Shown: positions 1 to 64,000 of the stretch, one piece after another
Numbering within the stretch: the first letter of the stretch is position 1
Layout of the letters: the number at the start of each line of letters is the position of its first letter
NCBI GenBank assembly: GCA_937951625.1
Contig: CALFBP010000010.1
Location: 62,001 to 126,000 of the forward strand
Reading direction: 5' to 3'
DNA: 64,000 nucleotides
Source: an uncultured Thermoguttaceae bacterium
GTDB lineage: Bacteria; Planctomycetota; Planctomycetia; Pirellulales; Thermoguttaceae
The notes under the pieces: model-generated
Databases searched by the model: none
Told to the model about the DNA's origin: nothing
What the model saw: only the letters and a program-made list of their open reading frames with translations
Made by a program: the position numbers and the translations under genes

Positions 1-463
1 GTCGCACGCGGCGGAGCAAGTCGCCCAGCTCATGCAAGATGATATGGCAGCCCAGGGTCTCATGTGTCAGTCCGTAGTCGGCCAAGAAGTGCTGATCAAA
101 AAAGTGGCCGAACGGTCCGTGACCCACATCGTGCAAAAGTGCCGCCATTCGGGTCAGGGTTTCGACATAGCCGGGGCTGGGCACGTCGGGACACACTTCC
201 CGTAAACTCGGGTAAAGGCGCGAGACGGCCATCGACGCCAGATGCATCGCCCCCAGCACGTGTTGAAACCGGGTGTGCTCGGCCGTGGGATAGACCCACC
301 AAGCCGTCTGCAACTGATGAATCTGCCTGAGGCGTTGGACCCAGGGGTGATCGATAATCTGCTGTTCGGCCACTTCCCCCTCCGGAATCCCCACGGAAGA
401 GGTAAATCGGATATAACCGTGGATGGGGTCGTGGCTGAGGTTCTCGTGGCGGAAGTGTTGCAT
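1..463 (-). CDS. HD-domain phosphohydrolase (dGTPase-like), partial, truncated by window start
   Basis: Reverse-strand translation from ATG at 463: MQHFRHENLSHDPIHGYIRFTSSVGIPEGEVAEQQIIDHPWVQRLRQIHQLQTAWWVYPTAEHTRFQHVLGAMHLAS...LLHDVGHGPFGHFFD...LTHETLGCHIILHELGDLLRRVR; HD motif 'LLHDVGHGPFGH'. Open at the window edge, so missing from the ORF track. Confidence 0.88.
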   Translation of the reverse strand, partial: MQHFRHENLSHDPIHGYIRFTSSVGIPEGEVAEQQIIDHPWVQRLRQIHQLQTAWWVYPTAEHTRFQHVLGAMHLASMAVSRLYPSLREVCPDVPSPGYVETLTRMAALLHDVGHGPFGHFFDQHFLADYGLTHETLGCHIILHELGDLLRRVR

Positions 464-751
464 ACCAGGGCATTATGCAAGCAGAATGGCGGAACGTCCA
501 GAAAGGCTCAGGTCGGTCGCCCACGATTCCTCTGGCAAACCTCGCTTGCGGACCCTATCCGGTCTAGCGGGAATTGGTTTATCCGGATACACTCAGCGGC
601 AACTTTGCAGAATGCGCAAGATGCTTCGTCTGGGGCGGACCGTCTTCGATGCGGCGGAAGTGGGGTTTGCTCTGAAAACGGTTTGGGACCAATGTGTCGC
701 GCTTGATGGGGAGTGGAAGGTTTCGGAGTTCCACCATAAAGGAGGGATAGA

Positions 752-2650
752 GTGTCAGGGACGCGGACGACATTCGTTTGGCTGATCGGATTATTCACGG
801 GGGTTCTTTTGGCAGGCACGGCGGTGGGGGTGCCACCCGCGGAGTATCTGTTTCCAGAGACGACCCGGGGGTTCCTCTCCGCGCCAAATGCCAAGAGACT
901 CACCGAACAGTTCAATAAGACCCAACTGGGCAAGCTATTCAAAGATCCCGTGATGAAGCCTTTCACCGAGGATCTTCGGCGCCAATTCGACGAGCGGTGG
1001 TCGGACGTGCGCGAACGGCTGGGCATGTCGTTGGACGACTTGCGAGGCGTTCCGTCGGGCGAGATCGCCGTGGGCCTGATTCAGTTGGACAAGGATCAGA
1101 TCGCCCTGGCGTTCGTGTGCGATGTCGCCGGCCATAAGGAAAAGACGGAGGAGCTGCTGAAAAAGGTTTCCAAAAACTTGACGAAACAGGGCGCCAAGCG
1201 GCAGGAGAGACAAGTGGCCGGCGGACGGGGTATGGTGTTCGAGTTGCCTCCCCTGCCTGGCAAAGACGTGGACCGACCGCCTCCGTTCGCGCTCTGGGTT
1301 CAGCGGGACGACTTGTTGGTAGCGACCGACAACCTCGCGGTCGCCGAAGGGATTTTCGAGCGGGCCTCGGGAAAGAAGGGCAAGAGCTTGGCCGACGTCG
1401 CCAGTTTTCAGGCGGTGATGAAGCGTTGCCAGAAGGACGCGGGCCAGGCAGCGCCTCAGGCACGATGGTTCATCCAGCCGGTCGGCTATCTCGAAATCCT
1501 TCGCACCCTCCGCGGCGAGCGCGCGCAGCGGAAAGGCAAGTCGTGGGTCGATGTGTTCAAGAGCCAAGGCTTCACGGCAGTTCAGGGAATTGGTGGGTTT
1601 GTCGATTTCGGCGTGGAGAAAGTCGAATTGGTCCACCGCACGGCCATCTGGGCCCCGCCGCCGCGGCAGCTTTCCATGAAAATCTTTACGTTTCCCAATC
1701 AAGAAGACTTTACTCCGTTTCCGTGGATTCCCAGCAACGTGGCAAGCTACGCCTCGTTCTATATCGATGTGCTCAACGCCTTCGACAACATCGGCCCGTT
1801 GTTCGACGACTTGGTGGGGCAGGGCGATACGGGTGTATGGCAGGAAGTGCTCGATGGTTTGAAAAAAGACCCCAACGGACCGCAGATCGATCTTCGCAAC
1901 GAGTTGGTGGTCCACCTTGGCAACCGCATCAGCATGGTAGCCGAGTACCAGGTTCCCATCACCACGACCAGCGAGCGCTTGTTGTTCGCTATCGAGACCA
2001 AAGATGATCAGGCCGTAGCTCGGGCCTTGGACAAGATGTTGAAAAACGACAGGGAGATGCGGCAGATCAGAGTGGGGGAATACGTGGTCTGGGAAAGCGT
2101 GCCCGAGGACAAGGCGGCGGTCCCGGCCGTGGATCTCGATCTTCCAGGCCTCCAGCCCGAGTCCTCTAGCAGGGCAGTCGCTTCGCATCCGGGTCGCGAG
2201 TCGTCGCTGCTGCCCAACGCGGCGATCACGGTGGCCTCCGGACATTTGCTCATCGCCTCCCATTTGGACTTCCTCAAGAAGGTCCTTGAAAAGCGCGAGG
2301 AGCGGTTTTCGCTGGCTAAATCCGTGGAATATCGAATGGTTCAAAAGGCGCTCGACGGGTTCAACTTTCCCGCAAAATCCGTGCGGACTTTCGGACGAAC
2401 CGACGAGCAGGCCCGGCCCACCTACGAACTCATCCGGCAAGGCAAGATGCCCGAAAGTGAGACGATGTTCGGCCGGGTGTTGAACACGCTGTTCGGCGCC
2501 GGAAAAAAGGGAGTCGTGCGCAAGCAACAGATCGATCCCAAGGAGATGCCCGACTTCCAATTCGTTCAGCGTTTCCTCGGGCCTGCCGGAATGCAAATGG
2601 TTTCCGAGCCTGATGGCTGGTTCCTCAAGGGCGTGTTGTTGGCGAAGTAG
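752..2650 (+). CDS. Hypothetical exported protein (632 aa), GTG start
   Basis: Long ORF with N-terminal hydrophobic signal (TTFVWLIGLFTGVLLAGTAVG); RBS-like GGAGGGAT upstream; no catalytic motif recognised. Confidence 0.75.
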   Translation: MSGTRTTFVWLIGLFTGVLLAGTAVGVPPAEYLFPETTRGFLSAPNAKRLTEQFNKTQLGKLFKDPVMKPFTEDLRRQFDERWSDVRERLGMSLDDLRGVPSGEIAVGLIQLDKDQIALAFVCDVAGHKEKTEELLKKVSKNLTKQGAKRQERQVAGGRGMVFELPPLPGKDVDRPPPFALWVQRDDLLVATDNLAVAEGIFERASGKKGKSLADVASFQAVMKRCQKDAGQAAPQARWFIQPVGYLEILRTLRGERAQRKGKSWVDVFKSQGFTAVQGIGGFVDFGVEKVELVHRTAIWAPPPRQLSMKIFTFPNQEDFTPFPWIPSNVASYASFYIDVLNAFDNIGPLFDDLVGQGDTGVWQEVLDGLKKDPNGPQIDLRNELVVHLGNRISMVAEYQVPITTTSERLLFAIETKDDQAVARALDKMLKNDREMRQIRVGEYVVWESVPEDKAAVPAVDLDLPGLQPESSSRAVASHPGRESSLLPNAAITVASGHLLIASHLDFLKKVLEKREERFSLAKSVEYRMVQKALDGFNFPAKSVRTFGRTDEQARPTYELIRQGKMPESETMFGRVLNTLFGAGKKGVVRKQQIDPKEMPDFQFVQRFLGPAGMQMVSEPDGWFLKGVLLAK

Positions 2651-2841
2651 CCTGCTTTTCCCCGCGACTTTGCGTTGTCCGGCGATTGGTTCGTGCTGGG
2701 CTGGAAAACTGCTTCCCGCTACCTCACAATGGGCCCCATGGTCCGATGCCGTATAGGGGCGTGCTTCGTGAGACGCCGTGGCGCCCCGGCGGCAAGCTTC
2801 ACGGCTCCTGCGAGAAGGTTGGCACGTGGAGGTGAGGTGCA

Positions 2842-4218
2842 ATGCGCGACTCTGTCCTGGATCGTTCGAGCGTGGTGGTCCTTCTCGTTGCATGGATTCA
2901 ATCTTCGGTGGGCATGGCGGGCTGGGAAGGCACGGTGCCTGGCGCGCCGGACGGCTGGACCGTAGTCTCGCCGCGTGAGGAGATTCGCCCAAACTTTGCT
3001 TGGGAACCCCAAGGCGGTCGCCATGGCGGTCCGGCTTTCGTCATCCAGGCCGATGCCCGTGAGGGGCTGGATGGCGCCTGGGTCAAAACCTTTCCTGTCG
3101 AAGGCGGCCGATGGTACCGCTTCCATGCCGTGCGCAAGACGGAGAACGTCGCCCTGCCCCGGCGAAGCGCGGTGGTCAAGATTCACTGGCTCGACGCCCA
3201 AGGCAAGCGTGTTCCCTACGACGAGGCCGTGGTCACTGGATACCTCCGCGGTTTCAAGCCCATGGCCGAGGCCGAGCACCCCATGGACCAGGGCACGGAC
3301 TCCGAGGGTTGGACCCAAGTCTCCGACACCTATCGCGCGCCGTCGAAGGCGAGCAAAGCGGTGGTGGAATTGCATCTGCTGTGGGCCCCGCGCGGCAAGA
3401 TCGCCTGGAGCGAAGTCGAGTTCGCTCCGACCTCCCCCTTGCCTCCCCGGATGGTGCGTTTGGCCGCCGTCCATTATCGGCCCAAGGGTGGCAAAACGGC
3501 GGCGGATAATTGCCGCCAGTTCGTCCCGTTTGTCGAAGAAGCCGCCCGGCAAAAGGCCGATCTGGTGGTCCTCGGCGAATGCGTGACGATCGTGGGAAAC
3601 GGCCTGAGCGTCGAGCAGGCGGCCGAGCCGGTGCCTGGGCCTTCGACCGAATTTTTTAGCCAACTAACAAAAAAGCACGGTTTATATCTTGTGGTCGGGT
3701 TGTACGAGCGGGCCGGCCATTTGATCTACAATACGGCTGTTCTCCTTGGGCCTGAGGGCGATCTGGTCGGCAAATACCGCAAAGTGACGCTCCCCCGCGA
3801 CGAGATTGCCAGCGGAGTGGCCCCAGGCCATGAGTATCCCGTGTTCCAAACCCGCTTCGGCAAAATCGGCATGATGATCTGCTACGACGGTTTCTTTCCC
3901 GAAGTGGCGAGGCAGTTGACCAACCGGGGGGCAGAAATCATCGCTTGGCCCGTCTGGGGCTGCAATCCCGACCTCGCCAAGGCCCGGGCCGTTGAAAATC
4001 ACGTCTACGTGGTCAGCAGCACCTACGAGGACATCGCCAGTCATTGGATGCTTACCGCCGTGTGGGACCACACGGGCCGCACGATCGCCTTGGCGGAAAA
4101 GTGGGGTACGGTGGTCTCGGCCGAGGTGGATTTGAATCGCCGATACCACTGGGGTAGCCTCGGCGACTTCAAGGCGGAATTGCCGCGCCACCGCCCGCCT
4201 TGCACGGTGGACCATTGA
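2842..4218 (+). CDS. Carbon-nitrogen hydrolase (nitrilase superfamily) with N-terminal secreted accessory domain
   Basis: C-terminal half: [10 protein letters not shown]...[10 protein letters not shown]...[12 protein letters not shown]...[20 protein letters not shown] (Glu-Lys-Cys triad pattern); N-terminal signal and about 190 aa extra domain. Confidence 0.88.
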
Positions 4219-4317
4219 CGTGCCGCCGACGCATCGTTCACATTTCCTATGTCCTTAACAAAAATGCTTGGCCGACCACCGCCAAGCACCCGCCCCTTAT
4301 TAAAAAGGAACGCAATC

Positions 4318-6270
4318 ATGGAAAAGCAGCTTTTGATTTCCGCCTGCCTTCTCAGCCTGCTTGCCCTCGTGCCCACTCAGGCGGCAGAGCGGCGGACGGC
4401 CAAAAAAGGTTCCCAAAGCGCGGTGGTCGAGAATCAAGTGGCCGAAAGTCGGGTGGCCGAGATCGCGGCCATGCTCGCGACCGAACCACGCGGCGCCGGG
4501 GCGCCGATCGCTGATCGCCAAATATGGGACGCGGTGGCTCGCTCTCCGCACTTCAAGAACGTCGTGCGCGGCGCCGAACAACTCCTCAAGCAAACCATGC
4601 CCGATTTGCCCGATGATCTGTTTCTTGATTTTTCTCGCACAGGCAATCGTTCCCGCTACGATAAGGTTTGGGCCAATCGGCACCGGCGGTTGGCCGAGAT
4701 GGTCCTAGCCGAGTGCATGGAGAACCGGGGAAGATTCCTGCCGTCGATCGAAGACGCCATCGCCGCGGTCCTTTCCGAGAAGACCTGGGTCATGCCCGCC
4801 CATGACATAAGTCTCGCCAATTTTCACGGGAAAATCATCGAGATCGACCTGAGGGCGGCGGCCAAGGCTTCGCTGCTATCCACGATCGACTATTGGCTTG
4901 CCGCGAAGCTTAGCGAGAAGACCCGAAAACTCATCCACACCGAGTTAGAACGCCGGATCTTCGCCCCCTTCGAGTCGATGGTGCGTCACGGCAAGCCGCG
5001 AATGTGGTGGTTGACGGGCACCAACAATTGGAACGCGGTGTGCCTGGCCGGGGTGGTCGGCGCAGCGACAACGACGATCGAGGACCGCCAGCGCCGGGCC
5101 TTCTATATCGCCGCCGCCGAGAAATACATCCAGTACTTCCTCGACGGCTTCACCCCGGACGGCTACTGCTCGGAAGGGCTGGGCTATTGGAACTACGGCT
5201 TCGGTCACTTCGTGCTGTTGGCTGAGAACATCCTCCAGGCCACGGGCGGCAAGCTCGATTTGTGGGAGCGACCGAAGACCAAGGCCATTGCCCAATTCGC
5301 CCGACGGCTGGAGATCCTGCCCGGTGTGTATCCCGCCTTTGCCGACTGCCCCCTTCACGCCCAGCCGGGCAAGCGGATCATGGCATACGTGAGTCGACGC
5401 TTCGGCTGGGGCTGGGAGGAATGGGAGCAACAAGGTTTAGGCCTGGCGGCGGGGCCATCGCTGGATTTATTCGAATTCGGTTTACTGACTTTGCCTAACT
5501 CCATCTCTGAGCGACCGGCGGTTGCCTCAAGCGACGTAAAACGGCCCTTGCGGGACTGGTTCGGCGACGCCGGGATTTTGATTTCTCGTCCGGCTGCCGA
5601 CAATCCCCGCGGCCTGGGCGCAGCCCTCAAAGGCGGCCACAACGCGGAACAACACAACCACAACGACGTCGGTTCGTTCGTTGTCGCCTTGGGCAAGGCA
5701 ACGCCGCTGTTGGACCCTGGGTCGGAAGTCTATACGCGGCGGACCTTCAGCGCCCAGCGCTATGAGAGCAACGTGCTCAACTCCTTCGGCCATCCCGTGC
5801 CCCGCGTCGCCGGAAAACTCCAACGCCCAGGCCGCCAGGCCGCCGCAAAGGTGCTGAAGACTGAGTTCACCGACGAAAAGGACACCTTGGTCCTCGATCT
5901 CCGCTCCTGCTACGACGTGCCCGAATTGACCAAACTCGTCCGCACTTTCGTCTTCTCACGGGCGGGTAGGGGCAGCCTCAGCGTCACAGACGAGGTCGAG
6001 TTCAACTCGCCGCAGGCATTCGAGACGGCCCTGATCACGCTCTCGCCGTGGAAACAACTCGGTCCCGACACGCTCGTCGTGGGCGAGAAAGCCGAGTCGG
6101 TCGAAGTCAAGATCTCGACAAAGGAAAACCCTTTCAGCCTGCAAGCCACGGAGATTCAGGAACACCTGCCGGGGAGAGTCATCCCCAAGCGGCTGGGCAT
6201 CGTCCTGAGCGATCCGGTGCGGCAAGCCGTGGTCCGAGTTGCGATCGCGCCGGCGGAACACGGGAAATAG
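4318..6270 (+). CDS. Heparinase II/III family protein
   Basis: MEKQLLISACLLSLLALVPTQAA signal; alpha-toroid region (TNNWNAVCLAG...EGLGYWNYGFGHFVLLAE) and C-terminal 'GGHNAEQHNHNDVGSFVVALG' motif typical of heparinase II/III. Confidence 0.85.
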   Translation: MEKQLLISACLLSLLALVPTQAAERRTAKKGSQSAVVENQVAESRVAEIAAMLATEPRGAGAPIADRQIWDAVARSPHFKNVVRGAEQLLKQTMPDLPDDLFLDFSRTGNRSRYDKVWANRHRRLAEMVLAECMENRGRFLPSIEDAIAAVLSEKTWVMPAHDISLANFHGKIIEIDLRAAAKASLLSTIDYWLAAKLSEKTRKLIHTELERRIFAPFESMVRHGKPRMWWLTGTNNWNAVCLAGVVGAATTTIEDRQRRAFYIAAAEKYIQYFLDGFTPDGYCSEGLGYWNYGFGHFVLLAENILQATGGKLDLWERPKTKAIAQFARRLEILPGVYPAFADCPLHAQPGKRIMAYVSRRFGWGWEEWEQQGLGLAAGPSLDLFEFGLLTLPNSISERPAVASSDVKRPLRDWFGDAGILISRPAADNPRGLGAALKGGHNAEQHNHNDVGSFVVALGKATPLLDPGSEVYTRRTFSAQRYESNVLNSFGHPVPRVAGKLQRPGRQAAAKVLKTEFTDEKDTLVLDLRSCYDVPELTKLVRTFVFSRAGRGSLSVTDEVEFNSPQAFETALITLSPWKQLGPDTLVVGEKAESVEVKISTKENPFSLQATEIQEHLPGRVIPKRLGIVLSDPVRQAVVRVAIAPAEHGK

Positions 6271-6350
6271 GACGCCGAGGAAACGCTGGAGTCACGCGCC
6301 GGGCGCTCGAATTCGCATTTCCATCGACCTCCGTGCGAGCAGCGGAACGA

Positions 6351-7388
6351 TCAAAAGCTGTTCGGCGGCATCTCGCCTCCAGCACGCGTGCCCAACGCCC
6401 GCCATACCGCCAATTCGATCGTGTTGCTGATCGGGCGCACCGAACCGTCCATGAGCAAGACGTTGACCATGCCCGGGTGGTAGCCGCGCGAGGTGACGAT
6501 CGCGTAAGTCGGATCCGTGGCGTTCCTACCCTCACGGCTGCTCGAGACGTCGATGTCGTAGGTGGTTCCGCCGACCACATGGGGCACCAAGGTGTTGGGC
6601 GTGAAGGTGGTGGTGAATCCGGTGTGGATTGCGCGCCCACAGACCCATTCGGTGTGGCCGCTATTCGCCGACCAGCTCCCGCCCGTGTAGCTCGAAGAGA
6701 CGTCCGTGGGAGCCAGGGGAGGCGTTGTGGGAATGCCCACCGCGTCGTGGAATCGTGGCGTGAAGGCCTTGACTTCCGCCATTGCCAAGGTATTGCTCAG
6801 GCCGTCGAGCATCGAAGCCGGGGTATGCCTCGCGTTGGGGCTGAAAGCCGCGCCGCCGTCGGCGCCAGTGACCGGATTGAAGACCAGATAGGTGCCCACG
6901 CTCAACCCGTAGTTCAACGGATAGTGGTAGGGAGTGGTCCCGCTGCTGTCCATTCGGGGGCGGTCCTGGATTTCGCTGGGACACATCAGGACGGGGACGC
7001 GCGTCGCCGCCACGCCGTAGGGCGGCAACAGGGCGTTGTTCGCCGGGTGGTGGTAGCCCAGCGAGAAGTTGATCCGGCTGTAAACGTTGCCACCCTCCAC
7101 ATAAGGAAGCATGAACGCCTGGCCCGACCACGGTTCGTTGGTCGATCCGCCGAAGACGATCGACGACGGTGGAAAGACCTGCAACGCCGTGGCGTAATTG
7201 TGCATCGCCAGCCCAAGTTGTTTGAGATTGTTGCTACAGTGAGCGCGGCGGGCCGCTTCCCGGGCAGCTTGAACGGCCGGCAGCAAGAGGGCGATCAACA
7301 GGCCGATGATGGCGATGACCACCAGGAGCTCCACCAGGGTGAAGGCGTGTTGGGCGCGCACCTTTAGCGGCTTGCTCGAAGCTTCCAT
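6351..7388 (-). CDS. DUF1559 domain-containing protein with type IV pilin-like N-terminus
   Basis: [52 protein letters not shown]... and C-terminal '[36 protein letters not shown]'. Confidence 0.95.
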
Positions 7389-7520
7389 AGAACACCTCCT
7401 ACTAAAGGCGGAAAAATAGGGGCAGCCAACGACCGTCCGCGCAGCCCGCTGGCCTGGTGACTTGGTAGCAGAAGCTTGCCCAGCCGATGGCGTGGACGCC
7501 CACGCTAAGATTAATGCGTC

Positions 7521-7537
7521 TGAGAATCAATCTCAAT
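7521..7537. promoter_or_regulatory. Candidate Fur-box-like imperfect palindrome upstream of the DUF1559 gene
   Basis: TGAGAATCAATCTCAAT; close to the TGAGAATCATTCTCA class of Fur boxes (5-bp perfect arms TGAGA/TCTCA). Confidence 0.35.
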
Positions 7538-7780
7538 AAGGCTTGAGTGTACTCCAAGCCCGGCTTTTGTCAATCCCTTGGAACGAAAATTTCAGAAAAA
7601 TCCCGTTCTCACCCACCTTGGACACTTTGGCGCAGGCGTTAGTAAAGCCAATGTGTCATCCCCTCACCCGCGTAAGGCCGTACCCAATGCTTGCCCTACC
7701 GGGGCGCAAAAGGGGCGGAAGCGATGGTCGCCGAACACGCGTTGCCTCGTGGTCCGCAGACTTTACGAAGTGCGCCGCCG

Positions 7781-8488
7781 TCACAGCGGTCGCAGACGCA
7801 CGTTTCGATAGGCCACGGGTCCGTGATCGCCTTGAAGCATGAGCGGTCCTTGGGGCTTTTCGTCGTCGAACAGCGCCGCTCGGGTCGGCCCTTCGACCTC
7901 CACGTTTTCATGAATCACCTGGCCATTGTGAACCACGCGGACGAACACGGCGTTTTTGATCTTTTTGCCCTCGGAGTCGAATCGGGGGGCGCGGAAAATC
8001 ACATCGAAGGTCTGCCACTGGCCAGGGGGTAGCGAGGCGTTGACTCGCGGCGAGTGTCCACCCACATTCTGGTTGTTGATCCATCGCGGATAGATGCCAC
8101 CGCACTCAATGCCGGGGTACTTGTCGTTCACCACGCCGTAACTGTCGAGGATCTGAATCTCGTAGCGGCCCATGAAATAGACGCCCGAGTTGGAGCCCTT
8201 GGAGACCATGAACTCGATATGCGCCTCGACGTCGCCGAACTCTTGGACCGAGATCAGATGGTCAGTCCGGCCCTGGGGTCCGTTCACGGCGATTCCGCTC
8301 CCCGGCGTCCAGGTCAAACGTTGGGGGTTGGCCGGGTCGCTCGAAACGCTGCCCACCAGCAGCCACTGACCTCGCGGCTCGCGCCACGCGCGGAAGTCAT
8401 CGCCGGCCAGTAGTTCGATCCATTCAGCTTTGGCGTCAGCGCCAGACGCCGCCGCGGCCAGGAGCAGGGAAAGCACGATGGTCGTCAT
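7781..8488 (-). CDS. DUF1080 (3-keto-disaccharide hydrolase-like) secreted protein
   Basis: MTTIVLSLLLAAAASGADAKAEWIELLAGDDFRAWREPRGQWLLVGS...DVEAHIEFMVSKGSNSGVYFMGRYEIQILDSYG...GPVAYRNVRLRPL; start set at ATG 8488 with signal peptide. Confidence 0.9.
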   Translation of the reverse strand: MTTIVLSLLLAAAASGADAKAEWIELLAGDDFRAWREPRGQWLLVGSVSSDPANPQRLTWTPGSGIAVNGPQGRTDHLISVQEFGDVEAHIEFMVSKGSNSGVYFMGRYEIQILDSYGVVNDKYPGIECGGIYPRWINNQNVGGHSPRVNASLPPGQWQTFDVIFRAPRFDSEGKKIKNAVFVRVVHNGQVIHENVEVEGPTRAALFDDEKPQGPLMLQGDHGPVAYRNVRLRPL

Positions 8489-8579
8489 GGTTCGGTTCTC
8501 CTCGACTTTCAAAGCTGGAATCCTCGCGCATTGCGTCTTTACTGGTTTTCGATAGTTTAAGGTAAAGAGGTGCTCGTTG

Positions 8580-9614
8580 CTACTTCGTTTGGACCTGGGC
8601 AGGCAGGCGAGCAAGCCACTGCTCCATCGCTGCGGCGACATTGTGGAACGAGGCGCGAACGTCCCAAAGGCATTGGGCAATGACGCCGCCATGTCCGCAG
8701 TCGAACGCCATACGCACACGGCGGACTGCGGCCTTCACGTCCTCCACCGTACCCTGGACAAGGAGATTTTGCGCATCGCTGCCCCCCCAGAACACGATCC
8801 GATTGCGAAACCGTTCGGCCAGCGATTCCACGTTCATCGAGTAGAGGTGGGCGTGGACGGCATCGAAACCGATCTCGACCAAGTCCTCCATCACCGCTTC
8901 CAGGTTCCCGCTGCTGCGAAAAAAGACGAACTTGTCGCGGGCGTGGATTTCGCGACAGTAATCGCGGTACAGCGGTTTGAACAGATCGCGAAAGACCTGC
9001 GGCGGCAGTACGAGGCCGCGGTCCGTGCCCCAATCGTCCTGAATCACGATGCCGTCGACCTCGGTCCCAGCCCAAAGGGCGATCTCGCGCGAGTAGAAAT
9101 CGTGGAGCATGGCGAGAAGATCACGCGCCGGCCGAGCGCCGGCGCGAAGATCGGCAAGGGCTGCCTCCGGACCACGCAGCCACTGGAGCCGGTCGAAAGG
9201 CCGCACGTCGGTCCATGCCAGCACGAACCGCGAGGTGCCCGCACAAGATTTGTTCACAGCGGCGAAATTGGCTTTGTCCAACAAATTGGCCGGAGGTCGG
9301 AACGCGGCTACCTGGCGTGCGTCGGCCAAGGGCGAGTGCTTCAGTTCTGGGGCTTCGCCGCGCTGGCTGATCTGCCAGCCACAGCCCCAGGCGTCGGTGT
9401 GTGTCCCCTGCTCGGACATCGCCCCCCGGCTGCGATGGCCGCCGGGGTAGCGGAAGTCGGGCCGAAGGATGTCGTTGGGGAAGCGGCGAAGCATTTCCGC
9501 CAATTCATCGCCCCGCTGGGATTCCATGGCCGGTGTGGCCCAAAGATCGCGCGGCGCGCGATCCGTGGGTTCGTGGCGCAACGTTTGAATCACGCGGTCC
9601 CGTGAAGTCCCCAT
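8580..9614 (-). CDS. Uroporphyrinogen decarboxylase (UroD)-family methyltransferase-like protein
   Basis: TSRDRVIQTLRHEPTDRAPRDLWATP...DGIVIQDDWGTDRGLVLPPQVFRDLFKPLYRDYC...FRSSGNLEAVMEDLVEIGFDAVHAH; UroD/MtaA-like architecture. Confidence 0.83.
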   Translation of the reverse strand: MGTSRDRVIQTLRHEPTDRAPRDLWATPAMESQRGDELAEMLRRFPNDILRPDFRYPGGHRSRGAMSEQGTHTDAWGCGWQISQRGEAPELKHSPLADARQVAAFRPPANLLDKANFAAVNKSCAGTSRFVLAWTDVRPFDRLQWLRGPEAALADLRAGARPARDLLAMLHDFYSREIALWAGTEVDGIVIQDDWGTDRGLVLPPQVFRDLFKPLYRDYCREIHARDKFVFFRSSGNLEAVMEDLVEIGFDAVHAHLYSMNVESLAERFRNRIVFWGGSDAQNLLVQGTVEDVKAAVRRVRMAFDCGHGGVIAQCLWDVRASFHNVAAAMEQWLARLPAQVQTK

Positions 9615-9699
9615 AGCTTCCTAACCAACCTCCCTTTCGTAAAAAAGCTCGAACCCCTTGTTTTTCGTGGACAGAAGATGCCGTCAAGACCCCGATGGC

Positions 9700-10392
9700 C
9701 TAGTTTTCGGGAAGCTCGTCGAGCTTGCCGTCCGCAACCTGCTGCAAGACAGGGCGGTTCAACAGCCGCACGCGATGAGTCCCCGTCTTGGCAATCAGGC
9801 CCGCATCCATCAAGCGGCGGATGCTGCGAGAAAAGGTCTCGGTGGTGAGATTCAAGTGGCTGGCCAAATGGCGATGCAGCGTTGGGAGCTTGACAGAGCC
9901 GTCGGCCGTGGACTTGGCATTCAGAAGATATCGGGCGACCCGGCCAATCGCGTCGCGCAGCATCACATCTTCGAGCAGAGAGACCAGATGCTTGATCCAG
10001 CGGGCCATGCCATGCACCAACTCGCGGCACAAAACAAGGTCCTCGTCCATCAACTCGCAAAACGCCTCCCCCGGCAGCAAAGCGCAAATGGTAGGCTCCA
10101 ACGCCTCGGCATGGGCAGGGCAGCGGAGTCCTTCGATGACGGCAACCTCGGCAAAGGTGTTGCCAGGCTCGATCATGTGCAGTACGTGCTCCTTGCCGCC
10201 ACGTCCAACCTTGAATATCCGCACCAGTCCACGGCCGACGATGAACATCCCAGGGCATTCGTCGCCTTGACGGAAGATCACCTGCCCTTTCGCGAATCGG
10301 CGAATTCGCGCTATCGTCGCCAAACGTTGGAACCGTCGGGTGTCGACCGAAGCGAACATCGGACAGGCTTGAAGAATTTCAGCGACGTTCAA
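9700..10392 (-). CDS. Crp/Fnr family transcriptional regulator
   Basis: cNMP-binding-like beta-roll (FAKGQVIFRQGDECPGMFIVGRGLVRIFKVGRGGKEHVLHMIEPGNTFAEVAVIEG) and winged helix (LPTLHRHLASHLNLTTETFSRSIRRLMDAGLI) with an E-x-x-S-R recognition helix as in FNR; no N-terminal FNR Cys cluster. Confidence 0.93.
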   Translation of the reverse strand: MNVAEILQACPMFASVDTRRFQRLATIARIRRFAKGQVIFRQGDECPGMFIVGRGLVRIFKVGRGGKEHVLHMIEPGNTFAEVAVIEGLRCPAHAEALEPTICALLPGEAFCELMDEDLVLCRELVHGMARWIKHLVSLLEDVMLRDAIGRVARYLLNAKSTADGSVKLPTLHRHLASHLNLTTETFSRSIRRLMDAGLIAKTGTHRVRLLNRPVLQQVADGKLDELPEN

Positions 10393-10477
10393 GCTGCAAC
10401 CCTATCGGATTTCGACTTACCCATAACGGAGCGGCCGCCAACCTCCTGAAGAAGTCATCCAATTATTTTGTTCGCTG

Positions 10478-10491
10478 TTGACTTAGATCAA
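10478..10491. promoter_or_regulatory. FNR/DNR-type binding box in the crp-hcp divergent intergenic region
   Basis: TTGACTTAGATCAA versus consensus TTGATNNNNATCAA (one mismatch), located between the divergent starts at 10392(-) and 10615(+). Confidence 0.65.
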
Positions 10492-10614
10492 GGGTACCGG
10501 GCCCACGCCACGTTAAGATATCGACAATGTGACCGCAAGCGGGCCACGATGCGGTTGGACGCATTCCCGCCGCGACGCATTCAACAAACCACCTTGGGAT
10601 CAGGAGTCAGCAAA

Positions 10615-11907
10615 ATGTTCTGCAATCAGTGCGAGCAGACTATTGGGGGAATCGGATGCACGACTAGCGTGGGGGTTTGTGGCAAAAACCCCGATGTCCA
10701 GTCGCTTCAAGAGACTTTGCTCTATGGGGTTAAGGGTATGGCGGCCTATGCCAACCATGCCCGGCGCTTGGGAAAAACCGATGAGTCAATTAGCGCGTTC
10801 ATCGAAGAGGCCCTGTTCGCAACCATGACCAACGTGAATTTCGACCTCGATTCACTCTTGGAGCTGGTTTTGGAGTGCGGCCGGAAGAATCTCAGGGCCA
10901 TGGAATTGCTCGATGCTGGTCACATTGAGCGTTTTGGCGAGCCTTCCCCCACGGAGGTTCGTGAGGGAACCTCCGCCGGGCCAGGAATTTTGATTACGGG
11001 CCACGACTTGCTGGATCTGGAGCATCTTCTCAAAGCGTGCGAGGGCACGGACGTCAAGGTTTACACCCATGGGGAGATGCTGCCCGCCCACATGTACCCC
11101 AAATTCCGTCAGCACCCCAATCTTGCGGGGCACTTTGGTGGGGCTTGGCAAAAGCAAAAGAGGGAGTTTGAGGAGTTCTCGGGTCCGGTGGTGGCTACCA
11201 CGAACTGCATTTTGATCCCCAAAGAGAGTTACGCCGATCGGGTGTTCACGACGCGCGTCACGGCGGTGCCGGGCGGGAAACGGATCCTCGATGACGATTT
11301 TTCCCCCGTCGTCGCCAAGGCCAAGCAATGCCCTCCGCTGCCCGAGGCGCCGGCTGGAGTTTCGACGATTGGCTTCCACCACAACGTGATCCTGAAGATG
11401 GCGGGCACGATCGTCCAGGCCGTCAAAGAGGGCAAGATTCGTCGCTTCTTCGTCATCGGGGGGTGCGACGGGGCGGAGCCGGGCCGCAATTACTTCCTCG
11501 ATTACGCCCAAGCCACCCCGCCCGATTCTTTCATCCTCACGCTCGGCTGCGGCAAATACCGCATCCGCGAGCACGATTACGGCACGCTGTTGGGCCTGCC
11601 CCGACTGTTGGACATGGGCCAGTGCAACAACGCCTATGGGGCGATCAAGGTGGCGATCGGTCTGGCCGAGGCCTTCGGGTGCTCGGTGAACGATCTCCCG
11701 CTCACCTTGGTGGTTTCGTGGTTCGAGCAAAAGGCTGTGGCCGTCCTGCTTACGCTACTGGCCTTGGGGGTGAAGCGGATCACCATCGGGCCGAACCCGC
11801 CAGCCTTCATCACGCCCAATATCTTCAAAATCCTTCAGCAGAATTACGATTTGCGGCTGACGGGGCGAAGCGCCGCCGAGGATTTGGCCGCGGTGTTGGC
11901 TGCCTGA
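10615..11907 (+). CDS. hcp: Hydroxylamine reductase / hybrid-cluster protein (short form)
   Basis: MFCNQCEQTIGGIGCTTSVGVCGKNPDVQ N-terminal Cys cluster; ITGHDLLDLEHLL; FFVIGGCDGAEPGRNYF; LTLGCGKYR; MGQCNNAYGAIKVA hybrid-cluster ligand motifs. Confidence 0.95.
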   Translation: MFCNQCEQTIGGIGCTTSVGVCGKNPDVQSLQETLLYGVKGMAAYANHARRLGKTDESISAFIEEALFATMTNVNFDLDSLLELVLECGRKNLRAMELLDAGHIERFGEPSPTEVREGTSAGPGILITGHDLLDLEHLLKACEGTDVKVYTHGEMLPAHMYPKFRQHPNLAGHFGGAWQKQKREFEEFSGPVVATTNCILIPKESYADRVFTTRVTAVPGGKRILDDDFSPVVAKAKQCPPLPEAPAGVSTIGFHHNVILKMAGTIVQAVKEGKIRRFFVIGGCDGAEPGRNYFLDYAQATPPDSFILTLGCGKYRIREHDYGTLLGLPRLLDMGQCNNAYGAIKVAIGLAEAFGCSVNDLPLTLVVSWFEQKAVAVLLTLLALGVKRITIGPNPPAFITPNIFKILQQNYDLRLTGRSAAEDLAAVLAA

Positions 11908-12161
11908 GCGTGATGCCCTCGCCGCGATGGGACTATTTAAGCCTCCCTTAACGCGGCAAATCGATCGTGGAACGGGGCGGGTACTGAAATCGCTGTCCCC
12001 ACCAGCCCGCCAACTCCAGGGATTGGCCGGGCGTCTGCTTCGTCCGGTGCCCGGTCGATCCCCAGGCCTTTCCCACCGTGACAGTGGTGGCTAGACTTCT
12101 TCAGGGTTCTACCCCTGCGACTCTGGAGACACCGTTTTTGACTTGATTGGGCCCCGTTCGC

Positions 12162-13325
12162 ATGTCTCGCGTGGTCCTTGCCATGTCCGGCGGCGTGGAT
12201 AGCAGCGTTGCCGCCTGGCTCTTGCGCGAGCAAGGCCACGAGGTCATTGGGCTTTTCATGCGACACGGCGTCCAGGCCGTGTCGCCCGATAACGACGAAG
12301 GCGCCGTTGGAAATCCGGGAAGGGATCGCGCTTTGACATCGCCCGCGTGCCTGCGGGGTGACGGCTGTGAACCGCCGCTTCGGTCTCGGGTACGCAAACA
12401 AGGTTGTTGCGCGGCGGCCGATGCCGCCGACGCGCGGCGCGTGGCGGAAAAGCTGGGGATTCCTTTCTACGCCTTGAACTTTGAAGAAGAGTTCCGCGGG
12501 ATCGTGGACTACTTCGTCGACGACTACCTCGCCGGACGCACGCCGAATCCCTGCATCGTCTGCAACACGCGACTGAAGTTCGGCAAGTTGTTCGACTACG
12601 CAGACAGCGTGGGCGCCCGTTTCGTGGCCACGGGACATTACGCACGGATCGTAGCTAGGCCCGGCGACGCGACTCCGGCATTGCTACGCGGAAAAGATAC
12701 GGCCAAGGACCAGTCCTATGTCCTCTTTGGCGTGCGTCGGGAATTGCTCGATCGACTGTGCCTGCCCGTCGGAGAATACACCAAGACGGAAATCCGCCGC
12801 ATGGCCTCCGAACTCGGGCTTCGCGTGGCAGAGAAGCCGGACAGCCAAGAGATCTGCTTCGTGCCCGACCAAGACCATGCCCGATTCGTGCGTGCCGCCC
12901 GACCTGAAAGGGACACTTCGGGCGAGATCGTGACCACGGAGGGCGAGGTGGTCGGGCGTCACTCAGGCCTGGAGAATTTCACCGTCGGGCAGCGCAAGGG
13001 GCTGGGCATCGCCTTCGGCGAGCGGCGGTACGTGGTGCGTTTGGAGGCGGACACCCGTCGGGTGGTGGTGGGCAAACACGCCGACCTGGCGCGACACGAA
13101 CTGATCGCGTCGAGCGCCAACTGGCTGATCGACCCGCCCAAGGCCCCTTTGACATGCCAGGTGAAGATCCGTTACCGCAGTGCGGCCAGAGAGGCCATGA
13201 TCGAGCCTCTGGGAACCGACCGCTTCCGCGTTCGTTTCGCGGAGCCTTGCCACGGCGTCGCCCCTGGGCAGGCCGCGGTGTGCTACGCCGGCGACCGCGT
13301 CCTCGGTGGCGGCTGGATCGAGTGA
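12162..13325 (+). CDS. mnmA: tRNA-specific 2-thiouridylase MnmA
   Basis: [99 protein letters not shown]. Confidence 0.96.
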
Positions 13326-13523
13326 TCTGCTCGAAGGGCGACAAGGTCCTTTTCAGACCCCGTTTGGCGGCCCGGACCTTGCGGAGCGGCACGGCGTCGT
13401 CCTTGAGTCCCCTTCGCTTGAAGCGACCATTCACTTACAGAGCTGCCGCGAAGGGTTGCTTGGCTGCGACGCCTTGGCTATAAAGAGGCACGAAACCCGG
13501 ATCAAGAAATGGAGGATAGTCCT

Positions 13524-15683
13524 GTGACGAAGAACTACACCTTGGCTCTGTGCTCTTTTGCGCTGGTCTCGTTGGCTGCGACTATCGATGAGCAGCTTGT
13601 CCGCCCGATTTTTGCGGCAGATTTTTACGTTTCCGTCGCGGGGAACGATGCCTGGTCCGGCCGCCTGGAGCAGCCGAACGCGGACAAAACCGACGGCCCC
13701 GTGGCCACGATCGCCCGAGCCCAACAACTCGTCCGCGAATTAAAAGCGAAGGAACCGCAACGCGGGCAGCCGATCGTCGTTTCGATCGGCGGCGGGACAT
13801 ACTTTTTGCCGGAAACGATCGTCTTCCGGCCAGAGGATTCGGGCACGCCTGCGGCGCCGGTGATCTACGAGGCAGCAGCAGGCCAACGGCCCATCCTCAG
13901 CGGAGGCACTCGCATTTCCGGATGGCAGGTCGGGGCTGATGGGCGTTGGGAAGTCGTGCTAGACGAGGTCAAGGCGGGCAAATGGTCCTTCGCCCAGTTG
14001 TTCGTCAACGATCAGCGGCGCTTCCGCCCAAAGCTACCCAAGCAAGGCTACTACACCATTGCCGAGCAAGTGCCGCCTTCGCCAAAAACGCAAGGTCGAG
14101 GGGCTGACCGGTTCGGCTATTCCGGCGACGAACTCCGCGCGGATTGGGCCAACCGCGACGATGTCGAAGTTGTGGCATTTCACCATTGGGCCATTTCGCG
14201 GATGCGGATCGCCGAACTCGACACGGCCAAACGGATCGTCACCTTCACGGGCCAGACCTGGACCCCAGACGGCTGGGGGGCGTTTGCCAAAGGTCATCGG
14301 TTTTTCGTCGACAACGTTCGCGAGGCGCTCACTGAGCCGGGCCAGTGGTATTTGGACCGCCCCAATGGCCGCCTTACTTACATCCCGAAGCCGGGCGAAA
14401 AACCGGACGAGACGGTGGTCATCGCTCCGCGGCTGGAACAAATCGTGGCCTTCTTCGGGGACGTGAAGAACCGCCAATGGGTCCACGATATCCAACTCCG
14501 CGGCCTCACCTTGGCCCATAGCAACTGGGTGTTGCCCGCCAATGGGCAGTCTTTCCCGCAAGCCGAAGTCGGGCTCAATTCCGCCCTGGCCGCGCTCGGG
14601 GCCCGAAACATTCTCATCGACGGCTGCGCGGTGCGCCACACAGGGGCCTACGCCATGGCGTTTGGTATCGGCTGCCGCAACAACCGGGTGGAGAATTGCG
14701 AGATGGTCGATCTGGCCGGCGGCGGCGTCAAAATCGGTCACGCCGGCAGCGGCCTTTGGGAAGACAGTGACCGCGTGCCCGCCGATCCCGAGGAACTCGT
14801 TTCTCATCACACCGTCCGCAACTGCCTGATTGCCCACGCTGGCCGCTTGCATCCCGCGGCGATCGGGGTTTGGATCGGCCATTCGCCGCACAACGTGGTC
14901 GAGCACAACGACATCTTCGACTTGTACTACACCGCGGTTTCGGTGGGCTGGATCTGGGGTTACGCGCACAGCCACGCCCATCACAACGACATCGGATTCA
15001 ACCACATGCACACCATTGGCCAAGGCGTGCTTTCCGACATGGGGGGCGTGTACACGCTGGGCGTTTCCGAAGGCACCCGAGTCCACGATAACCACATCCA
15101 TGACGTAGAATCGTTCGACTACGGCGGCTGGGGGTTGTACACCGACGAGGGTTCGACCCACATTACCATGGAAAACAACTTGGTCTACCGCACGCGGACC
15201 GGCGGTTTCCACCAGCACTATGGCAAGGAAAACCGCATTCAAAACAACATCTTCGCCTTCGCCACCCAGCAGCAGCTTCAACGCACGCGAACCGAGGAAC
15301 ACCTCTCGTTCTGGTTTGAGCGGAACATCGTCTATTGGAACAATGCTTCGCCGCTGTTGGGCAGCAATTGGAACGACAACAATTTCAAGCTCGATTACAA
15401 CGTGTATTGGAATGCGGCGGGCCATCCGGTGACGTTCTTCGGCGGGGCGGACCTGGCCAAGTGGCGCAAAGAACGCAGTCAGGACCTGAACTCGGTGATC
15501 GCCGACCCGTTGTTCGTCGACGCCGCCTCGGGCAATTTCCAACTCAAGCCCGATTCGCCCGCTTTGAAGCTCGGCTTCAAGCCCTTCGACTACACCAAGG
15601 CCGGACGGCTCGGCCCGCCGGTGTTGACCAAGGACCTGCCGCCGGTTCCCCGAGGGTTTGAATCGCCGGTCCGGTCGGAGTAG
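13524..15683 (+). CDS. Secreted right-handed parallel beta-helix (pectate-lyase-like) protein
   Basis: DFYVSVAGNDAWSGRLEQPNADKTDGPVATIARAQQLVREL...; repeated VRNCLIAHAG/VEHNDIFDLYYTAVSVGW/VHDNHIHDVESFDYGGWGLYTDEGSTHITMENNLVYRT; GTG start at 13524 after GGAGG. Confidence 0.88.
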   Translation: MTKNYTLALCSFALVSLAATIDEQLVRPIFAADFYVSVAGNDAWSGRLEQPNADKTDGPVATIARAQQLVRELKAKEPQRGQPIVVSIGGGTYFLPETIVFRPEDSGTPAAPVIYEAAAGQRPILSGGTRISGWQVGADGRWEVVLDEVKAGKWSFAQLFVNDQRRFRPKLPKQGYYTIAEQVPPSPKTQGRGADRFGYSGDELRADWANRDDVEVVAFHHWAISRMRIAELDTAKRIVTFTGQTWTPDGWGAFAKGHRFFVDNVREALTEPGQWYLDRPNGRLTYIPKPGEKPDETVVIAPRLEQIVAFFGDVKNRQWVHDIQLRGLTLAHSNWVLPANGQSFPQAEVGLNSALAALGARNILIDGCAVRHTGAYAMAFGIGCRNNRVENCEMVDLAGGGVKIGHAGSGLWEDSDRVPADPEELVSHHTVRNCLIAHAGRLHPAAIGVWIGHSPHNVVEHNDIFDLYYTAVSVGWIWGYAHSHAHHNDIGFNHMHTIGQGVLSDMGGVYTLGVSEGTRVHDNHIHDVESFDYGGWGLYTDEGSTHITMENNLVYRTRTGGFHQHYGKENRIQNNIFAFATQQQLQRTRTEEHLSFWFERNIVYWNNASPLLGSNWNDNNFKLDYNVYWNAAGHPVTFFGGADLAKWRKERSQDLNSVIADPLFVDAASGNFQLKPDSPALKLGFKPFDYTKAGRLGPPVLTKDLPPVPRGFESPVRSE

Positions 15684-15835
15684 TTTCACGAGTCTGACCT
15701 TCGTGCCGCCGAACGGCCGCGTTTTTGAGGGGCATTCGTCGCGGCGGCAAGAAGAGAACGTTCCACGATTCGCACAAAGTTCACCGCAACGCCACAAGTT
15801 CGGTGCGCGGGTTGATTACTTCTTGAAAGTTCGTC

Positions 15836-17257
15836 ATGACCGATTTCCGTGTCGAACGCGATAGCATGGGCGAGGTCCGCTTGCCCGCGGCAGCCTACTA
15901 CGGCGCCCAAACCCAACGGGCGGTGGAAAATTTTCCTATCTCGGGGCAGACTTTGCCGAAAGAACTGATTCATGCCTTGGGGCTCGTGAAATGGGCCGCG
16001 GCCGAGGCCAATCGAGATCTGGGACGACTGACCGGCACGGGTAAGCGGCCGCTGAGCGAGCGGGAGGTCGAGGCCCTCGTGGCCGCCTGCCGTGAGGTCG
16101 CCGAGGGACGCTGGGACGATCAGTTCCCCGTCGACGTGTACCAGACCGGTTCCGGCACGTCGAGCAACATGAACGCCAATGAGGTGATCGCCAATCGGGC
16201 CATCGAGCTTGCCGGTGGGGATCGCTTCCAGATCGAAAAGCCTATTCACCCCAACGACCACGTGAACATGGGCCAGTCGACAAACGACATGTTCCCCACT
16301 GCGATTCACGTGGCCGTGGCCGTGGCCATCGACCGGCAGTTGATTCCCGCCCTAGAAACGGCGCGGTCGATCCTTGCGGCGAAGTCATCGCAATGGGCCG
16401 ACATATTGAAGATCGGGCGGACGCACCTGGCCGACGCCACACCGCTGACCTTGGGGCAGGAAATCGGCGGCATGGCCCGGCAACTGGAGCTTTCGATCGA
16501 GCGGGCCCGTCAGGCGATCCAAGCCCTTCGCGAGCTGCCCGCGGGCGGCACGGCCGTCGGTACCGGCATCAATACCCATCCCGAATTCGGTCGCCGCGTG
16601 GCCGAATTCCTGTCGCGATGCACCGGACTGCCCTTCGTCGAAGCGGCGAATCACTTCGAGGCCAATGCCCAACGCGACGCCCTGGTGGAGTGCCACGGCC
16701 ATTTGCGGACCGTGGCGACCACGCTGTTCAACGTGGCCAACAACATCCGCTGGTTGGCCTCCGGTCCGCGCTGCGCCTTCTACGAAATCCAGCTTCCCGA
16801 TCTCCAACCGGGCAGCTCCATCATGCCCGGCAAGGTCAATCCCGTGCTTTGCGAAAGCCTGATGCAAGTCGCCGCGCGGGTCATGGGGAACGATCAGACG
16901 ATCGCCCTCTGCGGGGCGGCTGGCGGACAATTCCAACTCAACATCATGATGCCGGTCATGGCACATGCGGCCTTGGAAAGCGTTCGACTCATGGCCGCCG
17001 CAACCAAGGCCTTTGCCGAACTCTGCCTGCACGGCATGGAAGCCAACCGCGAGGTCTGCTTGGCCGGCGTGGAGAAAAGCCTCTCCATGGTCACCGGGTT
17101 GAATCTGTACATCGGCTACCAACAGGCAGCCGCCTTGGCGAAAGAGGCCTTTGCCACGGGCAAAACGATCCGCGAACTCTGCCGCGAAAAGAAAATCCTG
17201 CCCGAAGACCAACTCGAACAGGCCCTCGATCCTTGGCGCATGACCCGACCGGGTTAG
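15836..17257 (+). CDS. fumC: Class II fumarate hydratase
   Basis: TDFRVERDSMGEVRLPAAAYYGAQTQRAVENFPISG; GSGTSSNMNANEVIANRA; HPNDHVNMGQSTNDMFPTA; signature GSSIMPGKVNPV. Confidence 0.97.
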   Translation: MTDFRVERDSMGEVRLPAAAYYGAQTQRAVENFPISGQTLPKELIHALGLVKWAAAEANRDLGRLTGTGKRPLSEREVEALVAACREVAEGRWDDQFPVDVYQTGSGTSSNMNANEVIANRAIELAGGDRFQIEKPIHPNDHVNMGQSTNDMFPTAIHVAVAVAIDRQLIPALETARSILAAKSSQWADILKIGRTHLADATPLTLGQEIGGMARQLELSIERARQAIQALRELPAGGTAVGTGINTHPEFGRRVAEFLSRCTGLPFVEAANHFEANAQRDALVECHGHLRTVATTLFNVANNIRWLASGPRCAFYEIQLPDLQPGSSIMPGKVNPVLCESLMQVAARVMGNDQTIALCGAAGGQFQLNIMMPVMAHAALESVRLMAAATKAFAELCLHGMEANREVCLAGVEKSLSMVTGLNLYIGYQQAAALAKEAFATGKTIRELCREKKILPEDQLEQALDPWRMTRPG

Positions 17258-17300
17258 GCGAGTAGGCGTTACGGGACAATCCGCCCGCGAAAACGCCGAA

Positions 17301-18572
17301 TCACCGCCACGATTTGACGGTGGGCAGATGGCCATGGGCGTCGAGGGGGAGGTCGCGCAGGGGAGTGAGCACCTCCAGGTCGTCGCGGTGGCGGGCCTCC
17401 TCGAAGTAGGCCGCCGAGCATTCGATTTCGGCCAATTCCAGGGTGTTCGAAATCCACAAGAGCCGGGCGTTGGCGGGTTCGACCAAACCGATCGTCCCCA
17501 AGGCCACATCGAGGATTTCCCGATCGGTTTCGTAATCCAACGGTGTCATGGCGGCCGCGAGGTGGCTTGCGGTAATCGCGTTGAGCCGGGTCGCTAGGAC
17601 ATCCATCTCGCGAAGCACTTGGCTCTTGCAGAACTCCGCACAGCCTAAGCCGACGGCGTTGCCGTGAGTCGCCTTGGTCAAGCCGCGGACCACGATGATT
17701 TTGACCTTCGGTACTTCGCCCTCCACGGCCTTATGATCGTCGAACTTTCGGCCCACCACGTTCGTGTCCAGGCCCGTCCCGCTGATGTCCTTGCCGATTT
17801 CGTCGATCAAAAGCACGTCGACCTGACTGAAGGGAAGCCTGGCCATCCACTGTTTGGCCAGGCGGAGGAGTTCTTTTTCGCGAGACTCGATATCCTCGGG
17901 CGCGATGGCTTCGATTCGTGCCGTCTGGTCGAAGGCGTTTTCTACGATCGCCACTCCGGCGACGATACGGCACCGCCGGATCACCTCCCCCGCCACGCTG
18001 CGGATGATCTGGCCGAAGCTATAGTCTTGGATCGCCCGATGGTAAATCGTGGCGCCCGCGCACTTGCCCAAGCCGATGAGCATCATCTTCATGAGTCCGC
18101 TTTCGATGTCGCCCACGAAGCGGGTATGGGGCTTGATGCGGTTGCAGACCACCACGTGATCGGCCTGGAAGGCATGGCGGTCGAAATGGACGGGAAAGCC
18201 TTCGGCCGTCTGGCAAACGACGACCGTCTCCATGCTGGAGCGGATCGGGCAACCGACGAAGGATTCGGTGACGCCATAGGATTCGATGACCGCCCGTTGC
18301 CCCTCGGCTGTCGCCCCCCCGTGACTGCCCATGGCCGGCACGATGAACGGCTCGGCCCCCAGATTTTGGAAATGCCGAACGATGGCCCGAAGAATCACCG
18401 CAATGTTGGCCACCCCGCGACTGCCCGCGGTGATCGCCACCGCTTGCCCTGGCCGCACTTTCTGTCTCAAATTCAGCTTGGAAAGCTCGGTCTCGACAGT
18501 CTCCGCGATATCCGCCACGCGCGGCGCAGCAAACTTCTGCCGTACCCGGAACATTTGAGGGTAGCCAGGCAT
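17301..18572 (-). CDS. Lactate racemase (LarA) N-terminal/DUF2088-like domain protein
   Basis: FRVRQKFAAPRVADIAETVETELSKLNLRQKVRPGQAVAITAGSRGVANIAVILRAIVRHFQNLGAEPFIVPAMGSHGGATAEGQRAVIESYG...NRIKPHTRFVGDIESGLMKMMLIGLGK. Confidence 0.8.
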   Translation of the reverse strand: MPGYPQMFRVRQKFAAPRVADIAETVETELSKLNLRQKVRPGQAVAITAGSRGVANIAVILRAIVRHFQNLGAEPFIVPAMGSHGGATAEGQRAVIESYGVTESFVGCPIRSSMETVVVCQTAEGFPVHFDRHAFQADHVVVCNRIKPHTRFVGDIESGLMKMMLIGLGKCAGATIYHRAIQDYSFGQIIRSVAGEVIRRCRIVAGVAIVENAFDQTARIEAIAPEDIESREKELLRLAKQWMARLPFSQVDVLLIDEIGKDISGTGLDTNVVGRKFDDHKAVEGEVPKVKIIVVRGLTKATHGNAVGLGCAEFCKSQVLREMDVLATRLNAITASHLAAAMTPLDYETDREILDVALGTIGLVEPANARLLWISNTLELAEIECSAAYFEEARHRDDLEVLTPLRDLPLDAHGHLPTVKSWR

Positions 18573-18584
18573 TGCATGGATTTC

Positions 18585-18803
18585 CTAACGGCGTAAAAAC
18601 AAAAAGACGAGATTCAGCAACACAGTCAGGACCACGCTCACAAGGATACTCGTCGTGACGGGAAAATAGAACGACCACCCTTCGCCGCGGAGCCGCACAT
18701 CGCCTGGCAGACGCCCTAGCGGGAGGCCAAAATGTTCCACCAACCAGATCGCGCCCCCCACTGCGATCAACACGACGCCAAAAATCAAAATCCACTTGCC
18801 CAT
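18585..18803 (-). CDS. DUF2905 small membrane protein
   Basis: MGKWILIFGVVLIAVGGAIWLVEHFGLPLGRLPGDVRLRGEGWSFYFPVTTSILVSVVLTVLLNLVFLFLRR, the characteristic short two-helix GRLPGD family. Confidence 0.88.
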   Translation of the reverse strand: MGKWILIFGVVLIAVGGAIWLVEHFGLPLGRLPGDVRLRGEGWSFYFPVTTSILVSVVLTVLLNLVFLFLRR

Positions 18804-18968
18804 GATGACACAATGGTTCAAAACTCGCCGTTTTTGCCCTCAACCCCCTCAGGCAGCCACCGGCTCGGAGTTCTGAACCCCTGATGATCGCGGGGACCGG
18901 CTCGCTTGTCAAGCAGTCCGAAAACCGACCTATCACGAAAAGGAGCACAAGTCGAAGGAGCAAAAATC

Positions 18969-20423
18969 GTGGGAAAAACTATTTTTCGCGTTTTGAGCGA
19001 CGGTGAAATCGAGGCCCTGCATGAGAGAACCCTCGAAGTGTTCGAGACCGTCGGCATACGGATTACACACGAGGAAGCCCTCACCAAATTGGCTCGGGCT
19101 GGGGCCCGGGTCGATGCGAACTCTGGGGTCGTGCGTTTCCCCGCGCCATTGGTTCACGAGCTATTGAGCCTCGCGCCCTCGGTCGCCGTGTACTCGGGAC
19201 TCAATGGCCAAAGGCTCCAAGTTGGTGGGGAGAACCGCTATTACCTGTCGTTGATCCTTGATCCATTCATCGTCGATTACGAGCATGGGCTGCGTCGGCC
19301 GGTGCTCGAGGACGTGCGGCGGCACACGATCCTCGGCGAGTCGCTTTCGCGCGTCAACGCCATGATGCGGATGCAGTACCCCGTCAGCGACGTGCCCGAG
19401 CCCGACAGCTACCTTAAAACCATGGAGGTCTTCCTTTGCCATTGCACGAAGCACGTGTCGGCTTATCCCTCGTCGGAGGAGAATTGCCGCGAGTGGATGG
19501 ACGCGATGGCCGTGATTGCGGAGGCAGCCGGTTTGGACGTGGCGAGCGAGCCGCTGTTGAGCGTGGCCATGGCGGTGACCAGCCCCCTGACGGTTCACGG
19601 GCCGAACATCGCAATCATGAAAATGGCTTTGGAACGATCGTATCCGATCATTCCCACCGTCTGTCCCATGGCGGGGACCACCGCGCCCTATTCTTTGGCG
19701 GGCACCATGTTGACCGCGAACGTCGAGTCGTTGCTGCCAGTGCTCTTGGCTCAGGTGTTCAAGCCTGGACACCCGGCACTGTATGCGGTTGGCCCGTCCG
19801 TGACCGACATGCGGACTGGCCACGACCTTTACTACCGCGCTGAAAAGGCCCTCTTCAAGCTGGCGGGAATCCAAATGGGCCGGTTTTACCGCCTGCCCGT
19901 TGCCGGTGAAGCCGCGGGCACCCTCACGTGGCGGCCCGACGTGCAGAACGGGGCCGAGGGAATGCTCTATCTGCTGGCTTCGCTGGCCGCAGGCCAGAAC
20001 TTGATTGGTGGCCTCGGCAGCCTTCACAACGCCAATGGCATGAGCGCAGAACAGATCGTTCTGCAATGCGGGCTGGCGGACCTCGGCGAGTATGTCGTGC
20101 GCGGCATCGCCCTGGATGATCTCCAGGCTGCCGTGGAATCGCTCCGCCGCGTGGGACCCGGTGGCAATTTCCTCACCGATCCACTCACCCTGGAGCGGCT
20201 GCGGTCCAACGAATTCTTTCACAGCCCCTATCTGGATTTGAGTGGGGGCTACGTCGACTCAGCCCCCAGCATGGTCGAAATCGCTCACCACACCGTGGAA
20301 CGGCTGATCGCCGAGTACCGCCCAACGGTCCCGGAAAAGGTCTGCGAGGCCCTGCAACGCTTCTTCCACGATAAGTACCGCGATCCCGCTGTGCGTTCGC
20401 TTTCCGCCCGACGCCCATCGTGA
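18969..20423 (+). CDS. Trimethylamine methyltransferase (MttB)-superfamily protein, non-pyrrolysine type
   Basis: GKTIFRVLSDGEIEALHERTLEVFETVGIRITHEEALTKLARAGARVD...FPAPLVHELLSLAPS; no in-frame TAG. GTG start at 18969 preceded by AAGGAG. Confidence 0.88.
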   Translation: MGKTIFRVLSDGEIEALHERTLEVFETVGIRITHEEALTKLARAGARVDANSGVVRFPAPLVHELLSLAPSVAVYSGLNGQRLQVGGENRYYLSLILDPFIVDYEHGLRRPVLEDVRRHTILGESLSRVNAMMRMQYPVSDVPEPDSYLKTMEVFLCHCTKHVSAYPSSEENCREWMDAMAVIAEAAGLDVASEPLLSVAMAVTSPLTVHGPNIAIMKMALERSYPIIPTVCPMAGTTAPYSLAGTMLTANVESLLPVLLAQVFKPGHPALYAVGPSVTDMRTGHDLYYRAEKALFKLAGIQMGRFYRLPVAGEAAGTLTWRPDVQNGAEGMLYLLASLAAGQNLIGGLGSLHNANGMSAEQIVLQCGLADLGEYVVRGIALDDLQAAVESLRRVGPGGNFLTDPLTLERLRSNEFFHSPYLDLSGGYVDSAPSMVEIAHHTVERLIAEYRPTVPEKVCEALQRFFHDKYRDPAVRSLSARRPS

Positions 20424-20529
20424 AATCGCGAACAGGGAATCGGGGCGGCCCTCCCCTGCCCAAGACGCGGTGCTGGGGTCGAGCGACCGGGCCGCGCAGC
20501 CTAATTTCGCGGCAGGCTGTCAATCGCCC

Positions 20530-21408
20530 TCACCCGGCCGAGGAATAGAATTGGCGGACCCGCATGATCGCCTCGAAACCAGGCTGACGGATGCAGTCCT
20601 CCAGGCAGCGCATGGCCGGATGATCTGGCGGCAGGAGTTCGTAGTTGCGCTTCACCGAGCCAATGATCATGTCCAATCCCAGCGGCATCGCCTTGGTCAG
20701 GAAGGCACTTTCGAGCGGGCCCTTGACAGGCGCTCCGTCGGGCCTCTTGGCTGGCAGCATCACGGTGAAGTTGCTCAGTCCCACGGAAACGTGAATCCCC
20801 TGGAACTCGGGATCCTTATGGATCAACTCCAGGCCGGCAATGAGTCGGGCAAGATTGCCTTCCGAGTCGCTGCCAATGGGCGCGATGCCGGGATCTATGA
20901 TGCAATCGTCGTTGCTTAGGGCAGGTTTCGCATTCCGCGCGGCGGCCAGAAGGAACTTGGCGGCTTCATACGTTTCCTCCGCGGTGCGACACGGGCGCGA
21001 CGCCCCATCTTCCACCCGTTCCGAAACGAGCAAGATGGGACGAAACGGCTGAACCGCCATCAGATCGAACATCGCCGTGCGCAGGGGCGAAATGGAATTG
21101 AGGATCGGCCTCTGACCTCCCGCTCGATCCAGATCGTAGGCCTCCAATCCAGCCTTGGCGATTTCGAAATCAGGCGTGTCGATCGACAGGGGCTTGGACG
21201 TTACCGACTGGATTTTTCGCACGATCTCCGCCATGAAAGCCGGCGGGCGGAGTCCCACATTGACGTCGATGTAGGCCGCCCCTTTTTCGTCTTGCATCCG
21301 CGCCAATTCGAGAATCCCTTCGATGTCGTTGGCGTCGAACAACTTCTTCGTGGAGGGAACCGAGTCGTTGATCGTCTCGCCGATGATCGTTAAGCCTGGA
21401 ATCGACAT
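20530..21408 (-). CDS. Methyltetrahydrofolate:corrinoid methyltransferase / pterin-binding (DHPS-like) protein
   Basis: MSIPGLTIIGETINDSVPSTKKLFDANDIEGILELARMQDEKGAAYIDVNVG...KPLSIDTPDFEIAKAGLEAYD...GIHVSVGLSNFTVMLP; AcsE/MtvA-like pterin-binding TIM barrel. Confidence 0.87.
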   Translation of the reverse strand: MSIPGLTIIGETINDSVPSTKKLFDANDIEGILELARMQDEKGAAYIDVNVGLRPPAFMAEIVRKIQSVTSKPLSIDTPDFEIAKAGLEAYDLDRAGGQRPILNSISPLRTAMFDLMAVQPFRPILLVSERVEDGASRPCRTAEETYEAAKFLLAAARNAKPALSNDDCIIDPGIAPIGSDSEGNLARLIAGLELIHKDPEFQGIHVSVGLSNFTVMLPAKRPDGAPVKGPLESAFLTKAMPLGLDMIIGSVKRNYELLPPDHPAMRCLEDCIRQPGFEAIMRVRQFYSSAG

Positions 21409-21941
21409 GAATCGCTCCTGTCCTGATGTTGCACGTTCACCTGTTGTCTCATGAAAGAAGAGGTCAAAGCGAACCGCCGTCAAGCTACTTGCCCCGCTCG
21501 GCCCTCGCAATTACCACGCTGCCTAACCGAAGGTGGATAACAGCTTGCCTGGTGGACTTGACGCGCGGAGCGCACGAGTCGTCGCGACTGAGCTGCATCG
21601 TAAAGACGTGAGAATATCGCAACGTAACCGCTCTGGGAAGTGGTGAAGCCGTTTACTCTTGGACGGGAGGTATCGGGAGGTACGGGCCCTTTCACCTCCA
21701 GCCCGCGTCTCGGTCCGACTTTAGGACACGACTTCCGCTTTCTCGGCCTAAGCCAAGTCGATTTTTTCGCGAGGCCCGCTCTTGGCGTTTCGCAAGCGGC
21801 CGGAGGGCCTTGCGTCGCGGGAAAGATTTTTTCCGCAATCGAGCAGCCCTCGCGGCGCGCGAAGGTAACGCAGTTGAGGCCCGGGAGGTCGCCGTTATGC
21901 CCCAAAAAATGCGAGTCGCACCGTATCGGCCATGTCGTGGC

Positions 21942-23162
21942 CTAGGCGGTGCTCACCGAGGAACTGCTCGAAGAGCCTGCGTTTTCGTAGACTGCGGCGG
22001 CCGCTTCCAACGCGCCCTCGTGAACGGCGACGCCTTCGGCCCGAAGAACAGTTTCCAGGGCCGCCAAGAACAGCATCACATTCCTTTGCCGCGCGGCATG
22101 GCCCATCAGTCCCACCCGCCACGCCTTACCGGCGAACTCGCCCAGCCCGCCACCGATCTCGATGCCAAATGCCAACAGCAAGGCGGCGCGAACGCGCTTG
22201 TCGTCGGCGCCCTCGGGAATTTGGATCGTGTTGAGCATGGGCAGGCGTTCGGCGGGGGCCACGACCATCTTCAGGCCCATCGCCTCGACCCCCGCCACCA
22301 GCGCACGGTGATGCAGCCGATGCCGGGCAAAACGTTGTTCGAGCCCCTCCTCGGCGACGATCCGCAGCGCCTCGCGGAGGCCGTAGAGCATGTTGATCGG
22401 CGCTGTGTGATGGTATTTCCGTTCCAGGCCCCAATAGCTGCCCACCAGGCCCATGTCCAGATACCAGCTCACCACCGGCCGTTTGCGGCGGCGCAGTGTT
22501 TCCAGGGCGGCAGGACTGAAGGAGAGGGGAGCCAGGCCGGGCGGACAGGAGAGACACTTCTGCGTGCCGCTGTAGACCGCGTCGATGCCGATGCGGTCCA
22601 CAGCCACTTCCATGCCGCCCAGCGAGGTGACGGCATCGACCAGGAACAGCGCCCCGTTTTCGCGGGCGATGGCCGCCAGGTCCTCCAAGGGTTGGCAAAC
22701 ACCGGTGGAAGTCTCCGCGTGGACCACGGCAATGAGTTTGGGGCTACGGCCACGCACGGCTCGACGCACGTCATCGGGATCGATGGCCCGGCCCCACGGC
22801 GCGTCGACGCGAATCAGCGTGGCGTCGAGCCGCTGCACGATGTCGGCCATGCGCGTGCCGAAAACTCCGTTCACGCAGACCACCACTTCGTCGCCCGGTT
22901 CGACAAGATTGACAAAGCACGTTTCCATCCCCGCGCTTCCCGTCCCCGACACGGGAATCGTGAAGGGATGTTCCGTTTGGAAGACGTACCGCAGCAATCG
23001 CTGCGTTTCGTCCATCATGGCGAGAAAGTAGGGATCGAGGTGGCCGATGCACGGCGCCGCCATGGCCTGAAGCACCCGCGCCGGCACGTCGCTGGGCCCT
23101 GGGCCCATCAATACCCGCGGTCCTGGATCAATGTCGCGAAACTCCCTGGGATCAATCTGCAC
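21942..23162 (-). CDS. Alanine--glyoxylate / serine--pyruvate aminotransferase family protein
   Basis: RVLMGPGPSDVPARVLQAMAAPCIGHLDPYFLAMMDETQRLLRYVFQTEHPFTIPVSGTGSAGMETCFVNLVEPGDEV...GTQKCLSCPPGLAPLSFS (PLP lysine). GTG start at 23162 chosen; the ORF extends to 23216. Confidence 0.93.
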   Translation of the reverse strand: MQIDPREFRDIDPGPRVLMGPGPSDVPARVLQAMAAPCIGHLDPYFLAMMDETQRLLRYVFQTEHPFTIPVSGTGSAGMETCFVNLVEPGDEVVVCVNGVFGTRMADIVQRLDATLIRVDAPWGRAIDPDDVRRAVRGRSPKLIAVVHAETSTGVCQPLEDLAAIARENGALFLVDAVTSLGGMEVAVDRIGIDAVYSGTQKCLSCPPGLAPLSFSPAALETLRRRKRPVVSWYLDMGLVGSYWGLERKYHHTAPINMLYGLREALRIVAEEGLEQRFARHRLHHRALVAGVEAMGLKMVVAPAERLPMLNTIQIPEGADDKRVRAALLLAFGIEIGGGLGEFAGKAWRVGLMGHAARQRNVMLFLAALETVLRAEGVAVHEGALEAAAAVYENAGSSSSSSVSTA

Positions 23163-23447
23163 CTTGGCGCTCCTCCGAATGCGTCCTTCTGGCTCTGCCG
23201 TGGACCACGACGCCACTAGCGTCGGGTGCGTCGTGGCCCTTCACGCTCGCCCACGCCTTGTCCCAGTCATGGTCGCGGCGGCCGGCGGGCTTGTCAAGCC
23301 GCGCATCGACCGCTGCTGGCCGATTCGCGGAAGGCTCGTCAGGGGCAGCTTTTTACGACGCGCTTGTGAAGGCTCCACAAGGCAATCATAATCCACCATC
23401 GGAAAACGTTGACTTGGGGCAAGCTCTGCCGAAAGGACTCCATCGCC

Positions 23448-24119
23448 ATGGCGAAGAACAAACTGAGCCGTCGAGAAATGTGCGGGGCTTTGGCGGCAGC
23501 CCCGGTCGCGCTTGGCGCGGCGACGGTGGCGAGCGGCGACCAGGCGAAACGGGGCAAAGTGCTTATGCCGATCGGCGACGCCACGGAAGTCATGGATACG
23601 CTTTATCCCTTCTTCCGCCTCCCGGAAGAAGGCTATGAGATCGTGGTGGCCGGGCCCGAAGCCCGAACCTATCATGGCGTGATGCACGAGATCCCGCCCC
23701 AGGAAGACATCCCTTGGGACATTACCCGTGAACAGCCGGCCTATCATATCAAAGCGACGATTGCCTTCCGCGACGTGAAGCCCGAAGACTATAGCGGGCT
23801 GTTCGTTTCCGGCGGCCGCGCCCCGGAGTACCTACGCTATGACAAGGACCTGATGCGGATCACCCGACACTTCTTCGAGGCCAACAAGCCCGTGGCCGTG
23901 GTCTGCCATGGGGTCGAGATCGTGGCCGCCGCCGGCGTGCTCAAGGGCCGCACCATGACCACCGTGGCCAAGTGCGCCTTGGACGTCACGCAGTTCGGCG
24001 GAACCTACGTGGACCAGCCCTGGGTCGTGGACGGCAACCTCATCAGCGCCCGCACCTGGCACGATTACCACACCCCCTTCATGAAACAGTTCATCGAGAA
24101 ACTGAACGCCGTGGGTTGA
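23448..24119 (+). CDS. DJ-1/PfpI family protein with Tat-like leader
   Basis: MAKNKLSRREMCGALAAAPVALGAATVASG (twin-Arg) then GKVLMPIGDATEVMDTLYPFFRL...GLFVSGGRAPEYLRYDKDLMRITRHFFEANKPVAVVCHGVEIVAAAGVLKGR. Confidence 0.9.
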   Translation: MAKNKLSRREMCGALAAAPVALGAATVASGDQAKRGKVLMPIGDATEVMDTLYPFFRLPEEGYEIVVAGPEARTYHGVMHEIPPQEDIPWDITREQPAYHIKATIAFRDVKPEDYSGLFVSGGRAPEYLRYDKDLMRITRHFFEANKPVAVVCHGVEIVAAAGVLKGRTMTTVAKCALDVTQFGGTYVDQPWVVDGNLISARTWHDYHTPFMKQFIEKLNAVG

Positions 24120-24190
24120 AAATCGCTCGGGAACCCTCCGATTGCCGCACTTCGCCGCCAGCAGCGGGACGGTTTGCGAAGGGCTACCAT

Positions 24191-24769
24191 TCATTCCGTG
24201 TTGGGGACCTTCGGTCTCGCGTGAGGGGAAGAGCACGCCGACAGCCGTTCGAGGAGCTGATCGGGATCGGAATCGACCAGCACCATGGCGCGGTGTTTGG
24301 GGCGTAGGAAATGTTCGGCCAAAGCGTGGTCGAAGAAGGCCAACAGCGGATCGAAATAACCAGCTACGTTCAACAGGCCGCAGGGCTTGTGGTGCAATTT
24401 GAGCTGGTTCCACGTGAGGGCCTCGAACAATTCTTCCAGCGTGCCGAAGCCACCCGGCAGGGCCACGAAGGCATCCGACAATTCGGCCATGACCGCCTTG
24501 CGATCGTGCATCGAGCGAACAATGCGCATGTCGGCGATTCGGCGATGGGCCAGTTCCCGGGCCACGAGCGACTCGGGGATCACGCCGATGATTTCCATTT
24601 CCAGCTCCAGGGCCGTGTTGGCGATCACGTCCATCAGCCCGATCCCGCCGCCGCCGAAGACCACTCCGAGTCCGCGCCGGGCCAGTGCGCGGACCAATTT
24701 TTCGGCCGCGGCGGCGTACTCCGGCCGCGCCCCGTGACTCGAACCGCAAAACACGCAGACACGTTTCAT
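24191..24769 (-). CDS. LOG family protein (TIGR00730 Rossmann fold)
   Basis: [54 protein letters not shown]...[37 protein letters not shown] (PGGxGTxxE). Confidence 0.95.
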
Positions 24770-27381
24770 GATTTCCGCTTCTTGTCCTTCTTGAGTTGGT
24801 CCTGCCATTGGTGGATCAAACGCAAGGCATCGAGCGGCGTAAGCTGGTTGACGTCGAGCTGGCGAATGTCGTCCAACAAGGGGTGGTCGGCAGGCCCGAA
24901 GAGGGTCAACTGATAATAGTTGCGGCGTTCGGGGGGCTTGGGCCGAGCGATTTTGGCGCGGCCCTCGGCGTCGAGGTGTTCTTCTTCGAGCTGCGCCAAG
25001 ATATCTTTGGACCGCTCGATCACTTCCCGGGGAACCCCGGCCAGTCGGGCCACGTGGATGCCGTAGCTTTTGTCGGCAGCGCCCTCGACGATTTTGTGCA
25101 GGAAGATGACTTCATCCTGCCACTCGCGGACCGCCACATTCAGGTTCTTCACGCCGGGAAGCGACTGGGCCAGATCGGTCAACTCGTGATAATGCGTGGC
25201 GAACAGCGTGCGGCAACCGATGCGATCATGTAAATATTCGGCCACCGACCAGGCGAGCGAAATGCCGTCGTAGGTGCTGGTGCCCCGCCCGATCTCGTCG
25301 AGAATTACCAAGCTCTGCGCCGTGGCGGTGTTGAGAATCCGAGCCGTCTCGGTCATTTCGACCATGAAGGTGCTTTGCCCACGGGTCAGCTCGTCGCTGG
25401 CGCCCACCCGGGCGAAGATGCGGTCGGCCACGCCGATCGTGGCTTGCCGGGCGGGAACGAAGCTGCCGATCTGGGCCATCAGCGTGATCAAAGCCACTTG
25501 GCGGATATAAGTGCTCTTGCCCGCCATGTTCGGCCCCGTGATGAGCAACATCCGGCCCGCCTCCCCGCCAAGGCGCGTGTCGTTGGGAACGAAGGTGCCG
25601 TGGGGTTCGACCACGTCAAGCACCGGGTGACGCCCGTCGACGATTTCCAAAACTGGTTCGGCCACGATGTTCGGGCGACAATAGTTTCGGGACCGGGCCA
25701 ATTCGGCCAGCGCCGCCAAAACGTCGATCTCGGCCAAGGCTGCGGCAGTCACCCGCACTTGCCGCCGCGCAAGCGCCACCGCATCGCGGAGCTTGACGAA
25801 TAACTCGTATTCCAGCTCTTTGGACCTCTCCTCGGCGGTGAGCACCTTTTCTTCGTATTCCTTCAGCTCCGGCGTAATGTAGCGCTCGGCGTTCTTGACC
25901 GTCTGTTTGCGGATATAATCCTCGGGCACCTTGCCTTGATGCGTGTTGGTCACCTCCAAGTAATAGCCGAAGACCTTGTTGAAACCGACCTTGAGATTGG
26001 GAATCCCCGTGCGTTCGGTCTCTTTGGCCTGATAGGCGGCGATCCATTGCTTGCCGCCGCGCATCAAGTCCCGCAACTCGTCCAACTCGGGACTGAAACC
26101 CTCGCGGATAAAGCCGCCATCGCGGCTCGATAGGGGGCAATCGTCCCCCAAGGCCGCGTCGAGTTGAGCGCGAAGTTCCGCGCAGAGGTCGATCTGTCCC
26201 TCCAGTTCGCAAAGCAATCGGCTGGAGCGTTCCGCGAGTTTGGCCTTCAGCGCAGGCAACGTGCGGAGGGTGCGGCCCAGGAAACTCAAATCCCGCGGGC
26301 TAGCTCGGCCCGTGGTGACGCGGGCCAAAAGCCGTTCCAGGTCGTATACGCGGCGGAGCGATTCGCGGAGTTCGGACGCGAGCCGGGCATCGGCGACCAG
26401 TTCAGCCACGGCGTCCAACCGGGCTTCGATGGCGGCCACGTCGGTCAGCGGGTTGGCCACCCAATCGGCCAGCAAGCGCGAGCCCATGGCCGTGACCGTT
26501 TGATCCAATACCGCCAGCAGGCTCCCCTCGCGGCGACCGTCCCGGATCGTCCGCGTGATCTCCAAGCTGCGGCGGCTGGCCTGATCGATCTCCAAGGCAC
26601 TGCCTGCGCGATAGGGAATCAAACGATCGATGTGGCTGGGCGGGGTTTTTTGCGTCTCGAGGAGATACTCGAGAATGGCCCCCGCCGCGCGGATGGCTTG
26701 GCCGTCCTCCTCAGTATCCGAAAAGCCGAAACCCTCCAACGTCGCTGTGCCGAAGTGCTTGGCAAGGTTCTCTCGCGCCGTCGACAGGCTGAAGGCCCAG
26801 CTCGGACGTCGCGTGACCATCATGGCCGAAGCCGTCTGCGAGGGAAGTGGTTCGGCATCCTCAGCGACCAGACATTCGGCGGGCGCGATCCGGGCGAGCT
26901 GATCGGACAACTGACGGCGCGGAAAGCTGGCCGCCACGAACCGACCTGTGGAAAGCTCCACCCAAGCCAGCCCCACGGGATCGCCGGGCGTGACCGCCGC
27001 CAGGTAGTTATTTTCGCGGGGATCGAGAAGGCCGTCGTCGACCACCGTGCCGGGCGTCACCACCCGAGTAATTTCGCGGCGGACCAACCCGACTGCCTTT
27101 TTCGGGTCCTCCACCTGCTCGCACACGGCCACGCGCATCCCCAAGGCGATCAGCTTGCCCAAGTAGCTTTCCAATTGGTGATGCGGAAAGCCCGCCATCG
27201 GCACGGCGTTTTCGCCCTTTTCCCGGCTCGTCAAGGCGAGGTTCAGCAGCCGTGCCGCCGTCTTCGCATCCTCATAGAACAATTCGTAGAAGTCGCCCAT
27301 GCGAAACAGCAGCAAGGCGTCGGGACACGCCTGCTTGGCTTCGAGATACTGTTTCATCATGGGCGTGACGGGGACGGACAT
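24766..27381 (-). CDS. mutS: DNA mismatch repair protein MutS
   Basis: [48 protein letters not shown]; Walker [58 protein letters not shown]; 4-bp overlap with the LOG gene. Confidence 0.98.
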
Positions 27382-27497
27382 GGTGGGAAACAGCAGTGAA
27401 ACGTCAATAGCTCAAGGGAAGTTGCGAGATGGGGAAAACGATGATCTCTCCCCGCTCCCGAGCAACCAAAGGGGACATCGTGGCCAGGGCCATCCGC

Positions 27498-28727
27498 CTA
27501 CTTACTGCCGTCTTCTAAAGCCCTCGCCACACCGTAGGCCTCGAACGCCCGCTGAATTTCCGCGACATCAACGGCCGATTGATGAATCCACACGCGGTAG
27601 TTCAGCCGCACCGGCTCGCCGGCCGGGAAGGTCTTGCCTTGCACGCCGGGGTAGCCGCAACAGAGAATGCCGTAGTGGCGCGTAAGCCACGGGGGTGGGA
27701 AATCCGGGTGCTTCGGATCGACGAAGAGGGCGGCCCCACTCGGGCCCGGGGCGCCTGCGAATCGGGCGGTCAGATCGGCCCAGGCCAGACGCGTGTCCGG
27801 CAGGTCTTCCGTGGTCCGACCGGTGGGCACGGTGATCACCGTATCGGTGCGCGGGGCGAATCGCAGGTTGATCCCACCATAGCTCTTGCCCTCCGCGCCC
27901 CGAAGCGTGATTGGCCTATCGACCGGGATCAGCACCAACGTGATGTCCAACGGCCTGGCGCCATCATGTGCGCGGTAGGCCCGAAACCAGATCCGCTCGA
28001 TCATCACTTTTTTGTCGCCTACAAACCATCCGTTCTCGACGGCCAACACGGCCGCCACCGGGCCCGACTCGCGACAGATCCACCGCACAAACCGTTGTTC
28101 GATCTTGTTGCTCACCCAAAGGTCGTACTCTTGGCCGTCGATCACGATGTGCGACCAGGCCCAGAAGATACCGTGGTGGTGATAGTGGTCCTTGGGAAAG
28201 CTGTCGGTGAGCACCTCGCCGTTGAGGCCGTAGAGCGGATGGACGAAGCACGCCCGGTTGCGGCGGGCATCGTTCTTCGGCACCGAGGCGTTGGTGATCA
28301 CGCCGTGGTTGTAGACGAGCACCGGCTTGCCGTCGTCGAGCAATTCGAGCGACTTGTCGTTGACCTCACGAAATGAAAACCCGCCTGACGCTTGCGATGG
28401 CGACGCTTCGACACGGAACCGCCGCGTGCCGGAATTGCTGGCGCCCGGCGATATGCTGGCGGCCAGGCACGCCTTTCCCGCCGCGGCCGTCCCGTCCGCC
28501 GCCATGGCCGCAATCCGCTGTCCTAGGACGGCGACTTCGGCATGATCCGTTTCGGTCAACCGGAACAGGCCGGATTGTCCGGAAATCGGCTTCTCCGCCA
28601 GCGGGACGGCAAAGTGGAGGGGGGCCTTCGTGTTGGGAACATTGATCCATGCCGGCGTCTCCTCCGCGACGAGCATTCGAGGAGCAATAACGAACACGAC
28701 TCCCAAAGCAACGGTTTTAAGCTGCAT
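27498..28727 (-). CDS. PmoA-like (DUF6807) family secreted protein
   Basis: MQLKTVALGVVFVIAPRMLVAEE signal; KPVLVYNHGVITN...RRNRACFVHPLYGLNGEVLTDSFPKDHYHHHGIFWAWSHIVIDGQEYDLW; YGILCCGYPGVQGKTFPAGEPVRLNYRVWIH. Confidence 0.85.
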   Translation of the reverse strand: MQLKTVALGVVFVIAPRMLVAEETPAWINVPNTKAPLHFAVPLAEKPISGQSGLFRLTETDHAEVAVLGQRIAAMAADGTAAAGKACLAASISPGASNSGTRRFRVEASPSQASGGFSFREVNDKSLELLDDGKPVLVYNHGVITNASVPKNDARRNRACFVHPLYGLNGEVLTDSFPKDHYHHHGIFWAWSHIVIDGQEYDLWVSNKIEQRFVRWICRESGPVAAVLAVENGWFVGDKKVMIERIWFRAYRAHDGARPLDITLVLIPVDRPITLRGAEGKSYGGINLRFAPRTDTVITVPTGRTTEDLPDTRLAWADLTARFAGAPGPSGAALFVDPKHPDFPPPWLTRHYGILCCGYPGVQGKTFPAGEPVRLNYRVWIHQSAVDVAEIQRAFEAYGVARALEDGSK

Positions 28728-29039
28728 GAGATTGATCCTATTCGCTGGTAGACAAGGAGGCATGGCCGCAAAGCGTTGCAACCAATCTTGGTAGCCTATC
28801 CCTTGCCCTTGCATCAGGCAAGGCCGGTAAGAAAGACACGAACCGACGAGCCGGTTGGGCTTCATTCCATCGGGCTAATAGCTTAGAATGCGGCTAGAAG
28901 TGATCGTTCGGCCCGGCGGTCCACGGCATGGCTCGCCATCGTCGCCGCTAAACCATCGACGTCGGGTTGGAAGGGATGCCGGATTGAGGAAAGGGGACTG
29001 TCGGGCAATCGAATCAAAAGCCACGGAAGGTTTTCTCGC

Positions 29040-30266
29040 GTGTTTCTCCCGATCGAAGACGCGATCGACGATTTCCCGGGATTCGGGCCGAGCCGATTGG
29101 CGGCGAATCGCGCACTACCGGTGGATGAAATCCTCGTCCCCGAAGGCGACTTGGCCGCTGCACGCAAACGGCTGCGAGCCCAATGTCCCAAAAGCGCCGG
29201 CGTCTACGGAATGATCGACGCCGAAGGACGGCTGATCTACGTGGGCAAATCGAAATCGTTGCGGGCCCGGCTCACGAGCTATCTGCGCGACGGAACGATC
29301 GACTCCAAGGCGCAGCGCATCATGACTTGTACGCGGCGTATCGTTTGGGAACCAGGCCCTCACGAGTTTGTCGCCTTGCTGCGAGAACTAGAACTGATTC
29401 GCAGGTTTTGTCCGCGGTTCAACGTCCGGGGCCGTCCGGGGCGGGGACGCCGGGCTTATGTGGCCCTCGGCGCTGGGCCCGCCCCCCGCGTCTACCTTAC
29501 CGAAAAACTGTCGCAGAGCGATCGCTCGGCGGTCGGGCCGCTACGGCCCAACCGCGAGCTCCGCCGCATGATTCGGACGGTCAACGATTGCTTCAAGCTC
29601 CGCGATTGCCCGAACAAAACCACCATTACGTTTTCGGATCAAAAAGAGCTGTTTTCGCGCCAAGCCGGTTCCGCCTGCATCCGCTGGGAGTTGGGCACGT
29701 GTCTTGGCCCCTGCCGTGGGGCGTGCAGCAGTCGACAGTATGCCGCCCAGGTCCGCCGCGCGCGGGACTTTCTCTGCGGTTCGGACCAAAGCATCCTCGC
29801 TCGCTTGGAACGCTCCATGCGGTCCGCGGCCGCGGCCGAACGATACCGCCGTGCCGCCGCCCTCCGCGACCAGTGGCGGGCCCTGACGGAGCTTCAGCAG
29901 CTTTTGGAGCGGGTCCGCACGGTCGAACGGACCTATTCGTTCGTCTATCCCCTGCCGTCGTACGGCGGGGGCCAGACATGGTATTTGATCCGCCGCGGCC
30001 AAGTCATCGGGACCGTGCCGTCTCCCAAAACTCCCCCATTGGCTCGACGAGCGTTCGATGCCCTCGACAAAGCGTACTTTTCTCCCTCACGACGAGCGGA
30101 GCTCACCGCTGCCGACGATCCTGACGTGATTTTGTTGGTCTCGTTCTGGTTTCGCACCCATCCCGACGAACTTCGACGCACCCTCGCCCCCGAGGTTGCT
30201 CGACAACGCTGCATGGAACGACTGGGTGAATTCCTCGAACGGCACCGTATGTCGGAACTCGGTTAA
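29040..30266 (+). CDS. GIY-YIG nuclease, UvrC N-terminal-half homologue (Cho-like), lacking UvrC C-terminal nuclease/HhH domains
   Basis: CPKSAGVYGMIDAEGRLIYVGKSKSLRARLTSYL (GIY-YIG), ELELIRRFCPRFNV, CIRWELGTCLGPCRGACS Cys motif, UvrB-binding-like segment; ends at 408 aa. Confidence 0.85.
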   Translation: MFLPIEDAIDDFPGFGPSRLAANRALPVDEILVPEGDLAAARKRLRAQCPKSAGVYGMIDAEGRLIYVGKSKSLRARLTSYLRDGTIDSKAQRIMTCTRRIVWEPGPHEFVALLRELELIRRFCPRFNVRGRPGRGRRAYVALGAGPAPRVYLTEKLSQSDRSAVGPLRPNRELRRMIRTVNDCFKLRDCPNKTTITFSDQKELFSRQAGSACIRWELGTCLGPCRGACSSRQYAAQVRRARDFLCGSDQSILARLERSMRSAAAAERYRRAAALRDQWRALTELQQLLERVRTVERTYSFVYPLPSYGGGQTWYLIRRGQVIGTVPSPKTPPLARRAFDALDKAYFSPSRRAELTAADDPDVILLVSFWFRTHPDELRRTLAPEVARQRCMERLGEFLERHRMSELG

Positions 30267-31276
30267 GCCCGATACCAACGATCCAAGGTCTCTTTCCACT
30301 GGCGGGGATGACGAATGGCGGCAAAGGCGTCCCGAACGGCCTCGGCTTGCGGGTGCATGCGGGCGTACTTGATGCCAAAGTTTCGCATCACGTTCAAAAC
30401 CCGCCGAGAACCGTAGTTGATTTCCGCCAAGCGATAATGTTCCTCGATTACGGTCCGCTGTTCGCCCAGACTGGGAGGAGGGGGAAGGGGTTGCCCCGAA
30501 GCCAACGCGCGAATCTCGCGGAAAATCCAAGGATTGCCGATCGCTCCCCGGGCAACCGTGATGCCATCCACGCCCGTCGCGGCGAACATGGCGAGGCAAT
30601 CGGATGCCGTAAATAAATCGCCGCTGCCGAAAACGGGCACGGCGCCTACACGCGATTTCACTTCGCGGACGAATTCCCAGGAGCTGCGGCCCTCGTAACG
30701 TTGCCGCACGGTCCGCCCGTGAATCGTCACCGCCGCCACTCCCAAAGCCAGCGCGCCCTCGAGGATCGCAAAAAAATGGTCGCGGCTTTGGGGACTGTCA
30801 TCGAGGCCGCGGCGCATCTTCAGGGTTAGGGGGATACGCGGAGGCAGGGCGTCGCGGAGCCGGGCGAGGATTTCCCGGGCCTTGTCGGGCTGGCTGAGCA
30901 TCCAGCCGCCACGACACTTGCCCACCACCTTGCGGACCGGACAACCAAAATTGACGTCGATCACGTCGAAACCAGCTTCGACCAGTTTCAAGGCGGCCGG
31001 CACCAGCGGCTCGGCCGCGCTGCCCATGAGCTGCGCGGCCACAGGATGGTCGCCGTCTTCCACACGAATCCAACGAGTCGCCTTGCGTCCCTTGGTGACA
31101 TTGACAACGAACTGGTCGAGAAGGACTTCGCAGATCGAATAGCCTGCTCCAAAGCGTCGCGCAATGACCCGCGTCGGCCAGTCGCTGTAGCCGCTCATCG
31201 CCGCTAGCGCCACGGGAAAATCGATCTGAACCGTTCCAAGGACCAGCGGGGCCAGATTTGGGAACATGGACGCCAC
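30263..31276 (-). CDS. dusB: tRNA-dihydrouridine synthase (DusB-like)
   Basis: FPVALAAMSGYSDWPTRVIARRFGAGYSICEVLLDQFV...FDVIDVNFGCPVRKVVGKCRGGWMLSQP...VAAVTIHGRTVRQRYEGRSSWEFVREVKSRVGAVPVFGSGDLFT. Confidence 0.93.
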   Translation of the reverse strand: MASMFPNLAPLVLGTVQIDFPVALAAMSGYSDWPTRVIARRFGAGYSICEVLLDQFVVNVTKGRKATRWIRVEDGDHPVAAQLMGSAAEPLVPAALKLVEAGFDVIDVNFGCPVRKVVGKCRGGWMLSQPDKAREILARLRDALPPRIPLTLKMRRGLDDSPQSRDHFFAILEGALALGVAAVTIHGRTVRQRYEGRSSWEFVREVKSRVGAVPVFGSGDLFTASDCLAMFAATGVDGITVARGAIGNPWIFREIRALASGQPLPPPPSLGEQRTVIEEHYRLAEINYGSRRVLNVMRNFGIKYARMHPQAEAVRDAFAAIRHPRQWKETLDRWYRA

Positions 31277-31438
31277 GGTTCATCAATGAGTTCTTAAAGC
31301 AGGAAATTGAAAATAACTTCCCCTATTAGGGGGAGATTGTGATGTTCGGGTGAATGCGGTGTTTAGGAAATCCACGCAAGACTTCTGTCTTTGCAACCCA
31401 TTTCGGCAATCATGTGGGTTTGCCGATTGGCAACGGAG

Positions 31439-31458
31439 CTTAACGGATACCCGTTAAG
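31439..31458. repeat. Perfect inverted repeat (8-bp arms) upstream of gyrA
   Basis: CTTAACGG-ATAC-CCGTTAAG. Confidence 0.6.
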
Positions 31459-31806
31459 ACCGGAAGCTCGGTTAACCCCCTCGCTTTGTGGTTGACTTTT
31501 GGGCGAGTTGCCTGTTTGCGTGTTCCTTCTTCGTATCTATCCCCCATGGATGGTGGTAAATAGAATCTCGATCGCCGTTTGCCCAGCTCGAATCGAATAT
31601 GTGGCCACAAGGATTCAAAATCAAATCGCAAATCGTTTCTGCTTTGGTACTTGCGTTTTCCTTTTTTCCGCAGGCGGAGTTGTGAGACAAAGGGCTTCGA
31701 GCTATACTTAAGTTTTTGGTCGTTAAGGCTTTCGAAAGATTCGAGGGCCTAGTTCGATTCCTGCTCGGGATGAGTGTTTCCGAGGCAGACTTAAGAAAGG
31801 ATTGCC

Positions 31807-34554
31807 TTGTCTACCGACTCTAGTTTGCCGCCCGAACCACCCCATGAGGGTGGCAGAGAAAGCGAGGAAACCGCTTCCCCGTCGACCGGGGCCAGCACCA
31901 CCGGCCGGGTGGTGGAACTGGCCATCGAGGACGAGCTCAAAGGGTCGTACCTGACGTACGCGATGAGCGTGATTGTCAGCCGGGCCCTGCCCGACGTGCG
32001 CGACGGCTTGAAACCTTCGCAGCGTCGCATCTTGGTCGCGATGAACGACCTGAATCTGACGCCGGGGGCTTCGCGGGTCAAGTGCGCGAAAATCTGCGGC
32101 GACACCAGCGGCAACTACCATCCCCACGGCGAAAGCGTGATCTATCCCACACTGGTCCGCATGGCCCAGGAGTGGAACACCCGGTATGTCCTCATCGACA
32201 AGCAAGGCAATTTCGGCTGGCCCTCCGGTTCGCCGGCGGCCGCCATGCGGTATACCGAGGCCCGCCTCTCACCGTTCTCCGCGTTGATGCTGGAGGACCT
32301 GAATCTGGACACGGTCGACTTCGTGCCCACCTACGACGAGCGGCGTCGGGAACCGACCGTGCTTCCCTCGGCATTTCCCAACTTATTGGTCAACGGCGCC
32401 AACGGCATCGCGGTGGGCATGGCCACGTCGATCCCGCCGCATAACCTCACCGAGGTGTGCGACGCCTTGATCAAGCTGATCGACGACCCGGATGTGTCCA
32501 TCGACGAATTGTTGGAAATCATCCCCGGCCCTGACTTCCCCACCGGCGGAATCGTGTGTGGTCGCAACGGGATCCGCCGCGGTTACCACACCGGGCGGGG
32601 GACGATCGTGGTTCGGGCGAAAGCCACGATCGAGGAAATGTCCCATGCACGGTACCGTATCGTCGTCACCGAGATTCCCTACCAGCAAACGACCGACAAC
32701 ATCGAGCAGCGCATCGCCGAGCTGGTGAACGAAGGCCGTATCGACGGCATCTCCAACATCCGAAATGAAAGCGATCTGAAGGAGCCGGTGCGTCTGGTCG
32801 TGGAACTCAAGCGGGACGCCGATCCCGAGGTCGTGCTCAACCAGCTCTACCAGTTCTCGCCGCTCCAAGATAGTTTCTCGCTGATCTTTTTGGCTTTGGT
32901 CGATGGCAAACCGCGGATGCTAACGCTGAAGGCGCTTCTGGAGGAGTTCCTCCGGCATCGCAGGACGGTGATTCGCCGTCGCACTCAGTTTCTTCTGACC
33001 AAGGCCCGGCAACGCAAGCATACGGTCGAAGGGCTGCTGGTGGCGTTGGCCAACATCGAGGAAGTGATTCGGGTGATCCGCTCCTCGCCGAGCCAGGCCG
33101 AGGCCAAGGCCCGATTGGCCCAAGTGGCATGCCCCGCCGCCATGCTGCAAAGGGCTTTGGGCGAGGAGGGGTTTGCGGCCATCGTTGCCGAGCGAGGCAG
33201 TTTGGAAAGCTATCCTTTGACGCCCGTCCAGTGCGACGCGATCCTGCGAATGACCCTCGGGCAATTGGTGAACCTGGAACAGGAAAAGCTCGTCGGCGAA
33301 CACCGCAAGTTGCTGGCCGACGTGGCGGAATTCCAACGCATCCTTTCGGACCCGAAAAATATCGACCAGATCATCCGCAATGACTTGTTAGAGCTGAAGC
33401 GCAAGCATGGCGATCCGCGGCGAACCCAGATCAGCGATGAAGAGCCCGACAACCTCGACATGGACGATCTGATCACCGAGGAAACGGTGGTCGTCTCGAT
33501 CTCTTCCAACGGTTACATCAAACGCACGCCGATCACCGCCTATCGCGCGCAGCACCGCGGGGGCAAGGGACTCACCGGGGCCAAGACGGACGACGAGGAC
33601 CCGATCCAGAAGCTGTTCGTGTGCAGTACACACGATTACATGATGTTTTTCACCAATTTCGGGAAGGTCTATTGGCACAAGGTGTATGGCATTCCCGAGT
33701 TGGGGCGGGACCGCCGCGGCCGGGCGATCGTGAACCTCTTGAACCTGGCCGAAGGAGAGCACATCGCCGATTGCCGCGCCGTGCGCGACTTCGACAAGCC
33801 GGACCATTACTTGGTCATGGCTACCCGACGCGGTCTGGTGAAAAAGACCGAGTTGGCCGCCTACAGCCGGCCGAAGCGCTATGGCATCATCGCCATCAAG
33901 CTCCGCGAGGGCGATGAATTGGTCGATGTGGTGATCACCAAGCCGGGCGACGAGATCGTTTTGGCTACGGCCCGGGGAATGGCCATCCGTTTTCGGGAAT
34001 CGGACGTGCGTCCCATGGGGCGCGACTCCAGCGGCGTGAAGGGCATCCGCCTCATCGGCGACGATGCCGTGGTGGGCATGGTCGTGGCCGATCCCGACGC
34101 CTATTTGCTGACCGTCTGCGCCAATGGCTATGGCAAGCGCACGCCCTTCGGCCCCAACCTCGAGCCGGTGGTTGCCGGGCAGAACGGCGACGACGCCGCT
34201 GACGACGAGGGCGACGAAGGCGAAGTCGCCGACTCCGAGCAGGAAGCGAGCGAGAACGGCGACCATTCTTCACAACGGTCATACCGCACGCAGCACCGCG
34301 GCGGCAAAGGGCTGCACGACATCAAGACCACCGAGCGCAACGGCCCAGTGATCGGCATCGTCCGCGTTCGCGATGGCGACGAGGTGATGATGATTACCGC
34401 TCGCGGCAAGATCCAACGCATTCCCGCCGACGACGTGAGCGTGATCGGGCGCAACACCCAGGGCGTGCGGATCATGAGCCTGGAGGAAGGCGACACGCTG
34501 GTCGCCGTGAAGCGCGTTCCCCGCGAGGAGCCCAACGGTGCCCAAAGTTCGTGA
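31807..34554 (+). CDS. gyrA: DNA gyrase subunit A (TTG start)
   Basis: [36 protein letters not shown]...[32 protein letters not shown]...[23 protein letters not shown]; GyrA-box-like QHRGGKG twice in the C-terminal domain. Confidence 0.98.
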
Positions 34555-34585
34555 GCCAAGCGCCGCAGAAAACGCGCTGCCCGGT

Positions 34586-35668
34586 TTACGTCCGCTTCCA
34601 TAGGTCATGCGGCCGGCGGGCATCGGTGTGGAAGGGCAAGGTCACTTTCCGGCCCGTGCCCGCCGACTCGTAGGCCGCCATGAGGACCTCCAGCGTGGCC
34701 CGGCCGTCCTCGCCCGTTTCCATGGGCTGCTTGTCGTTCTGGATGCAATCGACGAAGTGGGCCATTTCCTGGGGGAAACCGTAGTTCCAGCACTCCTCGA
34801 ACATGGTGAAGCTCCAGCCTACGGTGGAACCGGCCTTTTCCACCGCGTAGTCGTAACCCACCGAACTGTAGGTGTGGATGGAGCTGCCGCGCAAGAGATC
34901 GGCGAAGGCCACGCCCTTGGAGCCGTACACTTCGACACGATCGTCCATGCCGCCCAATTTGGTCCAGCTCTCTTCGGCCAGACCGACGCATCCGCTCTCG
35001 AATTCGACGAGGATCAAGGCATTGTCGTCGCCTTGGGTTTTGTCCTTGTGGACCAGCGTGTCCATGTGGGCATAGACCGACTTGATGGGCTGTTTGTCGA
35101 GCATCCAGCGGAAGAACTCGATGGCGTGGCAGCCCATGTCCAACCCCACTCCGCCGCCCGAGCGGTCCACGTCCCAAAAATGCGGCGCGTGAGGGCCATC
35201 GTGCTTTTCCAATTGTTTGATGAGCGTCGGGTAGCCCAAGGCCCCATCGTCCAAAAGCTTTTTGACCCGGACGTACTTCGGTGCGAAGCAGATCTCCTCG
35301 GCGTACATCAGCTTCACGTTCGCCCTCTTGCAGGCGGCGATCATTTCGTCGGCCTCGCGGAGGTTCAAGCACAGCGGCTTCTCGCAGATCACGTGTTTGC
35401 CCGCCGCCGCTGCCTTGACCGTGAATTCGCAATGCAGGTGATTCGGGATGCCGATGACCACCACGTCCAATTCGTCGATTTCGAGAAACTTTTGGTAATC
35501 GGTTCGGGCATGCGGAATGCCGAACTTCTTGGCAAATTGCTCCGCATGGCCCGGCGTGGGCGAGTAGACCGCGAACAACTCTGCCTGTGGCACCATCTTG
35601 AATGCCTCGGCGTGGAGGTGGGCGATGAATTGCGAGCCGACCAGACCGACACGAACGGGTTTCGCCAT
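34586..35668 (-). CDS. Gfo/Idh/MocA family oxidoreductase
   Basis: MAKPVRVGLVGSQFIAHLHAEAFKMVPQAELFAVYSPTPGHAEQFAKKFGIP...GKHVICEKPLCLNLREADEMIAACKRANVKLMYAEE. Confidence 0.95.
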   Translation of the reverse strand: MAKPVRVGLVGSQFIAHLHAEAFKMVPQAELFAVYSPTPGHAEQFAKKFGIPHARTDYQKFLEIDELDVVVIGIPNHLHCEFTVKAAAAGKHVICEKPLCLNLREADEMIAACKRANVKLMYAEEICFAPKYVRVKKLLDDGALGYPTLIKQLEKHDGPHAPHFWDVDRSGGGVGLDMGCHAIEFFRWMLDKQPIKSVYAHMDTLVHKDKTQGDDNALILVEFESGCVGLAEESWTKLGGMDDRVEVYGSKGVAFADLLRGSSIHTYSSVGYDYAVEKAGSTVGWSFTMFEECWNYGFPQEMAHFVDCIQNDKQPMETGEDGRATLEVLMAAYESAGTGRKVTLPFHTDARRPHDLWKRT

Positions 35669-35860
35669 GATTGGGCCCTTTCTCTAGGGAGCAACGGAAC
35701 GGACGCCTGTTGTGGAGAACCGCCAAGAAGCCGATCCCGCCTCGCGGCAACTCGAAGAGGCGGCCCTGGCTTCTCCGCGGCGGCCTCTATTTTTAAGGAC
35801 CGTGCGGGCCCGTGACTAGCCACAACACCGAGAAAATTCCAACGCGTGGGGCCGTCTTTG

Positions 35861-38542
35861 TCAGCTCGCCCCGACGCGCGTCACGCGCACCGCGCAGACC
35901 TTGGTCTCGGGGATTTTGGCCACCGGGTCCAGCGCCGCGTGTGTCAGCAGGTTGGTGGGTGTGTCGGGGAAATGGAAGGTGAGGGAGACGACACCGGGCG
36001 GGCAGACCTCGGTGACGTGGGCCGCCACCACGACTTTCCCCCGCCTCGACGACACCTCGACCCGCTCCCCGTCATGGATTCCCAAACGCGAGGCGTCCTC
36101 AGGGTGAATCCTCAAGAATTCCTGGCCGCTCAATGACCGCAGCCCATCGACGCGGAGCGTCATCGTACCCGTGTGGTAATGGTACAGACTTCGATCGGTG
36201 GTCAAGAGGAGAGGATAGTCTTGATCGGGTAGCTCGGCGGGCGGTTTGAACTGAAGCGGCACCAGCCGCGCCTTGCCACTGGGGGTCGGAAAGCGCTGGC
36301 CATGGAGCATGGGCGTTCCCGGGTGTTCGCGCGTCGGGCAAGGCCAGTGCAGACCGCCGTTTTCCAGCCGATCGTAGGCGATTCCGCCGTAACTCGGCGT
36401 CAGCGAGGCGATCTCGGCCATGATCGCCGCGGGATCGGCAAAGTCGAAACCGCTCGCGCCCATGCGCCGGGCGATCTGGCAGGTGATCCACCAGTCGGGC
36501 CGGGCCTCGCCCAAGGGCTCGATCGCCTTGCGCACGCGTTGCACGCGGCGCTCGGTGTTGGTAAACGTTCCATCCTTTTCCGCGAACGTGGCTGCCGGCA
36601 GGACCACGTGCGCCAGTTGGGCGGTCTCGGTCAGGAAGATGTCCTGAGCGACGAAGAACTCCAAATGGCGGAGGGCTTCCACGACATGGTTCGCGTCGGC
36701 CTCGCTCAGCACGGGGTTCTCGCCGACGAGGTAAACGGCCTTGATTTGCCCCTCGATCATGGCGTGGAAGGTCTCGGTCATCGCCATGCCCGGTCGATCG
36801 GAAAGCGTGCAGCCCCAGGCAGACTCGAACTTCTGCCGCACCGCGGGATCGTCGACCCGCTGGTAGCCCGGATACACATTCGGCAAAGCCCCCATGTCGC
36901 AGGCGCCCTGCACGTTGTTTTGACCGCGCAAGGGGTTCACCCCGCTGGACGGCCGCCCCAGGTTGCCGGTGACCAACGCCAGGTTGCTGATGGCCAAAAC
37001 GTTGTCGGTGCCGTGGCTGTGCTGAGTGATGCCCATGGCGTAGAGGATACTGCCAGGCTTTCGGGTGGCGAACATCCGCGCCGCGTGAACCACCGCGTCG
37101 GCGGGAACGCCGGTCAGCCGCTCCACGGTCTCCAAGTCCCAACTGGCCAACGATTCACGCAGCGTCTCGAAACCCTCGCAGCGTTCGGATACGAAGGCCG
37201 GGTCCCAAAGCCCCTCGTCGACAATTACGCGAAGCATTCCCATGAGCAAGGCCACGTCGCTCCCTGGCTTTTGCCGGATCCAGATCGTGGCGTGACGGCA
37301 GAGGTCGACCTCCTTGGGGTTGGCGACGATCAAAGCAGCGCCGCGGCGCACGGCGTCCTTGACGTGCAATCCAATGATCGGATGAGCGGCCGTGGTGTTG
37401 CAGCCGATGGCCAGGATGCAGGCGGCTTCGCGGATATCACCAATCGGATTGGTCATGGCCCCGCTGCCCAAGGTTTGCAACAGTCCCGCCACGCTCGGGG
37501 CATGGCAGAGCCGGGCGCAGTGATCCACGTTGTTGCTCTGCATCACTTGCCGAGCGAACTTTTGAATCAGGTAATTTTCCTCGTTCGTGACGCGGGCCGA
37601 GGCCATGGCGGTAAACTGGCTGCCGCGATACGCCGAAAGCCGATTGGCCACCAAATCCAAGGCCTCGTCCCAGGTGGCCTCGACGTGCTTGCCGTTCTTT
37701 TTGATGAGCGGCCTGGTCAATCGCTCCGGATGGTGGATGAAGTCGTGGCCGAATCGGCCTTTCACGCACAACCGGCCGTGGTTGACGGGGTTTTCCGTAT
37801 CGCCGCGGGCCGAAACCACCTTCCCGCCACGCACGCCAAGGTAAATGCCGCAGCCTGTACCACAATAAGGACAGGTGGTCTTGACCTCGCGTACGGGCGG
37901 CAGAGCTTTCTTCGGCGCCAAGGCGCCGACGGGGCAGCGGACCACGCACTCGCCGCAGGATTCGCAGCGCGACTCGACGATCGGGCGCCCTCCAAACGTG
38001 CTCACCCGCGTGCGAAAGCCCCGAAACGCGAAGTCCAACGCCCCCACGCCCACGATCTCGTCGCAGGTGCGGATGCAGATGCCGCAAAGAATGCACTTGT
38101 CGTGGTTGAGCGTAAAGAAGGGATTGGAATCGTCGATCTCGCCCGAGGGGCTGGGACGCCTCATGCGGGCCAGGCGCTGCTGGTCCACGCCGACCCAGGC
38201 CGCCACCTCATGCAGCTTGCACTGTTCGCTCTTCGCGCAGACGAGACAGTCGCCGTGATGGTTCAAAATCAGCAGCTCGACGGCGATTCGCCGGGCGGCG
38301 TCGATCGCCGGGTGATCGGTAGAGATTACCATGCCGTCCTCGGCGGGTGCCCGGCAGGACAGCATCTGCCCACGCCCCTCCACGTGGACCAGGCACACGC
38401 GGCAGATGCCGACCGGTTCCAAGTCGGGATGATGGCAGAGATGGGGAATATACACGCCGTGCTGGAGAGCGGCCTCCAAGATGGTTGTTCCAGGCCGGGC
38501 CGAGATCGTCCGGCCGTCGATCGTCAACTTGATTTCACTCAT
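35861..38542 (-). CDS. fdhF: Formate dehydrogenase alpha subunit, NAD-linked type, Cys at the Mo/W ligand position
   Basis: N-terminal [2Fe-2S] NuoG-like domain (GVYIPHLCHHPDLEPVGICRVC), 4Fe-4S ferredoxin motifs (CILCGICIRTCDE; CESCGECVVRCPVGAL), CPYCGTGCGIYLG, and VDHCARLCHAPSVAGL where Sec-type enzymes have U. Confidence 0.94.
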   Translation of the reverse strand: MSEIKLTIDGRTISARPGTTILEAALQHGVYIPHLCHHPDLEPVGICRVCLVHVEGRGQMLSCRAPAEDGMVISTDHPAIDAARRIAVELLILNHHGDCLVCAKSEQCKLHEVAAWVGVDQQRLARMRRPSPSGEIDDSNPFFTLNHDKCILCGICIRTCDEIVGVGALDFAFRGFRTRVSTFGGRPIVESRCESCGECVVRCPVGALAPKKALPPVREVKTTCPYCGTGCGIYLGVRGGKVVSARGDTENPVNHGRLCVKGRFGHDFIHHPERLTRPLIKKNGKHVEATWDEALDLVANRLSAYRGSQFTAMASARVTNEENYLIQKFARQVMQSNNVDHCARLCHAPSVAGLLQTLGSGAMTNPIGDIREAACILAIGCNTTAAHPIIGLHVKDAVRRGAALIVANPKEVDLCRHATIWIRQKPGSDVALLMGMLRVIVDEGLWDPAFVSERCEGFETLRESLASWDLETVERLTGVPADAVVHAARMFATRKPGSILYAMGITQHSHGTDNVLAISNLALVTGNLGRPSSGVNPLRGQNNVQGACDMGALPNVYPGYQRVDDPAVRQKFESAWGCTLSDRPGMAMTETFHAMIEGQIKAVYLVGENPVLSEADANHVVEALRHLEFFVAQDIFLTETAQLAHVVLPAATFAEKDGTFTNTERRVQRVRKAIEPLGEARPDWWITCQIARRMGASGFDFADPAAIMAEIASLTPSYGGIAYDRLENGGLHWPCPTREHPGTPMLHGQRFPTPSGKARLVPLQFKPPAELPDQDYPLLLTTDRSLYHYHTGTMTLRVDGLRSLSGQEFLRIHPEDASRLGIHDGERVEVSSRRGKVVVAAHVTEVCPPGVVSLTFHFPDTPTNLLTHAALDPVAKIPETKVCAVRVTRVGAS

Positions 38543-38671
38543 GCATCCGTCACTCCTGCCCAACGTTGTACCCCCGGGCGCCTTCGCCAAGCCGCGCACG
38601 GGCCTCGCACGGCCCGATTACCTCGCCACGGGAGCAAGCCCCAACGAAGGGTGCATCGGCTCCGGCAATTT

Positions 38672-40555
38672 TTAAGGTCCGGCGTGGACCAAGGCATTGG
38701 GCACTTTGATCACCGCGCCCGTGCGGCAGACTTCGAAACAAGCCCCGCATTTGATGCATTTTTCGACCACGATGCGGTGAGCGCCTTTCAGTTCGCCTAC
38801 GACAGCTTCGACGGGGCAGTTCTTCTGACACAACCGGCAGCCCTTACAAAGCGCCTCGTCGATCTGATACTGGAATAGCGGCTTGCAAACCCCGGCCGGG
38901 CAACTCTTCTCTCTCAAATGCGCCTCATACTCGTCGCGAAAACACCGGATGGTCGTGAGCACGGGATTGGGCGCGGTTTGACCTAGGCCGCACAGCGAAC
39001 CCCTCGCGACCCCCTCGGCGATTTGTTGGAGCAGCTCGATGTCGCCGGGCCGCCCTCGGCCCTCCGTCAAATCCGTGAGAATCTCGTGCATTTGCCGCGT
39101 GCCGAGGCGGCAGGGCACGCATTCCCCGCACGATTCCTTCTGGGTGAAGTCCAAAAAGTATCGGGCGAAATCGACCATGCAAGTCGTGTCATCCATGACC
39201 ACCATGCCGCCCGAGCCCATGATGCTGCCGGCCGCCTTGAGCGAGTCGTAATCCACAGGCGTGTCCAGCAGGTCGGCCGGGATGCAGCCGCCGGAAGGAC
39301 CGCCGGTTTGCACGGCCTTGAAGGGCCGATCGTCGAGCACCCCACCGCCAATCTCGTAAATCATCTCGCGGAGCGTGATACCCAAGGGAACTTCGATCAG
39401 CCCTGGGCGTTTGACCTGGCCCACCAGGGCGAAGGTCTTCGTACCTTTACTCTCAGCCGTACCGTACTGAGCGAACCATTCCGCGCCGTGGCGGAGGATC
39501 AAACTGACGCAAGCCAAGGTTTCCACGTTGTTGATGATCGTCGGCTTGCCCCACAGCCCGGCGATGGCAGGAAACGGCGGGCGGGGCCGGGGCATGCCGC
39601 GGCGGCCCTCGATCGAGGCGATCAGGGCCGTCTCCTCACCACACACAAAGGCCCCTGCCCCTTCCTTGATCTTGATGTGGAACGAGAACCCGGAGCCTAG
39701 CACGTTGTCTCCGAGCAAACCCAATTCCTCCGCCTGAGCGATGGCCGTGCGGAGCCGGTCCAACGCCAAGGGATATTCGGCCCGACAATAGATATAGCCG
39801 GTTTGCGCCCCCAAGGCATACCCGCCGATCAGCATCCCTTCAAGCACGGCGTGCGGATCGCCCTCGAGGAGCGAGCGGTTCATGAACGCCCCTGGATCGC
39901 CCTCATCGGCGTTACACACGATGTACTTCACGTCGCTGGGGGCTTGCCGGCAGAAGGACCATTTCCGCCAGGTCGGAAACCCCGCTCCCCCACGGCCTCG
40001 TAGACCCGATCGCTTCAGCTCCTCGATAACCCGCTCCGGCCCAATTTCCAAGGCCCGGGCCAGGCCTCCGTAGCCGTCCATGGCCAGGTAGTCCTGAATG
40101 CTCGTCGGGTCGATGAAGCCGCAATTCTTGAGTGTGCGACGAACTTGGCGTTTGAAAACCGGTGTTTCCCAAAGCAGCGGGATGTCGGGGGGCGGTTCTC
40201 CATCCATCGCACCCAAGGCATACTGCGGCAAGGGATCCTCCCCTACGAGGTATCGTTCGACGATCTCTCGAGCCCGCTTGGGGGTGACCTCGCCGTAGAG
40301 GATTGTGGGGCGAGAGGGTTTGGTAACGCAAACGATGGGCTCGGCATAGCACAAGCCGATACAGCCAACCTCGACGAGGAAGCAATCCACTCCCAAAGCG
40401 GCGGTTGCTTCACGAAAGGCCGCCAAAGTGTCCAGGGAGCCCGCCGACCGGCCACAGGTGGCCGTCCCCACGCGGATCACTGGACGCGATCCGTGTGCCG
40501 AGGCGTCCCACGCCTGTCGGGCCTGCCCACGCAAATCTGATAAAGCGGCCATCAT
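38672..40555 (-). CDS. NADH-binding NuoF-like / HydB-type subunit with N-terminal thioredoxin-like [2Fe-2S] and C-terminal 2x[4Fe-4S] domains
   Basis: GTATCGRSAGS...VEVGCIGLCYAEP; GLRGRGGAGFPTWRKWSF (NADH), NADEGDPGAFMNRSLLEGDPHAVLEGMLIGGYA (FMN), ESCGECVPCRLGTRQM (4Fe-4S), CKGCRLCQKNCPVEAV...CIKCGACFEVCRTGAV. Confidence 0.95.
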   Translation of the reverse strand: MMAALSDLRGQARQAWDASAHGSRPVIRVGTATCGRSAGSLDTLAAFREATAALGVDCFLVEVGCIGLCYAEPIVCVTKPSRPTILYGEVTPKRAREIVERYLVGEDPLPQYALGAMDGEPPPDIPLLWETPVFKRQVRRTLKNCGFIDPTSIQDYLAMDGYGGLARALEIGPERVIEELKRSGLRGRGGAGFPTWRKWSFCRQAPSDVKYIVCNADEGDPGAFMNRSLLEGDPHAVLEGMLIGGYALGAQTGYIYCRAEYPLALDRLRTAIAQAEELGLLGDNVLGSGFSFHIKIKEGAGAFVCGEETALIASIEGRRGMPRPRPPFPAIAGLWGKPTIINNVETLACVSLILRHGAEWFAQYGTAESKGTKTFALVGQVKRPGLIEVPLGITLREMIYEIGGGVLDDRPFKAVQTGGPSGGCIPADLLDTPVDYDSLKAAGSIMGSGGMVVMDDTTCMVDFARYFLDFTQKESCGECVPCRLGTRQMHEILTDLTEGRGRPGDIELLQQIAEGVARGSLCGLGQTAPNPVLTTIRCFRDEYEAHLREKSCPAGVCKPLFQYQIDEALCKGCRLCQKNCPVEAVVGELKGAHRIVVEKCIKCGACFEVCRTGAVIKVPNALVHAGP

Positions 40556-41013
40556 GACTTGCCGTTTCCCCCGAACAGTTTGGCGATCTTTTTGGGCGTC
40601 AATTTCGCTTCCACCCGTTTGTTGACCATCATGCACGGCGAAAGCCCACACGCGCCGATACAAGCGACAGTCTCTAGCGAATACTCGAGGTCGGGTGTGG
40701 CCTCGCCCTCTTTGATGCCCAAGTGTTTTTCGATCGCTTCCAAAATCCGCGGTGCGCCCCGCACATGACAGGCCGTACCGCGGCAAACCATGATGTGGTT
40801 CCTACCGATCGGCGTGAAGCGGAACTGGGCGTAGAAGGTGGCCACTGCATAGACGGCGCTTTCCGGCACCCGAATGAATCGGGCGATCGCCAGCATGGCG
40901 TCGTTGGGTAGATAGCCGAAGTGCTGCTGCACATCCTGCAACAACGGGATCAGCTCCTCTCGGCTCCCTTGGTAAGAGGAGAAGATCGATTCCAAGCACT
41001 CGCACTCCGCCAT
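40552..41013 (-). CDS. NuoE-like [2Fe-2S] subunit (24 kDa family)
   Basis: LIPLLQDVQQHFGYLPNDAMLAIARFIRVPESAVYAVATFYAQFRFTPIGRNHIMVCRGTACHVRGAPRI...VACIGACGLSPCMMVN; ATGA overlap with the NuoF-like gene. Confidence 0.95.
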   Translation of the reverse strand: MAECECLESIFSSYQGSREELIPLLQDVQQHFGYLPNDAMLAIARFIRVPESAVYAVATFYAQFRFTPIGRNHIMVCRGTACHVRGAPRILEAIEKHLGIKEGEATPDLEYSLETVACIGACGLSPCMMVNKRVEAKLTPKKIAKLFGGNGKS

Positions 41014-41268
41014 GGCTTCCCTCTCCTGGGGCGACTTTCTGTTAACCTAACGCGACCACCGATTGGCGTCAATTCCGCGAGCCTCGCCGAGACGGCGATC
41101 GTGGGCTAAGGAGCCGAGAATTGCCATAATTTGCAAGCCGAGCTTTCAAAAAATGCCCTCCGCCCCGGCGACAGCCCTTCTCTTCCAACCAGATGGCCGC
41201 GAGGCTGCTCTTCGCTGCAAGAGCAAAGACTGGGACGATATCCGCTTTCATCGCGGATCACTTCCCAC

Positions 41269-41307
41269 AAAAAAAGACTTCCGAGGTCGGCGGGCCTCGG
41301 AAGTCTT
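41269..41307 (-). terminator. Rho-independent terminator of the degP/htrA-like gene
   Basis: Perfect 13-bp stem AAGACTTCCGAGG/CCTCGGAAGTCTT with 8-nt loop, followed on the minus strand by a T7 tract (A-run 41269-41275 on plus), 20 nt after the stop at 41327. Confidence 0.92.
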
Positions 41308-41326
41308 CGCCGTGCCAGACGACGAA

Positions 41327-42886
41327 TCAATCCTCAGCGCGGATGGCGATGAACCGAGAGCCTTCCGGCGTTCGGATCAAGAAGAGTACCCCCTTGCTGA
41401 GCGGCTGAGCGGCCGCGGCCTTTTTGAAATCCTCGACCGATTTCACTGGCTTCCGGTTCACCTGCGTGATGACCATGCCGGGGGCGAGGCCAGCGCGATC
41501 TGCGACGCTGCCTGGCGCGACGTCCGTCACGACGACGCCCTCTCCGGCCTTAAGGCCCAATTGCTCGGCCACCTCATTCGTCAAATTGTCTACCTGAATG
41601 CCGAGTTGATCCACCTTGGCCGGATTGGACCGACCGCCGCGCCCCCCGCCGAAGCCTCGCATCGCCACACCATAGTCGGCCGGCTGCTCACGGAGCGTGA
41701 CGGTGATCGTCATGCGTTTGCCATCGCGGATGATATCCAAATTCGCCTTGCCGCCAACCGGGGAACGATCGACGAGGCCGACGAGTTGCTGCGTGTTGCT
41801 CACCGGCTTGCCTTCATACTTGAGGATCAAGTCGCCGGGCTTGATGCCTGCCTCGGCCGCCGGGCTGTTGGGCTGAACGTCGCCTACCAGGATTCCCTCG
41901 CGTGCCCGAACGCCGAACTGCTCGGCCAACTGCTGAGTAAGCGGCTGAATGACCACGCCCAAGTAAGCCCGCTTGACCGTGCCCGTCTCGATCAACTGGT
42001 CCGCCACCCACTTCGCCAAGTTGCTGGGAATGGCGAAACCGACACCCTGATTAGCCCCCGTCCTGGTGTGGATGGCGGTGTTGATGCCGATCACCTCGCC
42101 GTCCAGGTTGATCAAGGGGCCGCCGCTGGAGCCGGGATTGATCGCGGCGTCCGTTTGGAGGAAATCGGCCCGGGTCTGGGGGCCAAGGGACCTTCCCTTC
42201 GAGCTGATGATCCCTGCCGTCACCGTGCCTTCCAGATTGAACATTTCGCCGAGGGCCAGGACCCAGTCGCCGACTTCCATTTTGTCACTATCGCCGAATT
42301 TAGCGGCCTTCAAGTTGTCGGCGCCCTTGATGTAAACGAGGGCCAAATCGGTTTTCGGATCACGCCTGATCTCCGTGGCTTTGAACTCCCGACCGTCGTG
42401 CAACCGGACATTGATTTTTCCGGAACCCTCGACCACGTGGTTATTGGTGAGGATAATCCCAGAAGGGTCGATAATGATGCCCGACCCCACCCCGTACACC
42501 TCACCCCGAGGCATGCCGCGCGGCAGGTCGCGGAAGAATCGCCGCAACTCTGGGTGATTGCGGAACATGTCGCCAAATGGCGTGCCCTCGAAGGGGTCGT
42601 TCTCGTCCGAGTCCGCACCCGCCCCTTCGCTGGGCCTTCCCGATGCTGGGATGTTCTCGATCAAAACCACCGACGGAAGCACTTGGTTCGCCACCGTACG
42701 GAAAGTCTTGGAGAGACTTCTCGCGTAATCGAGCCCCCCGGTCGCATCCCCGGCAACGACTTCCTGTTCACTCGCCACAGCATGGTTAAATTGGTGGGAT
42801 CGGACTCCCATCCATCCAACTAGTCCCAAGAGCACAATAAGCGCCATCCAATAGTGGATCCGCGCCCCTAAGATCGCCTTGTTCAT
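41327..42886 (-). CDS. Do-like (DegP/HtrA) periplasmic serine endopeptidase with two PDZ domains
   Basis: GSGIIIDPSGIILTNNHVVEGSGKINVRLHDGREFKATEIRRDPKTDLALVYIK...LQTDAAINPGSSGGPLINLDGEVIGINTAI; two PDZ repeats. Confidence 0.95.
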   Translation of the reverse strand: MNKAILGARIHYWMALIVLLGLVGWMGVRSHQFNHAVASEQEVVAGDATGGLDYARSLSKTFRTVANQVLPSVVLIENIPASGRPSEGAGADSDENDPFEGTPFGDMFRNHPELRRFFRDLPRGMPRGEVYGVGSGIIIDPSGIILTNNHVVEGSGKINVRLHDGREFKATEIRRDPKTDLALVYIKGADNLKAAKFGDSDKMEVGDWVLALGEMFNLEGTVTAGIISSKGRSLGPQTRADFLQTDAAINPGSSGGPLINLDGEVIGINTAIHTRTGANQGVGFAIPSNLAKWVADQLIETGTVKRAYLGVVIQPLTQQLAEQFGVRAREGILVGDVQPNSPAAEAGIKPGDLILKYEGKPVSNTQQLVGLVDRSPVGGKANLDIIRDGKRMTITVTLREQPADYGVAMRGFGGGRGGRSNPAKVDQLGIQVDNLTNEVAEQLGLKAGEGVVVTDVAPGSVADRAGLAPGMVITQVNRKPVKSVEDFKKAAAAQPLSKGVLFLIRTPEGSRFIAIRAED

Positions 42887-43279
42887 AAGCGTTGTCTCCT
42901 TTTACCCCTTTTGTTTATGTTTCTGAACCCCAAAATAGAGTGGTCTATTTGCGATCACCCCCTCACTTTCGGCTATAATGAGCCTGGCCGGCGATCCCCA
43001 GCCTTGACTCAGCGGAGGCTACTCGAAAAGTTGCCTTCAGCCGAAAAATGTTACGCGGCACCAAAGAACTTCCCAAGCCCACGAATCTCCTAACCCGCTC
43101 ATCCGGCCAAGCTGAAACAACGATTTTCCGTTCTGAGAAACTCGTAACCGGGCAATCGGGGGATAGTGGACCGCCTTGACCTCGGTTTCTTCTTGTCGCG
43201 GCTTCATTTCGAGTGCAAGGTAATTGCTCTGCCGTCGAGGGCCAGGCTAAGCCGTTTGCTTTTTTAAACCACAGATTGA

Positions 43280-44026
43280 TCATATTCCCGATTGTATTAC
43301 CGTGGCAAAGAGCATATTTTCAATGCCCGGACTGTGCTGGGACGAACCCTCCTGCTCGACCCCGGTCCCCAAATAGACGGCCACCACCTTACCCTGCGAG
43401 TTAATGAACGGACTGCCCTGAGGGAATTTTGGCAAGTCCACTTTTACGCCATGCACGCGTAACTTGCTGGGTAACTGGGGGTGTGCATTGACGAACAGAA
43501 TCTTGCTGGGCGTGCTACCCGAGGCGATTCGGTCTTCAGGGGTCATCAAATCGCCTTCGTGGGCGTAGCACAATGCATGAAGCGGTATGCCGGGCGTGAG
43601 CTGGGCCCAATCGTCCGCACCCGCCGGCTCCACCGTCTTCGGAAACGTGCCGTCGACAAGCACCAACCCCACATTGGTGTAGAGCCAATCGTTCGGTTTC
43701 TGCTGCTTGGGCGAAGTCACACACACGGCGTAGATCCGCGTATCGCGGATCGGAAGCTTCAGGGCGGGGCCCCGTTGGGTCACCAAGCCCTGGAACCCTG
43801 ATTTCGGCTCGTCGAGCCAAACCCCCAATTGCAACGCCTCCCGAGCCGAACGCGGTTTCCCATGGCGTGTGTCTCGCATCGAGTGGCAAAAGCTCCCATT
43901 GAACAGGTCTCTAGTCGCCGAAGCCTCGAAGAGAGCTATGGCGGCCGAATGGCTCGCACGAAGCGAACGTGATTCACACCTCCCCCAACATAAGTAGAGG
44001 TTACCACTTTTCGCGAGTGTCTCCAA
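43280..44026 (-). pseudogene. Possible truncated/decayed trypsin-like protease C-terminal fragment (or uncharacterised protein)
   Basis: C-terminal 'LPKFPQGSPFINSQGKVVAVYLGT' resembles the GxSGSP...G(K)VVGI segment of trypsin-like proteases, but no upstream His/Asp region is visible and the N-terminal about 60 aa look non-coding; start uncertain. Confidence 0.35.
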
Positions 44027-44209
44027 GTATCAGAGACGCGTGGTCGGGGCCGTGCAGGGAATAAAACTTTCCAAGGTGTTGAAGGCGGTCGGGCCGGATG
44101 GGCCTGACCAACGTTGACATGGATTACGACGCCCGACGGCCTTTTCTGCCCCTGCCCTGATATGGTAGGATCGAAGCTTTGAAGACCACGGTTCACGAGA
44201 GATCAGAGC

Positions 44210-44308
44210 ATGGCTAAACCGCATCGCGTCATCAAGAAGGCCAATCATGGGAAACGCCCGGCGAACAGCAAGGCCCGCCGCGCCAAGCGTAAGCTGGTTC
44301 GCACCTAG
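44210..44308 (+). CDS. 32-aa highly basic small protein (absent from the ORF track)
   Basis: ATG...TAG encodes MAKPHRVIKKANHGKRPANSKARRAKRKLVRT; purine-rich GAGAG upstream; terminator-like hairpin plus T-run just downstream. Confidence 0.68.
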   Translation: MAKPHRVIKKANHGKRPANSKARRAKRKLVRT

Positions 44309-44321
44309 TTTTCTCGTTGGT

Positions 44322-44347
44322 CCACCCCGCCAAGGTGGTGTTTTTTT
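44322..44347 (+). terminator. Terminator-like hairpin downstream of the 32-aa ORF
   Basis: CCACC-CCGCCAA-GGTGG followed by TGTTTTTTT (T7 at 44341-44347). Confidence 0.6.
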
Positions 44348-44490
44348 GGAATGGCTGCCCAGCCGCCGTTCTCGTTTCGCTTGAATCCAAGGTTTGGGGG
44401 TTTCCCGTCGGGGGCGATGGAACGGGCACGGCTGGTTTCGAGCGGCGTTCCCTGCGTTTTGTCTCGCGGTCGATTGCGAAGGAGAAAGGC

Positions 44491-45003
44491 GTGCCCAAGC
44501 GTCAACTGATCCTGGACCCATCCTGTTACGATCTGAATCACGTGATCGCCGACATCCACGAAATCCGCCGCTACAATCGGCAACGCTTCGAGATGGAGCA
44601 ACTCACGGCGATTGTGTACGAGGATCGGGTGAACAGTGTGTGCGTGGGCTATAAAGACCTTGGTCCCGACGAGTTTTGGGTTCGCGGCCACATGCCGGGC
44701 CGTCCGCTGATGCCGGGGGTGATGATGTGTGAAGCGGCTGCCCAATTGGCCAGCTACTTCACCCAGAAATATAAATTGATGAACACGCCCGTGGTGGGCT
44801 TCGGCGGACTGAAGGACGTTCGTTTCCGTGGGGTCGTCCAGCCGGGCGAACGGTTTGTGATCGTCTGCCGCTTGCTCAAGGTCCGCAGCATGTTGCTCAC
44901 CAGCGAGTTTCAGTGCCTGGTTCGCGACAACTTGGTTTGCGAGGGGGAATTGATGGGCATTCCACTTCCCGAAGAATTGTTCAAAGACGTCGCCCCGGCT
45001 TGA
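44491..45003 (+). CDS. FabZ-like 3-hydroxyacyl-ACP dehydratase family protein (GTG start)
   Basis: RYNRQRFEMEQLTAIVYEDRVNSVCVGYKDLGPDEFWVRGHMPGRPLMPGVMMCEAAAQLASYF; GGAGAAAG upstream of GTG 44491. Confidence 0.85.
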   Translation: MPKRQLILDPSCYDLNHVIADIHEIRRYNRQRFEMEQLTAIVYEDRVNSVCVGYKDLGPDEFWVRGHMPGRPLMPGVMMCEAAAQLASYFTQKYKLMNTPVVGFGGLKDVRFRGVVQPGERFVIVCRLLKVRSMLLTSEFQCLVRDNLVCEGELMGIPLPEELFKDVAPA

Positions 45004-45053
45004 GTCCCACCTGAATCTCGAGCAACTTTGGAGGGCCGTTAGCCGAGGTCGTC

Positions 45054-45851
45054 ATGCTCTTCCCGTTCCGCGACAATATCCCTTCGCGACGCGCCCCTCT
45101 GGCGACGCTCGGCCTGATCGCACTCAATGTGGTGGTGTTTATTTCCATCCTTCGCCTCCCGGAGGAAAAACAAGAGGAGCTTGTGCTCCGGCTGGGCTTC
45201 ATTCCCGCCAGAATCGGTCAGCTCTTCCACGGCCGCGTGCTGGAAGTCGAGTTGCCTCGGGATCGCGTCATCACCCCCGATGGAAGGGTCGAATTGCTTG
45301 TGCAACAGGTCCGCATCCTCCCCGCTCCCCGCCAGACCCTTGCCACGGTGGTGACTTCCATGTTCCTTCACGGCGGTTGGTTGCACTTGCTGGGCAACAT
45401 GTGGCTGTTATGGATTTTCGGCGACAACGTGGAGGATCGGCTGGGAATGGTGTTGTACTTGCTGTTGTACCTAGGCGGTGGCGTGGTAGCGTTGGCGTGC
45501 CAATGGGCGGTCGCTCCCAACAGCCCCATTCCCGTGATCGGCGCCAGCGGAGCCGTGGCCGCGATCCTCGGGGCCTATACGGTGACTTGGCCCTTTGCCC
45601 GCGTGCAGACCTTGGTCTTTCTCCTCTTCTTCGTCACGATCATCGAATTGCCTGCGCTCCTGGTGTTGGGGTTCTGGTTTTTTGGGCAACTGCTGGCCGC
45701 GACGCAGTCGCTGACGCTACGCGATTTGGGCTACCAAGGGGGCGTGGCGTTTTGGGCCCACGTGGGCGGTTTTCTCGCCGGACTGCTGGTCATGCCCGCG
45801 CTGAACGACATGCTACGGCCTCGCCGTTTGCCGTTAACGCGTGACTTCTAA
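45054..45851 (+). CDS. Rhomboid family intramembrane serine protease
   Basis: MFLHGGWLHLLGNMWLLWIFGDNVEDRLG; GASGAVAAILGAY (GxSG); FWAHVGGFLAGLL (catalytic His). Confidence 0.95.
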   Translation: MLFPFRDNIPSRRAPLATLGLIALNVVVFISILRLPEEKQEELVLRLGFIPARIGQLFHGRVLEVELPRDRVITPDGRVELLVQQVRILPAPRQTLATVVTSMFLHGGWLHLLGNMWLLWIFGDNVEDRLGMVLYLLLYLGGGVVALACQWAVAPNSPIPVIGASGAVAAILGAYTVTWPFARVQTLVFLLFFVTIIELPALLVLGFWFFGQLLAATQSLTLRDLGYQGGVAFWAHVGGFLAGLLVMPALNDMLRPRRLPLTRDF

Positions 45852-45862
45852 GTGCTGACCGC

Positions 45863-46504
45863 ATGGCCCGCCCCAAGCTCCGCAAGATCGATCCCCGCAT
45901 TGACCTTTCGCGGCACTTGAAATCCTTGGAGGAACTACCCCGGCCCTTCAAGGCCGAGGCCCTCTTCGGACGCCAGGCGCCGCTGGAGATCGAGGTGGGC
46001 TCGGGCAAAGGGCTGTTTTTGCGGAGCGAAGCCTCGGCCAGGCCTGAAACCGATTTTCTCGGTATCGAAATCGCTCGCCCCTACGCCTGCTACGCCGCCG
46101 CCGGCCTTGCCAAGAATGGTCTAGCCAATGCCATGATCGTTTGGGGCGACGCGGTTCGGGCTTTTGCCGAGGTGTTGCCCGACGCGGCCGTCGCCGCCGT
46201 GCATATTTATTTCCCTGACCCCTGGTGGAAGCGGCGGCATAAAAAGCGTCGGGTGATGCGCGAGGGCTTCGTTCGGGACGTCGAGCGTGTACTTTGCCCG
46301 GGCGGCACCCTGCACTATTGGACTGATGTGGAGGAATACTTCCAGACCAGCATGGCGTTAGTCCGCTCCCAGACGAAGCTCGTCGGCCCCCTCGAGGTCC
46401 CCGCTTCCGCAGCCACGTCTGAGTCGGACTACCGCACCCATTTTGAGCGTCGCACGCGCCAGAGCGGACGACCGGTTTTTCGTGCTCAATTTCGCAAGGC
46501 ATGA
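45863..46504 (+). CDS. trmB: tRNA (guanine-N7-)-methyltransferase
   Basis: LEIEVGSGKGLFLRSEASARPETDFLGIEIARPYACYAA...VHIYFPDPWWKRRHKKRRVMREGFVRDVERVLCPGGTLHYWTDVEEY. Confidence 0.95.
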   Translation: MARPKLRKIDPRIDLSRHLKSLEELPRPFKAEALFGRQAPLEIEVGSGKGLFLRSEASARPETDFLGIEIARPYACYAAAGLAKNGLANAMIVWGDAVRAFAEVLPDAAVAAVHIYFPDPWWKRRHKKRRVMREGFVRDVERVLCPGGTLHYWTDVEEYFQTSMALVRSQTKLVGPLEVPASAATSESDYRTHFERRTRQSGRPVFRAQFRKA

Positions 46505-46700
46505 CGAAGCTGGATGGAGCACGGCCATTTGTTCCACGGCCCGCCCGCCCCTTTTCACTCCCCAGCGGATCGGCTATAACCGCCGCCGTGACGAAGTTTT
46601 TGCGAAGGTTGGGATTTCACGGCGGGCGGCGACCTTTCGCATGGAACGATTACGTAGCAGTGTTTGAATCGATTTTTCGGACTTATGTAAGGAGTGCGCA

Positions 46701-47738
46701 ATGGCGGCAGAATATCGTTTTTCGTTCGGACCGTGGAATATCCACGAAGGCGCCGACCCGTTCGGTCCCTCGGTGCGCTCGCCCGTGGCCTTCGCCAAAA
46801 AGGTGCGGATGTACAAGAAGCTCGGGTTCGATGCCGTGCAATTTCATGACGACGACGCCGTGCCGGACATGGAACAGCTCGCCCCTGCTCAAATCGTTCG
46901 AAAGGCTGCCGCCGTGAAGCGCTTGCTCGACGGCGAGGGGCTGGTGGCCGAGTTCGTAGCTCCGCGGCTCTGGGAGCATCCCAAAGGCGTGGACGGAGCC
47001 TTTACCTCGAACGATCCCAAGTCCCGTAAATGGGCCCTCGCCCGCAGCGAACGCGCGATCGATATCGCCAACGCGCTGGGAACGAAGATGCTCGTGCTTT
47101 GGCTGGCGCGGGAAGGCACTTACATTCGGGAGTCGAAAAACGCCATCGACGCCCACCGTCACCTTCTGGATGCCTTCAACGACATTTTGGAGTACGATCC
47201 TGAGATCACCATCGCCATTGAGCCGAAGCCGAACGAGCCCATGGATCACGCCTTCTTGCCGACGATCGGCCACGCCTTGGCCATCGGCACGCAAACGGTG
47301 GATCCGAATCGCATGGGCGGCCTGATCGAAACGGCCCATGCCTTGCTCGCCGGGCTCGATCCCTCGGATGAAATGGCCTTCGCCCTATCCATGGGCAAGC
47401 TGTGGAGCGTCCACCTCAATGATCAAAATGGCCTGAAGTTCGATCAGGACAAAACCTTCGGCGCGGCGAACCTCCGCGCGGCCTACAATCAGGTTCGCGT
47501 GTTGGAATTGGGCGGCTATCCGGCAACGGGGCGGTTCGTGGGCCTGGACGTCAAGGCCATGCGGAGCCAGAAGGCCGATGTCGCCACGCGCCACCTCAGC
47601 AACAGCCGTGCTGTTTTTCTCCACCTCTTGGAGAAAGTGCGAACCTTCCCCAAGGATGTCGAGCAGCAATGCATCGCCAATCGGGATTACGAGGCCCTGG
47701 AGCTGGCGGTGCTGGAACATCTGCTGGGCAAGAGCTGA
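46701..47738 (+). CDS. Xylose isomerase family TIM-barrel sugar isomerase
   Basis: YRFSFGPWNIHEGADPFGPSVRSPVAFAKKVRMYKKLGFDAVQFHDDDAVP...ITIAIEPKPNEPMDHAFLPTIGHALAI...LWSVHLNDQNGLKFDQD. Confidence 0.88.
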   Translation: MAAEYRFSFGPWNIHEGADPFGPSVRSPVAFAKKVRMYKKLGFDAVQFHDDDAVPDMEQLAPAQIVRKAAAVKRLLDGEGLVAEFVAPRLWEHPKGVDGAFTSNDPKSRKWALARSERAIDIANALGTKMLVLWLAREGTYIRESKNAIDAHRHLLDAFNDILEYDPEITIAIEPKPNEPMDHAFLPTIGHALAIGTQTVDPNRMGGLIETAHALLAGLDPSDEMAFALSMGKLWSVHLNDQNGLKFDQDKTFGAANLRAAYNQVRVLELGGYPATGRFVGLDVKAMRSQKADVATRHLSNSRAVFLHLLEKVRTFPKDVEQQCIANRDYEALELAVLEHLLGKS

Positions 47739-47832
47739 TCGCCTAAAGAGCCGATCGCTGGTCGGGTCTGCTTTAGGGGTTGGCAGAGAGGAGAACCGCG
47801 TTGGAGACGCGAATTGGGAAAGGAGCGCTACC

Positions 47833-49485
47833 TTGCTGATTGCGTGCTTCATGCTGACCGTGGTCGCGGCCGCCCAACCATCTCTTCCTCCCGGAACGAT
47901 CGACTGGCCGCAATGGGGCGGCTCCCCCTTGCGCAACAATGTTTCCTCGGCCGGGCCGCTCCCCGTCGCTTGGGACGTAGGCAAGCTGGACCGGAAAACC
48001 AACCGTTGGCTAAATAGCTCGCCGCAAATACGCTGGGTGGCAAGTTTGGGAACCCAGTGCTACGCGACTCCAGTGGTATCAGGCAACCGCGTCTTTTGCG
48101 CGACCAACAATGGCGCCGGGTATTTGGCCCGATATCCCGCCTCGGTAGACCTTGGCTGCCTGCTCTGTTTCGATCGCAGCAACGGCCAATTCCTCTGGCA
48201 GCACTCGGTCGAAAAGCACCCGGGCGGCAAGAATGTCGATTGGCCCGAGGTCGGCATGTGTGCTGCGCCGCTTGTCGAAGGCGATCGGCTCTGGGTGGTG
48301 ACGAACAGGGCCGAGGTCGTTTGTTTGGATGCCGCCGGGGCAGGCAGGGAATCGAAGCCCTTGTGGACGTTCGACATGCCGCGCGAGTTGGGCGTGGCGC
48401 CGCGCTATATGGCGAATTGTTCGGTCACGGCCGCTGGCGACTTGCTTTTGGTTTGCACCTCGAACGGTCGCAGCGTGGATAATCAAATGCCCGCTCCCCA
48501 GGCGCCGAGCTTCATCGCGTTGGACAAAAACACGGGCAAACTGGTCTGGGCCGACGCCTCGCCCGGCGAAAACATTCTCGACGGACAATGGTCGTCGCCG
48601 GCCTTCGCCGTGCTCGGCGGTGTTCCCCAAGCCATCTTCGCGGGTGGCGACGGCTGGGTGTATGGCTTCGAGCTGCCACGATCTCCGGATCGCAAGCCCC
48701 AACTCCTCTGGCGATTCGACTGCAATCCGAAAGAGTCGGTATGGGAGGGGTCTGGCTCGGGCGACCGCAACACGATCGTGGCCACGCCGGTGGTGTGCGA
48801 TGGGCGCGTGTATGTGGCCACGGGCCAGGACCCAGAGTCCGGCGAGGGCCAGGCCGATCTCTGGTGCATCGATCCTACCCGGCGAGGCGACACCAGCGCC
48901 ATGCTGGCTGTCGATCGCGAGGGAAAGCCGCTCGGCCCCCGCCTTCGCCAGGCTGTCAACCCCGAGGCTGGCGAAAAGACGGTCCCCAATCCCAACTCGG
49001 CCGCCATCTGGCATTACCGGGGAAGCAAGGCCCCGGGAGCGGAACGCGCCGAAGCATACGAGGAGGCGGCCGTGGGCGGGGGCGGTGTGAATGAGGAGTT
49101 CCAAGGCGTCTTCCACCGCTCGCTGGGGTCGCCGACGATCCATGATGGCCTCTTAGTGATCGGCGATCATGCAGGCTTGGTCCATTGCTTGGACGCGAAA
49201 ACCGGCCGGGCGTATTGGACCTGCGATCTGCAATCGGCCATCTGGGGTTCGCCGCTGGTGGCCGACGGAAAGATTTACCTCGGCGACGAGGACGGAGACG
49301 TGGTCGTCTTCGCCTTGAACAAAAAACTTACGATCCTTGGTAAGAACAATGTCGGCGGGCCGGTCCACAGCACGCCGGTGGCCGTCGGCCGCACGTTATA
49401 TGTCTCCACGGCGACACACCTATTCGCCATCGGCGAAGAACAAAAGTCGCAGCAAGCCGCGTCGCCTGGTCCAAACGCCCCTTGA
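47833..49485 (+). CDS. Secreted PQQ-like beta-propeller repeat protein (TTG start)
   Basis: Signal LLIACFMLTVVAAA; DWPQWGGSPLRNNVS; repeated 'GDRLWVVTNRAEVVCLDAAG', 'PSFIALDKNTGKLVW', 'DGLLVIGDHAGLVHCLDAKTGRAYWTCDL', 'DGKIYLGDEDGDVVVFAL'; TTG at 47833 preceded by AAGGAG. Confidence 0.88.
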   Translation: MLIACFMLTVVAAAQPSLPPGTIDWPQWGGSPLRNNVSSAGPLPVAWDVGKLDRKTNRWLNSSPQIRWVASLGTQCYATPVVSGNRVFCATNNGAGYLARYPASVDLGCLLCFDRSNGQFLWQHSVEKHPGGKNVDWPEVGMCAAPLVEGDRLWVVTNRAEVVCLDAAGAGRESKPLWTFDMPRELGVAPRYMANCSVTAAGDLLLVCTSNGRSVDNQMPAPQAPSFIALDKNTGKLVWADASPGENILDGQWSSPAFAVLGGVPQAIFAGGDGWVYGFELPRSPDRKPQLLWRFDCNPKESVWEGSGSGDRNTIVATPVVCDGRVYVATGQDPESGEGQADLWCIDPTRRGDTSAMLAVDREGKPLGPRLRQAVNPEAGEKTVPNPNSAAIWHYRGSKAPGAERAEAYEEAAVGGGGVNEEFQGVFHRSLGSPTIHDGLLVIGDHAGLVHCLDAKTGRAYWTCDLQSAIWGSPLVADGKIYLGDEDGDVVVFALNKKLTILGKNNVGGPVHSTPVAVGRTLYVSTATHLFAIGEEQKSQQAASPGPNAP

Positions 49486-49603
49486 CGCCGTTCAACATCG
49501 AAGCTCGATCACTTTATTGCTTTTTCTCACCTGACGGACGCAAAGGACCGCTCGACGGATTTTCCCCTCTCAACGAACTGCTCGACACGAGGTATCCAAA
49601 AAA

Positions 49604-50191
49604 ATGACCGACCCGCTCAATAGGAACGAATTCCTCGTCAAGGAGCACGTGGGTCTGTTCAAGGCCGCCAATAATTACGACATTTTCGATCCGGAGTCGG
49701 GCGAGAAGATCATGGAGTGCCGGGAAGAGAACCTGGGCCTGTTCACCAAGATCTTTCGCTTCAGCGACTACAAGCGGATGACGCCTTTCGACATCCGCGT
49801 GCGCACCCTCGAGGGAAAACAGGTGGTTCGCGTCACCCGCGGCGTCACCCTCTTTCGATCCAACGTGAAAGTGTTCGATGACAGGGATGAGGAGATTGGT
49901 GGCTTCCGGCAAAAGTTGTGGTCCATCGGAGGACGGTTCGACGTTTTGGACCGCTCGGGTCAAGCGGTCTGCTCGCTGAAGGGCAAATGGACCGGCTGGG
50001 AGTTCGCATTCGTCCGCGATGAATTGGAGCTTGCCCGAGTAACGAAGAAGTGGGTCGGACTGGGCAAGGAAATGTTCACGACGGCCGACACGTACATGCT
50101 GAGCATTTCGCCCGAGGTCCCGCCCAATAGCGCCATCCGCCGACTCATCCTCGCCGCCGTGATGTGCATCGACATGGTGCTGAAGGAATAA
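49604..50191 (+). CDS. LURP-one-related / phospholipid scramblase-like family protein
   Basis: FLVKEHVGLFKAANNYDIFDPESGEKIMECREE...PFDIRVRTLEGKQVVRVTRGVTLFRSNVKVFDDRDEEIGGFRQKLWSIGGRFDVLDRSGQAVCSLKGKWTGWEFAF. Confidence 0.75.
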   Translation: MTDPLNRNEFLVKEHVGLFKAANNYDIFDPESGEKIMECREENLGLFTKIFRFSDYKRMTPFDIRVRTLEGKQVVRVTRGVTLFRSNVKVFDDRDEEIGGFRQKLWSIGGRFDVLDRSGQAVCSLKGKWTGWEFAFVRDELELARVTKKWVGLGKEMFTTADTYMLSISPEVPPNSAIRRLILAAVMCIDMVLKE

Positions 50192-50359
50192 AAAGCCGCT
50201 CTGGCGTCGGCCAAGTCCTCGGCGACGCGAGGGTGGGAACGTCGAAGGGCGCGGCGATTCAGGCCGCCCTCTTTCCCGGGGCCCCTGATCTACGAAACGC
50301 ACGATGGACGACCGCGGTCTGACCCGTTTTGCCAATTGATTGCTAGCGAGGGCCGGCCT

Positions 50360-51541
50360 TCATTCCGGCGCGCCGAGAAATCCCTCGTGGAAAAACACCG
50401 GTTTGAAACCGTGCTCCGTCACCCAGCGGATCGCCGTGTCGAGGCGTTTCGGGTGGTCGGGCAAATAAAGGTGATAGAACGGCCAGAAGTACTGCTCGTG
50501 CGTGAAGAGGTCCATGATTTCCGCTGTGTTGGGGTCTTGGAGTTGCGGTTCCAGGGTTGCCACGACGCGATCCACCGGCACGTTGTTGCAGACGATATCC
50601 ACCCGGGAGAACACAATCCCGCTGGAGAAATCCATCCAGGCATCGTGCCGCGAGAGATACTCGGAAATCTCGTCGCTGAAGCGGTAATTGACGTCGTACT
50701 TGCCGTTGTACTTGAAGTAGCCGCTCAACGCGCGAACGCCGCGGCTGGCGAGCGGCTTGAGCGCGCTTTGGCGGGTCATTCCCCAATGGATGACGGTGGG
50801 GGGAGCGTAGGTCTCAGGACCCGCGAAACGATGAATCTGCTCGGCCACCTGATCGAGGTCGGCCAGCAGCTTTTCCGGCGGGGCGTCCTGATAGGGCCGG
50901 GGCGGCTGGTCGGCCCAGGCGTGGAAGGCCAACTTCAACCAGTGGGCGTTGTCTTTCCACTCGCCCCGATAGCGGTCGGGGAATTGGGGCAGATGGAAAT
51001 CGGCGCCGTCGGTGTAGTAGATGTTCACGGTGAACTTCGCGCCGTAGGCGGTGTTGAGATCCTTGAGCATCTTCAAGTACCAGCTATCGAACAGCGAGCG
51101 GTAGCCCTTCTGGGCGATGTCGCGAAGGAAGAAGACGTTGTCGTCGATGGAGAAACGATAGCGGGGCATCGAGTGCTTATCCCAACGGACCTTGACGCGG
51201 GCCTCCCCCCGGCCCGACGGCCCTTCGGCCATGGCCACGATTTCGGTCACCGGCTGGCTGAGCACCAGGGGGACGGAAAACTGACCGTTTCGGCACTCGG
51301 CCGGTTGGCCGTTGACCGTGACCCGCTCGGCCTTCGCCTGGCCGCGAACGCGGATCTTCAGTCCCCCGTCGACCGCCTCGCCATGCCGCCGGTTGAGCAC
51401 AGCCCCATGGAACGGTTCTTCGATACGAATGGCGTCGGGCGACGTGCTCTCGCCTGCCGCCGCGGCTCGGAATGTTTCGGAACCAACCCACCAGCTTGCC
51501 GCCGCGGCCGCCGCGCCCGTTAGAAGTTCTCTACGTTGCAT
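50360..51541 (-). CDS. Hypothetical exported protein
   Basis: MQRRELLTGAAAAAASWWVGSETFRAAAAG twin-Arg leader; downstream 'YRFSIDDNVFFLRDIAQKGYRSLFDSWYLKMLKDLNTAYGAKFTVNIYYTDG' with no clear family assigned by eye. Confidence 0.78.
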   Translation of the reverse strand: MQRRELLTGAAAAAASWWVGSETFRAAAAGESTSPDAIRIEEPFHGAVLNRRHGEAVDGGLKIRVRGQAKAERVTVNGQPAECRNGQFSVPLVLSQPVTEIVAMAEGPSGRGEARVKVRWDKHSMPRYRFSIDDNVFFLRDIAQKGYRSLFDSWYLKMLKDLNTAYGAKFTVNIYYTDGADFHLPQFPDRYRGEWKDNAHWLKLAFHAWADQPPRPYQDAPPEKLLADLDQVAEQIHRFAGPETYAPPTVIHWGMTRQSALKPLASRGVRALSGYFKYNGKYDVNYRFSDEISEYLSRHDAWMDFSSGIVFSRVDIVCNNVPVDRVVATLEPQLQDPNTAEIMDLFTHEQYFWPFYHLYLPDHPKRLDTAIRWVTEHGFKPVFFHEGFLGAPE

Positions 51542-51683
51542 CGCACGTCCCCTTGGATGACCTTGGTCAAACGCAGGCGGTGTTGCTCGATCCGACTGAG
51601 CCACCGCCGTTTTGAAACAAGCCCTGCCGGGTTACGGTAGCAACCCGGCAAGTCTCACGCAAGCGCCCGGCCCCACTTAGTTG

Positions 51684-52622
51684 TTAGGTTGCGGGGCGGC
51701 GAGGGGGGAATATCGCGCGGTGATAAGCGCTATACGCCTCGGTGCGCAGATGCGACAGCAAGTGGTGTCCCCGCCGCCGGGCGCGTTCAGCGCGGAGCGC
51801 GGCCAAGTCGATCGGCCCCACCACGATCCGCTCTCCAGGGCCTGGTTCGGCCTGGGCCAGGATGCGGCCGTCGTAATCGACGATCATGCTCCCGCCCGGC
51901 CAGCTAAAGGGCGGGTAGTTCTTCAAACTCGACGCCTGATTGCAGGCCACCACGTAGGCCATGTTCTCGATCGCCCGAACCCGGTTGACCAGCGGCCACC
52001 ACTCCAAAGGCTCGGCCGAACCCCATGGATCCATGTACGCCGACACCCGCACCAACACTTCCGCCCCAGCCAGGGCCAGTTGCCGAATCGCCTCGGGAAA
52101 CAGCCAATCATAGCAAATGGCCGCTCCGAGCTTGCCGATTTCGGTGTCGGCCACGGGAAAGACCGGCTCGTCGTAGCCGGGCAGGTCGTGCGGGCTGGTG
52201 GATACCTCCCAAGGAATCCACGGGTGGACCTTGCGGTATTTCGCGATGATTCCCTCAGGGCCGATCAAACAGGACGTGTTGAACACGTGGCCGGGCCAAC
52301 GCGGGTCCGATTCCAAAAACGTTCCCGCCTGAATGTATACGCCCAAGGCTCGGGCCTTTTCCTGGTATCGGGCCGTATGCTCGTTGGGGATCGGAACGGC
52401 CAGCGATTCCAACAACTCGCCGGCGGTCAGGTAGATGGGGGCGGCATGGCAAAACTCGGGAAACACGACCAGCCGTACCTCGAAAAATGGTTCATAGCCC
52501 AAAACCGCGTGCTCGATCATCTCCAGCATCCGATCCACGTTGCGGTGGATTTGATCGCGGTGGGTCGGTTGGGGATGGTCGGTCTGGCACACCGCGGCGT
52601 AGTAACGTTCCGGGCTAGGCAT
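51684..52622 (-). CDS. Carbon-nitrogen hydrolase (nitrilase superfamily)
   Basis: VRLVVFPEFCHAAP (Glu), IIAKYRKVHPWIPWE (Lys), GKLGAAICYDWLFPEAIRQLALAGAEVLVRVSAY (Cys). Confidence 0.92.
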   Translation of the reverse strand: MPSPERYYAAVCQTDHPQPTHRDQIHRNVDRMLEMIEHAVLGYEPFFEVRLVVFPEFCHAAPIYLTAGELLESLAVPIPNEHTARYQEKARALGVYIQAGTFLESDPRWPGHVFNTSCLIGPEGIIAKYRKVHPWIPWEVSTSPHDLPGYDEPVFPVADTEIGKLGAAICYDWLFPEAIRQLALAGAEVLVRVSAYMDPWGSAEPLEWWPLVNRVRAIENMAYVVACNQASSLKNYPPFSWPGGSMIVDYDGRILAQAEPGPGERIVVGPIDLAALRAERARRRGHHLLSHLRTEAYSAYHRAIFPPRRPAT

Positions 52623-52690
52623 GGTTTGGGCGACTGCGATCTCTCAAAATGTGAACAAGCAAAACCCGCTTGCCGCGTTCGGCGAAGCGC

Positions 52691-53875
52691 TCAATCCGAA
52701 CAGCAACGATCGAGGACCAGCGGCGATTCGGCGTTTGGGTCTCCTACGCGCACACTGATCTTACCGGCCAGTAAGTCGTCGAAAAGGTTGCCGACCACTT
52801 GGGCCCGCCAGCCTCGGGCCAATCGGGGCTGGCGGCGGGTGCGGCCGCGGTCGAGGCGATAAGCGATCCATTCCCGGATGTCGTTGGGCGTGCCTACCAG
52901 CGGCGGAGCAATCTCTTTCTCCCGACACACGCTCCCTAAAGCCGCGTAAAGAAATTGGCCTAACACCGACATTTGCGGCAAGTTGTCCGGGCGCGTGCTG
53001 GTCGGCCAGTCGTCCTCAGCGAGGTCCAGGCCCCGCTGGATGGCCTCGGCGATCTTAGGCAACTCGCGTTTGAGGTCCGAGCGATCCAGCCCCCGCACGG
53101 CTGCGATCCGCTGGATTTCCGCCGTTTCTCGCCTGGCGAGTTCCACCAGCAAGTCGTCGCGGAGGACACGGCGAGCTGGGCAGTTGCGCTGTTGGGCCTC
53201 GGCCTCGCGCCAGCGCCACAATTCGCGGACAATCGCCAGGCTGCGTCCTTTCAGACCCGAGTTGCCCGACACCCGACGCCACCGCTCTTGCGACATCGCC
53301 CACTGAACCTCTTCGACCACCAATGCCATTTCTTCGGCAACCCAGGCTTGCCGTTGGAGCCTCGTAAGTCGAGACTCCAATTCCTCGCGGAGCGCCGGAA
53401 GATACCGAATGTCATCCAAGGCGTATTGGATCTGGCGGCGCGACAAGGGCCTTTGGCGCCAATCGGTCCGCGTTTCGGCCTTGTTGGGTTTTTGGCCCAA
53501 CAGTTTCGAGATCAGGGTTCCGTAACCTGCCGGATACTCGATACCCACCAGTCCGGCCACGATCTGCACGTCGAACAGACCTGCCGGCGGGCGTCCCACC
53601 GCGTGGAAGCAGAACTCCAATTCCCCGCGCCCGGCGTGAACGATCGTTTCGTGCCCCGGTCGGGCAATCGCCTCCCAAAACGGCTTGAGATCCTTCACGG
53701 CCAGGGGATCGATCAACGCCAGCTCGCCATCGACCGCCACTTGCACCAGACAAAGCACCGGCCGATACGTCCGTTCGGACACGAACTCAGTGTCCAAGGC
53801 AATCTGTTTGGCTTGGGCCAGTTGCTGGCAGAACCCGGCCAATCGTTCCGGGGTGCAAATGTTAAGATGCGACAC
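52691..53875 (-). CDS. rnd: Ribonuclease D
   Basis: AQAKQIALDTEFVSERTYRPVLCLVQVAVDGELALIDPL (DEDD exonuclease), YALDDIRYLPALREELESRL, HRDC-like C-terminus. Confidence 0.93.
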   Translation of the reverse strand: MSHLNICTPERLAGFCQQLAQAKQIALDTEFVSERTYRPVLCLVQVAVDGELALIDPLAVKDLKPFWEAIARPGHETIVHAGRGELEFCFHAVGRPPAGLFDVQIVAGLVGIEYPAGYGTLISKLLGQKPNKAETRTDWRQRPLSRRQIQYALDDIRYLPALREELESRLTRLQRQAWVAEEMALVVEEVQWAMSQERWRRVSGNSGLKGRSLAIVRELWRWREAEAQQRNCPARRVLRDDLLVELARRETAEIQRIAAVRGLDRSDLKRELPKIAEAIQRGLDLAEDDWPTSTRPDNLPQMSVLGQFLYAALGSVCREKEIAPPLVGTPNDIREWIAYRLDRGRTRRQPRLARGWRAQVVGNLFDDLLAGKISVRVGDPNAESPLVLDRCCSD

Positions 53876-54051
53876 GGAGGCGAGAGAGGAAGTCTAAAGG
53901 CAACAGCGGCAACCAAATCGCTCAAAATCTTCAGCAATGCCTTAGTTTTCGTCATTCGAGGGGGGCTGTCAAGCACGGATGACAAGCTCCCCCAGATAAA
54001 CTTCCTCAGGACGCTGCGCTTCTTCGGTCTGGGCAAACAACGTGAAGCCGA

Positions 54052-54516
54052 TCACTCGCCAACCAATTGACGCACGATGGCCAGTGCCTCGGCAACATGC
54101 CGTTCCGCGGCGAATTGCGCGCTAAAAACGTGGCGCACGATCCCCTCTTTGTCGATGACGAAGGTGACCCGGCCAGGAAGCAATCCTAAAGTCTTCGGTA
54201 CCCCGAAGGCCTTGCGAATACTTCCATCTTTGTCGGACAGCAAAGTATAGGGTAATCGGTGGCTGCCCACAAACGCTTGGTGGCTCTCCCGGGAATCGGC
54301 ACTCACCCCGATCACCTCCGCCCCTGCTTGGGCGAAGTCTTTATAAGCATCTCGAAAGCTGCAAGCCTCTTTGGTGCAAATCGGGCTGCCATTCTTGGGG
54401 TAAAAGAAAAGAACGATTGACTTGATGCCCCGAAAGTCGCTCAGGGCCACGCGTCGGCCATCCTGAGCGAGTCCCACAATGTCTGGAGCACGATCTCCGA
54501 CTCGAATCGCCGCCAT
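54052..54516 (-). CDS. Peroxiredoxin (Bcp/AhpC-TSA family)
   Basis: MAAIRVGDRAPDIVGLAQDGRRVALSDFRGIKSIVLFFYPKNGSPICTKEACSFRDAYKDF...VIGVSADSRESHQAF; ATG 54516 chosen. Confidence 0.92.
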   Translation of the reverse strand: MAAIRVGDRAPDIVGLAQDGRRVALSDFRGIKSIVLFFYPKNGSPICTKEACSFRDAYKDFAQAGAEVIGVSADSRESHQAFVGSHRLPYTLLSDKDGSIRKAFGVPKTLGLLPGRVTFVIDKEGIVRHVFSAQFAAERHVAEALAIVRQLVGE

Positions 54517-54809
54517 CAGTCCGGTCCCTCGCTCTGCATGCTTCAAGACTTGGTCTGCCGTCCCGGTCCCTCGACGAATAATGCCAGGGAGCTTTCCTAG
54601 CAATGTTGTATGAAAAAAGCGGACTCACCGCCAACCTGAATTAGTTCAAAACGGATTGCTCGGCCATGAAGCAAAAATTACCCTGAGCGAGGGGTGGCCC
54701 TGTTGGCCCCGGTTGGCAATCATTACATACACTGCGTGGCTTTTATGTTTCCAAGTTGGTTTCCACCGCTTTTTAGCTCCATCGAGACCCCACTCAACAC
54801 GAGTTTAAG

Positions 54810-55685
54810 ATGAGCTCAACGAAAGAGTTTCTCGCGGATGAACGCATGCACTGCATGGAAGTTTGGGGGGGCAATGTCCGGGTGGAGAAACACTTTCACA
54901 CGATCGGTCTGGACGTATGGGTATCGTGTCAGCCTTACGGAGATTCATTGGCGGGGGGGGACGTGTACTACCTTTCATCCTGCGCTTCGGGCAGGATTAC
55001 CCGAATTCTGCTCGCCGACGTCAGCGGCCACGGAGAACGTGTGGCTGACGTCGCCATGGGACTTCGCGACCTGATGCGGCGGAACGTCAATGTGATCAAC
55101 AATCGCCGCTTCGTGGAGGCGATGAATCAGCAATTCTCGGCCTCCAACGGTTCCGGACGCTTCGCTACGGCGGTGGTCCATTCGTATTTTGCACCGACCC
55201 AGTCGCTCTCGCTTTGCAACGCAGGTCACCCAAGTCCATTCATTTATCGCGCCGCACGTCGGGCGTGGACCACCCTCGATCTTGCCGCAAACCCGGAAGG
55301 GGTTCCCGACCGGCCATCCGACGTGCCGCTCGGGATTTTAGAACAAGTCGGCTATCGGGAGGTCACAACCCGACTGGAGATTGGCGACCGCGTGTTGAGC
55401 TATACGGATGCATTCATCGAAGCCCGAGGGGCGAACGGCGACTTGTTGGGCACGGACGGGCTGTTGCAAATCGTCAATTCAATCAGCGAGGTTGACCTTC
55501 ACGCCTTTTTGCCTGCACTGGTCGATGCGATGCAGGCGCTGCACCGCGACAACTTGTCGCGCGACGATGCCACCCTGATCTTGTTTTGTGCCAATGGAAC
55601 GCGGACCCTGCTCCGAGATGACCTTTTGGCGCCGTTCCGGTTGCTGCGACAACCGAGGGATGCTTCCCGCATCGAGACGCCGTAA
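54810..55685 (+). CDS. SpoIIE/PP2C-family serine phosphatase
   Basis: SLAGGDVYYLSSCASGRITRILLADVSGHGERVADVAMGLRDLMRRN...FATAVVHSYFAPTQSLSLCNAGHPSPFIYR...LEIGDRVLSYTDAFIEAR...NLSRDDATLILF. Confidence 0.93.
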   Translation: MSSTKEFLADERMHCMEVWGGNVRVEKHFHTIGLDVWVSCQPYGDSLAGGDVYYLSSCASGRITRILLADVSGHGERVADVAMGLRDLMRRNVNVINNRRFVEAMNQQFSASNGSGRFATAVVHSYFAPTQSLSLCNAGHPSPFIYRAARRAWTTLDLAANPEGVPDRPSDVPLGILEQVGYREVTTRLEIGDRVLSYTDAFIEARGANGDLLGTDGLLQIVNSISEVDLHAFLPALVDAMQALHRDNLSRDDATLILFCANGTRTLLRDDLLAPFRLLRQPRDASRIETP

Positions 55686-56151
55686 CCGGGCCTCCGAGGC
55701 GCCACTCTCGCCATGTTCTGCTCTCGTCACGAGTTTCAGTGCAAAGCTTTTCTTTCGGTGAATTTTGCGGTAGCGACCCGTAGGATCTTGAGGGTTATCG
55801 CCTGACCGAGAATTACCGATCATTATGCCTGCATCCGCGCCGATGAATTGCTGAGGCTTATGGGCGATCGTTTGGGGCTGGGCGAGCCCCGTCAATGCGG
55901 CGCCCATCACGATGGTAAATACCGCTTCGTCACGGGAGACCCATTTTCCGTCGGCTTTTACCCATGATTCAAGAGTCAACCGGCTTGGGGGGGAAGAATC
56001 GGCCGCGGAGTGTGGATTTAGCACGGATCGCGGAACGGTCAGGGCTGAATGTTCGTTTCATCTTAAGCCGTCTGCAATGCCGTGGCTCTTGCGCGAAGAA
56101 AGGGTAGGGCGGAAATGCGGGTGGAAAGGGGATAGCCAACATGCTTTTTAT

Positions 56152-56175
56152 GCAGTTTTGCAGTTTTGCAGTTTT
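56152..56175. repeat. Short tandem repeat (3 x 8 bp GCAGTTTT) in an intergenic region
   Basis: GCAGTTTT GCAGTTTT GCAGTTTT followed by TTAGTTTTTT. Confidence 0.85.
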
Positions 56176-56313
56176 TTAGTTTTTTCTCGACGAGGAACTG
56201 CTATTGGCCTTGTGGATCGAGCGTAGTATGCTCCGACGAACCGTCTCGACGGTGAACGCGATGCACAGTGGTGCTTATTTGATCTAGATTGCCTATTTTG
56301 GATCGAAAGCGAA

Positions 56314-57369
56314 ATGAAAATTGGGATATTCCTCCCCAATTGGTTGGGCGACTTGGTAATGGCAACTCCCGCGCTCCGCGCTATACGACGCCGATACGGC
56401 TCCAGCGCGAGAATGATTGGCATCATGCGACCCCATTTGGCTGAGGTGTTGAACGGCACGTCATGGCTTGACGAGCAATGGTACTTCAACCCTCACAGCA
56501 AAGACCCCGAGCTTCGTCCTTGGGCCTTGATTCGGAGGATGCGGCAGGAGCGGATCGATGTTGCTTTGCTGTTTCCAAACTCAATGCGGGTAGCCATCGT
56601 AGCGCAATTGGGGGGGGCCAAAGAACGGGTGGGCTACGCCCGCTACGGTCGCGGTCCTTTGCTGACGCGAAAAGTAGACTCTCCCCAAGCGGGCGGTCTG
56701 GCTAAACCCTGTCCCATGGTGGATTACTTCCTCAGATTGAGCGAGGCGATGGGGTGCCCGCCGGAGTCCCGAAGGCTCGAATTGGCAACCACTCCTGAGG
56801 ACGAACGCTCGGCCGACTTGGTTTGGGAACGGCTGGGCTTGCGGAGCGATGGCCGTGTAATGACATTCAACTGTAGCGGGGCTTACGGTTCAGCCAAGCT
56901 CTGGCCCATCGAGCACTTTGGTGACTTGGCCAGAAGCGTCGCCCGTGACTTGGATCACGATGTGCTAGTCCTGTGCGGACCCAAAGAGCGGGGGATTGCG
57001 CGAGCCATCGTAGCGCGGGCCGAACATCCGCGGGTATTCTCGATGGCCGATCAGCCGATTGACCTGGGCACGGCCAAGGCTTGCATTCGTCGGGCAAAAA
57101 TGATGGTTTCAACCGACAGTGGTCCCCGCCATGTGGCCGCGGCGTTCGGCAAACCGGTGGTCACCCTCTACGGCTCGATGCCGCCCGTCTTCGGCGAGAA
57201 TCCCACCGTGCTTGCCGTCGACTTGCGTTTGGACCTCGATTGCATCGGCTGTCAGAATCGCGTGTGTCCGTTGGGACACCACAAGTGTATGCGTGACCTC
57301 ACGCCGGATATGGTATACCGTGAGGTGGCCCGCTTGGTCCGCGAAGACCGCGCCGCCCATGCAGCGTGA
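56314..57369 (+). CDS. waaF: Lipopolysaccharide heptosyltransferase II-like (glycosyltransferase family 9)
   Basis: MKIGIFLPNWLGDLVMATPALRAIRRRYG...LLFPNSMRVAIVAQLGGAKERVGYARYGRGPLLT...MVSTDSGPRHVAAAFGKPVVTLYGSMPP. Confidence 0.9.
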   Translation: MKIGIFLPNWLGDLVMATPALRAIRRRYGSSARMIGIMRPHLAEVLNGTSWLDEQWYFNPHSKDPELRPWALIRRMRQERIDVALLFPNSMRVAIVAQLGGAKERVGYARYGRGPLLTRKVDSPQAGGLAKPCPMVDYFLRLSEAMGCPPESRRLELATTPEDERSADLVWERLGLRSDGRVMTFNCSGAYGSAKLWPIEHFGDLARSVARDLDHDVLVLCGPKERGIARAIVARAEHPRVFSMADQPIDLGTAKACIRRAKMMVSTDSGPRHVAAAFGKPVVTLYGSMPPVFGENPTVLAVDLRLDLDCIGCQNRVCPLGHHKCMRDLTPDMVYREVARLVREDRAAHAA

Positions 57370-57447
57370 ACGCGGCAAGCGGTCGCCGCCCCAGTCAGCA
57401 GGGGGCGAAGCCCACCATTTCGTACCACCGGCAGCGACGCTGGCTTT

Positions 57448-58080
57448 TCAGGGCGTGTTCAGCAGAAGGTCGCACTCTTCGAAAGACGGCGAGCGAAGGT
57501 TCACACAGCGAATGCGGACCAACGACACCGCCGCTTGAGGGAAAAAGCGGTCCACGAATCCGACCTCGGCCGCGTGCTCGGCGGTGAAGGGGGGGTTCGG
57601 GAGACTCGACTTCAAAAGGACCAACTCGCCCGCACGCAGGAATCTCGCGAGCCGGGCAGCGATCGAGTCGCTCGTCACGTCCCACGAATGTGGCAAGGGA
57701 GCGAGCTGGCTCAGGCCCGACTGCCGCAGCAAAACCTCTTCTTCGCGGAGGTAGTGCTCAGGGTCCAAAATGGCCAGGGGCGATGCCTTCTGGACGGCGG
57801 CAAACTCGTTGGGGTGCTTGAGCAGGCTCGCCTCGGGCAAAATGTTGGCCGCCAGTTCCGCAGTAACGCCAAGCAGTCGGATGCAAAGCCAATGGGCCGC
57901 TTCCTCGGTCAGCGGATGTAGTGCGAAGGCCTCGCGGATCGCATCGGCAAGGCGCCCTCCGCCGACAAGCATGAGGTTTTGCGCAGGCGTTTGGCTCGCC
58001 AACCAGGCGCGAAGGGAAGATACCAACTGGCGAAAGTCCAGCAGACTTCCCCCAAGCTTGATGACGCGCAGCGGAAGCAT
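57448..58080 (-). CDS. mfnE: Amino-acid-kinase-fold protein, putative [5-(aminomethyl)furan-3-yl]methyl phosphate kinase (MfnE-like)
   Basis: MLPLRVIKLGGSLLDFRQLVSSLRAWLASQTPAQNLMLVGGGRLADAIREAF...HWLCIRLLGVTAELAANILPE...SWDVTSDSIAARLARFLRAGELVLLKS; adjacent to MfnF- and MfnD-like genes. Confidence 0.72.
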   Translation of the reverse strand: MLPLRVIKLGGSLLDFRQLVSSLRAWLASQTPAQNLMLVGGGRLADAIREAFALHPLTEEAAHWLCIRLLGVTAELAANILPEASLLKHPNEFAAVQKASPLAILDPEHYLREEEVLLRQSGLSQLAPLPHSWDVTSDSIAARLARFLRAGELVLLKSSLPNPPFTAEHAAEVGFVDRFFPQAAVSLVRIRCVNLRSPSFEECDLLLNTP

Positions 58081-58167
58081 CGCAATCCTCCAAGGTGTTC
58101 CCAAGTTGGCCGAGAAACCCGCGGGGCATTGACGACGTGCCCTACGGCGGTCCGTGGAGACGTGCTT

Positions 58168-59238
58168 TCAATTTCCTGCTTCCCGGGCCAACACGGCAAG
58201 GGCATGGGCCGTTGCCGCGCGCGAGATTTCGCTTCCCAAGACTTGGCCGAGCGAGGTCACGGGGGCGTCGATTCCGCTTCGCGCCAGCGCCCGACGGGCA
58301 AGGAATTCGCCTGCACCCGACACCACCACGCCAGTAGGCCGCTCGGCCGACCTTTCGACGACCATAGCTATGGCAGCGGCCACTTGATGACATTGGGCCT
58401 CGGCCACCTCTCGGGCCATTCCCAAGGCATCGACGCGACTCACCATGGTCCGATCTGCGCAAATCATTCGGGCGAAGCGGTCGTGGGCATACTCTCGGGT
58501 CGCCGGGCGACCATCGGCCGTGTGCAAACTGTCTGGCTCCTCCGGCAAATCGCCCAGCAGCAAGTAAGCGTCCCACGTCGTGGCGAACACCTCCTGAGCC
58601 ACCGCGCACGTTGCGTTTCGCGAGGGCCAGCCGAGGCGGCCCACGATGCCGCAGATCGGGCTCCGCTGCACGCCCGTGTAGATCAACTCGCCGCAAGCGA
58701 GACGCTCGGGATCGGTGCGGCCAAGGGCCACCACGCGGCCGTCGCGCAAGGGAATCACGTCGCAGGTGGTGGAGCCGATGTCGATCAACAGCCCCACTCC
58801 CTGCGGCACAAACCGCCCGGAGAACCGCGCCAAGGCGTGCCAATTCGACGCCGCGGCTCGTAGCGGGTTGGCAATGGCCTCCTCGGGCGTGGCCCAAGAG
58901 CCGTCGGTCAGGTACACGCGGATGGAAACGCCCGAGGCTGCGGCTTGCCGCCCCTCGGCCTTGACTTGCTTGACGTGCGCGGCGTGGACGGCGGCCTGAA
59001 CCGCCCTGACAATCGCGGCTACGCCCTCCGCCTTCGTGGCAAAGCAATCGGCCAGTTCGCCCGTCATCGTCACGGCCACGCGATTGGCCGGCGGAGCGGC
59101 GGCGAGCAAATCGGCGATGGCCTTGGGCAACTCGGCCGGATGACGCCACAAGGCGAACGGGCGGACGGTGGCAAACCCCCTGCCATCCGCCGCCTTCAGG
59201 TTCGCCCCGCCAATGTCCAAGGCAATCCAAGCATTCAT
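58168..59238 (-). CDS. mfnF: Hydantoinase/oxoprolinase-like H4MPT-linked C1 pathway protein (MfnF-like)
   Basis: MNAWIALDIGGANLKAADGRGFATVRPFALWRHPAELPKAIADLL...VAVTMTGELADCFATKAEGVAAIVRAV...GVGLLIDIGSTTCDVIPLRDGRVVALGRTDPERLACGELIYTGVQRSPICGI...VVSGAGEFLARRAL. Confidence 0.85.
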   Translation of the reverse strand: MNAWIALDIGGANLKAADGRGFATVRPFALWRHPAELPKAIADLLAAAPPANRVAVTMTGELADCFATKAEGVAAIVRAVQAAVHAAHVKQVKAEGRQAAASGVSIRVYLTDGSWATPEEAIANPLRAAASNWHALARFSGRFVPQGVGLLIDIGSTTCDVIPLRDGRVVALGRTDPERLACGELIYTGVQRSPICGIVGRLGWPSRNATCAVAQEVFATTWDAYLLLGDLPEEPDSLHTADGRPATREYAHDRFARMICADRTMVSRVDALGMAREVAEAQCHQVAAAIAMVVERSAERPTGVVVSGAGEFLARRALARSGIDAPVTSLGQVLGSEISRAATAHALAVLAREAGN

Positions 59239-60359
59239 ACGTGGTCAGCCATCTGGCCAACGACCTTTGCGATCCCGCGCGACTCGAACCGGCAATTCCC
59301 GTCCGCGTCGAATTGTACCTGGACTGGCCGGAACGAGAATCGCGGAACGCGACCTTGGCAAACATCGAGCAGTGCGGCTGCAAGATTGGTTTCCTCAGCC
59401 GCGGCAGCGCGAAGGCCAACGTAGGAAGTGGTCAACCGCGGATTGATTTCGATCACGAAGTCATCGCGGCCGTTGGGGTCGGCGCCGAGAACCAGATCCA
59501 CGCCCAAGTAACCCATCACGCCAGGCAACGTGGCCACGCTCCGCACGGCGAGTTCCGCGGCGCGGCGGGCCAAGCCGTTTTCCAAGGGTAGAGAGCCGCC
59601 GAGATAGTGAAATCTCCCGTCGGCGCTGAGACGCTGCCGGCACGGCAGCAAAGGAAACAGACCCGCGGGGCCGCAAAGCACGGCCACGCTCGCGGCCGTA
59701 CCCGGGTGGAATCGCTCGATCCTGGCTGGCCCGCGGAACCGCGCTAGCCACGATTCGGCTGCTGCACGATGTTCCAAAAAGTGGACCTCCTGAGAACCAG
59801 CGCCGAGGCAGGGTTTTCCTACGGCAGGAAAATCGACCGTCCTCGGAAGCGAAGCTCCGGGTTCGATCCGCCATCCGCGAGGAACCGGCAGGTTGAAACG
59901 GCTCAGGTGCTCGGCCGTGGCGTGTTTATCGGAAGTGAGAGCCACTGTCTCGAGGGAGGGTCCGAGCAGCCTTCCGCCCGCCGCCTCGACCCACCGGCAT
60001 CGTTCCAGCAGGGCATGGTCCAACTCCGGCGCGATGACGATGGTCGCGTCGCAGGCCGCGGCCAACTCCCCAAAGGCTGTCCTCTCCTCCTCGGCCGTGT
60101 GGACGTGGCGGAACCTCACTCCCGCCATTTCGCCAGCAGCGCGATCTGGCCCGCCAGTTCGGTCCCTCGCTGCGAGACGAGAGCGGACCCAACGATGGTC
60201 CCGAAGCATGTCCACCTGCGCGCCGACCGCGACGAGGTCGGCCGCCATGGCCGCGGCCATGGCGGCGCCTTCGCAGAGGAGCGAGTCGGGCGGCCACCCC
60301 CAGCCGTCGTGCAAAAACCCGCCGCCCGTGACGAACTCGTACAGAAAAATGCGCTGCAC
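59235..60359 (-). CDS. mfnD: ATP-grasp protein (tyramine--L-glutamate ligase MfnD-like), GTG start
   Basis: VQRIFLYEFVTGGGFLHDG...LLCEGAAMAAAMAADLVAVGAQVDMLRDHR...ATIVIAPELDHALLERCRWVEAAGGRLLGPSLETVALTSDKHATAEHLSRFNLPVPRGWRI...VMGYLGVDLVLGADPNGRDDFVIEINPRLTTSYVGLR. Confidence 0.82.
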   Translation of the reverse strand: MQRIFLYEFVTGGGFLHDGWGWPPDSLLCEGAAMAAAMAADLVAVGAQVDMLRDHRWVRSRLAARDRTGGPDRAAGEMAGVRFRHVHTAEEERTAFGELAAACDATIVIAPELDHALLERCRWVEAAGGRLLGPSLETVALTSDKHATAEHLSRFNLPVPRGWRIEPGASLPRTVDFPAVGKPCLGAGSQEVHFLEHRAAAESWLARFRGPARIERFHPGTAASVAVLCGPAGLFPLLPCRQRLSADGRFHYLGGSLPLENGLARRAAELAVRSVATLPGVMGYLGVDLVLGADPNGRDDFVIEINPRLTTSYVGLRAAAAEETNLAAALLDVCQGRVPRFSFRPVQVQFDADGNCRFESRGIAKVVGQMADHV

Positions 60360-60445
60360 GCGGCCTTCCCTCGCAAGACAGCGGCGTTGGTTACGAAGGA
60401 GCGGTCGTCCCACGGAGCCAAGGCGATTCGGGTCGGCGCGGTAAT

Positions 60446-63043
60446 TTACTCGACCACCGTCGTTTGTTCCTCGAACACGGTGCGGTACAAGGGCAGGTGG
60501 CGATAATAGACCTGCAAAGTCAGGATGGCCATGGAGGTGGCGTACATGCGGCCGCCCTGTTTACCCCAGTCGGCCCCCTCGGGATTCCAGCTTCCCGCCT
60601 TATGGCCCTCGCGCTGCTGCGTGCGGATGAGGTGTTCGCGCATGCGGTGGTTCCAGAGGTCGAACTCGTCGCCCTCCATGTGGTGGAGCACCTGAGTGGC
60701 GTAGTAATAGTAGTAGGCGGGCCCCAAGTTCGTGCCGCTTTCCGGAGGCAGGTTGGTCATCAGGTATTTGACGCCGGCCAACAAGGCGGGCGTGTCCTTT
60801 TTCCAACCGAGGTACTGGCGCGTGAGCAATCCGGCGGCAGTGACGGAATGGCCCGCCGTTCCTTCGGGCATGTAACTATAACGCGACATTCGCGATTCCG
60901 CCGGCCCGGCGGCGCAGGAATCGACGAAGCGAGCCGCCCGAATCAGCGGGTCTTTGTCGATCGTCAGACCAGCGAGTTGGCCCGACCGGATGGCCAAAAA
61001 CATCCATCCGACGGCCGACATGTCGCCGGGTTGACGAGGCCCATAACGCCAGCCGCCTTCTTTGTGCTGCGACTGCATGATGTACTTGATCGCGCGCTGA
61101 GCAGGAAGCCGCAGGGCTTCGTGACCCGACAAACCGAACGCCTCGCACAAGGCAATGGTTCCCAAGGCGTGTGCGTACATGTTGCCGTCGAGTTTTCCGT
61201 CGACGTTGGGGTCTTTGCTTTCCACCTGCTGGCTGCGGAGGAAGCGGAGGCCCTTGAAGACGACCTCCTTATACTCCGCCAATTCCGGCGGATCGGCGGG
61301 CGCGCCGCGATGGTGGACCCCGGCGCCCAAGAATGGCAAGACACCGAAGGCCGTTGCCGCCGTATCGCTGTTGACGGCCTCGCTGTTTTTGTCCTCGCAG
61401 TCACAGCCCTCGATTTCCGCGGAATAGCCCTTGAGTTTCCAGCGTCCATCTTCGAGCTGGTGCTTCGCCAGCCACTTCAGGCCGCGCATCACGGCGGCCT
61501 CGGATTCGGGAGTGCCGCCATAGGCCTCCAGCAGGGCACGCTTGCTTTCGGCCGTCAATCGCCCCCCAAAAGAACCTCGCCGGAGAAGGGACTTCAGGTT
61601 CGGGTTCTCCAGGACCTCGCGGGGTAAGAAGCCCTTGCCAGCCAGCGAGACGCGGACGACGATCGGGTCGTCGCGCTTTTTATCGCCGCCGGTGGCCAGC
61701 ACCTTGGCCGAACGCACCCGTTCCTTGGCTTGCGGGGCCGCGCTGAACTCCAACGTCGCCGTGTTCTGGTCCGCACTGACTTGAACCGTCTTGACGGTGA
61801 CGCCTTCGGGCAAGCCGACGGCGTCGATCTGGAGCGGTCCCTTGTAGGTGCGGCGTTCGATGGGCACCTGCACCCGCTTCGTTTCGCCAGGCTGGAGCTT
61901 GACCACCATGAACGACTTGACCCGGAACGGCGTACGATCGACCAATAGCGGGGCCTCGACCTCGACGACCCGCCCGTACAACTTCGTGAACACCTTGACC
62001 GAGGCCTTTCCATCGGGCACGTCGCCTGAGGCGGTGACCGGCACCTTCACCGACCTTTGATCGGCGGCAAGTTTCACCGGCTTGCCCGTAAACTTTCCAG
62101 GGACCTCTTGCACCTGAATCTCCATCGGCCCCTGAAATTCACCGCGGTCCACCGACAGATCCAATTCCACCGTGGCGTTGGGCTGAATGGGCGTCTCGGG
62201 TGGGGGCAACAAACGCGGCAAAAACACTTTAGGCACGGAAATCTCAAGCGTCTGTTCCGCTTGGGTTGGCGTGGCGGGAACTCGCCGCAACGCTCGGGAG
62301 GCGACGGCAGTACCCGGCGTTGGTGGCGGAGCTTTCGGCTCCGGCGAACTGGGCTGCGGCGCAGGCTTGGCGGCCGGCATCGCTCCCGGCTTCGGACTTG
62401 GCATGGCCCCCGGCATGGCTCCCGGCATGGCTCCCGGCATCGCCTCGGGCATGGCTCCCGGCATGGCCCCCGGCATCGCCTCGGGCAAGGCTCCCGGCAT
62501 GGCCGCCGGCATGGCACTTGGCATGGCACTTGGCATGGCGCCAGAGGCGGGACTCGTGGTAGTAGGGGCAGGACCAAGATCCGCGACCACTTTGATGGTC
62601 ATCTTCAACGGTTCGTCGCCCAATTTTTCCGAGGCCGTGATTTCCAATTGTCCCTCCGACTTGTCCTCGGGAATCTCGCACGGCTTGGCGGTGATTTCTT
62701 CGGGAACCTCGCTCAATTGCACATGAACCGGCCCTTTGTTGCCTTTGCGGTCGATCTGTACCGTGACCGTCGCCGTTCCCGCAGGTTCCAAGGTAATGGG
62801 CGACAAGGGGGCCATCGCCATCTTGACAGGCGCGGCAGGTACGTCGGGCACAGGGGGTGGCGCCTGGACCTGAGGGGCGGGTGCGCTCTTGGCGGGTTCG
62901 GGAGGCGGCGATGATTTGCCGCAACCGAGCGCTAGTACCAGCGAAACCGCGACCGCTGTTTGAATTGGCCACAACAATCCAGGGCAAGACGAACCAGGAT
63001 CAATCCAAAGGCGAGAGCGAAGATGCAGTGAGAGAGTCTTCAT
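60446..63043 (-). CDS. Prenyltransferase/squalene-oxidase-like alpha-toroid repeat protein, putative lipoprotein, with low-complexity GAMP repeat region
   Basis: Signal and possible lipobox (VAVSLVLALGCGKSS); C-terminal alpha-toroid repeats (AVMRGLKWLAKHQLEDGRWKL; VFKGLRFLRSQQ; AIKYIMQSQHKEGGWRYGPRQPGDMSAVGWMFLAI; GVKYLMTNLP). Confidence 0.85.
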   Translation of the reverse strand: MKTLSLHLRSRLWIDPGSSCPGLLWPIQTAVAVSLVLALGCGKSSPPPEPAKSAPAPQVQAPPPVPDVPAAPVKMAMAPLSPITLEPAGTATVTVQIDRKGNKGPVHVQLSEVPEEITAKPCEIPEDKSEGQLEITASEKLGDEPLKMTIKVVADLGPAPTTTSPASGAMPSAMPSAMPAAMPGALPEAMPGAMPGAMPEAMPGAMPGAMPGAMPSPKPGAMPAAKPAPQPSSPEPKAPPPTPGTAVASRALRRVPATPTQAEQTLEISVPKVFLPRLLPPPETPIQPNATVELDLSVDRGEFQGPMEIQVQEVPGKFTGKPVKLAADQRSVKVPVTASGDVPDGKASVKVFTKLYGRVVEVEAPLLVDRTPFRVKSFMVVKLQPGETKRVQVPIERRTYKGPLQIDAVGLPEGVTVKTVQVSADQNTATLEFSAAPQAKERVRSAKVLATGGDKKRDDPIVVRVSLAGKGFLPREVLENPNLKSLLRRGSFGGRLTAESKRALLEAYGGTPESEAAVMRGLKWLAKHQLEDGRWKLKGYSAEIEGCDCEDKNSEAVNSDTAATAFGVLPFLGAGVHHRGAPADPPELAEYKEVVFKGLRFLRSQQVESKDPNVDGKLDGNMYAHALGTIALCEAFGLSGHEALRLPAQRAIKYIMQSQHKEGGWRYGPRQPGDMSAVGWMFLAIRSGQLAGLTIDKDPLIRAARFVDSCAAGPAESRMSRYSYMPEGTAGHSVTAAGLLTRQYLGWKKDTPALLAGVKYLMTNLPPESGTNLGPAYYYYYATQVLHHMEGDEFDLWNHRMREHLIRTQQREGHKAGSWNPEGADWGKQGGRMYATSMAILTLQVYYRHLPLYRTVFEEQTTVVE
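62376..62541 (-). repeat. Coding tandem repeat, 12-bp unit encoding (G/S/A/E)AMP
   Basis: Plus strand shows reiterated GGCATGGCTCCC / GGCATCGCCTCG units; protein reads SGAMPSAMPSAMPAAMPGALPEAMPGAMPGAMPEAMPGAMPGAMPGAMPSPKPGAMPAAK. Confidence 0.93.
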
Positions 63044-63355
63044 GGCAGCACTCCACCGATTAAAAAGAATTTTTCCCACAAGTAGGGATGTTTTCTGATT
63101 CTCGGCTCTGACTGGGCTATGGCCGAGAGTGCGCCAACCAGAAATTTTTTCCGCCTAGGAATATGGCATTCTCGGAATAAGCGAACGAATGAATGGATTG
63201 TCAATTGGTCCGATCAGCCTTGTCAATCCCCCACTCCCGAGTCATCACCTGAACTATCAGGGTCCCACGAAGGATTCCTGATCCTAGCACACGGCGAATC
63301 GGAAGCTTCTATTATTGACAGCTAGCCCGATGCCCCTGTCCGACCATCGCTGCCG

Positions 63356-64000
63356 CTAGCGGGTCTGGGCGGTCTGCTGGGCAGGACGATCGAGGCGATA
63401 AAGGTAGTCGGGCCAGAGGGGGCAATTCAGGTCGGTCCACGTCTTGATGGCCAGTTTGGCCGTTGTGTCCAGCTTCAGCTCTCGATGGTTCTCGTCCGCC
63501 AGGACCTGCCACAAACGGCTCCGCAGCGTTCCGAACGACAGGGGTTCGGCTTTGAAATGACGCACGCCGTACGTGAAATCGAAGTAATGGACCCAGCCGC
63601 CAGAGATCAAGCCACGGTAGGAGGCGGGCACGCGATGCGCATCGAGCGTGCCGCGGAGGTCCAGCCGTTTGGGATCGCTCCCGTCGTGGCAACGAACGCA
63701 ATGGGCGTCGAGCACGGGCTGGACGACGCGCTGGTAGTCGAACGGTCCCGCGCCCCAGGGCGGGGGCTCCAGCGACCGCGGCGAATGCGTCAGCGCCACC
63801 CCGGGCTGGGGTGGCGGCGAAGCATGGCGCGGGTCGTGGCAGCCGATGCAGCTCCGCCGCTCGCCAGGCTGAAGTTGGATCACGCTCCGCATCCGCTGCA
63901 ATTCGTTGTAGTCTGCGTCGAGCAACTGGAAATAGAGCACCTTGCCCGCCGGCGCCAAGAACTGCACAGAGCCGTCCTCAGCGACGGGAACCGTGCCCAG
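63356..64000 (-). CDS. Cytochrome c-like protein C-terminus (hydrazine-synthase-alpha-related family), partial at window end
   Basis: GTVPVAEDGSVQFLAPAGKVLYFQLLDADYNELQRMRSVIQLQPGERRSCIGCHDPRHASPP...FDYQRVVQPVLDAHCVRCHDGSDPKRLDLRG; two CxxCH haem motifs; frame stays open to 64000. Confidence 0.78.
   Translation of the reverse strand: MGTVPVAEDGSVQFLAPAGKVLYFQLLDADYNELQRMRSVIQLQPGERRSCIGCHDPRHASPPPQPGVALTHSPRSLEPPPWGAGPFDYQRVVQPVLDAHCVRCHDGSDPKRLDLRGTLDAHRVPASYRGLISGGWVHYFDFTYGVRHFKAEPLSFGTLRSRLWQVLADENHRELKLDTTAKLAIKTWTDLNCPLWPDYLYRLDRPAQQTAQTR

Follow-up and report, generated by a model that had tools for sequence, protein, structure and literature searches.

Genes for H4MPT- and methanofuran-linked C1 transfer were reported in planctomycetes in 2004 and were covered by a review in 2016 (PMC5020050), and their evolutionary origin in this phylum has been discussed as well (PMC3505017). 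The role of the corresponding reactions in non-methylotrophic species has been termed enigmatic (PMC5020050). For the biosynthesis of the cofactor in proteobacteria, Orf9, Orf21 and Orf22 are the homologues of MfnF, MfnE and MfnB, respectively, and a homologue of MfnD is encoded by orf1 (Mfla_1650), while MyfA and MyfB lengthen the glutamate tail (PMC8141765). A published account of the Thermoguttaceae, the family of the host studied here, contains nothing on C1 metabolism. Since the planctomycete genes have been known since 2004, the locus described below belongs to an already familiar type of system, with a predicted function.

Organization of the three-gene locus and identity of its products

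The window, i.e. the whole stretch of 64,000 nucleotides that was analysed, comes from contig C10 in a Pirellulales assembly of 4.59 Mb (105 contigs, 97.9% complete). A preliminary description of this DNA had claimed three co-directional genes on the minus strand with a 4 bp overlap between the first two, and both the coordinates and the strand were found as described. The first gene (mfnD-like, 59235..60359, 374 aa, GTG start) encodes an ATP-grasp ligase with a predicted function as tyramine/tyrosine:L-glutamate ligase. It overlaps, through the sequence ATGA, with an mfnF-like gene (58168..59238, minus strand, 356 aa, ATG start) encoding a condensing enzyme of the orf9 family (TIGR03123). The third gene, mfnE-like and of the orf21 family (57448..58080, minus strand, 210 aa), is separated from the mfnF stop by 87 bp, and its ATG start is directly preceded by GGAGG. 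Its product, a small protein with an amino-acid-kinase fold, is predicted to be an aminomethylfuran-phosphate kinase. The operon is flanked by a heptosyltransferase-like gene on the plus strand (56314-57369) and, on the other side, by a gene (60446-63079) whose large product contains squalene-cyclase-like repeats. Neither neighbour has an obvious relation to the mfn genes.

HMM searches were performed for all three protein families. The MfnF protein passed the NCBIfam model TIGR03123 (H4MPT-linked C1 transfer pathway protein) with 277 bits, the cut-off being 244.1, and PF01968 (Hydantoinase_A) was also found above the Pfam cut-off, in agreement with its original description as an MfnF-like protein of the hydantoinase/oxoprolinase fold. 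It further matched the archaeal structures 3c0b and 3cet (3.3e-34), with the 3c0b match spanning the whole length, and its close relatives belong to Pirellulales planctomycetes. The equivalog NF040623 was matched with 163 bits and its archaeal cut-off of 520 was not reached; the functional claim for MfnF rests on context.

For the other two proteins, the equivalog models were the best matches in NCBIfam, but remained below their archaeal cut-offs. The MfnD protein, earlier called an MfnD-like ATP-grasp enzyme, contains PF02655 (ATP-grasp_3) and PF18301, both above the Pfam cut-off, and scored 60.9 bits against NF040722 (cut-off 400); the same model matched all 11 planctomycete MfnD-like members scanned, again below the curated cut-off. 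In the MfnE protein PF00696 (AA_kinase) was present above the Pfam cut-off, and NF040622, matched here with 46.5 bits (cut-off 300), recognized 13 out of 13 planctomycete MfnE-like members scanned. As the MfnE assignment had been rated the weakest of the three, profiles of MfnE and MfnD were built from relatives to test it. The MfnD profile found 3df7 as its best PDB match over the whole length (2.6e-17). The MfnE profile matched chain 7qrh along its whole length (positions 2-184, 1.5e-17), versus 3e-4 for the next best match, a UMP kinase, with UMP and acetylglutamate kinases all at 3e-4 or worse. We take 7qrh to be an MfnE, its record reading only Asp/Glu/uridylate kinase; the motifs KxGGS, GGG and LPxSWxxTSDSxAA are common to this chain and the planctomycete kinases. 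Based on these matches, the MfnE call held. All three proteins score far under the archaeal equivalog cut-offs, so their substrate specificity may differ. It also follows that the archaeal NCBI cut-offs overlook bacterial MfnD and MfnE proteins that are very probably real.

Conservation of gene order and co-occurrence with mch

The order mfnD-mfnF-mfnE recurs across the Pirellulales and in some other planctomycetes, which indicates that the arrangement in the host is not due to chance. Among planctomycete loci with enough flanking sequence, mfnF is directly preceded by mfnD in 53 of 72 and directly followed by mfnE in 54 of 72, and the complete set is found in order in 39 of 63, counts that include a few loci entering twice from one genome by two routes. 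In two species of genus g31 (G012 and G043) MfnD and MfnF are fused in one open frame (L138:2834-4912 and L152:3930-6218), strongly supporting a shared pathway. Both a conserved operon and a natural fusion of two of its products are thus documented in planctomycetes.

Within a set of 148 genomes of the order, mfnF is nearly always accompanied by mch and vice versa. MfnF was identified in 118 and Mch in 116 of these genomes; 113 encode both, five only MfnF, three (all incomplete genomes) only Mch, and 27 neither (Fisher p ~2e-21, shared ancestry ignored). In five genomes of family f7 (G059, G076, G082, G087 and G096, from genera g61 and g70), two of which are single-contig, MfnF (loci L143-L147) and Ftr (loci L158-L162) are present and no match to Mch was found. 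The gene mfnE adjoins mfnF in all five, with mfnD upstream in three (G059, G087 and G096). Their Ftr proteins score lower than those of relatives, and a comparison of the Ftr neighbourhoods with the pathway proteins of the host recovered Ftr alone. The presence of methanofuran genes and a formyltransferase without Mch hints at a shortened or different bacterial C1 route in f7, with the pathway in the host family surviving in few lineages; we put this forward as a tentative and rather doubtful reading.

Remaining pathway genes and proposed function

The absence of fhc, mch, mtdB and fae from the window had been noted before. This is consistent with searches of the whole genome, which placed these functions on other contigs. 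Genes above the curated cut-offs were identified for mch (contig C37), mfnB (C25), fhcD/ftr (C35), fae (C49), fhcA (C39) and fhcB (C26), so that Fae, Mch, Fhc/Ftr and MfnB are all encoded in one genome with the mfn operon. An mtd-type gene with an Mpt_N domain (methylene-H4MPT dehydrogenase, N-terminal) adjoins fae, and a gene for an MptN/MyfB-like ligase adjoins mch. A second MfnD-like ATP-grasp gene, located near fae on the minus strand (L049:6336-7487), is a candidate for MyfA. A TAG considered as an in-frame stop within fhcA proved to be the natural end of this gene, which is intact.

Based on the profile identities, the conserved order, the fusion, the co-occurrence with mch and the presence of most remaining pathway genes in the genome, the three genes are interpreted, with a probability of roughly 0.93, as a planctomycete methanofuran/methylofuran biosynthesis operon serving an H4MPT pathway encoded elsewhere. 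The earlier suggestion that this bacterium makes a methanofuran-type cofactor for formaldehyde or formyl transfer, which a lack of H4MPT/methanofuran genes elsewhere in the genome would have refuted, is thereby supported by genes outside the window, its chemistry being predicted. Every reaction, as well as the direction of the pathway (formaldehyde oxidation or detoxification), is deduced from characterised archaeal and proteobacterial homologues. According to this prediction, MfnD would join glutamate to tyramine (or tyrosine), while MfnB, together with some transaminase, would provide aminomethylfuran phosphate, which MfnE would convert to the diphosphate. MfnF would then condense both moieties to give the core of the cofactor, and the glutamate tail would probably be lengthened by the ATP-grasp ligases that resemble MyfA and MyfB and whose genes lie near fae and mch. 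The finished cofactor is expected to function in the H4MPT pathway through Fae, Mtd, Mch and Fhc, and formate could be passed on to a formate dehydrogenase encoded in the window.

This formate dehydrogenase (35861-40786), which was absent from the preliminary description, consists of an alpha subunit with a NuoG-like N-terminus (35861..38599, minus strand; TIGR01591, 846 bits, cut-off 666) and a NuoF-like partner subunit (38672..40786, minus strand; PF01512 and PF10589; NF010120, 394 bits, cut-off 389), the start codon of the latter being provisional. It could plausibly catalyse the terminal step from formate to CO2 and in this way be functionally tied to the operon. The window also contains an MttB-family methyltransferase gene (18906-20423) adjoining a gene for a methyltetrahydrofolate:corrinoid-type methyltransferase on the opposite strand (20530-21510); this pair (18906-21510) is possibly another C1 entry route. 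A nickel-pincer cofactor-dependent isomerase of group 22 (LarA-like, 17301-18572) was also identified above the NCBIfam cut-off.

Alternative explanations and comparison with known systems

The folds of the three proteins are widespread and MfnD and MfnE score below the equivalog cut-offs, as could be expected if three proteins with no link to methanofuran, namely a generic ATP-grasp ligase, a relative of hydantoinases/oxoprolinases and a kinase of the acetylglutamate/UMP type, had become neighbours by chance. This is already contradicted by the other pathway genes found genome-wide, and the conserved order, the fusions, the co-occurrence of mfnF with mch and the fact that the MfnD and MfnE models outscore those of argB, pyrH, purK and rimK on the window proteins leave it a negligible likelihood. 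A methanofuran-type operon could still make a variant cofactor, e.g. tyrosine-based or with another tail, instead of archaeal-type methanofuran. This possibility, raised because the planctomycete enzymes are divergent and not exclusive with the main reading, has about even odds. It is favoured by the low similarity to the archaeal models, by the MptN/MyfB-like and second MfnD-like ATP-grasp genes in the genome and by the proteobacterial methylofurans, which are of tyrosine or tyramine type with long glutamate tails (PMC8141765). However, most tyrosine-type strains are without an MfnD homologue (PMC8141765), whereas the host operon has one, and a tyramine core is therefore favoured.

In the host family, MfnF was found in only three of 120 genomes, i.e. 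the host and two assemblies with 6-9% contamination, a distribution which could also point to an assembly contaminant or a recent lateral import. Yet the window contig and five other pathway contigs (C26 with fhcB left out) showed a tetranucleotide correlation of 0.95-0.98 to the rest of the genome, compared to 0.925 for the best other planctomycete locus, and for the contigs sampled contamination was rejected on this basis. Lateral transfer is unsupported by the trees: the three MfnF sequences of the family form one group (support 93/90), those of the host (G000) and G154 group in the concatenated D-F-E tree (99/98), and the family sequences share about 50% identity with other families. A contaminant or a recent import is considered very unlikely. 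In the rpoB tree the host falls inside its family (99/93), at a place that is unresolved. The simplest reading of the pattern is inheritance from the ancestor of the family followed by loss in most of its members; among the family genomes sampled, loss beyond mfnF was shown for mch only. A lineage that keeps these genes within a family largely devoid of them is useful for asking what the pathway is used for in planctomycetes.

Compared with the archaeal MfnA-F enzymes of Methanocaldococcus jannaschii, the host has homologues of MfnB, MfnD, MfnE and MfnF with equal predicted steps, but its sequences are divergent, falling below the equivalog cut-offs, and its mfnD, mfnF and mfnE form an operon. 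With the proteobacterial methylofuran genes (PMC8141765) it shares equivalents of Orf9, Orf21 and Orf22, an MptN-like MyfB and MfnD-like ligases, as well as a cofactor predicted to feed Fhc. In M. extorquens, however, these genes are gathered with fhc in a single archaeal-like cluster and mfnD is missing, whereas the host possesses mfnD and has its pathway distributed over seven contigs. A third comparison is with the H4MPT/methanofuran C1 genes that Chistoserdova et al. (2004) described in planctomycetes (review: PMC5020050). Although the family of the host is nearly always without it, the phylum and the gene complement are the same, and the system of the host corresponds to the one already described in planctomycetes.
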